Shown here in pieces: positions 1-64,000 of a stretch of DNA of 64,000 nucleotides. Under the pieces are notes generated by a model. It made no database searches. It was not told the DNA's origin and saw only the letters and a program-made list of their open reading frames with translations. The translations under genes and the position numbers were made by a program. Numbering within the stretch: position 1 is the stretch's first letter; every line of letters starts with the position of its first letter. This DNA is from Aurantiochytrium sp. KH105 (taxonomy: Eukaryota; Sar; Bigyra; Thraustochytrida; Thraustochytriidae): positions 1-64,000 of the forward strand of contig BGKB01000093.1 of NCBI GenBank assembly GCA_003116975.1, written 5' to 3'.

Positions 1-459
1 TTAATTTTAATTAACAGTATAAATACGTATAAGTGTTGTGCAAGGTGTGTGCGCGTCATGTTGATGACGCCAACGCAGCGAGCAAAACTTGATGACGTTC
101 GGAGAGGCGCTGACTGGGCGTGCGTGGGTACGTGGGCTTGCGTGCGCACGCTCGCGGGGGTGAGCGGACGGGCAAGGGGCAAGCGGCGCGTCAAGAGGGC
201 AGTCGTAGCGAGACGTAGGCCGCAAAGGGCGTCCTTGGTCCTTGCTCATCGGAACGACAGGCCGGGAGCGCCGTCGAGAAAGAAAGACCACCACCACCAC
301 CACCGCCGCCGCCGCCACAGCCAAAGCCAAAGCCACAGCCAAAACTCCCGTCGGCGGTCGGAGAAGCAGAGCAACGCGCTACATTCGACGAGGAGGACCG
401 CCGGTTGTTCAGATAGAGTTGCAAGCCCAGACAGTTTGTCGCCGCACGAAGCACGCACG
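1..459. other. Upstream region of the carrier gene, no gene supported
   Basis: The open frame of the carrier gene runs back through this stretch, but the translation is Arg/His/Ser-rich low complexity from CCA/CCG and AGCC repeats around 288-345 and shows no family signal. I read it as 5' leader and promoter. No tRNA, intron or second gene was recognised. Confidence 0.5.
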
Positions 460-1338
460 ATGGCGCCGCAACGTGAACATTTTAGCGCCTACTTGGCCGC
501 AAGCGCCGGTGCAGCGGCGGTGAACTACCCACTTTGGAAAGCGTCAGCGGTGAGCCAGTCGGCCTTTATCCAGCCGCAGGGTGATGGTTTGGCGGCTCGC
601 TTTCAAGTGTTCAAACAGGCAATTGCGCCGCCGTATCGCGGGATGCCAGCGGTGATTTTTGGCATGACCTGGGCGCGGTGCGCCATCTTTTTTGGTTCGG
701 ACTACTGGCGGCCACGATTACAGCAATGGGGCGCCCCAGATGCAGTGGCCATGATGACGCCGCCACTCGTGTTCTCGTCCATTGTGCAGATTGTGAACAT
801 GCCCATTGTGCGCGCGAGCATCACCATGCAAAACCCCAAAGTTGAGAATGATCCGAACTTTAGAACGACCGTGTCAACGCTGCGGCACCTGGCAGAGACC
901 AAGGGTTTTTTCAAGCTTTGGCACGGTCTTCCTGCGGGGCTGATCAAGAGCGTTCCCAAATACATTACCTCGGTAGTTGTAAAGGACTTGTGTGAGATGT
1001 ACTTGCCCAAGGCCAGCACGGAGTCTGAGTTCCTTACCCGTTCATGCATCAAGAGTGTCGTGGCTGGCGTCGCGGGCGCGGTCTTGACTAATCCGGCTGA
1101 CATTCTGCGCAACGAGATGTTCAAGACAGACCTCGGACTTTTCGATACGGTTCGGAAGCTCCGAACTGACGAGCTGGCGCGGCGGCCAAATGCGAGCAGC
1201 CCCTTTCTTGCCTCGATGGGCTGGGTCACGCGGGGTCTCGGATCTAATCTGGTGGCGGTATCTGTGCCGATCACCCTGACCATTTTCCTCACGGACTTTT
1301 TCATCCGCATGGAGTCTGGTCCAAACTATGTGCGCTAG
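460..1338 (+). CDS. Mitochondrial carrier family protein (SLC25-like)
   Basis: A 292-residue protein of the usual length for the six-helix carriers that exchange metabolites across the inner mitochondrial membrane. I see the threefold repeat through its carrier motifs: NYPLWK near residue 22 (degenerate), MPIVR near 113, and NPADILR near 210, which fits the PxDxx[K/R] signature well. Only the third motif is fully canonical, so the salt-bridge network looks divergent and the substrate cannot be named. The start was placed at the ATG of MAPQREH because the in-frame sequence upstream is low-complexity Arg/His. The gene converges on the SGF29-like gene downstream. It could be a divergent ADP/ATP- or phosphate-type carrier, or an orphan member. 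Confidence 0.82.
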   Translation: MAPQREHFSAYLAASAGAAAVNYPLWKASAVSQSAFIQPQGDGLAARFQVFKQAIAPPYRGMPAVIFGMTWARCAIFFGSDYWRPRLQQWGAPDAVAMMTPPLVFSSIVQIVNMPIVRASITMQNPKVENDPNFRTTVSTLRHLAETKGFFKLWHGLPAGLIKSVPKYITSVVVKDLCEMYLPKASTESEFLTRSCIKSVVAGVAGAVLTNPADILRNEMFKTDLGLFDTVRKLRTDELARRPNASSPFLASMGWVTRGLGSNLVAVSVPITLTIFLTDFFIRMESGPNYVR

Positions 1339-1964
1339 TGGACCATATCGTCATCAACAAAGACAACAACAATAATAACGACGACGTCTGCGGCAAAAGC
1401 GATGACGACAACGACGACGACGACGACGATGACGAGATGTTGAGGCCTAGGACCTGACAACTTGCCCTCTCTTCGCGCGGACTTTTTCTTTTCTTTTTAC
1501 ATGCGTACAATGAGCTCGAGGGCGGGTGGACGAATGGATAAGCGGACGAGTGAACGGACAGGCTTTAGCGTCTATCCAACGAGTCGCGCTAAGGTAAGGT
1601 AAAACCAGACTTTGCGCCGAGAGTGACGTCCTTTTGGCAGCGTTATCCTGGGCCGGCATCGTGAAAAAGCAAAATTCAAGATCAAAATCGAAATGCCCTT
1701 TCGAACGGAAAATAAGAAAAATTACAAATTGACACCATCTTTCTCGATAAGACTAGATCTTGGATGGCACTTGATAAATTCGCGAAGCGTAAACTTGGTG
1801 TTGTTAACCGCTGCGTTATCCACGCAACGATCAACTTGATAATATGCTGGATTTGCCTCGCCAACAGCACACGATGACTCTTGCCTTGCTGTTGCTGCTG
1901 TTGTTATTGCTGCTGTCTGTCTGTCTGGCTGGCTGGCTGACCGATCGATCGATTGATTGACATA
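1339..1964. other. Convergent intergenic region (3' ends)
   Basis: Lies between two convergent genes. It contains CAA/GAC-rich simple sequence at about 1355-1440 and short CTGT/GGCT/GATC repeats at 1912-1956. Probably 3' UTRs. No coding signal was seen. Confidence 0.5.
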
Positions 1965-2988
1965 CTACTGCTGCTGCGCGAAGACATACTTGGTAGGGAC
2001 AAAGTGCTTCATCGTCGAGCCCGTGGCCTGATCAACATCATCATCGTCAAACTGAACCCCACAAAGGATCGTCCCTGGCGGGTGCGGCATTGCCGAGGGC
2101 CCATTACCCGACTCTCGAAATGGGGTGGAGACCAAGGTAGCCTTGTAAAAACAGGTTGTCTTGGGATAGACAGCGAGAACTTTTTTCCCGCGGCTGGAAA
2201 GGCGTACTTTGGCCGTATTGAGTGTCTCCTTATCTGCAAGGAGAACCACTTTGGTGACAGGCAAAACATAGCGAGTCTTACTATCGTCTACATCGGCGAC
2301 AGTGACAAGATCCGGATTGGCTTGTGAGAACTCAGAAACCTTGCAGACAATCCAAGTTGCGTCCGCCTCGATGTAGGCCGCGACGAGACGACCAGGCGTG
2401 TATGGAGACTCTTGGATTTCTCCGGAGAGCTGAAGAATATCCTTGAGATAGTCGATATCGGAGCGAAGTCGCTTGAGGTTTTGCTCTGACATGTCGAAGA
2501 GCTGGTCTGAAATGCTGCGTTTCTCCGCAATTTTTTGTTTGAGTGAGGCGCGCATAGTGACGAGTGGTTTGAATTCATCGCTTTCGCGCAGCTTCTTGAC
2601 GACTTGCGCCCGGCCCTCCGGTGTCGTCTCGTTTGCGCACTGTTCGCGAGCCCTCTCCACGAGAGTACCTTGCAGAGCTGCGAGTCTGTGGACCTCCTTG
2701 GTACATTTTTGATCGAGGTCGCGCATCAAAGTTGTGTATCTGCGGATCTCCACGGGCATGACTTGCAGCATGTCCAGATCTGAGCGAGCAGTAAGCGTGG
2801 GGAAATTTCAACAATATATGTATATATCGCGTGGGCGAACGAAAGCGATCGCGTTAGCCAAGATCATGCACGCGATGGTTGTTCAAGGAGCGGTGACCGG
2901 TAAAATGAGAGGCTTGGGGATACTTACATTCTTCGAGGACGCTGCCCTTGCCATCCTGCCCGTAGGAGTCAGAGCCATGAGGGGCCAT
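1965..2988 (-). CDS. ING-like N-terminus fused to SGF29 tudor domain, two exons
   Basis: Exon 1 is 2928-2988 and exon 2 is 1965-2779. The 148-nt intron has a GTAAGT donor and a CTCGCTCAG acceptor, and joining gives 291 residues. Splicing creates EEYLDMLQVMPVEIRRY followed by TLMRDLDQK, which closely matches the start of ING proteins (YLD..ENLP.EL.R...LMRDLDQ), a dimerising coiled coil of histone-modifying complexes. Residues about 147-291 match the SGF29 tandem tudor (SGF29_C), including VLAVYPKTTCFYKATL; in SGF29 this fold reads H3K4me2/3 within SAGA. ING proteins normally end in a PHD finger, also an H3K4me3 reader, so the reader appears swapped. A nuclear SAGA or NuA4-like subunit is inferred. 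Confidence 0.88.
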
Positions 2989-4608
2989 GGCTTTCTCCGC
3001 AAGGGTTGCCTGTCCGCGCCGCTTCTAGGTGCGGCCCGCGCACGGCCCGGCGCGCGTGAGGCGTGCGTGCGCGCGTTCGTTCGTTCGTTCGTTCGTACGT
3101 TCACAATCTACGCGAGCAAAAAGAAAAAAGCCTCGGAAAACGGTTACGGGCGTTTCAGTAACCTTGATTTGATTTCGGTTACAGTTTCAATCTGTTGTTG
3201 GGCGTCAGCCTTATGAGTCCAATCCATTCTTTGCTGCAGCAGCAGGTCTCCTCCATCTGATTGATGACCTAACTTGAAGGTAGAAACAATTCATGGCCAG
3301 CCAGGAGCGCAATGACTCGCGCTGTCATGATACATTTCACGCACGATGTTGATTGCCAAGCAATCGCTTCTTTGGGCCAACAATCGATACCGCTCGGTCT
3401 TCCCGCACTCACGACATGCATGACCCACTGCCACCAGCCTCAGCTCAGCGCGGTTCGGACGATCATGTGAGTTGGCGCGCGAGCGCGTGCACGCGAAGAA
3501 CGCCCGACTATGCCGGACACCTTTCCCTTGACTTTTCGAGTCGTCAATGTCGGCCACCGCGGATGCTAATGACGAGCGCTCTCAGCCCAGCCCGGAGCCT
3601 TTTTCCTTGCTTATCTGCACATCAAAAGGACTGGACTTCTTCTCAGCACTCGCCCTGGCCGCCCGACCTTCCGCCGCGCGATCCGGTCTGCCTGGTCCGT
3701 GCGCGTCCACGCCTGCGCCTGCGCAGCGGCCGCGCCGCGCGCGCTCGGTTCTCGAGCGCGAGCGCCTGCGAGGGCAAGGGGCGGTGACATCCCGGAAGCA
3801 TGGCGCCGCCGCCTTCGACGCGCCCGCGCACTACACGCACGGGCCTGCCTCTTCGACGACGCGAAACTGCCCGAAGCTGGGCCCAACGCACCGTGACGCC
3901 AGCTTGCCTGACGCGCACGAGCCTCTCCGTCTCCAGCCGCCTCCGTCTTTAGCGCGATGGTGGTGCAGCTGCAGATCTCAAGGTCAAGGCTGCACGCGCT
4001 GCTACTGCTATTGCTGCACGCGCTGCACAACCAGCTTGACAAGCAAGCTCCTTGACGGCACGAGTCCTCGTCAAGGTCAAGGGCACGGAGTGCGAGGCTG
4101 GCACGGTGCGCGCGCAAGGGCAGACTCGGCATGGCGTGGCTGAGTGCGTCCATCTTCAGCAGCTCTGCTTGCACCGCGCCTCTTCCGAGTCCTCCATGGC
4201 TGGGTTGTGTTGTTGCCGCTCCCGGTCTCAAGAAGTTGCTCTCCACGATCGCAGTCAGATGAACGTGGAGGGTCAAGCGACTGTCGCCCTTTGATCCAAC
4301 TACACCTACCTACTACTGCTGAGCCGAGTCGGTGCACGCGAGAAAGGTGAGGGAAGGTCGGCCCTGCACGGGCTTGCGAGGCGAGGCGAGTGGACTCGCG
4401 ACCAGGACCGCAAAGCCCGACACGGACGGCCGCTGCGCGCGCTGCGCCAGAGAGAGCTGGCTGCGACGCAGGCAGGCAGGCAGGCAGGCAGGGTGCCGAG
4501 GCGTGGTGTCGAGCGCGAGCTGCTGCTGACGCGGGCTTTACGCAGGCGCGGGTGAACGGCGCTCTCAGTCTGTGGAGAAAGGGAAAGAAAGAAAGAAAGA
4601 AAGAAAGA

Positions 4609-4639
<31 letters not shown>

Positions 4640-4968
4640 ACACGGAAGGGAAGAAGAAGTCGGCCGCCTTATACTACTACTACTACTCCTACTAATAAGA
4701 GCGAGGCCCGAAGTAAGGCGCGGCAGAACCAGTTTGCCAGGCCAAGGGGAAGGACGCGGCGAGCGCGCGCGCGCGGGCGCAGCAGGCCAGACTGCGACGC
4801 GCGTCCGCCCCGGAGCCCGCGCAGGAGCTCTCCGGAGAGCCCGCCCGCCCTTTTGCGCAGACAGGCACGCTCGCTCGCGCGCTCGCGCGGCGCGGCGAGG
4901 CGCTCTCAGCCCGCGGGAGAGACAGCAAGCAGTATAGGAGCTAGCTGTAGCGAGCTGCACGCGCCGCC
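2989..4968. other. Divergent intergenic region, no gene supported
   Basis: About 2 kb between the ING-SGF29 and PH-domain genes. Open frames exist on both strands (for example a plus frame from 3547 starting MSATADANDE) but degenerate into Cys/Ala/Arg-rich GC sequence with no conserved motif. Simple repeats lie near the downstream gene: (GAAA)n at 4579-4607 and (GCTT)n at 4610-4639. Probably promoters and long leaders. A small spliced gene cannot be excluded. Confidence 0.4.
4579..4639. repeat. Adjacent (GAAA)n and (GCTT)n microsatellites
   Basis: About seven GAAA units are followed directly by about seven GCTT units, upstream of the PH-domain gene. The two tracts are purine-rich and pyrimidine-rich on the same strand. 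Confidence 0.85.
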
Positions 4969-7368
4969 ATGTTGGCGTCGGTGCTGGAGACAGCGGCCAA
5001 GCGCATGTCGGTGCGCATGAGCCGCGCGGACCCGGCGGCGGCGCCCAACCGGGACAGCTCGAGGTCCGGCGCCACGGCGGCGACCGCGTCCACCTCGTTT
5101 GCGAGCGTAGACATCGCCTCGTCGCCGCTGGGCGTGCTCATGGCCGGCGGGAGGTCGGTGCGCATGGAGGGCGTGCTTAAAGTGCGAGTTGACCGGCGCA
5201 AGGGGCGGTCGCCCTTTGCGTGGAAGGCGCGCTTCGTGGTGCTCGAGGAGGGAAGGCTGCGCATTACGCGAAGCGAGGACGATGACGACGCTTACCTGAA
5301 CTCCTTTTCTCGCACAAGCACGAGCTCAAACGTGTCGGCCGGGGCCGGCTCCCTCGGAGATAACAAGTTCGCGCTCTCCTCCCTGGTGGACATCCGCTAT
5401 GCGAAACGAGGCAGCCGCGAATTTGACCTCGTCGGGCCTCAAAACCAGCATCTCCGTCTGCGCGCCAAGAATGGTGAGGAGGCCGAAGCCTGGTTGCAGC
5501 ACATTCTGCAAGAAATGCGAAACCAGGCGCAGCTCAATCTCAAGTGCGCAGAGCTCATGCTCAAGCAGAACCAGGCACACAACGTGGAGGCTGTGCTTCG
5601 CCAAGCTCTCTTTATGATGGAGCTTTCAATGGGACCTGTGCACAAGGGCGTTGCGGACGCGCTCGAAGCACTTGCCAACTTTATGGCCTCCCAAGGTGAC
5701 GAAGATGCTGCCGCTGGCTTCGAGGAACGCGCCGAAGAAATTCGCGAGACACTGGCCAATGGCCGAACGACTATGAAGCACTTTAGCGGCGATAACGCTG
5801 GTCTTAAGGAGCTGCGCATGTGGCTCGAGCTCCAGAACCGTGCCGAGGACGGCGCCGACGCCATGGAGCGTGCTCTCGAAATGCAGCGTCGCGAGGCAGA
5901 ACTCATCAACGTCATGTCTGACCAGCACGCAACGCGAGTCCAGGAGCTGCAAAACAAGGCTGTCGCCGCAGAACGCCGGGCTCGCGCCGCCGAAAAAGAG
6001 CTTGCCCTCTTGCGCGTCGCCAAGCGGAATCGTCCAAGCATGTCCGAGTACGGCGCTTCAGCGCCAGCGGCAGCGCCAGCGGCACCTGCGACGCCCGCGG
6101 CAGAGGACAAGTCGAATCTTCGTAAGTCCGTGGGTCGCATCATTCGTCGTTTGAGTATCTCGCGCAAGCGGAGTATGAGCAGGTCCATGACGAGACAGCT
6201 GCACCAGGGCACAGGTTTGACGAGGATGGCATCAGCCGGCGCAAGTGCTGATGGCGAGTTTAACGAGAACCGCGCGCATCCCGACGATGAGCTCGAGGCC
6301 AACCGTGGTCTTGCGTTAGCTGCCGCATATTGCCCAGGCATCGATGATGACGATGGCGAAGAGGTCGAGGAAGAAATCATGCAAGACGAAGAAGACGAAG
6401 AAGACGAAGAAGACGAAGAAGACGAAGAAGACGAAGAAGACGAAGACGATGCCTTTGATGCCGACACGGAGGAGGACGAGATTGTTGAACTGGCCACGAA
6501 TCCCTGGGACGAGGAGCCCGACGAGAGCGAGGTCCGAGCGATGGCAGAATCTTTCGCCTCGCAAGACCTCGAGGCTCTCGAAGCGAAGGAGCAGGAACTT
6601 GTTGAGCTGCAACGTGCGAGTGAGGAGGCCAAAGAGGCGTCTGAGCTGGAAATGCGCCGTCGCATGCGCTCTCTCAAGGCCAAAAAAGCTCAGCGGCGGC
6701 GCAGCCATGGCGTCATGGGCATGCAGGTGACCCTGCAGCGCTCCATGACGCGACACAATGACACTGGCGCTTGCTATCTGTGTCACGATCCAACGTCTTC
6801 CGGAGGCGTCCTTTTTGCGAAGTGGAGTCGTGAGCCCGTGGAGGGTTCGATTGGGCGCTTTTACGCTGGCAAGGGAGTCAACGTAGCGAACTTCAAGTAC
6901 TCACTCAACCACGGGCGCCAAGACCTTGCGGGTGGATTTTCCAAGTCGGGCGGCGTATCCCGATACCATGAGGGCATCATTGCCTTTCTCAAGCTCGCTT
7001 TTGATCATAGCAGTGTGCAAGTGTCCGTGACTGGAGGACCACTTGCGGTGCGGGTTTACCTGTTGCGTGACGAGTTTGTCTTTAACATTTCTCCTGGAGC
7101 TGTCTTCTCGCTGCTCGGAGTGGAGGGCATAGCGGTCGTGAACGAGGCTAATGAAGTCTTTTCTGGCATTGCCAAGCTGCCGCTTGAGCAATTCTGCGTC
7201 ATGGGCGCGCAAAACGGCCACTCCATTTCCCTTCGCTCCCGTAGATCGCAAGGTTCGCATCGTAGCACCTTTTCTCGGGCGTCCTCGGCGTCCTCGTCGT
7301 CGTCTTCCTTTTCCTCTTCTTCGCTGCACGCCAGTGAGGAAGCGGACGTTGAGGATAATACATGCTGA
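4969..7368 (+). CDS. PH-domain protein with coiled coils and acidic tract
   Basis: 799 residues, starting at MLASVLETAAKRMS. Residues about 62-185 form a PH domain (EGVLKVR..., WKARFVVLEEGRLRI, closing with an EAWLQHILQEM helix), predicted to bind phosphoinositides or a protein partner at membranes. Residues about 190-260 look helical and TPR-like (VEAVLRQALFMMELSMGP). A coiled coil follows, then a Ser/Arg-rich basic patch near 385-410, a (DEE)n tract encoded by a GAAGAC repeat, and a second coiled coil. The final ~170 residues (from about GACYLCHDP) form a compact region I do not recognise, ending in a Ser-rich tail. No catalytic motif is visible. Likely a membrane-associated scaffold; function not assignable. 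Confidence 0.8.
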   Translation: MLASVLETAAKRMSVRMSRADPAAAPNRDSSRSGATAATASTSFASVDIASSPLGVLMAGGRSVRMEGVLKVRVDRRKGRSPFAWKARFVVLEEGRLRITRSEDDDDAYLNSFSRTSTSSNVSAGAGSLGDNKFALSSLVDIRYAKRGSREFDLVGPQNQHLRLRAKNGEEAEAWLQHILQEMRNQAQLNLKCAELMLKQNQAHNVEAVLRQALFMMELSMGPVHKGVADALEALANFMASQGDEDAAAGFEERAEEIRETLANGRTTMKHFSGDNAGLKELRMWLELQNRAEDGADAMERALEMQRREAELINVMSDQHATRVQELQNKAVAAERRARAAEKELALLRVAKRNRPSMSEYGASAPAAAPAAPATPAAEDKSNLRKSVGRIIRRLSISRKRSMSRSMTRQLHQGTGLTRMASAGASADGEFNENRAHPDDELEANRGLALAAAYCPGIDDDDGEEVEEEIMQDEEDEEDEEDEEDEEDEEDEDDAFDADTEEDEIVELATNPWDEEPDESEVRAMAESFASQDLEALEAKEQELVELQRASEEAKEASELEMRRRMRSLKAKKAQRRRSHGVMGMQVTLQRSMTRHNDTGACYLCHDPTSSGGVLFAKWSREPVEGSIGRFYAGKGVNVANFKYSLNHGRQDLAGGFSKSGGVSRYHEGIIAFLKLAFDHSSVQVSVTGGPLAVRVYLLRDEFVFNISPGAVFSLLGVEGIAVVNEANEVFSGIAKLPLEQFCVMGAQNGHSISLRSRRSQGSHRSTFSRASSASSSSSSFSSSSLHASEEADVEDNTC
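6382..6447 (+). repeat. In-frame GAAGAC hexanucleotide repeat
   Basis: About ten near-perfect GAAGAC units inside the PH-domain gene encode an alternating Glu/Asp run. The unit length preserves the frame, so copy-number change would alter only tract length. Confidence 0.85.
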
Positions 7369-7791
7369 AGAAAATGTTGAACTGATTTTGTTTCGTTTGT
7401 TGCTCCTCGACTTTGTCAAACTCTCTTCGTGAAGGCCCGCACAGGCGTTCGTTCAAAGATTGCGTTCGTTCTATTTCTAAATGTTCATGTGGGACTACTT
7501 TGATTGCCCACGTGAGACAGTATTGCTCCCTCGATGGAACTGCTATTCACCATTTTTCTAAAGGAAAATAGCGCAACGACGAGCTGAAAGCACACGAGCT
7601 TTGTGTGCTTGCTCGAGGGTCGCTCGGCACGATAAGAACAGTTGACTCAGACATCAAACGAAAAAAAAATTCACATTAATGATCAGACGATAGCACATCA
7701 AGAGGATAAAAACAAGTGACACACACATAAACACGAGTGGGCCTCAAGCAAGTATACATGGAGTCAGTCATACAGATTCGTCCTCTGCATG
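7369..7791. other. Convergent intergenic region
   Basis: 3' flanks of the PH-domain gene (plus) and the AIF-like gene (minus). AT-richer than its neighbours. No gene was recognised. Confidence 0.5.
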
Positions 7792-8568
7792 TCAGTCCGC
7801 TGCCAATAATGAGGCAAGCACTCCAGATGCTACAGCTTGTGCTTGCACCATTGGATCAGTGGGCCAAAGTCCATGCGCAGGAATGTTGGCATGAACTCCC
7901 ATGGCAAAAACATGAGGCGTAGCCTTTACACGAAATGAACCAGGTTCGACCTCGAGCCCGCGTTGGTTGCTTTGGTGCCATTCTGCCGGAAAAGAGTCGG
8001 CTCCGAGCGTTGCATCTGCCTTGATGGCCTCCATTTCGAGGGCGCCGAGATAAGAGCATAGGGATGTGCAGAGTGTCTGCACAGTTGACGCGGGGTACGC
8101 GCGAGAGGAGGGACAGGTTGGCGTTGTGGATGCGCACACGAGTGCGTCAAAGTCAACGGTACGGCCCGACGAGAGGACGAGGCCGTCGCAATAAACAGAA
8201 GCGACTTGGCCAACGAGAACGGTGTCTGGTGCGGCATCGCCAGCCCAGAGAAGACGCCATAGCCAAGGCGTCTGCGGTGCCTCGTTGACCAGAACGACCT
8301 TGACAAGCGCCTTTTGCGCCTGATTTTCATGGAGGAGCTCAAGACGTGCACGCAGCTCACGTACGACCTCGAAGCCGGCGTCTCCGTCACATACGACGAC
8401 GACTTCGTGCGCGGCGAGCTGACGCGCGTCGCGGCGGGCCCTCTTCCGGCGAGACGCCTTGCTGCGTAGGCGCACCAACACCACGGAGACGGCTAGTGCC
8501 GACGCCACGGCCGCCGTCGCCGCGAGGGCCACAGAGGCGGCGGAGCTCGAGCTGGTCTTGCTCTTCAT
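7792..8568 (-). CDS. Membrane-anchored AIF/FSP1-like FAD oxidoreductase, short form
   Basis: 258 residues. Residues about 8-32 form a hydrophobic N-terminal anchor followed by a KASRRKRARRD basic stop. HEVVVVCDGDAGFEVVRELR resembles the NAD(P)/FAD dinucleotide-binding GxGxxG-helix of AIF/AMID/FSP1 reductases, although the first glycine is replaced. SSGRTVDFDALVCAS matches their 'D.lv.atG' strand, and VFAMGVHANIPAHG matches the C-terminal FAD-ribityl 'vfa.GD' strand with GD altered. Family members are about 370 residues, so this copy is shortened and several cofactor positions are changed. It may be a degenerate or non-catalytic paralogue. An in-frame TGA just upstream of the ATG supports the start. 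Confidence 0.6.
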   Translation of the reverse strand: MKSKTSSSSAASVALAATAAVASALAVSVVLVRLRSKASRRKRARRDARQLAAHEVVVVCDGDAGFEVVRELRARLELLHENQAQKALVKVVLVNEAPQTPWLWRLLWAGDAAPDTVLVGQVASVYCDGLVLSSGRTVDFDALVCASTTPTCPSSRAYPASTVQTLCTSLCSYLGALEMEAIKADATLGADSFPAEWHQSNQRGLEVEPGSFRVKATPHVFAMGVHANIPAHGLWPTDPMVQAQAVASGVLASLLAAD

Positions 8569-8865
8569 TGCTCGCTCACTCGCTCAAGCCTGTCCTGGCC
8601 TTGCCTCAGGCTGGCCTCGCTTGACCTTGTCCTCCGCAGCTAGCTTCTGCGGCGGCTGGCTACCTGTTTGGGGTTTTGGCTTTGTTTCAAGCTGCAGCTG
8701 CTGCTGCACTGCAGCTGGCTGGCCAACGTGCTGCAGGCAGGCTTGCGGCCGACTTGAAGAAGGCTCGCGTGCGACGCGGTCGCGGTCTTCTTTCTGCGCC
8801 TCGGGCACTTGTGTTGCCAACAACTTGACAAAAGGGAGTGGCCACTGCCACGCCACAGCCAGCCT

Positions 8866-9269
8866 TTATTGGCAGTTTGCCGGGTGCTCGAGTCGCCGTG
8901 GAGGCTCGAGACCCTCGGGAGAGGTGAAGAAGTCTGCCTCGCAAACGCAGCGCAGCGCCTCGAGTCGGCGCTGGGCGAGCTTCACTTTGGTTGCTTTTAT
9001 GATATCCTCGTCATCTCGCTCTTGGGACGTAGGTGAACGAACGACTTTATTACGACCCTGAACTTGCGCTTCACCGCACCCTACGCATCCTAGCTTAGCT
9101 AACCAGCCAGCCAGCAGCAGCAGCTGATCTGCAGCTGATCCTACCTACCACTGGTGACGTCATTGATTTCTGTCGTGGCTAGGTGTATAGTTGCTTTATA
9201 CGTGGCGATTGCAGCTTCCTCCGCGTCTGTCTTCGTCCATGTCGAGCACGATCGGGAATCGTCAGCCAT
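8866..9269 (-). CDS. Candidate two-exon small acidic protein
   Basis: Not visible as a single open frame. Proposed exon 1 is 9149-9269 (start MADDSRSCSTW) and exon 2 is 8866-9020 (ends PPRRLEHPANCQ). The intron has a GTAGGT donor; the acceptor CCCAAG is non-ideal. Joining keeps the frame and gives 91 residues. Exon 2 has codon usage like neighbouring genes and a probable helix (DDEDIIKATKVKLAQRRLEAL). I recognise no family. The exon 2 frame stays open upstream of my acceptor, so the junction may be misplaced. The next gene downstream on the same strand is the AIF-like reductase. Confidence 0.35.
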
Positions 9270-9885
9270 GGCAGACGGCTTCTCGGCGGCTATTTTCTTA
9301 GTTGTTCTTCGGAGCTGATTGACCGTCTACGAAGGCACACACCTTGCAAATGTTGTGTACTGCGCACATGCGCGCGCGTACCCCAGTGTGCGAAGCCGCA
9401 CTCTCCGCGCCGCTCCAACCCCCCCCTGCTCTGCACCCTCTGCTTTCCCTCACCTTTACAATTTTCCCCCGTCACCACCCCTACTGCTCACCTACGTATC
9501 TGGGTACTCCTCCCTGCCGTTGGCAACCACCCCCCCAGCTGCGCGGCTCCGAACTTTCCGCGGCGGCGACGCGTCTCGGCGCGCGGAAAAGAACAAAACT
9601 CTCTCTCTTCCGCGGCGCAAGCAGGCGCGCGGCGGCGGCGCGTTCTCTCCTCGCGCGGCGTTCCGTTTCCCCGGCCGCGGCGCCCTTCTCCCTCAGGCCC
9701 CCACTAGGCGGCGCGCCACTCGGCAAACTTTCCCCGCGCGCGAAACTTCAGGGCGCGAAGGGGCCGCTGGGAGGGGGAGAGAGGGCGGCGCCCTGGGAGA
9801 GAAGGGGGCAGCAGAGAGAAGCAGGAGGGGCCGCGGCAGAGCGCCGCAGAGGAGAGCAGACCTGCAACCCACCCCTCACAAGCGC

Positions 9886-9922
<37 letters not shown>

Positions 9923-10566
9923 GGCAGAGAGGCAGGCGCAGACAGACGCGCGGCGCAGAGAGGCGCGGCACTCTCCCTCTCTCCCTACGCGCGGCCAGAC
10001 TGCCGCCGCCCCTCCCCCCGCGCCACTGCGCGCGCGCCCCCTCCCGCCTCTGCGGCAGCGGCCCGAGCCGGGCCGGCGGAGCGCGGCGCCGCGGCGTGCC
10101 CGAGGCGCGCGGCGAGGCGCGGCGAGGCGAGGCGAGGCAGGCGCGGAGAGCGCGGAGAGCGCGGCGAGGCGAGGCGAGGCGAGGCGGCAAGGCGTGCGGC
10201 AAAGAGCGCCTACGCCACGGAGAGGGGCCAGCAGAACGCCGAGGAGCGGAGCGGAGGCGAGGCGGGCGAGGAGGGACGCGCGCGGTGGTTGGGACGAGCT
10301 GGAGCGAAGGCGGCCGCGAGGGGCTAGCGGCCAGCTAGCGCTGCGCGTAGGAGGGGGCGTGGCAAAAATCTGAAGGCGGCCAAGCAGAGCCGAGCGAGGC
10401 GAGGCCGGCGGCGCCCGCAAGAGGCAAGCAGAAGCCAACGTAGCGGCGCGCAGCCAGAGCGCAGCGCCGAGGAGCGCAGCGCGGAGGAGCGCAGCGCCGA
10501 GGAGGAAGGCGGCAGGCCGGTCGGCCAGCCAGACAGAGGAGCGGCTCGAGGAGAAGAACAGGCAAG
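9270..10566. other. GC-rich low-complexity region upstream of the H1/SWIB gene
   Basis: Two plus-strand frames over 300 codons stay open here, but they translate to Arg/Ala/Gly-rich sequence from CGAGG-type repeats (about 10105-10195 and 10230-10270) and a CAGA microsatellite. I regard these as GC-driven artefacts. Probably promoter and a long leader of the downstream gene. Confidence 0.5.
9885..9922. repeat. (CAGA)n microsatellite
   Basis: About nine tandem CAGA units upstream of the H1/SWIB gene. Confidence 0.9.
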
Positions 10567-11589
10567 ATGCAGGCGCCCATGGACGGCTTCAACATGCTGC
10601 AGGCCGGCGCCATGATGCAGATGGGCCCGGCGCCCACGGAGATGAGGCCAAGTATGATGGAGATGGTCAGCCAGGCCATCGCCACCATGGGAAGCCGCAA
10701 GGGATCCTCGCTGCAGGCCATCAAAAAGTTCCTCACGGAGCGCTACGGCATCGACTTCACCAACAGCCCCGAGGAGAAGAACCGCGTGAGCAAAGCCGTC
10801 AAACTCGGCGTCAGCAGGGGAGTCTTCATCCAGGAAAAGAACTCGTACCGACTCGCAACCGCGCAAATGGACCCCATGGTCATGCGCCAGCCGCCCCCGC
10901 ACATGGGCTACCCGGGTCACCCTGGCGCGCCGCAAATGCACCCGCATCAGCACCAGCAACACCCCCACGCGCACCACCCGCAGCAACACCCGGGTCACCC
11001 GGGACAGCCGCCCCACTTTGGCGGCGGTCTCCAGCAGTTCGCCCCCATGAGCTACCCGGGCATGCAGACCCAGTACATGGGACCCCAGTTCTTCCCGCCC
11101 CAGCCCCAGCACATGCAGGCCATGCCCGCTATGATGGAGCCTGTCAAGAAGAAGAAGAAGAAGAAGAAGAAGGATGGCGTCATCAAGCGCCGCGGCGCAG
11201 GAGGGCTCAGCAAGCCTATGCTTCTCTCCGACGACCTCGCACAGGTCTGCGGAGGCCACTCGATGGGCCGCACCGACGTTGTCAAGAACCTTTGGCAGTA
11301 CATTAAGTCAAACAACCTGCAGGACCCCTCGAACAAGAAGATGATCATGTGTGACGAGCGTCTGCGCCGCGTTTTCAACAACCAGGAGCGCGTCGATATG
11401 TTCACCATGACAAAGATGATCTCTGATCACCTCACCAAGCCCGACAACCAGGACGAGCTTCAGGCGCAAATGGCCGCTGCCCAGCAGCAGCCCCAGGGAT
11501 TTTACGCCGACCAGCAGTACGACGATGCCAACGAGGCCGACGATGATGACAAGGCACACCAAGTCCAGCAGGAGCAATGGTCTTGCTAG
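10567..11589 (+). CDS. Linker-histone H1/H5 winged helix fused to SWIB domain
   Basis: 340 residues. Residues about 18-97 match the H1/H5 globular winged helix (PSMMEMVSQAIATMGSRKGSS, a central helix, then GVSRGVFIQEKNSYRLA in place of the usual G.L.Q.kG.g.sfrL). A Pro/His/Gln/Met-rich linker spans 100-190 and a Lys9 run lies near 194-203. Residues about 214-292 match the SWIB/MDM2 domain (LSKPMLLSDDLAQVCG, TDVVKNLWQYIKSNNLQDPSNKKMI.CD, then LRRVF and FTMTKMISDHL), which is found in BAF60/Swp73 remodeling subunits and in chromatin or topoisomerase fusions. The tail is Gln/Asp-rich. Likely a nuclear DNA-binding chromatin protein; the partner complex is not determinable. Confidence 0.88.
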   Translation: MQAPMDGFNMLQAGAMMQMGPAPTEMRPSMMEMVSQAIATMGSRKGSSLQAIKKFLTERYGIDFTNSPEEKNRVSKAVKLGVSRGVFIQEKNSYRLATAQMDPMVMRQPPPHMGYPGHPGAPQMHPHQHQQHPHAHHPQQHPGHPGQPPHFGGGLQQFAPMSYPGMQTQYMGPQFFPPQPQHMQAMPAMMEPVKKKKKKKKKDGVIKRRGAGGLSKPMLLSDDLAQVCGGHSMGRTDVVKNLWQYIKSNNLQDPSNKKMIMCDERLRRVFNNQERVDMFTMTKMISDHLTKPDNQDELQAQMAAAQQQPQGFYADQQYDDANEADDDDKAHQVQQEQWSC

Positions 11590-12885
11590 ACACACACACA
11601 ACACACAGCTAATGACCTTTTGCTTCCAGGGCATATCATACAAAGAAGAACAGGGGAGAGAAAAAAAAACAAAAAAACAAGAAGAAGAAAAAGGAGAAAA
11701 GATTAAGACTGTCAGGGAACGTCGAGAGAAAGTCAGGGAACGACTTTCTTGCTCATCTCGATTCCAAATCCTTCTCTTCTCTTTTCAACTCACCGAACAA
11801 GATGAACGGATGTATGGACGGACCGATGTCTTTCTCTTTCTCTTGGGCTCATTTCGCCAGCCTGACTGCGCCCTTTGTGGCGCGTGAATCTCTTTGCGCT
11901 GCGTACGAGCGAGCTGTTGCCCTTTTTCTTTCTTTCTTTCTTTCTTTTCTCTTTCCTCACATTTGCTTTGCATTGCTTGCAGCTGCTATCCCTCCCTGCC
12001 TGTGTTCACTACTTACGGACTTCGTGTACTTTGACCCTGGTCCTGTCGAGAGCCGATGCGGGCCCCGCATCTGTGAGCGCGACCGGGATGATTTGTGTAC
12101 ATCGTTCGATCACGTTTATCCTTTTGCTCTCTTGCTCCTTTTTTTCGCATTAGCTCGCAGCTCGGCTCCTCCTCTTCAACATGCGTCGATCACCCTCCAC
12201 TTCTTTCCCAAACTCACCTCGATCAATCAACCAACAAAATCAGAAATCAAATCAAACAAGAGCGACTATCTTTCTTCCTTTCGTTTTACTCTTACGTTCT
12301 ACCTTGTCCATCCATCCAGCCATCTCTTTTCCCTTTTTTTCTCGCTTGCCACCAACCACAACCACTTCTCTTGCTTCGCTACCCTTCTCTTTACATACTC
12401 TCGAGGGGGGGGGGTACCCAATGAGTTCTTAATAACCCATTGTCCGCTAATAACTAAATATATTAGGGACCCCGAGACATTCTCCCCTGCTTCTTCTTCG
12501 ATTTAGTTGAGTTTTCCCGGTGTCTCAACTTTGGTGTATTTCTTGACCTGGACACAGATTCGCCGTATACCCCCGTCTTCGAATGCCGTCTTTCAAGCCA
12601 TGCTGCGCGTAATGTGCGGTAGGAGGGTCTCCGACCCCGCCCTGCGCTGCCTTGCTGCGTTTTTCAGCATCGCGCACGGACTTCTAGCCAAGATATGATG
12701 ACCTTGGACAATGAAGATTTTCCACCAATCCACTGTGATACAGCAAACCACATTGCACAGTGGCGGCTACTGTGTAACTAAATGTGTAATGTCACTGAAA
12801 AGAATCTTGGGTAACAGCAAGTACCTATACGTCATTGGCGCGCCAAATAAGCACATCCAAGTGTCAGCGACGTAGGTTTCCTTGT
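11590..12885. other. Intergenic, pyrimidine-rich; no gene supported
   Basis: Begins with CA-rich and A-rich 3' flank of the SWIB gene, then long C/T-rich stretches (11920-12400) and a G12-type run near 12405. A plus frame from 11802 translates to Phe/Ser/Leu-rich sequence without motifs and is likely an artefact. A short minus frame near 12590-12690 could belong to a further exon of the neighbouring minus gene but is not supported. Confidence 0.4.
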
Positions 12886-13777
12886 TTACGCAGTGCGGAT
12901 GAGTGCTCTCACCCGCCTCCGTCCCCGTGCCCCCTCCCCCCCCCCCCCTCCCCTTCCACCAATAGTTGAAAAAGAAAGAGACTGCTTGTTCCTTTTTGAT
13001 GGACGAACAAATAATCGAGAGTATACGAAAGAATCAAAGAACATTGCATCGTGTGCGGGCCAGTCCAGAAAACACTTCGATACATCGTCGAGCGAGTCTT
13101 TCACATCCGGAACTGATAGATGTTGGAGCTGCTGCCGCCATCGTCGTCGCCGTCGCGGCGTTTGCAAGCCCGACTTTCCATATTATTATACATGAACCGT
13201 GTTATTACCACAGGCTGTCATCAGCGTCGAAGCAGAAGATCCTTTCTTTGCCAAGACTGTGAGCGAAGCGTCTCCAGAAGCAAGCTGAAGAGGATCTCTT
13301 GCTCGCGGTAGACCGACCTCTTCTCTGCCATGCAACTTGAGAGGCAGACACATGGTATGACAAATTTCACGATGTAATTCAACACCGAAGCAGCTGTCCT
13401 CGAGCGCGTTGAGGAGCATGCGACCGAACAAAGAGACTTTTGACTCGAACATTTCTTTCTGTGCAGCGCAAGCAAGCCCCATTCCGCTTCTGGATGTTTT
13501 CCCTCAAAAGTCGTCGCGAGCAAATTCAAAATTTTCTCGGCGCGGTCGACCGCCTCCTATCAGTAATTGCATGTTGACAACCCAAAGAGACGCTCGTTAC
13601 CAATCTCGGTTGCCAAGATCCTTGCCAACCCTCGTCGCCAAGCCAAATCTCGTCGTCAAGCTCCTCACCGGGGCCCTCGCCAAGCTCTTTCGTTCGTTCG
13701 TTTGCAGGGAAAGGATACAGTTGTAGGCCTATAGCAAAGCGCGTAGCCAAAGCGACGAGCCAAAGGCAAACAAACAT
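12886..13777 (-). CDS. Secreted protein of unknown family, three exons
   Basis: Recovered by splicing. Exon 1 is 13601-13777, exon 2 is 13209-13458 and exon 3 is 12886-13112. Donors are GTAACG and GTAATA; acceptors are CTGCACAG and TATCAG. Phases agree and the product is about 217 residues. The N-terminus (MFVCLWLVALATRFAIGLQ) looks like a signal peptide. An acidic segment (EELDDEIWLGDEGWQG) follows, then helical sequence with several Cys and Cys/His (LEDSCFGVELHREICHTMC, and VPDVKDSL...CFLDWPAHD). The last ~35 residues come from a poly-G tract and Arg-rich sequence, so the true 3' end may be an unrecognised splice near 12907-13040. It diverges from the aspartyl protease gene with only 80 bp between start codons. 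Function unknown. Confidence 0.5.
13724..13731. promoter_or_regulatory. TAGGCCTA palindrome upstream of aspartyl protease
   Basis: An 8-bp palindrome 127-134 bp upstream of the protease ATG. It also lies inside exon 1 of the divergent secreted gene. The same octamer recurs upstream of other genes in the window. Confidence 0.3.
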
Positions 13778-13857
13778 AGAAGTCGGCTCGACGCAAGCTG
13801 CAGCGACGCGGCAGCGACGCGGCAGCGACGCGGCAGCGACGCGACTGCGAGGAGCAG

Positions 13858-16749
13858 ATGCGCGGAGCGTCTACGACGGCCGTGCTGGCCGTGCTGGCCG
13901 CGCTGGCCGTGCTGGCCGCGCTGGCCGTGCTGGCAACGGCAACGACGGCCGTGCCGGCCTTTGCAGCCGACAGCGACGGAAGGCGAGCGCGCATTCTCGA
14001 GGATGCGAACGGCCGTAGACGACTCGAGGTGCCCCTCGACCGACGGCCCCGTAGCGACGACCGCAGGTTGCTCCGTGGTCTGGACGATACGGAGAAAAAG
14101 TTTAAGGAACTCGCGCAGATCTCGCGCGAAAAGGACGGCGTTTACTGGTCCTGGCTGCATATCGGGCCCAACGAAGGTGATGTCTTTAGTGTGATCGTCG
14201 ACACCGGGTCGAGCACCATCGCCGTCCCGTGCGCAGGGTGCAACTGCGGCGACCACAACCACTTTGACCCGTCACAGTCCAACGGCGCCAAGTACCTGTC
14301 AAACTACAAGCAGTGTTACAGCGAAGGCTCGTGCAATAGCGGCAAGAACGTTGAAGCGCTCATGTGTCTTGGCAAGGCGTGTGACGTGGCCACGGAAGGC
14401 ATCGTGCATAGCTTTGGCTGCTGCAGCTCGTATGCCACCCCGTTCAAACACCAGTTTGCTGATGGCATCATTGGCATGTTTGGCGGCAACTCGCACACGC
14501 TCATCGGAAGCTTGCGCCAAGCGCATAGACTTGAAGACGACCTCTTTTCCATGTGCCTTGCCTCTCGTACAGGCGTGCTCGGTGTTGGAGGTTACGATGA
14601 GACGCGACACCTGGAGCCCATTCAGTGGATCCCGCTGTCCTCGGTGGGATTCTACAAGGTTGGTGTCCAACAGTTCTACGTTGAGGGTGAAGCGGTGCAG
14701 CTTGGACAGAGTTTGAAAAAACCCATTGTCGATAGCGGCACGACCTTTACTTATGTCGACTCTCACACCGCCGACGCCCTTTCCAAGTCGTTCAAAAGTT
14801 TTTGCGCCAAGGATGGAAACTGTCCCGGAACCGCTAATCCGACGAGTGCACATCCGGATGATCGAAGGGACTCGATCATGTGCTATGCGCCTCCAGAGAG
14901 CGAAGACTATTCGGAAGACCTTGACCCGTGGCTGGAAAAGTTCCCGACGCTCGAACTCGATTTTGAAGCCTACGAAGGCACAAGCGCGCGTATTTGCATC
15001 CCCCCAGGTGCCTACTTTTTTCGCTCGCGGGGTGCTTACTGCGTGGGCATTCTCCGGGATGCGCGCGGATCCTTTGTTCTCGGCGCTCTTACCATGGGCG
15101 GATTCGACTACGTCTTTGACCACGGCAAGAATCGTTTGGGCATTGCGCGCTCCATTTGTGACAAGACACGCGACAATGAGCCGGGCACGCGCAGCTCTCG
15201 CGCCGAGTGCTGCGGATCCTGCGCCGTGGCCCAAAAGAACGGCTTTAATTTGCCAAATCCCGTGCCGGCACCTACGGCAGAGCCCACGGTGGCGGCAACG
15301 ACAACAACGACGTCCTCAGTCCCGGAATCGCACGTTCCGTCTCCAACGCCCGAGATGCGCAACACTCAGCCCCCCGAGGGTACGAAAACCGCGGATGGCC
15401 TCTTTATCATTTCGTACGATGCAGAGCGCTTTGGAAATAAGACTGTGCTTGAGCCCGAGTACGACTCTGCGTGGAGCGTCACCGCATACACCTTTCTCCC
15501 GGACCAAGTACTTCGACTCACTCGCTCCGCAAATATCTGTGAGAAGGAGGATGCGTCGGCAGCTTGGGTGTTCTCCCCGCAGGGCCTTGTGGTGATTGAG
15601 GGCGAGGACGCAGTCGTGACTGTCGGGGCAAATTGCGCGCTGCCCAATGTGCACGTTGAGCAGGGCGCCACCTTGCGTACGAAACGCGGTCCAGCTGGAT
15701 CCGTTTCAGACGACGACGACGACGAGACACCGACATACCGCATCCGAATCGATGGCGTTCTGGACCTGCGCCAGGGTCACCTCGTTGTGAGCGAAGCTTC
15801 GACGCTTGCGTTCTCTTCGCAATCCCGTGGCCTTGAAATGAATTCCGGCTCTCGAGTTGTGCTGGAGAGGACTGCCGGACTGCAGTGCGTCAACCTCTCG
15901 CACGATCGTCGTCTCGAGCTCGCCGCTGGCGTTCTCGACGTCAACGCTGGTGCGGTCGTCAGCTGCTACACCTTTATCGGGCCCGATGCAACCATGACTG
16001 TGCAGCCTGATCCCGAGGAGGAGATTGAAAATCCGGCGGTTTTCCTCGGCAAGCTTGAGGTCGCGGGTACGCTCACCATGGTCGTCAAGCGTTCTCCCAT
16101 GCAGACCTTTGCGATGCGTATTGGCGACACCATTTCTTGGGCTCTTGCTCATTACAAGCCCAAGCTTCGCATCGTCGAGGCGGATGAGGGGCACGAACCA
16201 ACCATGCTCTTTCGGGATGTTCCCGAAAAGGCACGCATGTACTCGGTAAGGAAGACCATTGAGGACAAGCCAGCCATTGTGGAATTTTCAGATGTCTTTC
16301 ACTGCGCCAAGGTCGAGCTCGAGGACGGCTATTCGCAGTTGACTTTTCCGACGGAAACCTGCCTGAACCGCTGCCTTGACGATCACGATCTCGAGTGTCC
16401 GCCAGAAGAGCAAGAGTTTTATCCGTGGCCACCCGAGGCTGAAGATGGGTCATCGACGATTCAAGGCGAAGACTTGGACGGGGATGACGATGAGGACGAC
16501 AAAGAGCAGCCCTGGTTTGATCTATCCCCGTACGAGGACTATGTGGGCAAATCGGTGCAAGATCCGAACGTGCAGAAGAGTGCTGCAGGCGGCGCATTCT
16601 TTGGTATCTTCATGGCCTTTGTGGTCTTTTGCGTGGCGCATCCACCAGCATGTCTGGCTGAGACTTGCCGTTGGTGTCGTTGCTGCTGCTGCTGCTTCCG
16701 CAGCCATGGCGAGAACCGCGGTCCGCGCCATCAGTACGATAATATTTGA
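13858..16749 (+). CDS. Type I membrane aspartyl protease (A1-like) with large ectodomain
   Basis: 963 residues. An Ala/Val/Leu signal peptide (encoded by GTGCTGGCC repeats) and a basic propeptide-like stretch precede the pepsin-like domain. Both catalytic aspartates are present: IVDTGSSTIAVPC near residue 114 and IVDSGTTFTYVDS near 291. The first lobe is Cys-rich, as in nepenthesin-like and apicomplexan/oomycete A1 enzymes. After the protease domain (ends about 450) comes a Thr/Pro linker, then about 400 residues rich in beta-strand patterns that I do not recognise, then an acidic stretch. One transmembrane segment (about 912-932) leads to a short tail with a C-R-W-C-R-C5 cluster suited to palmitoylation. 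Predicted to act in the secretory/endosomal pathway or at the cell surface; substrate unknown. Confidence 0.85.
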   Translation: MRGASTTAVLAVLAALAVLAALAVLATATTAVPAFAADSDGRRARILEDANGRRRLEVPLDRRPRSDDRRLLRGLDDTEKKFKELAQISREKDGVYWSWLHIGPNEGDVFSVIVDTGSSTIAVPCAGCNCGDHNHFDPSQSNGAKYLSNYKQCYSEGSCNSGKNVEALMCLGKACDVATEGIVHSFGCCSSYATPFKHQFADGIIGMFGGNSHTLIGSLRQAHRLEDDLFSMCLASRTGVLGVGGYDETRHLEPIQWIPLSSVGFYKVGVQQFYVEGEAVQLGQSLKKPIVDSGTTFTYVDSHTADALSKSFKSFCAKDGNCPGTANPTSAHPDDRRDSIMCYAPPESEDYSEDLDPWLEKFPTLELDFEAYEGTSARICIPPGAYFFRSRGAYCVGILRDARGSFVLGALTMGGFDYVFDHGKNRLGIARSICDKTRDNEPGTRSSRAECCGSCAVAQKNGFNLPNPVPAPTAEPTVAATTTTTSSVPESHVPSPTPEMRNTQPPEGTKTADGLFIISYDAERFGNKTVLEPEYDSAWSVTAYTFLPDQVLRLTRSANICEKEDASAAWVFSPQGLVVIEGEDAVVTVGANCALPNVHVEQGATLRTKRGPAGSVSDDDDDETPTYRIRIDGVLDLRQGHLVVSEASTLAFSSQSRGLEMNSGSRVVLERTAGLQCVNLSHDRRLELAAGVLDVNAGAVVSCYTFIGPDATMTVQPDPEEEIENPAVFLGKLEVAGTLTMVVKRSPMQTFAMRIGDTISWALAHYKPKLRIVEADEGHEPTMLFRDVPEKARMYSVRKTIEDKPAIVEFSDVFHCAKVELEDGYSQLTFPTETCLNRCLDDHDLECPPEEQEFYPWPPEAEDGSSTIQGEDLDGDDDEDDKEQPWFDLSPYEDYVGKSVQDPNVQKSAAGGAFFGIFMAFVVFCVAHPPACLAETCRWCRCCCCCFRSHGENRGPRHQYDNI

Positions 16750-17107
16750 AGCTTGGTACGAATAATTTGAACTCGCTTTGCTGCTTTTTTTTGGGGGGGG
16801 GGACGAAGTTTGAAAATGGATGACAATGAGAGGATCGAAGCTGGCGAAGGATTTTGATGATGAAGAAGGAGAAGAATTCGGAGATGATGTATGGCGAAAG
16901 CAAATTCTAAAGTAGCGGGAAATGCACGGTAAAATTCGATTGCGCGGGTGTCCTTTGCTTATTAGGGTAAGTCACGGACAAGGTGATCATCTCCATTAAG
17001 ATGAAAACGATGACGCAAGTGCAGATGTAGATAGGCCTTTACTACAACGATGGACAAAAGAAGCAGAACAAAGTACAACAACGTAATGTGACTTAAACCT
17101 TACTTTA
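16750..17107. other. Convergent intergenic region
   Basis: 3' flanks with a T9-G10 run near 16785-16802. No gene was recognised. Confidence 0.5.
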
Positions 17108-17476
17108 TTAGGCGGACTTGAAGAGGAAGTCATGAAGCTCGGCAGACTTCTCAATGGTCCAGTCATGGAGCTCGTCGAACTTGGCATACTTGCGCTCGAG
17201 CCACATTCCAAAGACTGTGGACGCTGCGGCCACCATGGGCACCACGACAAAGACCAGCAAGCGCACAAGAGTGATGAGCGCCGAAGGCAGGAAGCGCTGC
17301 CAGAAACCCACGAGCAGCTGCGAGATGAGCACGATCACCGTCACGACACCCGCGCCGACCAGAAGCGCCTCGCGCAACGTCAACGTGGACAGGTAGTCCT
17401 TGGTCGCGATGGCGCCCTTCTTGATGGCCTGGCCGGTGGCGCGCAGGGCCGTCTTGGCGCTATCCGTCGCGCTCAT
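17108..17476 (-). CDS. Small two-helix membrane protein, unknown
   Basis: 122 residues starting MSATDSAKTALR. An amphipathic N-terminal stretch precedes two hydrophobic segments (about 36-58 and 64-88). The C-terminal helix is Glu/Lys/Asp-rich (LERKYAKFDELHDWTIEKSAELHDF). No family is recognised. The C-terminus is probably a cytosolic coiled coil and the protein may form a hairpin in the membrane. A TTTCAG|GTC context just upstream of the ATG could be a 5'-UTR splice acceptor. Confidence 0.65.
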   Translation of the reverse strand: MSATDSAKTALRATGQAIKKGAIATKDYLSTLTLREALLVGAGVVTVIVLISQLLVGFWQRFLPSALITLVRLLVFVVVPMVAAASTVFGMWLERKYAKFDELHDWTIEKSAELHDFLFKSA

Positions 17477-18581
17477 GGTGCCTGCCGCTTTGTTAGACCT
17501 GAAACGTTCTTCTCCCCGCTGCTCGCCTGCTCGCTCGCTCGCTCGCTTGTCGTCGACGTCGCGCTCGAGAGCTCCTGTTGCGGGTTTGCGTCTCGCCGTG
17601 GCCAGCGCGGTCGGCGAGACGCCAGCAGCAGCCTGCTTCTCGCCAATAGAAAGAACAGAAAGAAGAAAAGAAAGTGTGCACCTTCTCCACGCGCGCGTGC
17701 ACGCGCTGCCGATGCAGGCAAGGAAGGCCAGCTAGCCCTCCCACTCTCCTTCCTTCTCTCCCTCCCTCCCTCCCTCCCTCCCGACGTGGACGCTTTCTTC
17801 GCGCGCTCCCCGGGCTCGAGCCCGCCGCTGGCCGCACCCGCGCGCGGCTGCGCGGTCGGTTCGCTGGCCGCCGGCGAGCCGGAGCAGGGACCGGCGGGAG
17901 GTGTTGACCGAACCCAAAGCGCCTGGCTGATTGATGCTGGTCGCTGTCGCTGTTATTAGACGACACCATTGTTGTGTTAGGCATTTTCAGAGGTATACTA
18001 CTATACTATACGTACTCTGTGTGTAGCAAGAGCGCGAAGAAGGGCGACGACAAGGACAGAGAGCTGCGGTGACGACGCTGCCGCCGGGGCCAGGAAGCGC
18101 AAACCCGCGCGCACGGGCGGGCGTTCGTCGCGGAGGAGTCTCGCGGCCGATACCGCAGAGCGGCAGGAAGTTGCGCCGGTTGGATCGAATCGCGAGAGCG
18201 ACACGCAGGTTGTTCAGCTTTTAGAGCACCAACTTGGCTTATTAGGGCGTGGACACGACAGAGACCGATTTGGCGGCCAGGAGCACTGGCCATGGTGGCT
18301 GGAGCAGGACATTGACATGTGAGGTGGAGTGCAGTGTATGCACGTGGGGTCGGGTTGAGGAGGGCGAAAAGGTCCACTATTGTGAATACGATATCAGCCT
18401 ACTTCGTGAAGCGTAAAAGCACGGAAGCAGAGTATAAGAGGCTGAAGGCCTCCAACTCTCCGCACTAACAAATAGTGATGCTTGCTCTCCGGCAATTCTT
18501 CGCGCCAGAGCTGCTTTCTTTCTTAGCTAAGCTGTCCAGTCCAGCATGTCTCTCTCCGCACCTTTCTATCTATCCAGCGCA

Positions 18582-18609
18582 TCATCTCATCTCATCTCAT
18601 CTCATCTCA
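18582..18609. repeat. (ATCTC)n pentanucleotide repeat
   Basis: About five tandem ATCTC units in the region upstream of the three-SNARE gene. Confidence 0.85.
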
Positions 18610-18697
18610 TGCGCCATTTCTAGAAGTTAGCAATACCGATTCGACGTCTGGCTTGCCAGCAGTGAAGAGAGAGTGCTGCTGTGCATGCACGCCGTAG

Positions 18698-18705
18698 TAG
18701 GCCTA
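18698..18705. promoter_or_regulatory. TAGGCCTA palindrome upstream of three-SNARE gene
   Basis: Octamer palindrome 226-233 bp upstream of the ATG at 18931. Same motif as at 13724, 29362, 29371 and 54187. Confidence 0.35.
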
Positions 18706-18930
18706 GCTGCCATGATGGGCGGGACTTGCGTCCCTTTTTCGTGGCTTGCCAAATGATGCGACCTCGATCAATACGATCGATCACCCTTCCGAGTCATGGA
18801 TGAGTGAGTGAGTCTCACATCGTTGTCAGAGCAAGTGGACGTCATCGAAGAACAAAGGCAAAAGAAGAACTTGCCGCGGCCGGCGCAGCCGCCAGCAGGA
18901 CGCCAGTTCCCCGACGCGGCGCGCGGAGCG

Positions 18931-18942
18931 ATGGCGAGCGTA

Positions 18943-18984
<42 letters not shown>

Positions 18985-21090
18985 GGCAGCTTCGTGGTGG
19001 AGGACGCCCAGCGTCGCTTGGTGGACCTGCAGACGCTCTGTCAACAAAATGAGGGCGCGGGACGCGCTCTCGCAGCGCTCGTGCAGCGACAGCAAGGCGC
19101 AGCGCAGGGCCGCGACCCGCGCAAGCTCGGTGCGGACGCAGACCAGCTGCAGCAGCAAGTGAAAAAGTGCGAGGAAATGATGAACAAACTGCGTGCAGAT
19201 GATGCCGATTTTCTCGCCCGCGTCAAGGCAGGGGCCGCGACGCCCGGAAGCAAGGCCTTCAAGGCGAAAAAGCTCAAAAGCGATTACGATCGAAGGCTTC
19301 AGGTCGCGGCGAGCTTGCGAGCCACAGACCAAAGCGTCAAACGCGCCAAGCTGGTGCTCGCCGAGCTCAGAAAACAGCAACGCCTTGCCGAGGCATCTGC
19401 CGCAAAATCCGAAGCAGAGGCTTCCGGGGCGCAGAGCGCGGATCGCGAGGCCACGCGCGCCCAACTTGAGACCCGCCAAGCGGCATATGCTCAGCGCAAA
19501 GCCTCCTCTAACCGCGGCGCTCAATACAATGGTATCGGCAACAACAACAACTCGCAACAACAACTGCTTCTCCAGCAGGAGCAGCAGCAAACGTACGCTC
19601 TCCGCGAGTACGACGAACAAAGCACCACCCAGAGCGAGCAGAGCGCGCTGCGCGAGGTGGCTCGTAGCGCCCAGCTCGTGGAAGAAATGGCCACCGAAGT
19701 GGGTTCTCTCCTCGAGGTCCAGACGGACGACGTGAACAGGCTCGAAGAAAACACAGACGACTCCGTCGCGCGTACCATGGAGGGCGTGCACGAGCTGAGC
19801 CGTGCGCGCCGCCGTCAGGCTAGCACAGGCGCCGCCAAAGCCACGTTTGGCACCGCTACGGTGGGAGGCCTTGTCGGTATTCTTGGCGGGCCCGTGGGCA
19901 TCGTTATTGGCGCTGCCGCAGGCGGTGTCGTGGGCATGGTCGCTGGCAAGGGTGTCGCGGCCGTCAAGCGAAGGTCCATCAACGCGGAGACGCGTCGCAT
20001 CAAGGCCTTGCTCTCGGCGCGCAAGCAGCGCACGGGGGAGTTCACTCTTCAGGTATACGCCTTTGAAGTCCAGCAGTGGTCGTACATGATGCGTAAATGG
20101 ATCCAGACCGAGCGCATGTGGACGGACGAGTTTGGCGAACCTGTACGCGGGGCGCACCCCGAGAAGGATACCAGCGCCGCTGAGGCCCGTCTGCAGCTTC
20201 TTGCCGAGGCCCGTGCTGACAGCAACAATCTCACACCCGAAGAAGAGGCAGAAATCGAAGCAGTGCACGAACGTGAAATTGCCTTTGATGTCGTCTGGTC
20301 CTGGGCGTCGCCAAAGTGGGATCTCGTGGTTGACAGGGCCAATACGGACTTGAGCGGCTGGGACTTTGCATCAAAGGCAACCGCCAACAACTGGTTTCCC
20401 GAGGCGCAACGCGGCTGCGTTGTGCGACGGCGACTCTGGGTACGCTATCTCACGGGCAAGCCTGGCACCTCGCCGGCGCATCAGGCTGCCGCCGAGAAAC
20501 TGGCGCGGGCCCGCGCAGTTCAAGAGGCTATGGACAATGATTCTGCGATCGCACCCGCCGATCGCGAGACCAAACAGCTCTGGAATGGTATTTATCGCAG
20601 CTCTGTGACAACCAACACAATTCTAAGCGAATCGTACGCTCGCGCAAATGAACAAGGTGAGCAAATTTCTCGCGCGGAGCGCAACGCAGCTCTTGTTGGC
20701 GACGCGGCAATGTACACGCAGCGCATCGATCGCGCTGCGAATTTAAGTGGCGCCCTCCGGAATTTCGTAACGTGGCGGCGTGGCCAGCTGCAAAATGTCG
20801 ATGCTGCCACGCAAGATCAGATTCTTCGCCGCGAGGTTGCCGACAAGCGCGAGGAACTTTTGCGTCAAGAAAAACAGCGGCAGGAGGAGCGCCGGCGTGC
20901 GCTGCGAGAGAATGGGACCGATTTCAGTCTTGAGGACGAAGCGGCTTCCAACTTTAGCGAAAATCTTCACATCGCTGGCCGCATGTCTTCTGAGCTCGAA
21001 ACGCAAAACCAGCAGCTCGAGCGCACGGCTGCGGCTGTAGAGAGGGGCAACGTCTCGGTGCTGAAGATTACGCGCAAGCTCAAATCATGA
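18931..21090 (+). CDS. Fused Qa + DysF + Qb/Qc SNARE protein (STX17/SNAP-29-like)
   Basis: 719 residues in one uninterrupted frame; earlier in-frame codons lack an ATG. An (Ala-Gly)n start is followed by a helical Habc-like region of the syntaxin 7 type (to about 190). Residues about 235-295 match a Qa-SNARE motif (LLEVQTDDVNRLEENTDD, zero-layer Gln in the EVQ). Residues about 303-343 form a Gly-zipper hydrophobic hairpin (VGGLVGILGGPVGIVIGAAAG) resembling the STX17 double-pass anchor. About 369-405 and 453-510 resemble DysF N and C segments (FEVQQWSYMMRKW..., then WDLVVDRANTDLSGWDF). About 553-612 match a SNAP-25/29 Qb motif (NEQGEQISRAERN) and 665-719 match Qc (SSELETQNQQLERTA). Together these supply all three Q helices. 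A role in autophagosome/lysosome fusion is inferred from STX17, SNAP29 and TECPR1 parallels. Confidence 0.85.
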
Positions 21091-21451
21091 GTGTTTCATT
21101 TTTATTTGCACAAACAAACAAGAAGGAAAAGAAGAAGAAGAACTAGTAGCGAGAAGCCACCAAATTGCATGTATAAGTCTTATTGATTGTAGAGCTACGA
21201 TTGATATTTTGCGCAGAAACACGCACTCAGAGAGAGAGAACGAGAGAGAGAGGGAAAACTTGCCCACAGACAATTCTCCTTTCTGATTTTTCTTCAAGGA
21301 GTTTCTATCCTTGAATTGGACTTGATCGTTCACCGACCCAGAAATGATGACGTGCCAAAGCAACTGAATAAGAATGCAATTTTTCGAAAAGACAAGACAA
21401 GTTACTCATGGTTTCCTACACAAAGTGAATAGTATGTGCCAACATGAGAGC
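21091..21451. other. Convergent intergenic region
   Basis: AT-richer 3' flanks with a GAGA-rich stretch near 21228-21255. No gene was recognised. Confidence 0.5.
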
Positions 21452-22666
21452 TTAGCCGCCAATCTTCACCATAGGCCGGTTGCTACCCTTCGAAATACTT
21501 TCCGGGCTATCATGGCCACCAAGCTTGGCGTGCTTGCGACCCAAAATAGATTCAATCGAACCGAGCAATGCCTCGTCCGAAGCGCCCGCCCGCAACTCAT
21601 CGCGCAGAGAGATCTCCTCGGAGCCAAAAAGACACGCCTTCATCGAGCCATCTGCAGTAAGGCGCATGCGATTACAAGTTCCACAAAATTGGTCCGTCAT
21701 GGACGAAATGAAGCCGACGCGACCCACGAAACCCGGAACCTGCCACGTCTTCGAGACAGTGTTGGCACCATCGAGACGAGGGGTTCGCGCAAAAGTCGGC
21801 CAGCGCTCGCGAATCATATCCACCATCTCATAATAAGGGAGGATTGCCTTCGCCTTCCATTTGTTCTGATCAAAAGGCATGAACTCGATGAATCGCACCT
21901 CAACGTCCAAATCGCGCGTGAGCTCCACAAAGTCCAAAAGCTCGTCGTCATTTACGCCTCGTTTCATGACGCAATTCACCTTGACCTGATCGAGCCCTGG
22001 CAAACTTGTTGCCCGTTTGATGCTTTCCAAGACACGTTCAAAGCCTCGACGCCGCGTGATGAGTTCGAATTTGGCCGGCACCAAGGTGTCGAGGCTGATA
22101 TTGAGCAAATTGACGCCTCCTTCCACAAGAGGGTCTAATTTTCGCTTCAAAAGAATTCCATTCGTGGTTATGGCCAAATCTCGAATACCGAGCCCTCGCA
22201 ACCTCTCGCATAGATCCAGAATGCTCGGTCGGAGCAATGGTTCCCCACCGGTGAGCCTGATCTTGTCCACTCCACGCTGTACAAATGCCGATGCAATACG
22301 TACAATTTCGTCATCCGTCAACAGTTCTTGATCTGCAGTCAGGTCCACACCTTTCTCCGGCATGCAGTATGTGCAACGCAGGTTACATCGCTCCGTAAGA
22401 GAGATGCGCAGGTAGTTGTGAACGCGCCCGAACGAGTCCACCAGGGGCGTCGGCGTTGCCGCGCGTGATTCGTGCATTGCAACCTTGGTTTTCGTCATCG
22501 TTGCTGTCGACGCCCACGCTCGCTGCGCACTGCGCCATGGACCTGTTCGATGGCTTTGCACGAGTTCTCTGGGCCGGCGAACCTGCCTCAAGCCGAGACG
22601 CCAGACAGCGTCTGGTCGTGCTCGCGCGCTTGCGCACGCTGCTGCGGCTGCGAGTGCTCTCGACAT
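21452..22666 (-). CDS. MOCS1A: GTP 3',8-cyclase (MoaA/MOCS1A), mitochondrial
   Basis: 404 residues. A radical-SAM enzyme that makes 3',8-cH2GTP from GTP, the first step of molybdenum cofactor synthesis. The N-terminal [4Fe-4S] motif is present (RISLTERCNLRCTYCMP, CxxxCxxC near residues 93-100), with TGGEPLLRP as the SAM-binding GGE motif. The C-terminal cluster motif is also present (CGTCNRMRLTADGSMKACLF). The protein ends in Gly-Gly, as functional MoaA/MOCS1A must for GTP binding. The chosen start opens an Ala/Arg-rich presequence (MSRALAAAAACA) fitting import into the mitochondrial matrix. MOCS1B/MoaC is not fused and not in the window. The upstream in-frame extension is low complexity and was left out. 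Confidence 0.93.
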   Translation of the reverse strand: MSRALAAAAACASARARPDAVWRLGLRQVRRPRELVQSHRTGPWRSAQRAWASTATMTKTKVAMHESRAATPTPLVDSFGRVHNYLRISLTERCNLRCTYCMPEKGVDLTADQELLTDDEIVRIASAFVQRGVDKIRLTGGEPLLRPSILDLCERLRGLGIRDLAITTNGILLKRKLDPLVEGGVNLLNISLDTLVPAKFELITRRRGFERVLESIKRATSLPGLDQVKVNCVMKRGVNDDELLDFVELTRDLDVEVRFIEFMPFDQNKWKAKAILPYYEMVDMIRERWPTFARTPRLDGANTVSKTWQVPGFVGRVGFISSMTDQFCGTCNRMRLTADGSMKACLFGSEEISLRDELRAGASDEALLGSIESILGRKHAKLGGHDSPESISKGSNRPMVKIGG

Positions 22667-23848
22667 TGCTCTTTGTACTGTGCAGCTCGCGACACGCTCC
22701 ACGATTAAATGCAAGAGCACGCGTTTCGTGTTCGTCGCTATCGCTCGCGCTTGCTCTTCGTGCCAGTTCGCGACGTCGTTTGCGCGCCCGCGCCTGCTCG
22801 CGCGAGTTGCTCGGAGCCGTGAACTTTGTGTCTGAATGTACAGCAACTCGACTTGCGCTTTGTTGCACAAAAGCACTCGACGGCACTGGCTCGGCCCGCT
22901 GCCGCTGCTGCGCTGCAACTGACGGTGGCGCCTTGCCGAGGGCTTGCCAGCACGATGCGGCTGCGGCTGCGCTCCGTCCCGTGTAGCCAGAGCGCACCCG
23001 CTGCTACAGTTCCGATTTTGTCTGCTGGTCCTCGGAGCCACGCTCTTATTTGCCTTGGTTCTTTTGCTGCATGCATACAATCGCATACAACAGTGACTAG
23101 CCCAAGCCAGAGAAGGTTGCCGGCATGCGCCCTGCACCCGTACACCGTCGTTTTGATCGAGGTCTATTGCCTTGCTTGCACTCACATCATCATGATTACC
23201 ATCGATGATTTGCTTCCAAGCTTCGCGCGAGGATGCGCGCGACATGGCGCAGAAGAAACCAGCGCCGGCTTGCCGGCTGCAGCTGCTGCTGCTGCTGCCG
23301 CTGCTGCGTGCTCGTCCTCGTGATGGCTTTTCGCCGCAAGTGCGCCTCGGGCCTGCGCAAGTGTGTATCCGGCGAAAGGTCCACTTGCAGCGCGCTGGTT
23401 GCAACTCGCTCGGTCGCTCTTGCCCGAGCCCCGCATGCTCTGCTCTGTTCTGCTCTGCGCGCTCTGCGTGGACTACCTGCACTCCATGCAGGACTGATTG
23501 CCTTCACCGCGTGTGTGCCTCGCCTTGCCCTGCGTGGCCTCGCCCTGCCTCGTCCAGACTGCATCGCGTCGCGCAATGGTGCACTCCCTACTGGTGCATT
23601 GCATTCCATTGCAGTGCATTCGCGCAGCCTTTCTTCTGGCTGGCAGGCGGGCGTCATGGTCATGGCACGAGGGCGGGCATGACGCGCAAAAGCGCAAGGA
23701 GCGCGGCGCGGAGGACGCGAGGCCGGCGGGTACGAGCGCGGGCGCGGCGGAGGAGCGGGGAGGGCGCGGGGAGCGGCAGGGGCGGGCGCGGAAGAGGTCT
23801 CGCGAGCCGGGGACGCGAGGGAGCGAGCGAGCGAGCGCGAGAGGAAGG
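22667..23848. other. Divergent intergenic region, no gene supported
   Basis: GC-rich promoter/leader region of MOCS1A and the phosphoglycerate mutase gene. Several overlapping open frames on both strands are Ala/Arg/Cys-rich without motifs. I see no supported gene. Confidence 0.45.
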
Positions 23849-24865
23849 ATGGTCGACGGGCCCGCGAATGCCGCGGCGGGAGGTGACGCTCGGGAAACCG
23901 CCTCGACGGCGACGCCTGGCGCCGCGTCGGGGGCGAGTCCGGTGGCAGAGGCGCAGCCTCCGAAACAGGGAGATGAGGCAGGCGCCGTGAAGATGCCCAA
24001 GGCCATGTCCGACGCGGAACTCGGCGGCAGCAATGATGGGGACCAGGACGCCGTGGAAAAGTCGCACGGCCTGCTCATCCTCCTACGCCACGGCGAGTCC
24101 ATGTGGAACAGATCTTCAGAGCACCCGAATCGGCTGTGGCGCTACGCTGGCTCGAACGACGTTGCCCTCTCGGAGCAGGGCATCCACGAGGCTCTCGAAG
24201 CGGGTGACCGCCTCGCGAAAATTCACATTGACGTCGTCTTTGCCTCGTGCCTTTCGCGCGCCATGAACACCTGCATGATCGCCCTCGCAAAACATGTGTC
24301 CGGACTCACGCCCATCATCGCCAACCGCGAGGGCAGCTATGCTGCCGGAATTGATGCTGTGTCAAAGCTACCGGAGAACACGGTCGTCCCCATCATCTGC
24401 TCCGAGAAGCTCAACGAGCGCTGCTTTGGTGAACTCCAAGGCATGCCGTCCACGGAGCATCTCGTTCGCTACAAGAAGGAGTACCTTCAAGAGGTCCGCA
24501 ACAAGTTTGACGTACGCTTCCCCGGGCCAAAGGGTGAGAGCACGGAGGACGTCTTCCATCGCGTCGTCCCCTACTTTGAAGAGAACATTTTGCCGCTTTT
24601 GCGCGAAGGCAAGAATGTCTTGCTCTGCAGCCATGGATTCAGCATTCGCGCGCTTATCAAGTACCTCGACGGCATGTCGGACGAGGAGTTTAATTTGGAA
24701 ATGCGCAAGGAGAAGCGCGATCCAGAAAACTGCAAGCTTCTCGCGGCAACCGGTGTGCCTCTTTTGTATCGTTTTGATCGCTTTGCTGAGGACGGACTTC
24801 ATCCCAAGAAAATTGGTGCCATCGATCGTGCCTATGAACTTGCGCACACCTGTGCGCCCTATTAG
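23849..24865 (+). CDS. 2,3-bisphosphoglycerate-dependent phosphoglycerate mutase
   Basis: 338 residues. Interconverts 3- and 2-phosphoglycerate in glycolysis/gluconeogenesis through a phosphohistidine. The signature LILLRHGESMWN carries the catalytic His (about residue 78). Downstream are the substrate-loop Arg in FASCLSRAMNT, the acid/base Glu in ICSEKLNERCFGELQGM, and the second His in LLCSHGFSIRALIKYL. The core matches the ~250-residue dPGM family. The first ~70 residues are an Ala/Gly-rich, low-complexity extension that could be a targeting peptide or a misplaced start; a later ATG at 24005 is possible. Divergent from MOCS1A. Confidence 0.9.
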   Translation: MVDGPANAAAGGDARETASTATPGAASGASPVAEAQPPKQGDEAGAVKMPKAMSDAELGGSNDGDQDAVEKSHGLLILLRHGESMWNRSSEHPNRLWRYAGSNDVALSEQGIHEALEAGDRLAKIHIDVVFASCLSRAMNTCMIALAKHVSGLTPIIANREGSYAAGIDAVSKLPENTVVPIICSEKLNERCFGELQGMPSTEHLVRYKKEYLQEVRNKFDVRFPGPKGESTEDVFHRVVPYFEENILPLLREGKNVLLCSHGFSIRALIKYLDGMSDEEFNLEMRKEKRDPENCKLLAATGVPLLYRFDRFAEDGLHPKKIGAIDRAYELAHTCAPY

Positions 24866-24969
24866 CCTGTATCTCTACTTCCCCTTCTTACATTCATTCA
24901 TTCATTTTATCCTGGCTCACTTTTTTTTTCTCTTTTCTTTTTTCACTGGTTCCGAGGGAGCTACCACGC

Positions 24970-25015
24970 TGCTGGTGCTGCTGGTGCTGCTGGTGCTGCT
25001 GGTGCTGCTGGTGCT
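24970..25015. repeat. (GCTGGTGCT)n nonamer repeat
   Basis: About five tandem nonamer units lie between the convergent mutase and Ctf18 genes, just outside the Ctf18 stop codon. Confidence 0.85.
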
Positions 25016-25022
25016 TCCGTTC

Positions 25023-27935
25023 TCATCGCAAGTCGGGCGTAAGACCCAGAAACTCATCCATTGCGACAGGTCTACGGACCGCATTTGTAAAGCCCTCCTG
25101 AAATCTGTACTCGACCCAAGCGGCCCGCTTCTTGCGTTTAGCTGGCGTGGGAACCGTCGACTCTTCCACGGAATCGGCACCGTCGGCCACGTCACTTGAG
25201 GCCTTGAGCGCAACAATTCGCTTGCGATTCCCGGCGGTCTTGGCTGTAATGGGCCGCCCGAAAAAGTCCACAGCGCCTGAGGGAGCCCTGCCCTCGGCGC
25301 CGCGCTTTTTGCCAGCCAAGGCCTTGTCCTTGTCGCGCGCACTAAGCTTACTGACGCGCTGCTGGACGATGCCATCGCCGGCGCCAAAGGTACGCGAGCT
25401 CGTGTCACGCACGCGGGCTAAGCGTAGACGCTGAATAAGCGTTTCGCAAACCGTGAGCGATGGCGGCGTGTGACGCTGCTCGTACGAAAAAGTTTCCGAG
25501 TCGAACGAAAGCAAATGATCGATGCGCGGCTCTGGTTTATAGGTAACGCGACGGAATGGGTTAAATCCTGCCTGCTGATTACCATGAGCTGGTGCCCCAC
25601 GCCCCAAGCGCTCGTCACCGCCATCTTGCCCGCCGTTCTCTCCGCGTCCAGCCTTGTCCTTTTTGCTGGAAGCAAAAGGAAGATCCTCCAATGTCTTGTG
25701 AAGCGTCAAGCCGAGACTAATCATGACGTCAAGAGTATGCTGCACGCTGGCCTGCTCCTTTGGATTCAAGAGATTCCAGGGAATCGCGCGAACCTGCGGG
25801 TTCAGCATCCTCGCGATCGGCGATAGAGCATCAAGCACGAGACTTTGCCGTCCTCCAATGGTCGACCCAGGCAAAAGGGTGCGCCGACCCTCAGCAAAGA
25901 CAGCGAGCGTCTCCTTATTCTCGGCGAGTCGCCGCGCGTTCGCGGCACCTGCCATAGGAAAATGTAAAAAGGTCGATGATTCCGTAGCCAAGAGTCTCCG
26001 CAGCGAAAGTGCAGTCGGCGAAAGGTACTGAGATAAGGTCCATTGCTGCGACTCGCCGACCCGCTTGAGGATAACGTCAGCCTCGCAAAAGAGGTTGACC
26101 GCCTCGTGCAGGTTGCTCATGCTCCTGTCGGCCAGACGCACGCCACACATGTTCTCATGGATTCCTTCCAGGAATTTGGAAAACTCAGAGACATGCTGCC
26201 CGAACTGCGCCCACAAACGCATTTGCTCATTGACCGACTGAAGTCCCGGCTTGGTCCACTTGCGCTGCCTGCGAACGTTCTGGAAGACGGCATTCCACGA
26301 TTTCAGTAGATCCGACGTCTGGTCTTTGGTGCCAACGCACAGATCCTCAACATCCTTGGTCTCAAGACGAAAGCGCTGTGTCGCTTGCGTCGCTTGTCGA
26401 GGCGACTGTGCTGTCGAGCCTGACGCGCCTCGTTCCGACACGATGAACTGGAGTGTGTTGAGGCACGCGCGAATGTCGTAATCTTGCCGCTCTGCTAGCA
26501 ACTCGAGCGCACCATGCTGAGGCGCAATGTTCTCTGCAACAGCAATCTCTTTGAGACGCTGGACGATCCGGGCTTGAGGCGCGGCTCGGAAAAAGATTAC
26601 CTTGACAGCCCTCCGCAGCGGGCGCAGTGCTGCAACATAAGGATCATTGCAAATGAGAATAACGGGACGCGTGATTGGGTGCGCCTTTGACGCCCCCGAA
26701 AGAGGAGCTTGGATCATATCCAAGAGCGTCTGCACAGCGCCCCGGCCTTCGCCTTGGTTTGCCACGCCTTCGAACTCATCGAGAATGATACAGTTCGGCT
26801 TGCCGGATGCCGCGCCGAACATGGACTGCATTTCCATTGCGTTGATCAGCCGATTGCTCAGCACATTGGCCGTTCGCTCGTCGCTCGCGTTGATCTCCAC
26901 AGGGTTGTACCCTGCGTGCCGCGCAATGACGTGCGCCAGAGTGGTCTTCCCGGCTCCTGGTGGCCCTGCAAGCAGAATCACCGGAAAGTCCGGCCGCGTT
27001 TGCCGCGCGCCCTCAAAGACAAAGTTGCGCCACGACATTATCCATTGCATCACAAGCCGATTGGTTCGTTCGTGACTAACGAGGTCAATGAACTGCCGCG
27101 GAGCGTATTTGCCAGCAAAGGTGCTGGTGGCGTCCGCGTTGGAGCCATGTCCGTCGTTGGCGTCCGAGTTCTGCGAGTCGAGGCCGTCCAAAAGGGCAGC
27201 ATCAGAAACGAGCGAGTCCTGCGTGTTGTCGCCGACACCAAGTGCCTTTAGCCTTTCGTTGCGGCGTCGCTCGTCGAGGTCGGCGAGAAGATCCTCAAAA
27301 GGCTTGCTTAGCATGGAGCCATCCGTACGCCGCTGATCAATGCCGCTTTCGCCAAAGGCATCATGCTCACCAAGAGAGTTTAATCCGTATTTGTGCTTGT
27401 GCACGTCTACCATAATGTATCGCGTGTCGCCATTAGGCAGGACGACCTTCATGTCTCCTCCAATTTCTTCGCCGGGTCTCATGAAAAGAAAGCGAGACAT
27501 GTCTTCGCGCTCTCGCCTCGGAAGCATTGCATTCTCGCGCGCTTGGCGCCTGTACATGAGCCTCTGCACAAAGGGCAACCGCGATCGTTGAGTTTCATTC
27601 GTGGCTCTTGTCGTCACGGGTGGGTCATCGTCGTGGTTTGAGCTTTCCACATCGCCCGGCCCCGGAGAATCTCCGAGAGTCTGGCGCATGGCGAAGTCCG
27701 CTTCTTCGTCATCTTTGCTCTCGTCCAGATACGATGGTGCATTCTCTGCATCTTGCGCAGCCGAGGGCGGCGCGACCTGAGTCGCGTCGCGCGTCTTTTG
27801 CGACGAGGTCTGCTGCTGCGCGTCCCTCTCCATTTCCATCTCCATCATCGCTCGCTCCGCCTCGAAGTCGTCATACATCTCGCGTTCCATAGCGGCCTCG
27901 GCCGCCAGCTCGGCCTCCAGTTCATCGTCGTCCAT
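25023..27935 (-). CDS. CTF18: Ctf18-like clamp-loader large subunit (RFC family)
   Basis: 970 residues. The AAA+ large subunit of the alternative RFC complex that loads PCNA for sister-chromatid cohesion and the S-phase checkpoint. An acidic Glu/Met-rich N-terminus (MDDDELEAELAAEAAMEREM) is followed by APRQFIDLVSHERTNRLVMQW, Walker A GPPGAGKTT (about 324-331), the clamp-loader EINASDERTANVL motif, and Walker B CIILDEFEGV. The remaining RFC collar and C-terminal region end in EYRFQEGFTNAVRRPVAMDEFLGL, which matches the conserved Ctf18 tail that docks Dcc1-Ctf8. The start was taken at the first ATG; the frame extends upstream without one. Confidence 0.92.
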   Translation of the reverse strand: MDDDELEAELAAEAAMEREMYDDFEAERAMMEMEMERDAQQQTSSQKTRDATQVAPPSAAQDAENAPSYLDESKDDEEADFAMRQTLGDSPGPGDVESSNHDDDPPVTTRATNETQRSRLPFVQRLMYRRQARENAMLPRREREDMSRFLFMRPGEEIGGDMKVVLPNGDTRYIMVDVHKHKYGLNSLGEHDAFGESGIDQRRTDGSMLSKPFEDLLADLDERRRNERLKALGVGDNTQDSLVSDAALLDGLDSQNSDANDGHGSNADATSTFAGKYAPRQFIDLVSHERTNRLVMQWIMSWRNFVFEGARQTRPDFPVILLAGPPGAGKTTLAHVIARHAGYNPVEINASDERTANVLSNRLINAMEMQSMFGAASGKPNCIILDEFEGVANQGEGRGAVQTLLDMIQAPLSGASKAHPITRPVILICNDPYVAALRPLRRAVKVIFFRAAPQARIVQRLKEIAVAENIAPQHGALELLAERQDYDIRACLNTLQFIVSERGASGSTAQSPRQATQATQRFRLETKDVEDLCVGTKDQTSDLLKSWNAVFQNVRRQRKWTKPGLQSVNEQMRLWAQFGQHVSEFSKFLEGIHENMCGVRLADRSMSNLHEAVNLFCEADVILKRVGESQQWTLSQYLSPTALSLRRLLATESSTFLHFPMAGAANARRLAENKETLAVFAEGRRTLLPGSTIGGRQSLVLDALSPIARMLNPQVRAIPWNLLNPKEQASVQHTLDVMISLGLTLHKTLEDLPFASSKKDKAGRGENGGQDGGDERLGRGAPAHGNQQAGFNPFRRVTYKPEPRIDHLLSFDSETFSYEQRHTPPSLTVCETLIQRLRLARVRDTSSRTFGAGDGIVQQRVSKLSARDKDKALAGKKRGAEGRAPSGAVDFFGRPITAKTAGNRKRIVALKASSDVADGADSVEESTVPTPAKRKKRAAWVEYRFQEGFTNAVRRPVAMDEFLGLTPDLR

Positions 27936-28607
27936 CTTCTCGCGCTTCGCTCGCTCTCCCTCGCCGTGGCAAGCCGCTGCGCGCTTTGCCCGCTCGGGTC
28001 TGCCCGTCGTTAGCTTGGTCAAAAGTTCAACTTGCTTTGGTGACGGTTAGGTTGATCGTGCTTCAAAGTTCGTTCGAGCTCGACAACAATGCGCTTTCGC
28101 CTCCCGCCTTTGTTACAAGCAACTGCATCGTTCAAAAGGTTGGATCGTTATCTGGCAGAGCAGACATGGAAATTGAGACAGAGAGAAGGCAAGGTGGGCT
28201 CGCGAGATAGATGAAAAATGATGCAAAAAAGGAAAAGAAGAGTGAAAGAATTCGGTCAAGAAAGAAGAACAATGGCTTTTATTTAACGTGCATGAACGTG
28301 TGTGAGGTGCCTATTGCATTCCATCTAATTGCATCGCATGGATCATTGCACCCAAACATGCAAGGTTGAGTCTTTCTTCAAAACTTAATCCTGTCAAACA
28401 AATCTTCCTTCGCGTTTAGTCGAACCTGATCAAGGAATGCAGGAGTGTTGGAGGAGAGGGAACTCCCAAGTTATAGAAGCGGGCTGCGATAGTAGATTGA
28501 TTGGGATTGGATTATATGGTCAATGCGATCTTATGTGACGGTGATCATGTCGGTCCGTCGACAACTTCATGCGAGAAGAGTGAGTCGACGAAGGTGGGAG
28601 GGGGCAT
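27936..28607. other. Intergenic between tandem minus-strand genes
   Basis: Ctf18 promoter side and the AT-rich 3' flank of the small membrane protein gene. No gene was recognised. Confidence 0.5.
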
Positions 28608-28952
28608 CTAGTTATCATCTTCAACCTCTTCTTCAGGTTCGTAGGCTTGTTCCTGACGGCGGCGTCTTCGAACCAGCGCATTCGCCTGTTCAGTGAGCGC
28701 GAACTGTCTCTCTACCTGATCTTGGAGTGCAGACATGGGGGCACTCTTGCGTCGCAGCGAGAGAACACGTTCTCGTGGCGTCCTGCGCGAGCTTCGGCGC
28801 TTGGAATTACGCTTGGAGTCGCGCTCTCCGCGGTACTTTTCCTTGTACATTTCCACACCAAGGTCCATGAGTTTGAGCGTAATGGCAAAGGCCACACCAA
28901 AGGCCACCGCGACCAGCGTCTGCCGTACCACTTGCAGCGTCCAGTCCTCCAT
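28608..28952 (-). CDS. Small single-pass membrane protein, unknown
   Basis: 114 residues. One hydrophobic segment (about residues 8-28, VVRQTLVAVAFGVAFAITL), then a Lys/Arg/Ser-rich stretch (KRNSKRRSSRRTPRERVLSLRRK), a predicted helix with QDQVERQFALTEQANALVRRRRRQE, and an acidic end (PEEEVEDD). The charge pattern suggests an N-terminal anchor with a cytosolic or stromal basic tail. No family is recognised. Confidence 0.6.
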   Translation of the reverse strand: MEDWTLQVVRQTLVAVAFGVAFAITLKLMDLGVEMYKEKYRGERDSKRNSKRRSSRRTPRERVLSLRRKSAPMSALQDQVERQFALTEQANALVRRRRRQEQAYEPEEEVEDDN

Positions 28953-29630
28953 GCTTGCTTTCTCAATTTCGTCTCGAATGCTCGCTTCTAGTCTTCTTTT
29001 TCAGCCCCGTCGAATACCTTATGCTCCCTTTCGCCCTTCCGCCCGTTCACCGACCTACTCCTTTTCAGGCCCCTCCACGCCGAGCACGTGCAGCCTCGAG
29101 GGGCCGTACCAGAGTGCTTTCGCCAGCGCTCTGCGCCGTGCAGCGACTCGCCTCCTCTCGCTCGTTTTCGTTCCCGCTCTCGCCCTCGCCGCCCTCGCCC
29201 TCGCGCGCGCCCTCGCCCTCGCGCGCGCGCCCGTCTGCACTCGCTCGCGCCCCCGAACCTCGTTTGCTTCTGCGATGCTCTCCTCCCTCCCGTTCACGAT
29301 GCAGGTGGCACGTGCGCCGTGAAAGAGAAAGTAATGAACTTCACAGTCAAGTACTAGGTAGTAGGCCTAGTAGGCCTATAGGCTATAAACAAGAAAGAAG
29401 TCATGAGTGACGCGTTCTCCAAGGAAGGTGTGCACTCGCTCTGCTGCACGTACAGAGAACGCGGGTGTGCGTTGAGCGAGCGCGAGCAAGCCACTGACTG
29501 CACTGCAGACACAAGACTGCTGGAGTAGCTCGAAGTCGTAGAGCAGGAGTCTGCGAACGTTCAAGACGTGCGGGCGCAGGCCATAGGCGCGCCGCGAGCA
29601 CGCCACCGCCGCGCCGAAGCACGAGGCGAG
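28953..29630. other. Divergent intergenic region
   Basis: Promoter region of the small membrane protein and the pseudo-receiver gene. Short CG-rich repeats near 29150-29260 open frames on both strands, without motifs. Contains two TAGGCCTA sites. Confidence 0.5.
29362..29378. promoter_or_regulatory. Two adjacent TAGGCCTA palindromes
   Basis: Copies at 29362-29369 and 29371-29378, one base apart, 253-269 bp upstream of the ATG at 29631. A TATAAA-like CTATAAAC follows at about 29383. Confidence 0.4.
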
Positions 29631-32600
29631 ATGGCGTCGTCCTCGACGCTGCCAAAAGGTCTGCTGCAAAAGACCTCCTCGTCGGCAACGCTACAGCAGG
29701 ACTGGGAGCGACGGAGAAAGCATCTCATCTTTGCCAACAGTGGCGGCGAGCTCGAAGATGATGACGAGAACGCCGAGGCGACTGCACAGACGTCAGCGCC
29801 ATTCGCTCGCGAAGTCGACGCTAGGGTCGAGCAAGATGGCCTTGATTGCACCAGCGAAAACGAAGAAAGAGAGCGGGGCGACCGAGGATCAAAAGATGAG
29901 AGTGCACGGCGCAGCGTATCGATGGAGCAACTACACTGCAATCAGATTGACAGGTACGCATCTGCTCCGAATGCACGAGAAAGACTCGTGCTCGTCTTCG
30001 ATGAAGACGAGTACGAAAGCAAGCATACCGTTGAGGCGCTCGAAAGCCTCCAATTCTCCGTCGTGTCCGTCTCTGAGCCAGAACAGGCCCTTCGCGTTTT
30101 CCAAGAACGCCGCGCAAACTTTGACGTCCTCGTGCTCGGTCTGCGCGGACCCGGATACGAGACTCTTCGATTTCTTGAAGCGGTGGGGCCGGTTAAAATG
30201 CCTGTGCTTCTGACTCTTTCTGCAGAATCCTGCGATCTGAGCGAGCTCTGTCCCGAAGAGTCTCCTGACATGGAGGTCGGTTCCCCAATGTCGTCAGTGG
30301 ATAATCCATATAGCTCGCTCAGGTCTCTGAAAATGTCCATGTCTTTCATGAATAAACGGGAAAACACGAGTGAGCTCGTTGCGCGCGCCATCGAACTCGG
30401 TGCCAGCGCATACATGGTGAAACCTGTGAAGCGCGAGCCTCTGGACAGACGTCTGCGCGATCTGATGAAGCGCTTCCACAGCGCGGCGCAAGAGTTCAAG
30501 CGCATGGTTGACTTTAACGATCCAGACTATATCACGAAGCAAACGCGACAGCTCATGCTCGAGTCTCATAAACATGACGGCCGCAAGTCTGTCGGCGGCT
30601 TTGTTGTCAACGGAATGCCCATCAAGGCTCCACGTGCGGTATCGAGTGTGGACACGCAAGGCATCGACGGCCTCAGTAAAGCTGGCAGTAAATTTGGTCT
30701 TGCATTGAAGCGCACGAAGGCAGCACACCAAGCACGGGTCCGCGTCGAGCGTGCAAGTGAGCTGCGGCGACTGGAATCTAATTTTGCCGTGCACACGCGC
30801 GATCCTGGCGTCCGAGGTCATCGCAAAAGTGTCCGGCGCTACAGCAGCAAACCAGCAAAGCCAAAACAAAGAGCGACCTTTGTTCAACGTGTGATCCAAA
30901 CCGTAAACGAAGGGTCCCCTGGACGCGAGGAAACAAAAGAAGGTTCAAGTGACCCGCAACAGGCAAAACCGAGCTCAAGGCCCCGTGCGAGGACTGCGCT
31001 GCGCGCATCCCTCGATAGTTCAGACGCAAAGCTGGTCATGTCAGTGATTGCCGGCATGGCGCAAAAGAAAACCCGTCTGGAAGGCGCCCTGCCACTATTG
31101 GTGAATTTCCGCGGTCAGGTGTCTCATATTCAGCTTCCATGGGAAAAGAAGCGCCTAGAAAACATTGAAAAAGAGTATGGAAGCGTGCCGCACGTCAGAG
31201 CTCGCGATATTTTGCAAAGTGACTTTCGCGAGCATGTCCCCAGGTCGAAAAGCGCGACCAGCGGACAGCGGTTTCTCCAAAAGGGCTACGAGCTCAAACT
31301 CAAAGGGGACCTTCCAGGGGCCATTCGGCTCTATACGCGCGCCACACTGGCCGAAAAACGCTACTCGGCAGCTCACCTGTGCCGAGGCGTTGCCTATCAC
31401 ATGCTCGGGGACGACGAGTCAGCAATGCAGGACTTTACACAATGCTTGCGCATTGACCCCAAGAGCACAAGCGCTCGATTCAATCGCGCCCTTATTTTTT
31501 CCAACGAACATCGCGACCATGCCGCAATTCGAGAGCTCGACGAAGCAACTGCTCTCGATAAGACAGATGAGGGCTTGATTGCCTTTCGCGCGTTTATTCG
31601 GCGTCGATGTGGCGATTTTGCGCGCGCTCAAGACGATTACAAGGCCGCAGCTGATCTAGCTGCCGTACAGCTGCGACGTCGTAAGCAAGAGCGTGAAGCG
31701 CGCGCAAATAAGCGAAAAGAGCGTCGTCGAGAGAGACGTCGGCAGCTACGCGGTCGCGCTGCAAGCGCCACAGGGTTGGGGTCTGGCTCTGAAGATTCCG
31801 ACTCGAATTCATCCGATAGCGACGAGCCAGAAAGTCCCAAGAATCCAGAGGAAGACGCTCTCCGCGCCACGGCGTCCATGTCGGAAGCCGCCCAGCGCGA
31901 CGGACTCAAGCAAAAGAAAAAGTGGGACACAAACTACGATGGCCGTGTTGATCTCGCCGAGTTCACCTCGGCAACTCAGCGTTGCGACAGCGTTTACGCG
32001 GAGATTTTTCAAAAGCGTTCTGATATCGAGATTGCGTGCAGTAAGGCACCAGGACTGCGTACAGCGGACGACCTCAAGATGATTTTCCATGCATGTCGCG
32101 AGATCACCCTGTTCCGTAAGATGCCGCAGCGTTATATTCGTGAGCTAGCGCGCGAGATTCGGCTGGCGAGCGTCCTCCCCGGAGACTATGTGATTCAGCA
32201 GGGCGCGTCGGCGTACAATTTCTTTGCGATTCTCGAGGGCGAGGTCCACGTCACGGTGGACCTGAGTGAGGTCGAATCGGAACATGTCATTCATCGCATG
32301 TATCATGGCGAATGCTTTGGGGAGAATGCGCTCATCAATGGCTCGAAGCGGGAGGTCAACATCGTTGTCCCTTCCGATGGCGAGCCTGCTCTCATCTTCA
32401 TCATATCGAAAGCCCTCTTCCAGCAAACACAACTTGAAGAGACAATCACGGCAGATCGCAATCGGACGTCCTCGATACTTCGCAACTGTCAGATCTTCGA
32501 TACCATGGAGGAAGCCGCCTTTGAGGACTTGTGCAAAATTTCCCGCACCGTCGAGTTGGAACACAACTCGGTAGTGCTTCGGCAGGGCGAAGCCACGTCA

Positions 32601-33086
32601 CGATTTTGCGTTTTGGTGAGCGGCATTTGCCGCACGCTGCGCTACAGCGACGCTGGCGCCGACACGCGAAAGCGTATCCGCAATTTGGAGCACGCCTGCG
32701 AGCAATTCGAGATGAGCTTTGCAGTGCATCACCAGAACAAGCAGGACGCTCGCACGATGATGCGCGTTGCGCGGGTCAAGGAGCAGCACGAGGAGCGACT
32801 GCGAGAGATTGAAAGCCTCAAGGTCAGATTGGCGGCACTGGAGAGTGGCGAAGTCAAGCTACCTCGAACCAAGCTTATCGACACGGGTACGATATACCCG
32901 GGCAACGTCTTTGGCGAGGCCGCACTACTCGATCCTTATTACGGCCGAGAGGAGTACACTGTCGTCGCGGACACATACGTGACGCTGATTTGCATACACA
33001 AAGAGCAACTTCAGGTATGCAAGCATGTGGAGGCTTTGCTCGAGGGTCTCCGTCTCAAGAAAAACGTCGGCAACGACGCAAGCTAA
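29631..33086 (+). CDS. Pseudo-receiver/TPR/EF-hand/tandem cyclic-nucleotide-binding protein
   Basis: 1151 residues with an unusual order of domains. Residues about 116-290 resemble a response-regulator receiver: LVLVFDEDEYES gives the acidic pair and AYMVKPVKREPL gives the conserved Lys-Pro, but the phospho-acceptor position (DVLVLGLRGPG) has Gly instead of Asp. Residues about 543-690 are TPR repeats (GYELKLKGDLPGAIRLYTRA...). Residues 765-776 form an EF-hand loop, DTNYDGRVDLAE, with liganding positions intact. About 826-940 and 952-1133 are two CNBD folds (GDYVIQQGASAYNFFAILEGEVHVTV ... GECFGENALI; GNVFGEAALLDP). No kinase or channel domain is present, so it could be a regulatory or scaffold protein integrating Ca2+ and cyclic nucleotide; this is inference. 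Confidence 0.85.
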   Translation: MASSSTLPKGLLQKTSSSATLQQDWERRRKHLIFANSGGELEDDDENAEATAQTSAPFAREVDARVEQDGLDCTSENEERERGDRGSKDESARRSVSMEQLHCNQIDRYASAPNARERLVLVFDEDEYESKHTVEALESLQFSVVSVSEPEQALRVFQERRANFDVLVLGLRGPGYETLRFLEAVGPVKMPVLLTLSAESCDLSELCPEESPDMEVGSPMSSVDNPYSSLRSLKMSMSFMNKRENTSELVARAIELGASAYMVKPVKREPLDRRLRDLMKRFHSAAQEFKRMVDFNDPDYITKQTRQLMLESHKHDGRKSVGGFVVNGMPIKAPRAVSSVDTQGIDGLSKAGSKFGLALKRTKAAHQARVRVERASELRRLESNFAVHTRDPGVRGHRKSVRRYSSKPAKPKQRATFVQRVIQTVNEGSPGREETKEGSSDPQQAKPSSRPRARTALRASLDSSDAKLVMSVIAGMAQKKTRLEGALPLLVNFRGQVSHIQLPWEKKRLENIEKEYGSVPHVRARDILQSDFREHVPRSKSATSGQRFLQKGYELKLKGDLPGAIRLYTRATLAEKRYSAAHLCRGVAYHMLGDDESAMQDFTQCLRIDPKSTSARFNRALIFSNEHRDHAAIRELDEATALDKTDEGLIAFRAFIRRRCGDFARAQDDYKAAADLAAVQLRRRKQEREARANKRKERRRERRRQLRGRAASATGLGSGSEDSDSNSSDSDEPESPKNPEEDALRATASMSEAAQRDGLKQKKKWDTNYDGRVDLAEFTSATQRCDSVYAEIFQKRSDIEIACSKAPGLRTADDLKMIFHACREITLFRKMPQRYIRELAREIRLASVLPGDYVIQQGASAYNFFAILEGEVHVTVDLSEVESEHVIHRMYHGECFGENALINGSKREVNIVVPSDGEPALIFIISKALFQQTQLEETITADRNRTSSILRNCQIFDTMEEAAFEDLCKISRTVELEHNSVVLRQGEATSRFCVLVSGICRTLRYSDAGADTRKRIRNLEHACEQFEMSFAVHHQNKQDARTMMRVARVKEQHEERLREIESLKVRLAALESGEVKLPRTKLIDTGTIYPGNVFGEAALLDPYYGREEYTVVADTYVTLICIHKEQLQVCKHVEALLEGLRLKKNVGNDAS

Positions 33087-33564
33087 CTAACGCAAGGAGG
33101 GGAAAGCCAACAAAGGCTGGGTAGATAGCATCGAGCTCCAAGGTCAAAGGTCAGTAAAACAGAAAGAAAGAAGAAAAAGCGGGGATTGAAGATGAGGGTA
33201 AATGTGTTGCAAATGGCAGAGGTCTTGGTTGATTGGGCTGCCGCGGGGAAAAGAGGCCGTAGCCAGGCCGCGGGGTCGCTTGTGTGATGGCGACTGCCGT
33301 TGCATCAAAGAGTTCGCGATATCGCGTGCACGCGCGCAGGACACAGGCCGGCCGCCCCTTCTTCCCCGGCCAAAAACGGCCGAGAGTGGGCGAGGACCAT
33401 CCGCATGCCGTCTAAAGACAAGGCATGGCCGGCCGACGAGAAACCCGAGCACATGGAGCAAACCGCGGCCTCGACAGGTATCAATAAGACATCTTCCTGA
33501 CGAACTGCCCCAGGGGCCGTCACGACAGAAAGAGCCAAGCAGAAGCGCGTCAAAGGACGGCTTC
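33087..33564. other. Convergent intergenic region
   Basis: 3' flanks of the pseudo-receiver gene and eS24. The plus frame running through here overlaps eS24 in antisense and has no motif. Confidence 0.5.
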
Positions 33565-33978
33565 TTACTCGGCGCGCTTTGCCTTCTTGCGTGCCAGGCG
33601 GCGGCCGACACCACGGATCTTCTTGCCGCGGTTCTTGGCCTCCTTGATACCCTTGCGGCCCTTCTTGACGGGGGCCTCGACAAGGCCAAGGCGCACGAGC
33701 GTGTGCTTGGCGTGGAGCTTCTTGGCGTCCTCCACGGTGTTGTAGATGCAGCAGAAGCCGGTGCTCTTGCCGCCACCAAAGGCGATCTTAAAGTTGAAGA
33801 GGATGATCGAGTCCGCGTCCTTGACCTTGAACATCTTGGCGATCTTCTCCTTGAGGTCGGCCTTGGACACGCCGGCGCGCCCCGGGTGGAGCACGTCGAG
33901 GATGAACTGCCGCCGCGCCATGAGCGGGTTCGACACGAACTTGCGCGTGCGGATCGTCACGGCGTTGTTGCCCGACAT
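33565..33978 (-). CDS. RPS24: 40S ribosomal protein eS24
   Basis: 137 residues, the family's usual length. Small-subunit ribosomal protein needed for 18S rRNA maturation. Recognised by [19 protein letters not shown], the [24 protein letters not shown] stretch, and [24 protein letters not shown], followed by the basic C-terminal tail ([20 protein letters not shown]). The start at [14 protein letters not shown] aligns with other eS24 proteins; the upstream in-frame sequence is a GC-rich leader. Confidence 0.97.
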
Positions 33979-34740
33979 CGTGCCCGAGTCTCGCTGCTGC
34001 CTGCTGCTGCCTGCCCTCGCTGCTGCTGCCTGCTGCCTGCTGCTCCACACGGCTTTGCTCGCGACTCCCCTCGCCTCAACTCGACTCCACTCGACTCTGC
34101 CCCTTCCTTCTCTTTCCCTCCGGCCAGCCAGCCAGCCACCCGCCTTGCCCCACTTGCGCGCCCTATAGTGCACTTGCGCCGCGCCTTTGCCGCACTTGCC
34201 CGGCGCCCGTGCCGCACTTGCGCGCGCCCCCGCCGCCCGCTCCTTCCAACCATTCCCTTGCGAAGAACGGAACGATTGGAACAAGCGTTCTGTAACCCTA
34301 CCCTAGTTTGGCGCGCACCCTTCGACCGACCTCCGGGGACGCGGTGTGCGCGCACCCCCCCCTTTTGGGAACGGTGGCTGCGGCACTTGGTGTGGGCACC
34401 TTGAAAGGAAAGGTTGGGACGCACAAGAGTGACCAGCACTGAGGCGAGGGCGAAAGCATGCGCAAGACTTGCAAGCTGATGAGAAAGAAACATGAGCGAC
34501 CGTCCGACTTGTCATCTCAATTAAACAGAAAGAGGTTATATAAGAAAATTGGTGGGTTGCTTGCTTGTGGACTACGAAAATGATGCAATGCAATGCAATG
34601 CAAAGCAGTTGGCTAAAAGTTAAATGATAGGTGAAATCTGGCAATCTCGGATGCAATGTGAGCTTCCACGCGGAGGGTGAAGACACACAATGGCCTCATA
34701 TCAGTGACGCAGCTTTCATCTACACTCTTCTTTATCTTTC
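33979..34740. other. Intergenic between tandem minus-strand genes
   Basis: CTGCTGCC/CCACTTGCGC-rich eS24 leader and promoter, then the 3' flank of the RCC1-permease gene. Partial repeats of TTGCGC...CCGCCGCACTTGC occur at about 34140-34230. No gene was recognised. Confidence 0.45.
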
Positions 34741-37700
34741 TTAGAATGTGAGCCTTGGGTCGTCGTCCTCTTCCTCTTCCTCGTCTTCCTCGTCGTCATC
34801 CTCTGCGAGCACCGCAGCGCTGCCCGTGTTAGGGGACATTTGTGGAATCGTTGACGAGTAAATGGGGCCCGAAGAGGGCGAGAACTGAAGGGGAGTGGTT
34901 TCGTTGACCGAAGAGTAGTCGTCCTCATCCGCATCAAAGCTGGCCGTGTAGTTGAGCGCCGTCACCGGAGCCAGCTGAGCGGGCGCCATGTCATGACGCG
35001 TTACAGCACCAGACTCGACGCCTCGACCCTTTTTGCCTAGCAATCGACGACGCACAAAATGTCGCACGCCACGCACCATGCCATCAAAAGAGCTTCCGTC
35101 GCCTTCCCGAATCTCGAAAAGGAGTAAAAGCACGGCAGCACCAGAGTACGCAAAGGCATACTTGATGGGGAAATCACCCTCAGTCTTGGCAGGAAAGCCA
35201 TACGAGGAGGACACGCCGTGCTCGTCGAGCTCAAACGAGTGAACGGCGCCCACAAAGGAAAGCGCGGCACCCACGAGCATCCATGCGGCTGCGTTGAAGA
35301 ACTTGCGATCGATGATCTCTACGAGTGCGCTTGCAAGAAAAATAGAGGAAAGCAGATAGCCTCGCGACAGCGCAATGAGACCATACACGTAGACTCCATT
35401 GGCCTCGAGATTGCGCATGACCTTGTCAAAGGGCACGTGCACCTCGGAGAGACCCATGCTCGGGTTACTGAGAACCGTGCCGCAGGCCGGGACTGTGGCT
35501 TGGATGTACTGCATGCCCCAGGAAGCGAGTGCGGGCAAAAGACCCAGCGCCACAGCAGCTGCGTGGGAACCTGAGCTGCTCGACTCCATCTGGTAGTCGT
35601 CGTCGCGATCAAAGGCCTGCGCCGTGACGACGATGCCAATCCACATGAGAATGCCAACACCAGCCACCTCGGGAACCACAGTCATGACAGCCGAGGTTCC
35701 ATTGAACAAACCAAGGAGCAAGACCGCCACTGCGCTAATGTAACTGTAGCCGCCAGAAGCCCCCATTGATTTGAAAGCGCCGTGGCCAATGTAAACGCAC
35801 GTGGGAAAGGGGCAGCCCATGAGCGAGCCAAGGATGGTCATTCCTGCGTCCAAAGCCAAGCCTTGTCGGATGCTGTACGAGTCGCCGACGGCCTCGGAGG
35901 CCTCAAAGCATGAAAGGTTCGTCACAATGTTGACAATGAGCATTGGCACAACTACCGTAATGTAGGGCCATGTCCGCGAATCGAGGAGAGCGTGGAACAC
36001 GTCGGGCAGCGAGCTCGAGGGAAGGTAAAAGCCCGTCCCACTGTGCAGGGATCCGTCGGCAGCGGGATTTTGCTCCGAAGCTGGGTCCATGAGCTGCAGA
36101 TCAAAGGCACGAGCCACAGCAACAATGATGCTGCCCAGCACGAGCGCGACAAGTCCTGCGGGAACCTTGTATGGCAGCTGCACGTTGGATCCGTAACAAG
36201 TGAGAATGACGACCATGGGAATGATGGCCACGGCCGGGTTGGAAAAGATCTGCACGGTAAAGGTCATTGCAATGAAGGTGAGCGAGACGCCAGCCATGGC
36301 CGACATCATGGCCGCGCGCGGCACGACTTTACGAATGTGCTCGACGAGGAAGAGCGCCGGGAGCTCAAGAACGCCCAGAACAAAGCAGCAGGCAAGGCCG
36401 GTGTGGTACGCAAGCTCAGCGTCGCCAGTCTTTTCGAAAACAGGTGCCATGATGAGCATGGTGAAGGCGAAAAAGAGAACCGTGTTGATGCCGTGAGGGA
36501 GCGCAGTAAAGTCTTCGCCCTCGGCCCGCCTTGCCTTGAGGTCAGCCCACGCGCCAAAGACAATGTTGCTCAGGAAAACAGTCAAGGTCGCGCCAGGGAC
36601 AATCTTGCCCACAACCAAACTTTGCTCCACGCCGACCCGGATGCGCATCGAACTCAAGAGGTTGAGAAGGAGGATCAGCGTGTTGAGAAACTGGGCAAAA
36701 CCAGCGTCAAGGTTGCCGTAGGTGAGGACGCCCCCAAAGAGCTCGCGAAACTGTGCCAGCTTTGAGCCAAGTGGCATACGAGCGAAGAAGCTATTTTTGT
36801 GGCGCATCATCTCCTGGCGGCGCTCAAAGAGGAACTGCGTCGAGGGCGACCGCGGCACGTAGTAGTGCTCGTTCTCGGGCGCTTCTTCCGTGTCCGGGGA
36901 CCCTACGCGATCCGAGAGAATGGCGACGGTGTGTGACCAGCCCGCAGCAACGAAGGCCACATCGCGACCGAAGCACTTCACGCGCAGAGGCGAACTTTGG
37001 TCAGAGAAAGTGGTCCCGGCGCCCAGCTGGCCATCGTCATTGCGGCCCCAAGCAAACATGCGCTTGGCGCCATCGCTATCGCGCTGCACAACGGCAATGG
37101 TGTGGCGGCCACCGCCACAGACGTGGAGGACTGAGCTCGGGAGCGAGGTCACGAGCATGGGCTCGAGCGCCATGCTCGCTCCCTGTGTCGTGACACCAAG
37201 CTGGCCGTACTGGTTCCAGCCAAAGGCAAAAAGGTTCGAAAACTCCTCGTCTTCATTTGGTTCGAACGAAGTCAGCACGGCGAGACTGTGGCGGTATCCG
37301 CAAGCAATCTGGGTGATGCGGACTTTTTGTGTAGCGCGGAGCGGGGCCGGAAAGTAGACTGGAGTTGGTTCGGAGCGAGCCTTGCGCTCGCCTGTGCCGA
37401 GCTGACCGTAAGTTCCCCAGCCAAAGGCAAAGAGCTGATTGCACATGTATCGCGGAACGGTGATTTCTGCGTCGACATTCGTATCATCGACAAGGACAAG
37501 AGTGTGGCGGGAACCGCAAGCCACATCCGTGACGTCGGAGAGCGAAGGTAGTCTGCGTGGTTCCAGGACGGCTTCCCCAGCGGCAAGTCCGGTGGCGCCA
37601 TCGTCATCATCTCCCCAAGAGTACAGGTACCCGGCCCTGGAGATGGCGACTGAATGTACTTTCCCGCAGGCAATTTTCGTCACAAGCGTCTCATGTTCGC

Positions 37701-38323
37701 GAAAGAACGAGATCTCGGTGGGCGTTTTGCATGGGTCGCGGTGGCCGAGACCAAGTTGGCCCTCATCATTTCTGCATAAAGGCAATGAAACGAAATAAGT
37801 CAAGAAAAAGGAGACCGACGTCAGGTCTGATCGTTAGTTTTCCGTGTGCGCGGCAAATGACCATATGTGCTGCAAGGTGCTTTTTGTGCGCACCAAAAAG
37901 CGGTGTCAATCTGGGGAGAGATCGATTGGCGATGTAAAGAAAAGCACTGCAGCACATGATGGGTGGTTCATCAACAACAACTTACCTTCCCCACGCGTAC
38001 ACGCGTCCCTCTGCTGAGAGCGCTAGCGTATGTGCGCCACGCGCAGCAATGCTCACGATGCGCACGGACTCGAGCGTCTGGACGAGGCGGGGCACCGTGG
38101 CGAGGGCACCGCCTTTGCTGAGGCCAAGCTGATTGTCATCGCCACGGCCCCAAGAGTACACATTTCCCTCCTTGGAGAGGGCGACCGTGTAGCGGCTTCC
38201 GCATACGACGCTGACAACGACGCTTCCCTCGAGCGCAGTGACGACTTGGGGCACCACGCGAAGCTGGGTGTCGCCGAGTCCCAGCTGATGATTCTGATTC
38301 CAGCCAAAGGCAACGGTCGTCAT
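34741..38323 (-). CDS. RCC1-repeat domain fused to xanthine/uracil-type permease, two exons
   Basis: Exon 1 is 37986-38323 and exon 2 is 34741-37771. The 214-nt intron (GTAAGT donor, TTTATGCAG acceptor) splits an RCC1 repeat, and joining restores VYAWGRNDEGQLGLG. The product is 1122 residues. About 1-410 are RCC1 blades (FGWNQNHQLGLGDTQ..., VYSWGRGDDNQLGL, LYSWGDDDDGATGL, FAFGWGTYGQLGTGE). About 450-920 match a multi-pass NCS2-like xanthine/uracil/vitamin C permease (DFTALPHGINTVLFFAF, RAAMMSAMAGVSLTFIAM, GCPFPTCVYIGH). Two further hydrophobic helices and an acidic tail (EDDDEEDEEEEEDDD) follow. Exon 2 has no stop between the domains, so the fusion is genuine if the assembly is. The propeller may be a cytosolic regulator of transport; the substrate is unknown. 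Confidence 0.88.
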
Positions 38324-40581
38324 CTTGGCGCTAGCTCTTCTTGACCTTGCTACGTGTGTCTGTTTCCTCCTTCTTCCGGTCTTCCGGCGTCAGACGGGCC
38401 ACGTCTCACCTTGAGAACCTCCGGCCGCCGCTCCGCAGCTTGCGGCCTTGACGCGCCTTGACGCCTGCGAGAGGGGCTCTGCTCTCTTTTCAGTGTCCCG
38501 AGACGTTGCGGTTCTGTACAGACAGATGAAAACACACCAAGATATTGCGTCCGAAGACCCAATCGCCCTGGCTGGCAAGCTATAGCTCAGCAAACACAGC
38601 AAGCAAGGCTAGCTTGCTAACAAGCGTGCCTTCCCGCCCGAGGCGTGAGGTGCCTCCCTTGCCTCCGCGCCCGCGTCTGCGTCTGCGCCTGCGCCTCGCG
38701 GGTGGTCGCCTTTGCCCCTTCTTCCCCCCCTTTTCGAAACCGGGCTCCGGGTTCGCGTCCCGCGCCGTCGCGGCGGAGGCGACGGCGGCGGCGTGCGTGC
38801 GCGCGCGCGGGGGCGTGCGGGCGTGCGGGCGTGCGGGCGTGCGGGCAGGCGTGCGGACGAGGGAGCGACGGGGCGGAGGGGGCGCAGACCCTGCCGCGGC
38901 CGGTGGCTCGACCGGTCGAGCGGCTCAACGGGTTTCGGATTTGAGCTGCTCTTCTCGCTCCCTGCTTGACGCCCATGTTTTGAATCCTCCGCCCTTGCGT
39001 CCCCCCTAAACTCGTATCTGCGCCGCCGCGCAGGACCTGCCCCCCGGGGGGGCAGGGAAAGAACCCACTGGCAGCAGTAGCTAAGCTGGGCTGGGCCACT
39101 AGCTCGCTAGCTAGCTCCAGCGCGAGGCCCCCGTTCCGCTACCTGCCTCGCCTCGCCTTTTGCGGCCACGCCTGTCGCTCCGCGCGCGACCGTCCATTCA
39201 CATCCATCCATTTATCCATCCATCTGCCGCCTGCTGCTCGAGGGCGCCGCCGCGAGCCGTGCAAGTAGGCCATGAACAGTGGGCCAGGCGCTGTCAGTGC
39301 TCAGGCTCCACCGTTACATACACAGTGGAGCCTCGGAGCGGACGCCGCTCCCGCTCGCGCTCGTGATCGCCGTCTCGACAACTTTCATCCTTCGCAGACC
39401 AACTCAACTCAACTTCGCGGCGAAACGACCCTTCTTTAGGCCGTCTGCCTCGGTGCGGCTGTCTGGGCTTGGCTGGGCTGGCCGTTGAGGGCCTGCAGTG
39501 CAGTCAGTGCAGGGCCACGAGAAGCGAGCTAGCTGAGAAAGTCTGATAGCCCAGCTCGCGTACCGGCTCAGCGGATACTACCGACAAGGCCGGGCCGAGT
39601 GCCTATACCGGTAACTTGAATCGCATAACCGAAGGCTTTCCATCCACGGGTCGACTTTTCAGGTGGCTTCTCTTATTAGTTGGTTGGTTGCCCGCGGCGG
39701 GCGGTTGATTAGCGATTTTCGCTGCGTCGCCACTGTGGCAGTCGAGCAGTTAGCCACTGGGGGGGGGAGGGCACTGGCAGTGGCTGGCCCAGAGCCTGAA
39801 CAGTGCAAAAGTCAGACTTGCCGCCCGCCAGGAAAGGTCGGTTAGCTGCCCCTTCAAGTTGGATGAGGAGGATGAGGAGAGAAAAATAAAAAGGAATCTT
39901 GCCAGTGGCGTGGCCCACATCGCCAACGCCAATCTATACGAAGTCGTTGCCACTCGCAGTCGCCGCCAGGTTCCCGCTCCGCCCTCGTTATAAGATAAGA
40001 GAAAGCCCAAGGAATGTTTGGGAAGCAATGTAAAGCAAGGTCCGAGACGCAGCGTGAGAGGGAGAGAGAAAGAGAGCCCGTTGGCGGGCCTGTTAGTTTT
40101 ATCTTAAAATCTCACTGTGAGTCTCAGCTGCAGCGCTCACTCCAACTAGCCAGTAGGAGATGGCAGCACGCGATGTCTTCGGGATATGGTGGCACCAATC
40201 TGACTCGTGACGGCGACGCCTGGCAAAAAAGAAGCTCGCTCGCTCGCTCGCTCGCTCGCATGTGTTCCATGCTGCAGTCACTTCACTAAAGTTCACTTCA
40301 CTTCACGCAACGTAAAGGCAAGACATCGAGAAAATGGCCGCGCAAAGCAACGAAACATCGCGAAGAGAACCTAAGATGGTCGGTCCGAAAGCTGACTGCA
40401 AAAGACGAAGAGCACGATGGTATATGAACGAAGTCATTGCGGGTTCCGAAAATGGCGCGCAAATCTGACTCTAAAAGACGAAGAGTACGACAGCTAAAGA
40501 CGAAAGAAAGAGGCGGCAAGATACAGAACAGTCACAGTTGTACATGCTTGCATTTAGAAACGAACATCTAGAGTGCATGGC
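38324..40581. other. Long intergenic region, no gene supported
   Basis: GC-rich promoter side of the RCC1-permease gene (GTGCGGGC repeats near 38808-38865), then mixed sequence. Short plus frames starting at 40172 (MSSGYGGTNLTRDGDAW) and 40334 (44 codons, MAAQSNETSRREPKM) have reasonable codons but no family match. An imperfect direct repeat containing AAAAGACGAAGAGNACGA occurs at 40399 and 40471. GCTC repeats lie at 40233-40259. Confidence 0.35.
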
Positions 40582-41919
40582 CTAGTGCGGCGCGCCAGTG
40601 AACAAGCCATACACAGAGACAATAAGCTCGAGGGTAATTAGAACGATAATCATCCACTCGAGGCGCTCCCCCTTGTGGGAGTGAATAAGCTCGACGAGGA
40701 AGCGCATGTTGCTCTGCAGATAAGAAGCCTTCATCTCCAACACCGAGAAGCGGTCGCTGATTTCAAACTCCTCGCGAAGGCCTTCCCAGATCACACCATA
40801 CTTGGGAAACCTCCACGCCTCCTTCATTCGCGTGCGATCAAGCACACCGAGCTTGACGATGACCTCGCTCAGAACCGAGTTGCTCTCGCTCAACATGCGA
40901 TAGAGGAGCTTTGTCCGCGACGGCGTGTAGGAATGCGCACTAAGAGTTTCTTCCGAATTGGCGGACTCAAAACTCTGCAGCATGCCGTCCACGACGCGCT
41001 CAAAGTGGCCCAACGCCACGGACTGGCCCAAAACGGATGCAATGACACGAATATTGTTCATGTCCATCTTTTGCACGACGAGTCGATTTGACTTGAAGGT
41101 GCTCCAAGACTCTTGAGTGGGGTCCACCTCCACCATGAAGTCGTCCGCGCCTGCGGCGCCGCCCGTGTCCAGATATCCGACACAAAACTGTTCCGCCTGG
41201 GTAATGCTCTCTGTCTGTAGGACCTCATCGCAATCAAAAAAGACCACAGCGCCATAGTCAAAGAATACAGCGCAAGGGTGGCCGCCTTCGCTCTTGCTTA
41301 GAATATTGCGAGCCTTTCCAAAGGTCGCCTTTACAGCCGGGACCTCGACGTTGCTTCCGCTTTGGTCGCCCTCGGCCTTTGCTTTGGCCTCGCTGGTTCG
41401 TTTCGGGCCAAAGGGACCGAGACCGAGCTTGGCCCGGCTTCCGGGCGCTGGCTCCGACGGAGGCGGCGGTGGGGCAGGGGGAGCCCCACGCGCAGGAACG
41501 CCGGAATCGTCTGCATCAGGTTCATCTCGCTGATGTCGACGCGATCGGTGCGAGCTTTCGCCATGGTCGTTCTCTGCCGCTGCTTGCGCAAAGGGCATGC
41601 GGCCGTGCGGAAAGGAGACAATCAAGCTGTCCACCTCGAGCCAATTTCGTTGCCTGCCGTACATTTTCTGAAACATAGGAACAACATTGATCTTTTTCGC
41701 AATGTAGTACGCACGCACATTGCCCGCGCCCTCTGCGCGTGGCACCACGAAGCGTTTGGGGTATTGCCCGCTGTCGCTGCTGCTGCTCCCGCTGCTGCTC
41801 CCCGACTCCGTGTACGCCTCGTACGACTCCAGGGCCGTGGAGAACGACCGCGTCATGCTCGCGTTCGGTCGCCGGCGCGAGGCCAGCCTCCCCGCGCCCT
41901 GCACCGCCGCGAGCCACAT
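40582..41919 (-). CDS. RMND1/Sif2 family (DUF155) mitochondrial inner-membrane protein
   Basis: 445 residues. RMND1 relatives anchor mitochondrial ribosomes near sites of mRNA maturation and are needed for mitochondrial translation. An Arg/Ala-rich presequence (MWLAAVQGAGRLASRRRP) is followed by a variable Ser/Pro linker with a Pro-rich stretch near 155-165. The DUF155 core contains AVFFDYGAVVFFDCDE, then KMDMNNIRVIASVLGQSVALGHFE, and the C-terminal helices ISDRFSVLEMKASYLQ and LEWMIIVLITLELIVSVYGL; the last is the family's single C-terminal membrane anchor. The start was chosen because the long upstream in-frame extension is low-complexity Arg/Ser. Confidence 0.88.
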   Translation of the reverse strand: MWLAAVQGAGRLASRRRPNASMTRSFSTALESYEAYTESGSSSGSSSSDSGQYPKRFVVPRAEGAGNVRAYYIAKKINVVPMFQKMYGRQRNWLEVDSLIVSFPHGRMPFAQAAAENDHGESSHRSRRHQRDEPDADDSGVPARGAPPAPPPPPSEPAPGSRAKLGLGPFGPKRTSEAKAKAEGDQSGSNVEVPAVKATFGKARNILSKSEGGHPCAVFFDYGAVVFFDCDEVLQTESITQAEQFCVGYLDTGGAAGADDFMVEVDPTQESWSTFKSNRLVVQKMDMNNIRVIASVLGQSVALGHFERVVDGMLQSFESANSEETLSAHSYTPSRTKLLYRMLSESNSVLSEVIVKLGVLDRTRMKEAWRFPKYGVIWEGLREEFEISDRFSVLEMKASYLQSNMRFLVELIHSHKGERLEWMIIVLITLELIVSVYGLFTGAPH

Positions 41920-42596
41920 CCTGCGTGCGTGTGGCTTGCGTGCCTGCGTCTCTGGTCCTCCGCTCGCGTGAAGTCGGGGGGCCACTGCTGGTCGCCGCTC
42001 TTCAAAGTATGGTTGTACTCCTCCTAAAGCTAGCGACTGCCGCCGTGCACGGCTGCGAGCCGCTCGAGCCCGATCGTCTCGCCCGGCCTCGCGCTCTCGC
42101 GCTCTCGCCTCGCCAGCCCGCGCGCCGCGCCGCAGTGCCGCCCGAGAAGCGGTCTGTCTGCTCGCTCGTCTGCGACTCTGTCTCCGTCTGTCTGCTTGTT
42201 GCAAGCAAGGCACAGACAGCAGTGTCAGCTCGATATGGCTGCGCAACGCAAAATCAGGGATCTGCGCAACGCGAACGGAAGAAGATTTTGCCTTGATTTG
42301 CTCCTGCATCGCACTGCAAGCACAGGGAGGAAGGGAGGGAAAGGAAAAGAAAGAACCCAGCGAAGCATTTTCCGCAGGCAGATCGCAAACCGTTGAGCTG
42401 GAGCCTGCCTGCCTGCGCGAGGAGCGAGACGTCTGCGGACAGCTGTCGCGCGCGACGCGAAGGCGCCGGGGCCGACGCCCTGCCCGAAGCGATTGGAGCG
42501 AGACGAATCGAGACGAAACAAACGGAAAGGAAAAGGAAAGGGACGGAGAAGGAGAACGAAGAGGAGAGGAGAGGAGAGAAATCTCAGGAGCGGAAA
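41920..42596. other. Divergent intergenic region
   Basis: Promoters and leaders of the RMND1-like and UPRT genes. AGGAGAG-rich sequence lies immediately upstream of UPRT. No gene was recognised. Confidence 0.5.
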
Positions 42597-43352
42597 ATGG
42601 CGGAAGACGCAGCCGCGGCGACAACGGCCAACACCATGGACGAGGAAGTGCCCGTACTGGACCTTGAGACGCTCAAGAGCAAGGTGCACTTGCTGGAACA
42701 CCCCGTGGCCCGACATAAGATGACTCAGCTGCGACGCAAAGAGACATCAAGCAAGCATTTTCGCGAGTTGATGCGGGAACTGACCATGTACCTCGGATAC
42801 GAGGCAACCAAGGACCTTACCACCAAGCCTTGCGTTGTGCAAACGCCGCAGGCCAAGCACACCGGGGCAGAGCTTGACATGGACGTGGGCCTTGTCCCAG
42901 TGCTTCGCTCGGGCCTCGGCATGGTCGATGCAATGCTCGAGATTCTCACCACCGCCCAGGTGCTGCACATTGGCATGTACAAGGGCAAAAACTCCTTGGT
43001 ATCAACCCTGTACTACAATCGCCTTCCGCGCGAATGCACCATCAACCGTGCCATCATCTTGGAGCCCGTGATTGCTACTGCGGGCACCAGCAGCGCTGTC
43101 GTGCAGATCCTCAAGGAGTGGGGTGTCGAGGACATTCACGTCATGTCTGTCGTCGGTTCGCGCGCTGGGCTGAGCAGCCTTCTTGACGCGCACCCGAGCG
43201 TCAAGATTCACATCGCCGCCATTGACGACAACCTCTCCGAGGACGGTGAGATTATTCCAGGTATTGGCGATGTTGGTGACCGACTCTTTGACACCCGCGA
43301 CGTTGCCGCCGGCACGATCCCTCCCTCCCCAAAGCGCCAGCGTAAGGAATGA
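42597..43352 (+). CDS. Uracil phosphoribosyltransferase-like protein
   Basis: 251 residues. UPRT makes UMP from uracil and PRPP in pyrimidine salvage. The fold is clear: LEHPVARHKMTQLRRKETSSKHFRELMRELT, VGLVPVLRSGLGMVDAML, GDVGDRLFDT near the C-terminus (uracil-binding loop). The PRPP-binding signature is altered: canonical UPRTs have DPMLATGGS, whereas here it reads EPVIATAGTS, with Asp to Glu and the first Gly to Ala. Activity is therefore uncertain, as in human UPRT, which also has a modified motif. The short N-terminus (MAEDAAAATTANTMDEE) shows no targeting signal. Confidence 0.88.
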   Translation: MAEDAAAATTANTMDEEVPVLDLETLKSKVHLLEHPVARHKMTQLRRKETSSKHFRELMRELTMYLGYEATKDLTTKPCVVQTPQAKHTGAELDMDVGLVPVLRSGLGMVDAMLEILTTAQVLHIGMYKGKNSLVSTLYYNRLPRECTINRAIILEPVIATAGTSSAVVQILKEWGVEDIHVMSVVGSRAGLSSLLDAHPSVKIHIAAIDDNLSEDGEIIPGIGDVGDRLFDTRDVAAGTIPPSPKRQRKE

Positions 43353-43458
43353 ACTAGCCATTCTCGTAGATTGTACGCAGATATGCGTTTGCTCTAGGAG
43401 CGAAACGCAGACAAGAAACAGTAAGACAGAGTATTTTTTTTTAGGACTCCAGCAAAAT

Positions 43459-43749
43459 TCACATCAATGCGTTCATCAAAGCATCAGCACGAGGATCGAG
43501 CCGGCACGTCTCTCGATGTCTACGCATAAATTGCGCACTAGATTCGAACTCGTGGACGTAGTCCTGCGCCAAAATATGACGAAGTCTGCACGCGGGTCCC
43601 CTTTACAAATCAGCATTCAAAACAGACTTTGAGGCTTACAAAAAAAAAGGGGGGGGGGGAAGAGAAAGAAAAGAGACACCTAACCTTGACTTGAGCAAAC
43701 GCCCGTTCAGGATATTTCTAGCGACTGCGACGTGCTGCTCATAACAATT
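43459..43749 (-). other. Candidate exons of an unassembled minus-strand gene
   Basis: Two stretches with coding-like codons can be joined: 43685-43749 (reads CYEQHVAVARNILNGRLL) and 43459-43585 (reads RHILAQDYVHEFESS, ending DPRADALMNALM). The 99-nt intron has a non-ideal GTTAGG donor and a GTGCAG acceptor, and phases agree. No start or upstream exons could be fixed, although a CTGAC branch-like site and a CTAG acceptor occur near 43840. No family recognised. The rest of 43353-43956 is UTR-like, with an A9-G10 run near 43641-43659. Confidence 0.28.
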
Positions 43750-43956
43750 CTAGGAAAAAAGCTCGCAGAAGAAAAATTAAACCGATTTTCCTCACCAAAG
43801 ACCAATCCGTCAATTACGTGTTGAAATCCCGAGATCTAGTGTGGTCAGCCCTGATCTAGCTTTCCACAACAGGAGTATCACTAGCTGCACTTGGTGTATC
43901 TGAAAAGATAACGGGATCAAGTCCAATAACTATCGCGCGGCGGAAAGCATGCCGCT

Positions 43957-44670
43957 TCACACAAAGCCCAAGAGGCTGCCAAGCACAATTCCAATCATGA
44001 GCGGCCCCTTGAGTTGACCCGGAGCACCAATTGAGACGAGCATAAAGAGCGGCCAATTCACCTGCTGAATGATAAAAAAGAAAAGCAGCCCGAAAATCAT
44101 TGCAAGCACATTGCCGGGGAGCACATCGTAAAGGGGTCTCAGCCCCGGCGGAATGTGCTCGCGCAGATTCACGCCATTCACTACAAAGGGCCCGCCCTGA
44201 CCCTGGCCTCCAAAGCCACCCATTCCTGGTCCCCCTACAAAAGTGAAACCAGCAGGCATTCCGCCAGGTCCACGCCCCATGCCTTGTGCGGCCTGTGCAC
44301 GCTGCATCTCGGCAAACATTTCTCGAAACAGGTCATTCGGGTCCATGTGACCAGCAAATGGGTTACCCTGTTGACCGCCAACTTGTGATTGCGAAGGGTC
44401 TCTGCCGAAACGCTCGTAATGGCTGCGGCTATCGGCATCGCGGAGACAGGCAAAAGCGGAGGACACACGCTTGAAGGCCTCTTCCGCGCCTTCTACCTTG
44501 GTCTTATCCGGATGCACTCTCAGGGCGAGCTTTCTGTACGCTTTGATGACCTCCTTCTCGGAGGCTGTCCTCTCGATGCTGAGCACCTCAAAGTAGTCCT
44601 CTTCCTTTAAGATGCGTGCCACGAGCGCGGCAGTCTCCTCGTCGCGCGAGGTCGCGCTTTGCTCTGTCAT
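43957..44670 (-). CDS. J-domain membrane co-chaperone (DnaJ type)
   Basis: 237 residues. The J domain (about 23-88) reads DYFEVLSIERTASEKEVIKAYRKLAL with an intact HPD (RVHPDKTKVEGAEEAF), so it can stimulate an Hsp70. A Gly/Met-rich linker (MGRGPGGMP..., GGFGGQGQGG) is followed by two hydrophobic segments near the C-terminus (VLAMIFGLLFFFIIQQVNWPLFMLVSIG and MIGIVLGSLLGFV). ER-type DNAJB12/14 relatives are similar, but the compartment is an inference. The end may be alternatively spliced: the stop overlaps a GTGAAG donor-like site, and a strong TTATCTTTTCAG acceptor lies about 60 nt downstream, which would add a few residues. Confidence 0.8.
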   Translation of the reverse strand: MTEQSATSRDEETAALVARILKEEDYFEVLSIERTASEKEVIKAYRKLALRVHPDKTKVEGAEEAFKRVSSAFACLRDADSRSHYERFGRDPSQSQVGGQQGNPFAGHMDPNDLFREMFAEMQRAQAAQGMGRGPGGMPAGFTFVGGPGMGGFGGQGQGGPFVVNGVNLREHIPPGLRPLYDVLPGNVLAMIFGLLFFFIIQQVNWPLFMLVSIGAPGQLKGPLMIGIVLGSLLGFV

Positions 44671-45336
44671 GGCGGGCGACGCTCGCTGCCCGTGCCGCGG
44701 GTCACCAGAGCCAAGCCAAGGCAAGCCAAGCCGAGGAAGGCAATAAATAGGAACGAGTGCAAGGAATGCAACCCTCTGCGCACGCACGTCGGAGGTGGGG
44801 TCGCTGCGCCGCGCGTAGCCCTCGCAGCGACGAGCGAGGTCTGCCTTGCCGAGCTGGCGTCGCGAAGGACTCGCCGGAGGCTGACAACAGCAACAACAAC
44901 AAAATACAAATACAACAACAACAACAGAAACAGAATTGACCGGCCATCCATGGCATGTGAAACAAATAAGAGTTGGTCTTGAAGAGTTCTTTCTTTCTAG
45001 GTGTTGAAAGCAAGACAGTCACATCCGGCTGGAGGAGCTGGCAAAAGAGGAACAGTTTTGACCTCGCGCTCGCGGCGCAGAGCTCTTTGCGCGTCGAGGG
45101 TAGCGGAGGCGGGGCGCGCACCGCGACCCGGCGCCGGCTCGACTGCGTCGACCCCCGCTCGAAAAGCTCGCAAGGTGGGATCGGCTGCGGCTAGGCCAAG
45201 CGAAGCGGCGCGAGCTCTAGCGAGAGCGGCTCCTTGGTGGAGCTGTGGCCTCTCGCTCGCTCGCGTGCGAGCTTGCTTGCTGACTTGGCTTCTTGCCCGG
45301 TCTACCTGACGGGGGACTTACGCACAACGAGCAAGA
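44671..45336. other. Divergent intergenic region
   Basis: Promoters and leaders of the DnaJ and YIPF6 genes, with an ACAACA-rich stretch at 44884-44935. No gene was recognised. Confidence 0.5.
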
Positions 45337-45903
45337 ATGACAGAAACGTCGCAGCACGATGCGGAGCTCATGACGCTCGATGAGCCGGTGCTAGAAACGA
45401 TCAAGCGCGATCTCAAGATGATCGGGGCCAAGCTCAAGTTCGTCTTCATGCCCACGGCCAAGTCCGAGGATACTATCGCAGAGCTGCGCAAGTGGGACTT
45501 GTGGGGCCCGCTTCTGTTTTGTCTAATTCTATCCGTGGTTCTTAGCGTTTCGGCGTCTGAAGACCAGGGATCGACGGTCTTTGCCTGCGTCTTTGTCGTG
45601 GTCTGGGTCGGTGCCTTTATTGTGACACTCAACGTCCAGCTTTTGGGGGGCAAGGTGCCAAATTTTCAAAGCGTCTGCGTTCTTGGTTATTGCATCTGCC
45701 CGCTCGTTCTTGCAGCAGTTCTGGGCATGCTCTGGAATAATATCTTTTTCAAATTGGCGCTTGTCGCCGCTGGCTACGCATGGGCGATGCGGGCGCCTGT
45801 TGTCTTTATGGCACAGCTCGTATCCGAGGAGAAGAAAGCGCTTGCGGTTTTCCCCGTCGGTCTATTTTACCTCGTCATTGCGTGGATGATTGTCATCATT
45901 TAG
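45337..45903 (+). CDS. YIPF6-like Yip1-domain Golgi protein
   Basis: 188 residues. A five-pass Yip1-family protein that binds Rab GTPases and shapes ER-Golgi membranes. Close to animal YIPF6 throughout: LDEPVLETIKRDLKMIGAKL, then RKWDLWGPLLFCLIL, VFVVVWVGAFIVTLNVQLLGG (human: VIVWFGAVTITLNSKLLGG), FQSVCVLGYCICPLVLA, and KALAVFPVGLFYLVIAWM. Length matches the family. A Rab5 and a RabGGTase beta gene lie within 10 kb, but genomic proximity carries little weight in a eukaryote. Confidence 0.95.
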   Translation: MTETSQHDAELMTLDEPVLETIKRDLKMIGAKLKFVFMPTAKSEDTIAELRKWDLWGPLLFCLILSVVLSVSASEDQGSTVFACVFVVVWVGAFIVTLNVQLLGGKVPNFQSVCVLGYCICPLVLAAVLGMLWNNIFFKLALVAAGYAWAMRAPVVFMAQLVSEEKKALAVFPVGLFYLVIAWMIVII

Positions 45904-45946
45904 CTTCCTGTCTCTGATTGATCAAGCCCTTCTTCTTTTTCCTTTT

Positions 45947-46600
45947 TCACTTCGACAACTTGAGTTCCACAACAAGACGAGGCTTGTCCCCGTTTTCGCT
46001 TCGACTCAGTAGCGTGGTCTGCATTGCAATTACATTTTTTGGCGACCAGCGCCCCGGAAACGTCAGTCGCCTGAGCTCTCTATTTTAATTTGCAATGACT
46101 TTGTGGCCGACTCTTTCATTGGATTCCATTTCATTTCATTGAATTTTACGTACCTGTTCCAGCGCGCCGTCCCCGTTTTCCCCGGTCCACGTGCGCTTGA
46201 CAACTTCGGCAATCGAGACCACCTTTTCGACCGCCTTGCCCTCGCCCTCGATGCTGCTTTTCCCCTGGTGATTCGCATCATATGATGTCGCATCGCATCG
46301 TATCGCATGGTATCGCATGGCATCGCATGGCATCGCATCGCATCGCATCGCATCGCATCGCATCGCATCGCATGGCATAACATCGCGTCAGTTCTCGCTG
46401 CCCTCCCTCAGCGATATCCTCGAGCGCCCGCCCGAGTCGGCCGAGCCTGGGCCTCGCCCTGCGCCCTCCCTTCCTCCCTCCCTCCCTCCCTCCCTCCTGC
46501 GCCCCGCGCCCGGCGCGACCTCGCGACTCACCTCCTGCTGCAGCTCGAGCAGCGCGCGGCTCACGTACCGCGCGCCGCCGCCTCCGTCGCGCACGCGCAT
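45947..46600 (-). CDS. Alba-domain nucleic-acid-binding protein, three exons
   Basis: Found only by splicing. Exon 1 is 46532-46600, exon 2 is 46154-46264 and exon 3 is 45947-46018. Donors are GTGAGT and GTACGT; acceptors are CACCAG and ATGCAG; all junctions are phase 0. The product is 83 residues. It follows the Alba fold in order: MRVRDGGGGARYVSRALLEL (beta1-helix1), SIEGEGKAVEKVVSIAEVVK (the G.A..K.v.iaE..K motif of Alba and Rpp20/Rpp25 proteins), then PRLVVELKLSK (final strand). Alba proteins bind RNA or DNA in RNase P/MRP, translation control or chromatin. The protein is short and the start could lie farther upstream. Tail-to-tail with YIPF6, 43 bp apart; head-to-head with the TPR-methyltransferase gene. 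Confidence 0.78.
46284..46380. repeat. (GCATC)n pentanucleotide tract inside an Alba-gene intron
   Basis: About 19 CATCG/CATGG-type pentamers, interrupted by single-base variants, fill much of the 267-nt first intron of the Alba gene. They also generate spurious open frames on both strands (HRIASHRIAS-type translations). Confidence 0.9.
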
Positions 46601-46969
46601 CTCCGCCGGGCCCGCCCTCGCGCGGCTCGCGTCCACCCGCTCGGGCGGGGCGAGCGAGCACAGCAAGCACGCGAGGAGCAAATCCGGTTTGGCCCACTGG
46701 CTGGAGGCGAGGAGAGCCCGAGCGCAGGCAGCTTCGTCTCGCCAGGCCCGAGCGCTCGAGACGCCCGCGCGCCGCGGCGCCGGCGAGGACGCGCGCGGCC
46801 GCCTGCTCGCGGGGCAGAGGGACGCAGGCGCTGGACGCGGTCGGGCGGACGCTCGCGCGCGCGCGCTTGCTCGGGCTCGCGCGACGCGCAGGCGGCGGCA
46901 GAGAGCCCAAACTTTCTGCACAAGTTACCCGGTTCGTTCGTGGTCGACGAAAGACCACCACGCAAGCCG

Positions 46970-48784
46970 ATGGAGGCCGTGCGGGAACTCGTGGCCCAGG
47001 CCGAAGACCTCGAGGCGGCCGGGGATCTCGGCACTGCGCTGCAGGCCCTCGAGCAGGCCGTGAACCTGGCCGAGCAGGGCGAGAAGAAGCTGAGACAGCA
47101 GCAACGAGCCAGCGAAGACAACCAGGGCGCACAGGGTTCTCGCGAAGAATCTGCCCGCGACGCCTTTTATGCCAAACTTAGCCTCGCCTCGCTCGCCGTC
47201 CGCTGCAACCTGCACGGTATGTCACCGGACGAAGTGCGAAAAGTGGACCAGGTTCTCGCGGCATGCTGCAAGGCCAAGGATGTTGCAGATGATAACCAGC
47301 TGAGCGCCGCCTTCGGACTCCGAGGCGTCCTGCTCAGCCGCGCCGTTGGCGACTTTGAAAATGCCGTCGAGGCCTTTCAACAGAGCCTTGCCCTGAATGA
47401 GGAGAATTGTGACAGTCTGTACTGTTTTGCCACCATTCTCGACGAGGTCTTTCAGGAAAAGGACGAAGCCGCAAATCTGTACACCAAGGTACTGGCTCTG
47501 CAGCCTGGCAACGTGGCTGTCATGAACAACTTTGCCACTCTACTCATCGAGAAAACGCGCACGGCACCGCCTCAGGAGCGGGGGCCCTTGCTCGAGCAGG
47601 CCAAGGCACTTCTGCGACGTGCACAGGATGAGGCACCAGGGTTTCCTGCGTACAATTTGGCCTGTATCGCAGCTCAAGAGGTGGCTAGCAGCGCTCACGA
47701 CCAGGAGCATCGCGCTATCGCTGCGCAAGAGTGCCGTTCTTGGCTCATGAGGGCGCAACAAACGGGCGGTATTCCGGACGCGAGCATTTTGGAAGAGGAC
47801 GAAGACCTTGCAAGCGTCAAAGGCGAGCCGTGGTTTGCGCTCGCCGTAATGCAAGCGAAACATCCCAAATGCTTCGTCTTGCCTTTTGCTGGACACTTCA
47901 TTTTGCTGCGCGAGCCTGCTGGGGGCGTTTGCAGCAACAGCGACCAACCCACCACAAGCATGCAAACTAGCTCGGAAAATGACAACGACGGCGACATCGA
48001 TATTGACAATCAAGACGATGAAGAAGGCGAAGGCGACATGGAGATGGACCAGGCCAAGGATGCGGTCGACGGCGCCGCCATGGAGGGCACCACCGGTTGG
48101 ACTGTGTGGAACGCGAGCTACGTCATTCTTCGTTTCCTGGAGACCGAGCTCGCTGGCAAAGCTTTGCCCGGATACCCAGCGCTAACGGGCGGAGCGGGCG
48201 CTGCGTGGTGGAAGGGCAAGCGCGTACTGGATCTGAGCGCTGGTCTCGGAGTCCTGGGCATTGCGTGCGCTAAGCTGGGCGCCAACGTTGTGCTCACGGA
48301 CATTGGTGCCAAGCAAGTGGCAACTATGGAAGCGAATGTCGAGCTAAATGGCTTGTCCAAGGATCAAGCTGTCTGTGCGCCTCTTGCGTGGGGAGACGTG
48401 CAAGGTTTTGCCGACTTGCAGACGCGCTTTGGACCGTTTGATCTTGTTCTCGCAAGCGATCTTGTCTATGTTGGCATTCGCGACGACCTTCTTGAAAGTC
48501 TAGGGGCCACATTGCAACAGGCGGTACAGCATGACCCCAAAACATCGGTCTTGATGTCTTTTGAAGAGCGTCAAGGACGTCGCGAGCGCGAATTCTTGGA
48601 TCAGCTTTGCAAGGTCACCTCTTGCGAGTACACGAGAGTACACGATGAATCTCTTTTGCGTGATATTCGCGAGACAGAACAAGGCAACTTGGCATCTGCG
48701 CTCGCGGGGCTCATGATTCATGAGGAGCCTGACTTTTTTATGGCCATGCTTCGAGGCATCCCGACGGACGACGCCTCCAAGTAA
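46970..48784 (+). CDS. TPR protein fused to family-16 protein-lysine methyltransferase
   Basis: 604 residues. The N-terminal half is helical TPR-like: AEDLEAAGDLGTALQALEQAV, then FENAVEAFQQSLALNEENCDSL and EAANLYTKVLALQPGNVAVMNNFATLL. An acidic Asp/Glu linker (about 325-365) leads to a seven-strand SAM methyltransferase. This has WNASYVILRFLE, motif I VLDLSAGLGVLGIACAKLGA (about 418-437), acidic VVLTDI, and post-motif FDLVLASDLVYV near 490. The 'W.as..la.fle' lead-in and the D-x-V-Y type motif are typical of METTL21/EEF2KMT (MTF16) enzymes that methylate lysines in chaperones and elongation factors. The substrate is unknown. The long in-frame extension upstream is repeat-derived and was excluded. 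Confidence 0.85.
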   Translation: MEAVRELVAQAEDLEAAGDLGTALQALEQAVNLAEQGEKKLRQQQRASEDNQGAQGSREESARDAFYAKLSLASLAVRCNLHGMSPDEVRKVDQVLAACCKAKDVADDNQLSAAFGLRGVLLSRAVGDFENAVEAFQQSLALNEENCDSLYCFATILDEVFQEKDEAANLYTKVLALQPGNVAVMNNFATLLIEKTRTAPPQERGPLLEQAKALLRRAQDEAPGFPAYNLACIAAQEVASSAHDQEHRAIAAQECRSWLMRAQQTGGIPDASILEEDEDLASVKGEPWFALAVMQAKHPKCFVLPFAGHFILLREPAGGVCSNSDQPTTSMQTSSENDNDGDIDIDNQDDEEGEGDMEMDQAKDAVDGAAMEGTTGWTVWNASYVILRFLETELAGKALPGYPALTGGAGAAWWKGKRVLDLSAGLGVLGIACAKLGANVVLTDIGAKQVATMEANVELNGLSKDQAVCAPLAWGDVQGFADLQTRFGPFDLVLASDLVYVGIRDDLLESLGATLQQAVQHDPKTSVLMSFEERQGRREREFLDQLCKVTSCEYTRVHDESLLRDIRETEQGNLASALAGLMIHEEPDFFMAMLRGIPTDDASK

Positions 48785-49606
48785 GTCTAAGTTTCCATGC
48801 CCGTAGAATAGAGTCGAGATTAGACGAGATTAAACGCGTCTAGGCAAGACCAAAAGAAGGTAGACTATCATGGTGGACCAGCTCAGACAAGGCAAAAACT
48901 ATGTTCCACTGGAGCCAAGACTCGATTCTTCATTTACAAAAAGTTTCTTCGAGGAGAGCCTCTCTGTCTTTTTGTGGTAGTGTTTGCAAATCATCAGCCT
49001 TGCTTTGAAAGCAGGAAAAAAGAGCTAGCCAGGCCTTATTTTTGTTTGGCAGTTTCTCACCTCGTGAGATCTTGTCTGTTTCTGCTGAGTAGCTTTCAAG
49101 AAAAGCGATCGATTTCGTGCTCCCTCCTTCGTTCTGCTGAAGAGGAACTAAACTAGTTATCAGCAAACAAGTTCGCCATGAGCTAGCTGCAGCTGCAGCT
49201 GCAGCCGGAGACAGAGAAGACCCGTTCGTCAAGAAAAGAATACAAGCTCAAAGTGACCCCCACTCTCTTATGCGTCTTGTGAGACAATTCCGCCTGTCTG
49301 TCTGTCTGCTTGCTTGCTTGCTTGTTTTCCTGACACTTGCTCGCAGCGCTCGCTTTGCCTCTCGACTCCTTTTTTTTTTAAAACAAAAATACTCTTGCAA
49401 ACCCCGGAGGGTTTCAGTCGCATCAATTGCAGCGTGAGCTGCCAGAATACACTCGCCCTGCTTTCGTTCTTCTTCATGAAAATCTTGGCAATGATAACCT
49501 GCTTCTTCATGATGCCTTGTTGTTGTTGTTGTCATGATTATTCGCTACAAATTTCTTTTCAAAGATGATCTCCATTGTAGGGAGACAAGACAATCGATTT
49601 CGACTT
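48785..49606. other. Convergent intergenic region with possible minus-strand exons
   Basis: AT-richer than coding neighbours. Two minus frames of 80-95 codons (48930-49232 and 49248-49535) have tolerable codon usage. The first ends LQTLPQKDREALLEETFCK and the second contains GECILAAHAAIDATETLRGLQEYF. Several splice-like sites fit in incompatible ways (for example a GTGAGA donor near 49059 with a CTTTCAAAG acceptor). These may be 3' UTR. Contains TCTG/CTTG repeats at 49293-49325. Confidence 0.25.
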
Positions 49607-50988
49607 CTATTGCGCCTCGTCCATCGGCGCGGGAGGGGGCGACGCCTCACGCGGCGCGGAGCGAGATCGGCCTCGGTCCGAGCGAGGAGGCGGCGGCCCC
49701 CGTCGGTCTTCATAGGACCCATCGCGAGGAGGACCGCCGCGATGATCGTCGTAGTAGTCGTCTCGGGGAGGGCGGCGGTCGTAGTAATCGTCGCGACGGT
49801 AGTCATAACCTCCTCGGTACCCGCGATCATAATCGCGGTAGTCATGACGATCGTAGCGATCACGACCATAATCTCTACGATCATCGTAGCGGTCACGACG
49901 ATCATAGCGATCGTAGCGATCATAGCGGTCACGGCGATCGTAGTAGGGGTCGACGGGCGGTTCATCCCGGTAGCGATCGCGCGGCGGCGAGCGATGCCTG
50001 CGTTTCGTCACAATCCATTTTGTTGGGGAAATAGTATTATACATGTAGCAACCACACGCATTGCAAGAGTTAGTATCCAAAAGACATTCAAAATACAAAG
50101 CAAAACCTGACGCATTCTATGATTGGCGAGTGGTTGGGGTGAAAAGTGGGTATTGCCCATCCTTTTCCGACGAAACAAAACGTACCTGCGTCCTCCACCT
50201 CGGCGCCCGCCTCCAAACCCTCCGCGCATCTCATCAGCAGAGCGCCGGCCGCGTCGGGCCTTCTCAACAATAATTTGGCGACTGCCCATCTCCTTGCCAT
50301 TGGCCTTGGCAATTGCCTCATCGACGGCTTCATGACTTTCGAACTCGACAAAACCAAAGCCCTTGGGTCTGCGCGTATGGTAGTCGCGAGGAATGTAGCA
50401 ATCGACAATATTTCCAAATTCCTTGAAAAAATCGCGAAGGTCGGTCGTGTTGAGACCATCCTCGATGTTTTTCACGAGAATCGACGTCTGCACAGGGCCT
50501 CCTCCACCACGTCTCGGCGGGGGACCTCCGCGGCCTCGGCCCCTCTCTCGCCGGTCCTCCCTGCGAGATCCACGACTACGCTCATCAAACTCGCGTTCGT
50601 GACGTCCATGGCCTCTATCATAATCGCGACCATCATCACGATGCCCGCGACGTCTCCTGTCGTCGTCTCCGTCCTCGTCATCGTATTCACGGTCGTCGCG
50701 CTCGCGGCGTTCGCGGCGCTCGCGGCGGTCATCCTCGCCATCACGAGCAGAGTCGCCGTTGCCTGCGTCATCATCAGCGGCGTCTTCATCGCCTCTTGCG
50801 CCGTCATCGCCATCCTGGTCGTCCTCTACGTTCTTGGCGCCCTGGCGGTGGTGGTCGTCGTCGTTCTCGTTGTCGTCGTTGTTGGCGTCACCGTTGGTGC
50901 CTTCGCGATCCCCCTTGCTGGCGGCGACTTCCTCCTCGCGATCGTTGGCGCCGTCATCGCCGACGATGTCGTCGTAGAGGTCGCTCAT
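49607..50988 (-). CDS. RRM RNA-binding protein with Arg/Asp-rich arms, two exons
   Basis: Exon 1 is 50186-50988 and exon 2 is 49607-49997. The intron has a GTACGT donor and an AAACGCAG acceptor; joining restores GGGRRHRSPPRDRYRDEPP. The product is 397 residues. The N-terminus is acidic (DD/NDDD), then RD/RE-dipeptide rich (DDRRERRERRERDDREYDD). One RRM (about 166-245) carries RNP2 ILVKNI and RNP1 KGFGFVEF. RGG-like (GGFGGGRRGGG) and long DRYDRYDRRD-type repeats follow. This layout resembles Tra2/SR-type splicing regulators and suggests a phase-separating nuclear RNA-binding protein. The RYD repeats are Tyr-rich, unlike classical RS domains. Confidence 0.88.
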
Positions 50989-51865
50989 GGCGCTGACCGC
51001 GTCTACGTCGGTCTCCGCAGACAGCTCACTCCCGTGAGCCGCTGCCTTTGCTCGCGTTTTGGTTGGCGCTGCGGCGCACCATATCCTCGCACAGTCTCTT
51101 TCCACAGCTCCGGAACTATCGAAACTAGTTTACACGACTGTGCCCTGTGCGCCTGGCTGGCTGGCTGTCTGTGACTCTGACTGTGATGATCACCAAGTGA
51201 GGCGAGTTCCTTCCTCCCTGGTCCTGGCTCTCCGTCCTTGCCCAGGTGCCTCGGGAGGCAAGCAAGGCCGTCGGGGAGCACGCACGTCGGAGCGTGCCGC
51301 CACCTGCCTCGAGAGCGAGAGCTGCAGCCAGGCGCTTCCGCTGTGGCAGTCCAGTCTCGGCGCGACTGCGCCTGCGAGTGCCAACGAGGATCCAACTCGG
51401 AGTTAGTTATGAATGAATGAATCGCTGTTTGTTGAGAGAGAGAGAGAGAGAGCAAAACCGAATTCTCTCTTTCTCCGTCTTCGCGACGGTTCTTCGCGAC
51501 CAGCCCTCTCGCTCGCTCGCTCGCTCGCTTGCGCGCGCGCTCCCTCGAGGAGAAGCGGACGGACGCCCGCGCCCCGCCGAGGACGCCCGCGCCCGCCCGC
51601 CCGCGCCCGCCTGCCCGCGCCCGCGCCCGCCTGTCCGCCGGAAAGCGCTGAGCCGAAGGTGACCGACCTGGCACGACTCCGCCCGACGGGGGGTCGCGCT
51701 GCAGCGGACGGCCTGGCGGACACTCGGCGCGCAGCTCGCCTGCGTCGACCTCGCGCGGCACAGAGCGGCGCTCGGGGCCTTTGCGTGCGTGCGTGCGTGC
51801 AAGTGCGCGTCGCTGCGGTGGAGCGTATAAGCGACTGACGGACGCACTTGAGCGAGCGAGCAAAA
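50989..51865. other. Divergent intergenic region
   Basis: Promoters and leaders of the RRM and Rab5 genes. GAGAGA at 51436-51453, GCTC and CCCGCG repeats at 51508-51640. No gene was recognised. Confidence 0.5.
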
Positions 51866-52450
51866 ATGTCGGGAAAGACGCACCACTCGAAGCTCGTCCT
51901 CTTGGGGGACACCGCCGTGGGCAAGTCGTGCCTGGTCGTGCGGTTCGTGCGCGACGAGTTTTTCGAGTTCCAGGAGCCGACCATTGGCGCAGCCTTTTTG
52001 ACGCAAACAGTGACGCTCGACGATGCAACTGTCAAGTTCGAGATCTGGGACACGGCCGGCCAGGAGCGGTACCGAAGCCTCGCGCCAATGTACTATCGCG
52101 GCGCCTCGGCCGCGGTCGTAGTGTACGACATGACGAACCGCGAGTCTTATGATGGTGCAAAATCATGGATCACCGAGCTGCAGCGTCGCGGAGACCCCAA
52201 TGTGATTCTGGCACTCGCAGGCAACAAGGTCGACAACGAAGAGCAGCGACAGGTTCCCAAAGAGGAGGTTCAAGAGTACGCCAACGAGAATGGAATTGTC
52301 TTTTTCGAGACTTCAGCCAAGACGGCACAAAACGTGCGGGAGCTCTTTGTAGAAATTGCCAACAAGCTTCCCAAGACTGAGCAGGCCGACGAAGCGTCCG
52401 CATTTCCCGTCACGGATGACGTCAGCGAAGAGAAGCGCGGCTGCTGCTAA
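51866..52450 (+). CDS. RAB5: Rab5-type small GTPase
   Basis: 194 residues. Controls early endosome fusion and endocytosis when GTP-bound. All G motifs are intact: P-loop LGDTAVGKS, switch I with the effector Thr in [15 protein letters not shown] (a Rab5-specific sequence), [25 protein letters not shown] and ETSAK. The C-terminus ends EKRGCC, the dual-Cys site for geranylgeranylation by RabGGTase, whose beta subunit lies about 2 kb away. The start follows an A-rich CAAAAATG context. Confidence 0.97.
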
Positions 52451-53077
52451 TGCGCGTCTTCAATCTTTGGATCTTTACGCCAACCTCAGTCCTTTATTCT
52501 TTTCCACCTTTCCATTTGATCCTCGTGCTTTTCGAGTTGACCAAGGTTATTCGCCCTGTAGAAACCAAACTACTGGTAAGAAGGTATATTTTACCATAGT
52601 TTTGCGCTTACGTTTTTGTTGCCCACTTCCTCGCCTTTTTGGACGCCGACCTCACGGATGGTTTGCAAATTAATTGCAAAGAAGAAATCTTGCTGCCGAG
52701 ACATCAAACAGAACGAGACAAGGGCGTACAAGCACTTTGTTGACGACGCCGTCACTCGACTAGCACTTTTTTCTTCGCTTTTTTCCAGATTCCTTTTTTC
52801 TTTTTTACAAGTCGCTTTCACGATGCAGGGCTACGTTTCACGCAGCATTATCATCAGCGACTTGAGGTCAAGTCGAACTAAGAATTATGGTCACGGCCTT
52901 CGATAGTTCATTCCCCGATGCTGATCGACATCTGATTAGCTTCTGTCGCGGATCACAATTTCGCTTTATCGAGATCTCGAGTGGTAAAGATCTCTTCTCT
53001 TCCACCACTGGTCCCCCCTTCCTCCATAATAAAATGTTTTGAATACGTGGAAACTGAGTTGATGGCCTGGCCGGTTG
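52451..53077. other. Intergenic with a well-bounded candidate minus-strand exon pair
   Basis: On the minus strand an 81-nt stretch, 52612-52692, is bounded by a TCTCGGCAG acceptor and a GTAAGC donor. It reads through in phase 0 as QDFFFAINLQTIREVGVQKG, ending EEVGNKN. A 56-nt gap ending TTGGTTTCTACAG then leads to Gly-Glu-stop at 52547-52555. Upstream exons could not be identified, so this may be the 3' end of a small gene overlapping the Rab5 3' flank, or chance. Confidence 0.28.
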
Positions 53078-53915
53078 CTACACAAGATTAAGGTTCCTCC
53101 AATCCGAGGTGGAATCGTGCATAAAGTCGTCCATATCAAAGACGATGTCTTGGCGGCCCTCTTTGAGGAGCTTGGTGAACTCTTTAGTGTTATCGAGCTC
53201 AGTCTTCCACTGACTGGATGAAGAAAAGCCATCACCACTGCTCTTGAGTGTCATGATGTCCAAGGCGGTTGTGCTTTCGTCGCTCAGGTTTTTGTTTAAG
53301 ATTCTCACAAGGCACGTTCCCTGGGTGCCCGAGACGGTCTGCAACTTCTTGAAGACGGCAAGGGTAGGCTTGGGTACAGTGTCGACGTTGCCGCGAGAGG
53401 TCGCATAGAACCAGCCGACGATTTTAGAACCCTCGGGGGTCTGTTCGCTCTTGCAGTACTCCTCCACGAACGCAGTGCCGATTTCGACAATGGGAGCCAT
53501 CATGGGCGCATGGCAAAAGGGGATCGCATCCGTGACCGAGATCTTGCCCTTTGTTTCCGTGCCAATGAGCATACCTGTGCAAGTAATCGCGAACAGTAGA
53601 GATCACAACAAAATTCAGAGTGCCTACCTGTGTCAGTCTTGCTCTCTAGGATATAGACACGCTAGTGACCATGATTGCGGTGGCGAAAAGCACGTCATTG
53701 TCGTTGTAAAAGCATGGCAGGGGCCGCCATGAGAGTGAGAGAAGAATAGCAAGAAAAAAAGAAGACTTACCGCTCGTTTCTGCCCACGGGTGTTTTGCTG
53801 CGTGCAAGAGGATCTTGAGGTGCGCCTGCCGGCCCACAATTCCGCCCTGCGCAGGCGCCAGCGCCTCCTTGGCGGCAGCAGCCAAGTCGCTCACTTCATC
53901 CACCTTGTCGCCCAT
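53078..53915 (-). CDS. EMC8: ER membrane complex subunit 8/9, two exons
   Basis: Exon 1 is 53771-53915 and exon 2 is 53078-53574. The 196-nt intron has a GTAAGTC donor and a TTGCACAG acceptor; phase 1 joining gives 213 residues, the normal length. EMC8/9 are cytosolic-face subunits of the ER membrane insertase. The MPN-like fold is recognisable: HLKILLHAAKHPWAETSG then MLIGTETKGKISVTDAIPFCHAPMMAPIVEIG, VGWFYATSRGNVD, and the C-terminal FDMDDFMHDSTSDWRN, which parallels the 'DFDxHLDDIRxDWxN' tail of EMC8. As in the family, no catalytic JAMM zinc motif is present. A short acidic N-terminal extension (MGDKVDEVSDL) precedes the domain. Confidence 0.88.
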
Positions 53916-54410
53916 GGCGCTGCTCTCGTGCCCCTGTCTCGTCTCGTGCGTGCCAGTTTGGCGCAAGAGACCGCGAGCTTGGGGCCGCGAATATGCAAGC
54001 GCAAGCGTGCAGGCAGGTCCGCAGGCGAGTGAGAAGGCGAGCAGACGATGGCGCAAGTCTCTGTGGCCTGCCTCCCCGCGCGCGCGCGCAATCGAGAATT
54101 GATACAATCAATCAATGAGTCAACCAGCCGCCGCTTTGTTCTTTATTCACCTGGCAGCTTATTATACTTGCTCTTTGCATAGGCTATAGGCCTAGCCTTC
54201 GTTCCATACATGCATGACAGCAAGCTATAGCTATCTAAGGCAAGGTCGGCACAGGTGATGGAGGAAAACGATGGGGAGCTCGAAGAACGAAATGCCAAGA
54301 GGAAGGAGAATGAAAAGAGGACGTAGAGCCCATTACATACTAATACATTGTCAATGTTGCTGGCAGAAGGAAGAGCAAGCAAACAAGCGAGAAGGAGCCG
54401 AAGCGTCAAG
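53916..54410. other. Intergenic between tandem minus-strand genes
   Basis: EMC8 promoter side and 3' flank of the RabGGTase beta gene. Contains a TAGGCCTA site. No gene was recognised. Confidence 0.5.
54187..54194. promoter_or_regulatory. TAGGCCTA palindrome upstream of EMC8/9 gene
   Basis: Octamer palindrome 272-279 bp upstream of the EMC8/9 ATG (minus strand), within AGGCTATAGGCCTAGCC. Confidence 0.35.
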
Positions 54411-55496
54411 CTAGCAGAGCGAAGCGTGCGGCGGGAGCACGCTCATGGGCAATGCCAGCACCGGTGAGATCTGAGCTGGCGTTGCAATGCTGTGTAGGAG
54501 CTCGAGACCACAGAGCCCGAAAAACGTGTGGAACAAGTCACTAACATTGCCCGGACGGTCCGCGATTCCACCGGCGTCCTCGTCCTGGCACTCGAGAATG
54601 AATTTGCAGAGGCGGTCACGGTCGATCCAGTCGATGCGCCCAAGCATCTTGAGACAGGTGAGCGCCCAAAAGCTGTAGCAAACGTCGGCCTGTTTCTCCG
54701 GACGCCCGTTGAGCCCGCCCGAGTCACATTGGCGCTCTGCGAGCCACCAGGCAAGTTCGTCGGCCTCATCCGCAGGTAGCTCGTGGCCCGCGACCTTGAG
54801 CGCCCCCAAGGCCGTGTACGTAAACGCAGCATGCGACTCGGCGTGCGGGACCTGTCCGAAACCGCCGTCTGCGGCGTTGCGGCAGCTCAGCACGTAGCGA
54901 ACTGCGCCAGCAAGGTCGACGACCTCGAGACGGCCAAGGATTTGAAGACAAAAGAGCGCACAGCAAGTGTAGCGAGTGTCCTTTTCGCCAGACCACTCGT
55001 CCGCAAAGGATCCGTCTGGCTGTTGACGTGCGGCCACGTAGGCAGCGACGGCGTCAGCGTCAATTTTGTCGAGCGCGCCGCACTGCGCCAACACGTAGAC
55101 TGCAAACTGCGTATTGATGACGTTGGTATCGTGGCCGACGTTTCCCGCAAAGCCTGCAGAGGTCTTGTCCTGGCACTTGAGCGCCCAGGCGACAATTTCT
55201 TCGGTGTTTACCTTGTCCTGTGCACTCAAGATCTGCAGCGATCCAAAGGCCCAGAAGACGCCTTGTACCCGGATGTGCTCGATCGAGAGCATTTCGAGCG
55301 TATCTTTGGTCTCTTTTTCCTTGCGCCAAAAGTCGAGCACGTACGCGACATGTTTCTCGCGCATGAAGCCGTCCACGTCGCCGTCGCGCTTGCGCAGCTC
55401 CCTTTCCAGCCTGTCGATCTCCGCGCCGCGCGCCGCGCTCTCCGCCTCCAGCACGCCCACCCGCGCGCGCAGCGCCTGCTCCGCGGCCTCGGCCAT
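54411..55496 (-). CDS. RABGGTB: Rab geranylgeranyltransferase beta subunit
   Basis: 361 residues. The catalytic beta subunit transfers geranylgeranyl groups to C-terminal Cys pairs of Rab proteins with the alpha subunit and REP. The alpha-alpha barrel repeats are clear: GGFGQVPHAESHAAFTYTALGAL and SGGLNGRPEKQADVCYSFWALTCL. The zinc ligands are present: the Asp and Cys in ADVCYSFW, and the His in DLFHTFFGLCGLELL. An N-terminal coiled-coil-like extension (LRARVGVLEAESAARGAEIDRLERELRKRD, written here in outline; residues about 8-40) precedes the usual HVAYVLDF start and is an addition to the family core. The C-terminus lacks obvious extras. Confidence 0.93.
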   Translation of the reverse strand: MAEAAEQALRARVGVLEAESAARGAEIDRLERELRKRDGDVDGFMREKHVAYVLDFWRKEKETKDTLEMLSIEHIRVQGVFWAFGSLQILSAQDKVNTEEIVAWALKCQDKTSAGFAGNVGHDTNVINTQFAVYVLAQCGALDKIDADAVAAYVAARQQPDGSFADEWSGEKDTRYTCCALFCLQILGRLEVVDLAGAVRYVLSCRNAADGGFGQVPHAESHAAFTYTALGALKVAGHELPADEADELAWWLAERQCDSGGLNGRPEKQADVCYSFWALTCLKMLGRIDWIDRDRLCKFILECQDEDAGGIADRPGNVSDLFHTFFGLCGLELLHSIATPAQISPVLALPMSVLPPHASLC

Positions 55497-55744
55497 GCTC
55501 GCTCCCCAGTCTCACTCGCCCGCGGCTCGATCTCCCGCGCGGCGTCGCGTCGGGGCCCTCTCCGCGGGGGTGTCCGGCAGCAGCGGCGAGCCGAAGAAGG
55601 AGGAGAAGAAGAGGAGGACAAAGACGGCGAGCGAGACGAAGGCGCCGGTGAAGTTGGTCGTGTTCGCAGGTTGTCGAGAGGTCGCTCTGCTTGCTTGCTT
55701 GCGCGCCTGTCTCATAACAAACAACCTAGTAGTAAAGAACAAGG

Positions 55745-55826
<82 letters not shown>

Positions 55827-55978
55827 GGCTCGCAAGAACCACAAATGCGCACATTGAAAAGACGGCGCCGCTGCAGACCACAAACTGCAGCAGAAGATTT
55901 TCCTCGCGCCAGCGCACGAAAAGGCAGACACGCACGCAGGCACGCACGCACGCCCCGGGGCGAACGAGTAAAGGAAAG
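55497..55978. other. Divergent intergenic region
   Basis: Promoters of the RabGGTase beta and RidA genes around a long GAAA microsatellite. Frames through the repeat are artefacts. Confidence 0.5.
55746..55826. repeat. (GAAA)n microsatellite
   Basis: About 20 uninterrupted GAAA units, roughly 150 bp upstream of the RidA start codon. Confidence 0.95.
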
Positions 55979-56992
55979 ATGCAGGCTTCCCTCGCCAACG
56001 TCGCGCGCCGCGCCGCCGTCGCGCAGAAGACGCAGGCCCTCCAGGCCGCGCCCGTGCTCATGCGCGGCGTGCATACCGAGGCCAAGCTCGAGAAGCTCGG
56101 CTACACGCTCCCCCAGGTCGCCAGCCCCAAGGGCAGCTACCAGCTCTGTAAGTTTCAACGCTCGCAGCCAGGTTAGAATCGATCAGCCTCGATCTGATCT
56201 GATCCAACCTGATCTGATCAGCAATCAGATGAATGTGCCCGATAAAGATTGAAAGAAGAAAACGCACACTCACAGCTCTGCGGAACACCGTTTCGTCTCG
56301 TTGTACATTCGCTCGTTTCTTTGCGCGTGCATTGACACAGGCGTCCGCTCCGGCAACCAGATGTTCACGGCTGGCCACCTTCCGCAACCGGCCAACGGCG
56401 ACCTTCTCGTTGGCAAGGTTGGCGTCGACCTCAGCGTTGAGGAGGCCAACAAGGCCGCGCAGTACTGCGCTCTCAGCATCCTCGCCACCCTCAAGGGTAA
56501 GTTCTAAATCAAGACGACGGCATCCTGCGACATGCATTCTATGTTGCCAAGTTAACTGCGTGCGTGAAAGAAAGAAAAGAAAAAAAGACTCACGCTCTCT
56601 TTAATCGTGGAAAATGTAAATGTAAATGTATATACAGCCGAGCTCGGTGACCTCGACCGCGTCGCGCGCGTCGTCAAGGTTGTTGGCTTTGTCAACTGCG
56701 CTGACGGCTTTGCGCAGCAGCCTCAGGTCATCAACGGCGCCTCCGACCTCTTCGCCGAGGTCCTCGGAGAGCGTGGACTCGTAAGTTCAAGTCGGAGATC
56801 CCGCGCGAACCTTTTTCTGTCGAACCACATGGAGACTGACCAAATTTCGCCTGTCGAAATATCTCTTCTTCTTTCTTTTTTTAAAATTGCCCTTTCACCT
56901 CCTCACAGCACGCCCGCTCCGCTGTCGGCACCAACTCGCTTCCGCTCAACATCCCCGTCGAGGTTGAGGCGATTGTCGAGATCAGCGAGTAA
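55979..56992 (+). CDS. RidA/YjgF (UK114) family protein, four exons, mitochondrial
   Basis: Exons are 55979-56147, 56341-56496, 56638-56780 and 56909-56992. All introns start GTAAGT and end CAG, phases match, and the product is 183 residues. RidA proteins hydrolyse reactive 2-aminoacrylate and related enamine/imine intermediates from PLP enzymes. An Ala/Arg-rich presequence (MQASLANVARRAAVAQKTQA) suggests import into mitochondria. The core shows RSGNQMFTAGHLPQP, VGVDLSVEEANKAAQYCALSIL, ARVVKVVGFVNCADGF, and the C-terminal HARSAVGTNSLPLNIPVEVEA, whose Arg is the family's catalytic carboxylate-binding residue. The family is usually ~130 residues without the leader, so the length fits. This is the most intron-rich gene in the window. 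Confidence 0.93.
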
Positions 56993-57524
56993 ACTCTTGA
57001 TTTCAACAAAAGTAACTCTTTCAAGTAGCGACGCCATGTCGAATAATCAACAGTCAAGCATCGATTGGCTTCCTCTCTTGTTTCAAGGGACCCCATCTGC
57101 ATCCTTTTTGACCTCAAGGTGAAGAAGAAGCATTTTGCTCTTGCTTGCCGTGCCGCATCTTGGTTCTCTGTCTTGGACATTTATCATTTTTTACGAGCAA
57201 TCTTGACGTCGCCTCCAAATTCTGCAGAAACCTATTGGAATTTTCTCTTCCTTCCCTCCCATTTCCCTTCCTGCCGGCAAGTACCCTTGGCCATGTATAC
57301 CACTGACTGTGAAGCGGCGCACCGTGCATCTTTCTTTTCTCCATGGTTTTCTTCTTCTTGCTTTGAAGCAAAAACACATAATTGTCGCGCGCGCAAGATC
57401 TTTGGCAGCAAGAGCAGACCTAGCTGGCGCCGAGGAGCAGCAAAGCGCAAGGGACAGCAAGGCCGCTTGCCCCAGTTTGTAGAAAGAAAGAAACGCAGCT
57501 AGCACGTAAGAGCGCGCAGGAGCG
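56993..57524. other. Intergenic between RidA and SWEET genes
   Basis: AT-richer 3' flank, then a short leader. No gene was recognised. Confidence 0.5.
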
Positions 57525-58274
57525 ATGGCGAGCTTCGACATGGATATGTCCGGCGGCAACGCTGACGTTGGCGGCGTCTTCGGGAGCGTACCGGCAGACT
57601 CAGCGCTCGGGTTGTTCTTTTCAGTAGCGGGCCCGCTTGCGTCCATATCGTGCTTTCTTATTCCCATGTCCACGGTGCTCAAGATCAGAAAGGCAAACAG
57701 CACAGGAGACCTGCCTCTTCTCCCATTTCTGTGCATGGCGGTACAGAGTATGCTTTGGCTCGGATATGGCATCCTCGTCAAGGCTATGCCAATCATTGTG
57801 CCTAACCTCGTCGGTGTTACCATGGGCACCATGTACACGTCGATCTTCTTTTCGCACTTTGTAGGCAACATGGACCAACTCATGCGACAGCTGTACATTG
57901 CAGCAGGGATTCTCGGCAGTATTGGTGTGTCCTTTCTTATTCTCTCGCCCGAAGACAACTTGCTTTTGCTCGGATTCGTTGCAGCCTCAAGCAGCGTCTT
58001 CTTTGCGGCCTCGCCGCTCGCCGCTCTTCTCACAGTCTTTCGCACGCGATCAACCGAATCGATGCCTTTTCAGACTTCGTTGACACTTTTCATGAACGGC
58101 GCACTCTGGGCCGGTTACGGCGCGCTCGTGGCGAACGATCCGACCGTGTATATTCCCAACTTTCTTGGTGGATCAGCAGGCACCATCCAGCTCCTCGTCC
58201 ACGCGTACTTTGCCACGCAAGTCTCGGCAACGCCCACGTTTTCACCCGTCTCACAAGAAAAAGACATTGTCTAG
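57525..58274 (+). CDS. SWEET sugar transporter
   Basis: 249 residues with seven predicted helices in the 3+1+3 MtN3/saliva layout, a facilitative mono- or disaccharide uniporter. Repeat 1 contains FLIPMSTVLKIRKANSTGDLPLLPFLCM and WLGYGILVKAMPIIVPNLVG, written here as family landmarks. Repeat 2 contains SPLAALLTVFRTRSTESMP and MNGALWAGYGALVANDPTVYIPNFLG. The paired Trp/Asn positions typical of the substrate site are visible (the W-x-x-Y-G and P-N in both repeats). The C-terminal tail is short with a VSQEKDIV end. Membrane location and sugar preference are not determinable. Confidence 0.95.
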   Translation: MASFDMDMSGGNADVGGVFGSVPADSALGLFFSVAGPLASISCFLIPMSTVLKIRKANSTGDLPLLPFLCMAVQSMLWLGYGILVKAMPIIVPNLVGVTMGTMYTSIFFSHFVGNMDQLMRQLYIAAGILGSIGVSFLILSPEDNLLLLGFVAASSSVFFAASPLAALLTVFRTRSTESMPFQTSLTLFMNGALWAGYGALVANDPTVYIPNFLGGSAGTIQLLVHAYFATQVSATPTFSPVSQEKDIV

Positions 58275-58405
58275 AAAAGAAAACGAAATTCCAAAAGCAA
58301 AAGCAAAAGCAAAAGCAACACAGAACAGAACAAGATGAGATGGTTATTCTTATTTACTTGCAAGCCATGTCGTATCATGGTGCGTGCATGGAGAATGCTT
58401 CGCGT
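58275..58405. other. Convergent intergenic spacer
   Basis: 3' flanks with a short AAAGCA repeat at 58293-58318. Confidence 0.6.
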
Positions 58406-58927
58406 TTACGCCATCTTGCGCTCGACCGGAAGGTTGCCGTCGGGGCTGCGGCCCTTGATGTCGATGTGCTTGACCTTGGGAATTCCCATAAAGCTAGTGT
58501 TCTCCACAAACACGTGGAGGAGCTCCTTCTCCGAGCCCTCGATCTCGGTCGTCGCGTGGAGCTCGCCGGCCTCATCCTGGTAGACGTGGATCTTCTTCTC
58601 TGGCAGAGCCGAGAGAGCAATCTCAAAGTGGCCCTCGCCCTTGGCAGGAAGCGGAGAGGTCTTGCTGCCGTATGCCGTGTTGCGCTCGATCATGGTCAGA
58701 CCTTCCTCGACGATGGGCTTGCGAGCGTACAGGATCCAGTACACCTTGACGGGCTCTTCCGTCACAAGCTTGCCGTCGGCACCCACGTTCGCCTCGTAGA
58801 TGACGGCGTTGCTGTTGTTGCTGCGCTCAATGTAGAAGAGCACATTCTTACCGCAAAAGGTGCTCTGCAGCTCCTCCGACGTGGCGCCGGCAGGCATTGC
58901 GCCCGCGAAGCGATCCTTGGTGGGCAT
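58406..58927 (-). CDS. Uncharacterised soluble protein, DUF4833-like
   Basis: 173 residues, ATG at MPTKDRFAGAMPAG. Mixed alpha/beta sequence with conserved-looking strands: KNVLFYIERSNNSNAVIYEANV, then VKVYWILYARK, and MIERNTAYGSKT. The end is KVKHIDIKGRS. No signal peptide, membrane segment or catalytic motif was seen. The 'fyIqRs.N.Nti.Y' opening reminds me of DUF4833, a family of unknown function in protists and bacteria, but I cannot verify this. Codon usage is strongly biased to C/G-ending codons, suggesting high expression. Confidence 0.7.
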   Translation of the reverse strand: MPTKDRFAGAMPAGATSEELQSTFCGKNVLFYIERSNNSNAVIYEANVGADGKLVTEEPVKVYWILYARKPIVEEGLTMIERNTAYGSKTSPLPAKGEGHFEIALSALPEKKIHVYQDEAGELHATTEIEGSEKELLHVFVENTSFMGIPKVKHIDIKGRSPDGNLPVERKMA

Positions 58928-60228
58928 CTTGTTTTTTCTTGTGGACTTTGTCTACCGATCCGTGACCTGTCTGGGTGCATGCAAATTTATCGCGACCCCA
59001 TTCATTCATTCATACACGTCAGCCTACGGTCCACGCGTCGCCCCTTCCCTCTCTACGCCACTCTTTACTCGCCGTCCTCACTCCCCGGCCATCAGAACCT
59101 TCCCGTGCTGGGAAGTGAGGTCCTTGAGCCTCGCGCGGTCCTCGACGGGAGCTGTCCCACACGCGCCTTCTTTGCTATCAACATTAGCATCTCCATGATC
59201 CTCCCCCCCACCCCCTCCGGCGCCTTGCCAGACCGTTTCTCCTCGAGCCCGGCCCGATCTTCGGGCGCGTGCGGCGCGAAGCCTCCCGCGGCCCCTCCCC
59301 TCGCTCGCTCGCTCGCTCGCGCCTGTGCGCCTGCGCCGCGTACCTCGTGTGTCTCGCGCGCGATAATAGATAGCAGTAGCGGGTCTGCTTGCTGTTGCTG
59401 TTGCTTCTGGCTGCTTTTGCATGCTTGCCAGGTTGGTCTTCTTCGCCAAGTGCACTCTTTATCCATCGCAGTCGTCGCGATCAACCAAGCCTTGCGCGAG
59501 ACGAACTCTGCAGTTCTCGCCGCGGCGCGCTGCGGCGATCCGTCCCGTCGAGTTTCTGATCAAGCGCCCTTCGATCCATGGAGCCCTGCGTCCACCCATC
59601 GATCGCTCGCTCGCTCGCTCGAGCAAGCGATCGATCGATCGATCGATCGAACCGGCGGCAAAGTCGCGCGGGGCGGCACGAATGTGCCCTCTGCAAAGCC
59701 CTCACTTGTGCCGGCACCGCTGGCGGCACGTTTGTGCTTCGCGGCGGGGGGACAAAAGTGGGGCGGGGGCGGGCCGCCCTAGCGCGGCTTCATTCCGGAA
59801 TCGCGAGACACAGAGCGGAGACGGCGCGGTAGGTGCGGCGCGCGGGCGCGAGGCGCGAGCGGGGAGGCGTGCGCGCGGGCAGCGAGGGCGCGCGGGAGAT
59901 GGCCGCGCGCGCGGGAGCGCTCTGCGCGCGCCCCCTCCAGGCGCCTGGAAACGACCACGGGCTCGGGACGCGGATGGTGCGGTGCATGCGGAGCTCGGGG
60001 CCTCGGGAGACTGGCCCCGGCAACGCGGGACGCTTGCTTGCTTGCTTGCTTGCGCTGCCGACGTGCCCGTCTGTGCGCATGCGGAGGGGGAAAAGGCGGA
60101 CGAGAGGGAGCGAGGGAATGAATGGCTGACGATGACGATGACGGCGGCGATGACGATGATGACGACGACGATGCCGCGAGCGCAGACTGGCAAGAAGAAG
60201 CAGCGCCGAGGACGTATCGCAAAAGACT
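58928..60228. other. Divergent intergenic region, no gene supported
   Basis: Promoters and leaders of the DUF4833-like and Dre2 genes. Contains GCTC repeats and a (TCGA)n palindromic run at about 59629-59651. Long plus frames (to 59782 and to 60242) are Arg/Ser/Ala-rich without motifs. GATGACGATGACG-type repeats lie at 60127-60172. Confidence 0.45.
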
Positions 60229-61157
60229 ATGTTTGGGGATGATGTCAAAATTGTTCTGGTCATTGGCCAAAGCTCGAGCCTGAGCGCTGACGCGCAAAAG
60301 GCCCTCGAAGGCAAGCGCGTTCTGGCCGCGCCCGACGCAGAGATCGGTACGTTATTTTGACCTTGCTTGCGAGAATGAAGAAAAAAGGACCGTCCTTGTG
60401 GCCAGGAGACACTGACTCTTTGTGTTGTCGTTCGCTTGTGATGCACAACGTAAATGCAACGATCCTTTGATACAACCCAGCGCGCGACACGCTCAAGGAC
60501 GCACAGTACTTTGACGCGGCGGTTCTGACCTCCGATGCTTGCGTGAACGGCGCCGCAGAGGCGGCACTCACACGTCTCCGCCCCGGTGCCAACCTCGTGG
60601 TCGATGGTGCTACGGGCGATCGCCTTGTGTCCGTCAAGGGCTCTCTGCTCATGTGCGGCTTTGTCGACGTTGCCGAGGCTGGCGAGGGTCTCGTCCGCGC
60701 CGGCAAGCCCTCTTTCGAGGCCAAGGGCGCGCCGCTCAAGAAGCCCACTGACAGCAAGACCGATGGTAGCAGCAGCAAGGCCGCCGTGTGGAAGCTCATG
60801 GCGAACGACCTCGGAGAGGACGATGAGCTCGCCGATGAGGATTCGCTCCTCGCTGGCGACGAGATGCCCACCAAACCGAACCCTGCCGAGTGCGGCCCTG
60901 ATGCCACGACGGGGAAGAAGCGTGCCTGCAAGAACTGCTCGTGCGGTCTCAAGGAGATTCAAGATGCCGAAGAGAAGGGTGGAGCCGTTGCGCAACCGAG
61001 CGCCTCTGCCTGTGGCAACTGCGCCAAGGGTGATGCCTTCCGCTGCGCCTCGTGCCCGTACCTTGGTCTGCCCACCTTTGATTCGGGCACCAAGCCGCCC
61101 ATTGAGGTCCGCGGAGACGGAACAAAGGTTCTTCTCAACGTTGGTAGCGATATTTAA
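60229..61157 (+). CDS. DRE2: Anamorsin/Dre2 (CIAPIN1), two exons
   Basis: Exon 1 is 60229-60346 and exon 2 is 60481-61157. The 134-nt intron has a GTACGT donor and a CAACCCAG acceptor; the product is 264 residues. Dre2 passes electrons from the Tah18/NDOR1 diflavin reductase to the cytosolic Fe-S assembly machinery. Both metal motifs are canonical: CX11CX2CXC (from the Cys of [11 protein letters not shown] to KNCSC) for the [2Fe-2S] site, and CX2CX7CX2C ([15 protein letters not shown]) for the second cluster, followed by PYLGLPTF. The N-terminal methyltransferase-like domain is short (about 90 residues versus about 170 in human), as in other compact Dre2 proteins. The linker has the conserved VWKLMANDL helix. 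Confidence 0.94.
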
Positions 61158-61448
61158 GCTGCCCCCTTTCCCTTTCTCGCATTGCCATTACGGACGGAAA
61201 GGAACGCTCCGTCCATGTCCATGTCCGTGTCCCACCATCACGATGAATCATCCATTCATCCCAGCAAAAGGCCAGTAGCCAGCCAGCCAGCTGATTAGCC
61301 CTCAAGCATAAGACATTAACATAGTTTATCGGGCTTTTTCCAAAGCAATGTAGCACTTCCGGCGAGCAAATTGGCATATCAGTTTCATACTCTCAGTCAG
61401 CCTCTGCCAAAAACAATACATGAGCAACTGGCTGACGCTCTGCTCTCA
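61158..61448. other. Convergent intergenic spacer
   Basis: 3' flanks of Dre2 and the C12orf56-like gene. No gene was recognised. Confidence 0.55.
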
Positions 61449-63685
61449 TCATATGAGCAGCACCGAGTGTTCCTGCACTGCGCGTTTCTTCTGCATTTCG
61501 AGGGAATCAATCGCCGAGCGCATATCCTCGACAATGGCCTTGGAGATTCGATTCAGCACGACGATCTGCTTGAAATGCGCTGCGGCACTCGGAACATCGG
61601 TGAGACTGCTGTAGAAACTTGGTTTGAACAAGTAATATCGAAGCTCCTCCTCGCTGTTTTCCAAAATGTGCCGCAATACACGGTAATTACCGAGCATAAG
61701 CACCTGCAGCAACCGTGCGTGCTGATAAATGCGGACTGCGAACGAGCCTAGACTCTTGTGCGCCGTTTGGTCCTTCACTTTGCCGACCGTGCCCGTCAGA
61801 CAGCGCCACTGCTCGATGAGCTCCACAAAGCGACGGACAATCTTTGCCAATGCATGCCGCGTAAATTCGGACCCAGCTTTGCTCAGTTGCGTCGCAAGCG
61901 TTTCGGAAACAACGGCTCGAGATCGTCCTTGCCAAATCGCAAACGTCACAACATTGTCAAGCTCGAGAAGAATCGAGACTTGGTACTCGGAGATAGCACG
62001 CAGTAAATCGCCTCCTCCACCAGCCACACGCTTCTTGCCATTCCCTCCTTTTGATTTGCCATTTCCCTCGCCTTCTTGGACAAAATTATCGTCAAAGGCG
62101 TCAACCGCTTTCACTTGTCCTTGCTTTCCTCGCTTCTTGCTTTTATGTCCAAAACTTTGATTATAGGCCGTCCCTCGTGCCTTCGAGCCCTTGAGCCTTG
62201 ATTTCATCACATTGTCGTCGTCGTCGTCGTTATCGTCACTACTGCTGGTCTCGTCGCTGTTACTGTCGAGCGAATGAGTCTTTCGGCTTCTCTTGGCTTT
62301 GCCTAGACCACCCGTCTCTCCCTCATTAGCCAGAGCATCGTCAAGATCGACATCGTCATCGTCATCGTCATCATCGTCATCGGAACTAGACGTATCAGAC
62401 TCGTCATCCCCAGACGCCCACTTGCGTTCACGATGGGCATGGCGCGTAGCAGAGGCGCCCGAGCATTGGCTATCAAGACTTGCTCGTCGTTGTCTCTCTC
62501 CTGGGCCCTGTTGGCGCTGCACTTCTTCTGCAGCACTCACCCGCGCAACTTCGAGACGATGCAAGGCTCGGGAAACACTCCTGGCGTCATACTGAATCGT
62601 GAGTGCTTGCAAAAGTTCCACAAAACTAAGAGGTGTCGGTGTGAGGATGTTGCTGCGGTCGAGCACGGTCTGCGAGTTGAAGAGCATGCAGTGCAAGAGC
62701 CTCAGAATCGCGCGAATGTACCCAAGCTGTTGCGTGCGACTCGGGAACGAAACTTTGCCGCGCAAAACACTAACGCCCGCGAGGAACCCTGCACGCTGCG
62801 TAAGTCTGTCCTCCCCGTGGCCTGGCTCAAGCGTTTTCGAACGCGCCAGACCACGGGGAGGAAGCCGGTTTGCCTGCAACTCCGAGACCAGGTGGTGAAA
62901 GAGTGCAGGCATGATGAAAAAGAGTCGCTTGAGCTCGCGATCATGAAGAGCTGCATCTGCGAGTTCGTCAATGCTCTGTAACACTTTGCCCGGACTTTCA
63001 ACCTGCCGGACCATTATGTCTGCAGCAATTTCCGTGAAAAGTTCATGCATGAGACTCTGAGATTCGTCCGGATCGAGTCGCACTTCGATGGGAATATCTT
63101 GACAGAGTCGCATCTGTAGACTCGTCCACGCACTCTCAATCTGATTTAATAGCAAACTTCCTGTTTCCCACGCGGCAAGCTCGACGACCTTACGATCTTG
63201 CTTCACGAGGTACGTCACCTCAAAGTGACGGACCGTCTTATTGATTTCATCCTCGGCGAAGATTTCGGAGCGCTTTGGCAATGGATTCACTGATATTACG
63301 TCCTGCAGCATGATGGGCGGATGCGCACCTTCTCCAGCCCAAATGTTTCGCTTTCCTTCTTGTTTACTGATGTCCAGAACGAAGAGCACTGCCTCTGTGA
63401 GCAGGACGATGCGATGAAACTTTTTGGCTGCCTTGGGGTCGTCCGTGTCTTGGACAATTTCCGCTGCAGCTTCATAGTATCGCAATGAGTCATATACATT
63501 ATCACCAAGTGCCTACATGTCGTGATAAGCACCGCACCCACGATTATTGTTAGCGTATGCTTCGCTTCAGATTGTTCGGCTTTTATCTCATATGACTTGC
63601 ACTACGCACGTACCTTGCGAAACCGCCCTGGGTCTAGAAAGTACCCGTGGCGCACGCTCTTGCCGCTCTCCGCTGCGCGAGACAT
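61449..63685 (-). CDS. Large protein with PH-like N-terminus, C12orf56-like, two exons
   Basis: Exon 1 is 63614-63685 and exon 2 is 61449-63512. The 101-nt intron has a GTACGT donor and a GACATGTAG acceptor; phase 0 joining gives DPGRFRKALGDNVYDSLRYYE. The product is 711 residues. The N-terminal ~130 residues look PH-like (RIVLLTEAVLFVLDI, then PPIMLQDVISVNPLP). A helical region follows, then a low-complexity Asp/Ser tract (about 380-450) rich in GAT/GAC, a Lys/Gly linker, and a conserved-looking helical C-terminus (VVTFAIWQGRSRAVVSETLA...LVLMLGNYRVL; landmarks only). I tentatively relate it to the poorly known C12orf56 family. An upstream in-frame ATG at 63904 is possible but precedes AT-rich, less coding-like sequence. 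Confidence 0.65.
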
Positions 63686-64000
63686 GCTCTTTGCGATGTA
63701 TTGTGTTCTTGATGGCTTCCTGTCTTGGTGCGCTCTTATTCTCTCGTCGCTTCGGAATCTTTTATGTCCGGTGGACTTCAAAAGTACACACCATTTTGTT
63801 CCTAACCTAACCGTTTTATGGGTTTGACACTGTGGCACCGTGACTAGCAGGAACAGATGACCCTTCCTAGGAAATGTGCGGGAAAGAGCAAGCATTGCCT
63901 CCATCTTGGGAGAGGCCTATGTAAGACAAGTGCGCGTACGCGCCCAGCTCAGATGAAGACGTGGCACGAACGAGAAAGAAGAAATGCGCAACAGGCTACC
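63686..64000. other. Upstream region of the C12orf56-like gene
   Basis: Promoter and leader on the minus strand. The frame of exon 1 extends to 63904. A GAGGCCTA half-match to the TAGGCCTA motif lies near 63911. Nothing else was recognised before the window edge. Confidence 0.45.

Follow-up and report, generated by a model that had tools for sequence, protein, structure and literature searches.

Can a single natural polypeptide carry the three Q helices of a SNARE complex, and does the open frame at 18931-21090 encode such a protein? A published SNARE classification recognises one- and two-motif SNAREs only. The frame lies in a window of 64,000 nucleotides, the whole stretch of DNA analysed here, and had been described in a first-pass annotation as encoding a single chain that bears three Q-SNARE motifs, with a Gly-zipper hairpin in its interior and a DysF domain, a description that the single frame, the profile searches and the conserved layout bear out. 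Its parts are listed below, with the main evidence in brackets.

18931..21090, + strand: whole three-motif SNARE/DysF protein, open frame of 719 aa (codon bias versus second copy; seven relatives)
18979..19395, + strand: N-terminal helical domain, residues 17-155, predicted three-helix bundle, Habc-like
19648..19806, + strand: Qa SNARE motif, residues 240-292, zero-layer Gln264 at 19720-19722 (profiles, classifiers, layers; sub-threshold Pfam match, E 0.011)
19837..19971, + strand: Gly-zipper hydrophobic hairpin, residues 303-347, central GGP turn at 319-321, basic exit (conservation, AF2 break, STX17 likeness)
20041..20463, + strand: DysF domain, residues 371-511, interrupted by a helical insert (dysferlin/TECPR1 profile matches; invariant Trp)
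20581..20739, + strand: second SNARE motif, best read as Qb, residues 551-603, zero-layer Gln575 at 20653-20655 (5buz_C, E 0.0029; layers, classifiers)
20932..21087, + strand: third SNARE motif, Qc, residues 668-719, ending the protein, zero-layer Gln692 at 21004-21006 (SNAP-25, E 1.1e-4; layers, classifiers)

The frame runs uninterrupted for 719 codons and a stop, the closest upstream in-frame stop being at 18805. The genome searched (76 Mb, 367 contigs), in which many genes occur in pairs, holds a second copy of the gene at G000:C31:444897-447044 on the minus strand. The frame is intact in both copies, which differ by 49 substitutions over 2148 aligned bases (three at first, five at second and 41 at third codon positions) and by 18 gap columns, the protein length changing by one four-residue and one two-residue stretch. 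Since the substitutions are mostly third-position and the flanks diverge more than the frame (80/1410 upstream and 53/1465 downstream), 18931-21090 is a protein-coding frame under purifying selection, and a chance open frame is ruled out by the same third-position bias. A (GCGGGC)n repeat at about 18942-18990, coding for (AG)n near the N-terminus, shows a four-residue length difference between the two copies.

Other frames of the window deserve mention on their own account. A 1020-aa frame at 34741-37803 (-) carries N-terminal RCC1 repeats (E 3.3e-61) followed by a C-terminal part that looks by eye like a multi-pass transporter but is without a Pfam family match (best E 0.27), possibly making it an RCC1-transporter fusion. 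The single frame at 29568-33086 (+) combines a sub-threshold match to a response-regulator receiver with TPR repeats and two cyclic-nucleotide-binding stretches. Taken as open frames, a DUF155/RMND1-type one at 40582-42624 (-) and a uracil phosphoribosyltransferase one at 42393-43352 (+) have overlapping 5' ends, the true starts probably lying further in.

Homologue searches among about 5.8 billion proteins, each word-limited so that scores were computed for only some 8,000 candidates with most words in common, retrieved seven different relatives (six in the first search, seven in each of the other two). By BLASTP these align with 85-97% of the query at identities of 39-68%; P0009, also retrieved (E 0.29, 5% coverage), was discarded as unrelated. 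P0005 originates from Mucochytrium quahogii (Labyrinthulomycetes, Thraustochytrida), P0008 is a complete MMETSP transcript ORF, P0002 lacks the N-terminus and P0003 bears the name of the dinoflagellate Durusdinium trenchii, possibly through thraustochytrid contamination; P0003 and P0005 are recorded as 't-SNARE coiled-coil homology domain-containing protein'. The succession of parts between the Qa and Qc motifs is identical in 8/8 members, i.e. the protein of the window and its seven relatives, and five blocks, corresponding to Qa, hairpin, DysF, Qb and Qc, are conserved. Mean pairwise identity amounts to 64% in the Qa motif, 76% in the hairpin, which is the best conserved block, 52% in DysF, 58% in the second motif and 51% in the third; it is 17-34% in the linkers and 31% in the N-terminal helical domain (P0002 excluded there). 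Given this layout in 8/8 proteins, with P0008 as a complete transcript ORF and MMETSP among the sources of P0005, two separate transcripts are unlikely, and the earlier claim of a single gene stands.

All three motifs have the makeup of Q-SNAREs, namely a heptad motif of about 53 residues in which hydrophobic layers flank a central Gln. The zero-layer Gln residues, already pointed out at first pass, proved invariant at each of the three positions in 8/8 members, and layer hydrophobicity is best in the SNARE register (Qa, 0/20,000; middle motif, p 0.003; Qc, 0/20,000). The Qa profile ranks registers 264, 575 and 692 highest among 668, whether it is built from general SNARE references or from the genome's own SNAREs only. 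An R profile built from the genome's SNAREs also peaks near the Qa motif, at register 267 (a score reached by 6/200 permutations), so such class profiles are not perfectly specific. When the family profile of each block was searched against 177,635 PDB sequences, a SNARE came out as the top match for each of the three motifs, at modest E-values for Qa and the middle motif, and the N-terminal helical domain of the same proteins, serving as control, returned no SNARE, and hence no syntaxin, among its 17 matches.

Searches with the single sequence gave a sparser picture. No match of the protein to the Pfam SNARE family PF05739 exceeds the curated cut-off of 26.8 bits, a detection threshold and not a biological property; the Qa motif scores 16.2 bits (E 0.011) with this model, which, judging from its matches in the genome, starts just past the zero layer. 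Sub-threshold Pfam SNARE matches (E<=1) occur in 5/7 members, the best at E 0.005, and none falls anywhere in the Qbc half. The SNARE match anticipated for the two C-terminal motifs thus fails by single-sequence Pfam and is obtained with family profiles, whose top PDB matches are SNAREs. DUF5089 is matched by 3/8 C-terminal halves (best E 0.0052), and NCBIfam matches were set aside as unrelated.

We regard the Qa and Qc assignments as strong, and the middle motif as SNARE-like with a Qb label that is only moderately supported. In the PDB search, 10 of the 11 matches of the Qa block are SNAREs, mostly syntaxin-1; the top one, a syntaxin-1, owes its E of 0.0045 to the sum of two weak stretches, and the second, a single stretch, has an i-E of 0.18. 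The motif is classed as Qa in 8/8 members with a larger reference set and in 7/8 with the genome's SNAREs only. The predicted three-helix bundle preceding it fits Habc without specificity, resembling many generic bundles, syntaxins among them; its top match by sequence, the 14-3-3 protein BMH1 (E 0.011), was taken as chance helix matching.

The Qa motif leads into the hydrophobic hairpin, where the most hydrophobic 19-residue stretch of the protein is found (mean 1.95) and whose GGP turn is present in 8/8 members. The AF2 model of the window's protein breaks the long Qa helix at 317-320 (helices 207-316 and 321-368), and that of P0005 shows helices at 169-257 and 277-315 with a short one at 270-273 in between, both at low confidence. 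Aligned with the hairpin of STX17, the segment scores 73, equalled by 1/2000 shuffles (0/2000 and 6/2000 for P0005 and P0008, respectively), shuffling being the sole control and a generic Gly-zipper a possible cause of the score. The STX17 hairpin comprises 44 residues in two segments followed by a C-tail; in human and nematode STX17 this tail is basic (PMC11864666). Such a hairpin would bring the chain back to the cytosol. Pfam matches to Gly-zipper-type families, C19orf12 in 7/7 scanned members and DUF456 in 6/7, were read as a matter of hairpin composition; the sub-threshold C19orf12 match, to another Gly-zipper membrane protein, covers residues 295-338 (about 19813-19944) and probably reflects composition, possibly a shared type of hairpin.

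The next block has the sequence signature of DysF. Its family profile matches dysferlin (4cah, E 1.1e-4) and TECPR1 (8p5p, E 0.014), dysferlin is matched by the single sequence as well (E 0.0077), and nine invariant Trp lie within residues 383-503. The DysF domains of TECPR1 and Pex30 are reported to bind sphingomyelin and phosphatidic acid, respectively. Neither a tectonin propeller nor a PH domain was matched by Pfam in 7/7 members (E<=1) or in the window's protein (E<=10). Elsewhere in the genome, a DysF/Pex24p-like segment (Pfam E 1.9e-12) occurs at G000:C88:28081-28242 (-) (L011), with a second copy at C59:26918-27082 (-) (L012), inside open frames of 3742 aa and 3760 aa, where its neighbour is a VPS13 adaptor-binding domain (E 8.5e-18), Pfam having been run on 1054 aa of L011; these frames may encode a VPS13-type protein with a DysF of its own.

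Structure prediction recovers the SNARE helices and the hairpin at low confidence, with no assembled bundle readable (pTM 0.28 for the window's protein, 0.29 for P0005). Foldseek searches with the model of the window's protein gave no match at E<=0.001, and the best 50 of 652 matches consist mainly of generic helical bundles, Sso1 and Sso2 included, with no DysF protein among them.

The best reading, and in our judgement a probable one, is a natural single-chain Q-SNARE, or 'Qabc', working as an acceptor t-SNARE with an STX17-like hairpin as its anchor. From its parts we infer topology, R-SNARE assembly, fusion activity, lipid binding and organelle as follows. A syntaxin-like half (helical N-terminal domain, Qa, hairpin) would be linked via DysF to a half of SNAP-25/29 type made up of Qb, a linker and Qc. 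Inserted in the cytosolic face of one membrane, the hairpin would let the chain re-emerge into the cytosol, thereby placing Qa, Qb and Qc on one side, where they could fold in parallel with a fixed 1:1:1 stoichiometry; this pre-joined three-helix acceptor and one R-SNARE on the opposite membrane would then form the four-helix bundle; the R-SNARE family has 11 places in the genome. The DysF domain, as in TECPR1 and Pex30, might bind lipid headgroups and either hold the Qbc half at a particular membrane or target the protein to it. As a first guess from the STX17 likeness, that membrane could belong to the autophagosome/endolysosome or to a lipid-droplet/ER contact. With confidence tipping just past even, we would further propose these proteins as a sixth architectural SNARE class, 'Qabc', of thraustochytrid-like protists, bringing three of the four fusion helices and their own DysF lipid sensor, so that a single R-SNARE would complete the fusion machine.

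The chief alternative is a non-fusogenic SNARE of regulatory function, whose three motifs would compete for or sequester partners, like tomosyn, amisyn and the i-SNAREs, or self-fold in an autoinhibited state, DysF and hairpin serving as a tether. It holds this place because polar residues or Gly occupy several C-terminal layers and because the genome keeps ordinary Q-SNAREs. The Qa layers +3 to +6 read Thr/Ser/Thr/Gly with few exceptions, layer +7 of the second motif is Asp, Asn, His or Glu in 8/8 members, and the Qc motif has mostly Asn at -4 and Gly at +4 in 8/8; the polar layers could weaken zippering. As for the conventional Q-SNAREs, PF05739 finds 14 places in the genome, forming seven pairs by score, and one locus per pair, read by eye, gave five Qa and two Qc proteins, each with an ordinary single C-terminal transmembrane segment and none of these seven with a hairpin; the Qb family PF12352 has 13 places. 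Nonetheless, the zero-layer Gln is kept in all three motifs and the remaining layers fit, and inhibitory SNAREs such as tomosyn and amisyn are not known to carry a comparable membrane anchor. A regulatory role is unlikely in our estimate, albeit the least so among the alternatives.

Considerably more doubtful is the idea that true SNARE character is confined to the Qa half, an STX17-like syntaxin with a DysF domain, the C-terminal half being a generic amphipathic coiled coil with a convergent SNARE look. The absence of a Pfam SNARE match from that half, the modest and short PDB matches of its motifs and the difficulty of classing the middle one would suit this explanation, but the last motif speaks against it: 25 of the 31 PDB matches of the Qc block contain SNARE sequence, the first 19 included, and are mostly SNAP-25, the top one reaching E 1.1e-4 over about 21 residues. 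Both classifiers call this motif Qc in 8/8 members, it stands at the C-terminus as in Qbc SNAREs, and its score is reached by 0/300 heptad-preserving permutations. Furthermore, the middle motif has a SNARE as its top profile match and the control helical block has none, while Q-N and Q-G are invariant at the zero layers of the second and third motifs. SNAP-25 has 121 residues between its zero layers and 32 after the last; here the corresponding values are 106-117 and 26-29 in 8/8 members, a SNAP-25-like spacing.

The nature of the middle motif raises a still less probable alternative, a second Qa-type helix in a Qa-Qa'-Qc chain that would need separate Qb and R partners or would dimerise. SNAREs account for 3/5 PDB matches of this block, the first two sharing one molecule name, and the top one, 5buz_C ('SNAP receptor-like protein', E 0.0029), is presumably Chaetomium Vam3, a Qa. 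A classifier built from the genome's SNAREs only prefers Qa in 5/8 members and Qb in 3/8, whereas the larger reference set (leave-one-out 40/40) gives Qb in 8/8. Permuted Qb profiles equal the motif's top score in 6/300 trials with the general references and in 20/200 with the genome's SNAREs. The Qb label of the first-pass annotation is only partly supported: the larger set agrees with it, the majority call of the genome's own SNAREs and the presumed identity of the top PDB match do not. Against a second Qa also stand the Qb-linker-Qc order and spacing, like those of SNAP-25, and the polar Thr/Ser at layers -4 and -2, which the first helix of SNAP-25 has as well. Finally, a gene-model artefact, in which STX17-like and SNAP29-like genes had been merged through a missed intron, stop or assembly error, would agree with conventional SNAREs being separate proteins but is scarcely credible and was rejected, given the fused order in 8/8 proteins (transcript ORF P0008 included), the two genomic copies and the third-position bias along the frame.

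Within the open-licence literature, no three-motif SNARE protein was found among the matches listed, and the terms 'Qabc-SNARE protein' and 'three (Q-)SNARE motifs', in the excerpts that contain them, refer to complexes of several proteins. A trypanosomatid survey that includes Phytophthora as representative of the stramenopile/SAR group reports that Qbc-type SNAREs cluster with SAR sequences and, in the passages concerned, mentions no triple (PMC5399786).

Three helices known elsewhere from two or three proteins are here apparently on one chain which, if the single-chain reading is true, would be the ready-made half of a fusion machine. With such a chain one variable would drop out, the meeting of Qa with Qbc in the 1:1:1 acceptor complex, long debated among biochemists, and the chain would test the need for SM proteins and tethers once the Q helices are pre-joined. 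It is also tempting to take the union of an STX17-like hairpin and a TECPR1-like DysF, neighbours in autophagosome-lysosome biology, as a gene-fusion hint that DysF lipid sensing is coupled to SNARE fusion.

Compared with known systems, the protein resembles STX17 in that the Qa motif runs directly into a long two-segment hairpin that is rich in Gly and has basic residues behind it, the hairpin sequences being alike in a pairwise comparison of the two. However, STX17 ends with its hairpin and a variable tail, whereas here the hairpin is internal (303-347 of 719) and is followed by DysF and two SNARE motifs; because of this internal position we do not file the protein as STX17. With SNAP-25 and SNAP-29 it shares two SNARE motifs with Q zero layers, a C-terminal Qc and a comparable linker and spacing, but its Qbc part is joined to Qa and a hairpin in 8/8 members, its middle motif is only moderately Qb-like, and its linker, residues 604-667, contains no Cys and therefore no SNAP-25-type palmitoylation site. 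TECPR1, dysferlin and Pex30 have in common with it a DysF domain with the Trp/Arg signature, which here sits between SNARE motifs in a protein without a propeller, PH or C2 domain by Pfam. Engineered single-chain t-SNARE constructs are comparable too, for example PDB 9y5f ('rv-SNARE/sc-t'), itself among the PDB matches of the middle motif (E 1.1), which, to judge from its molecule name, also places Q-SNARE helices on one chain; that one is a laboratory design, whereas the protein described here is a natural one.
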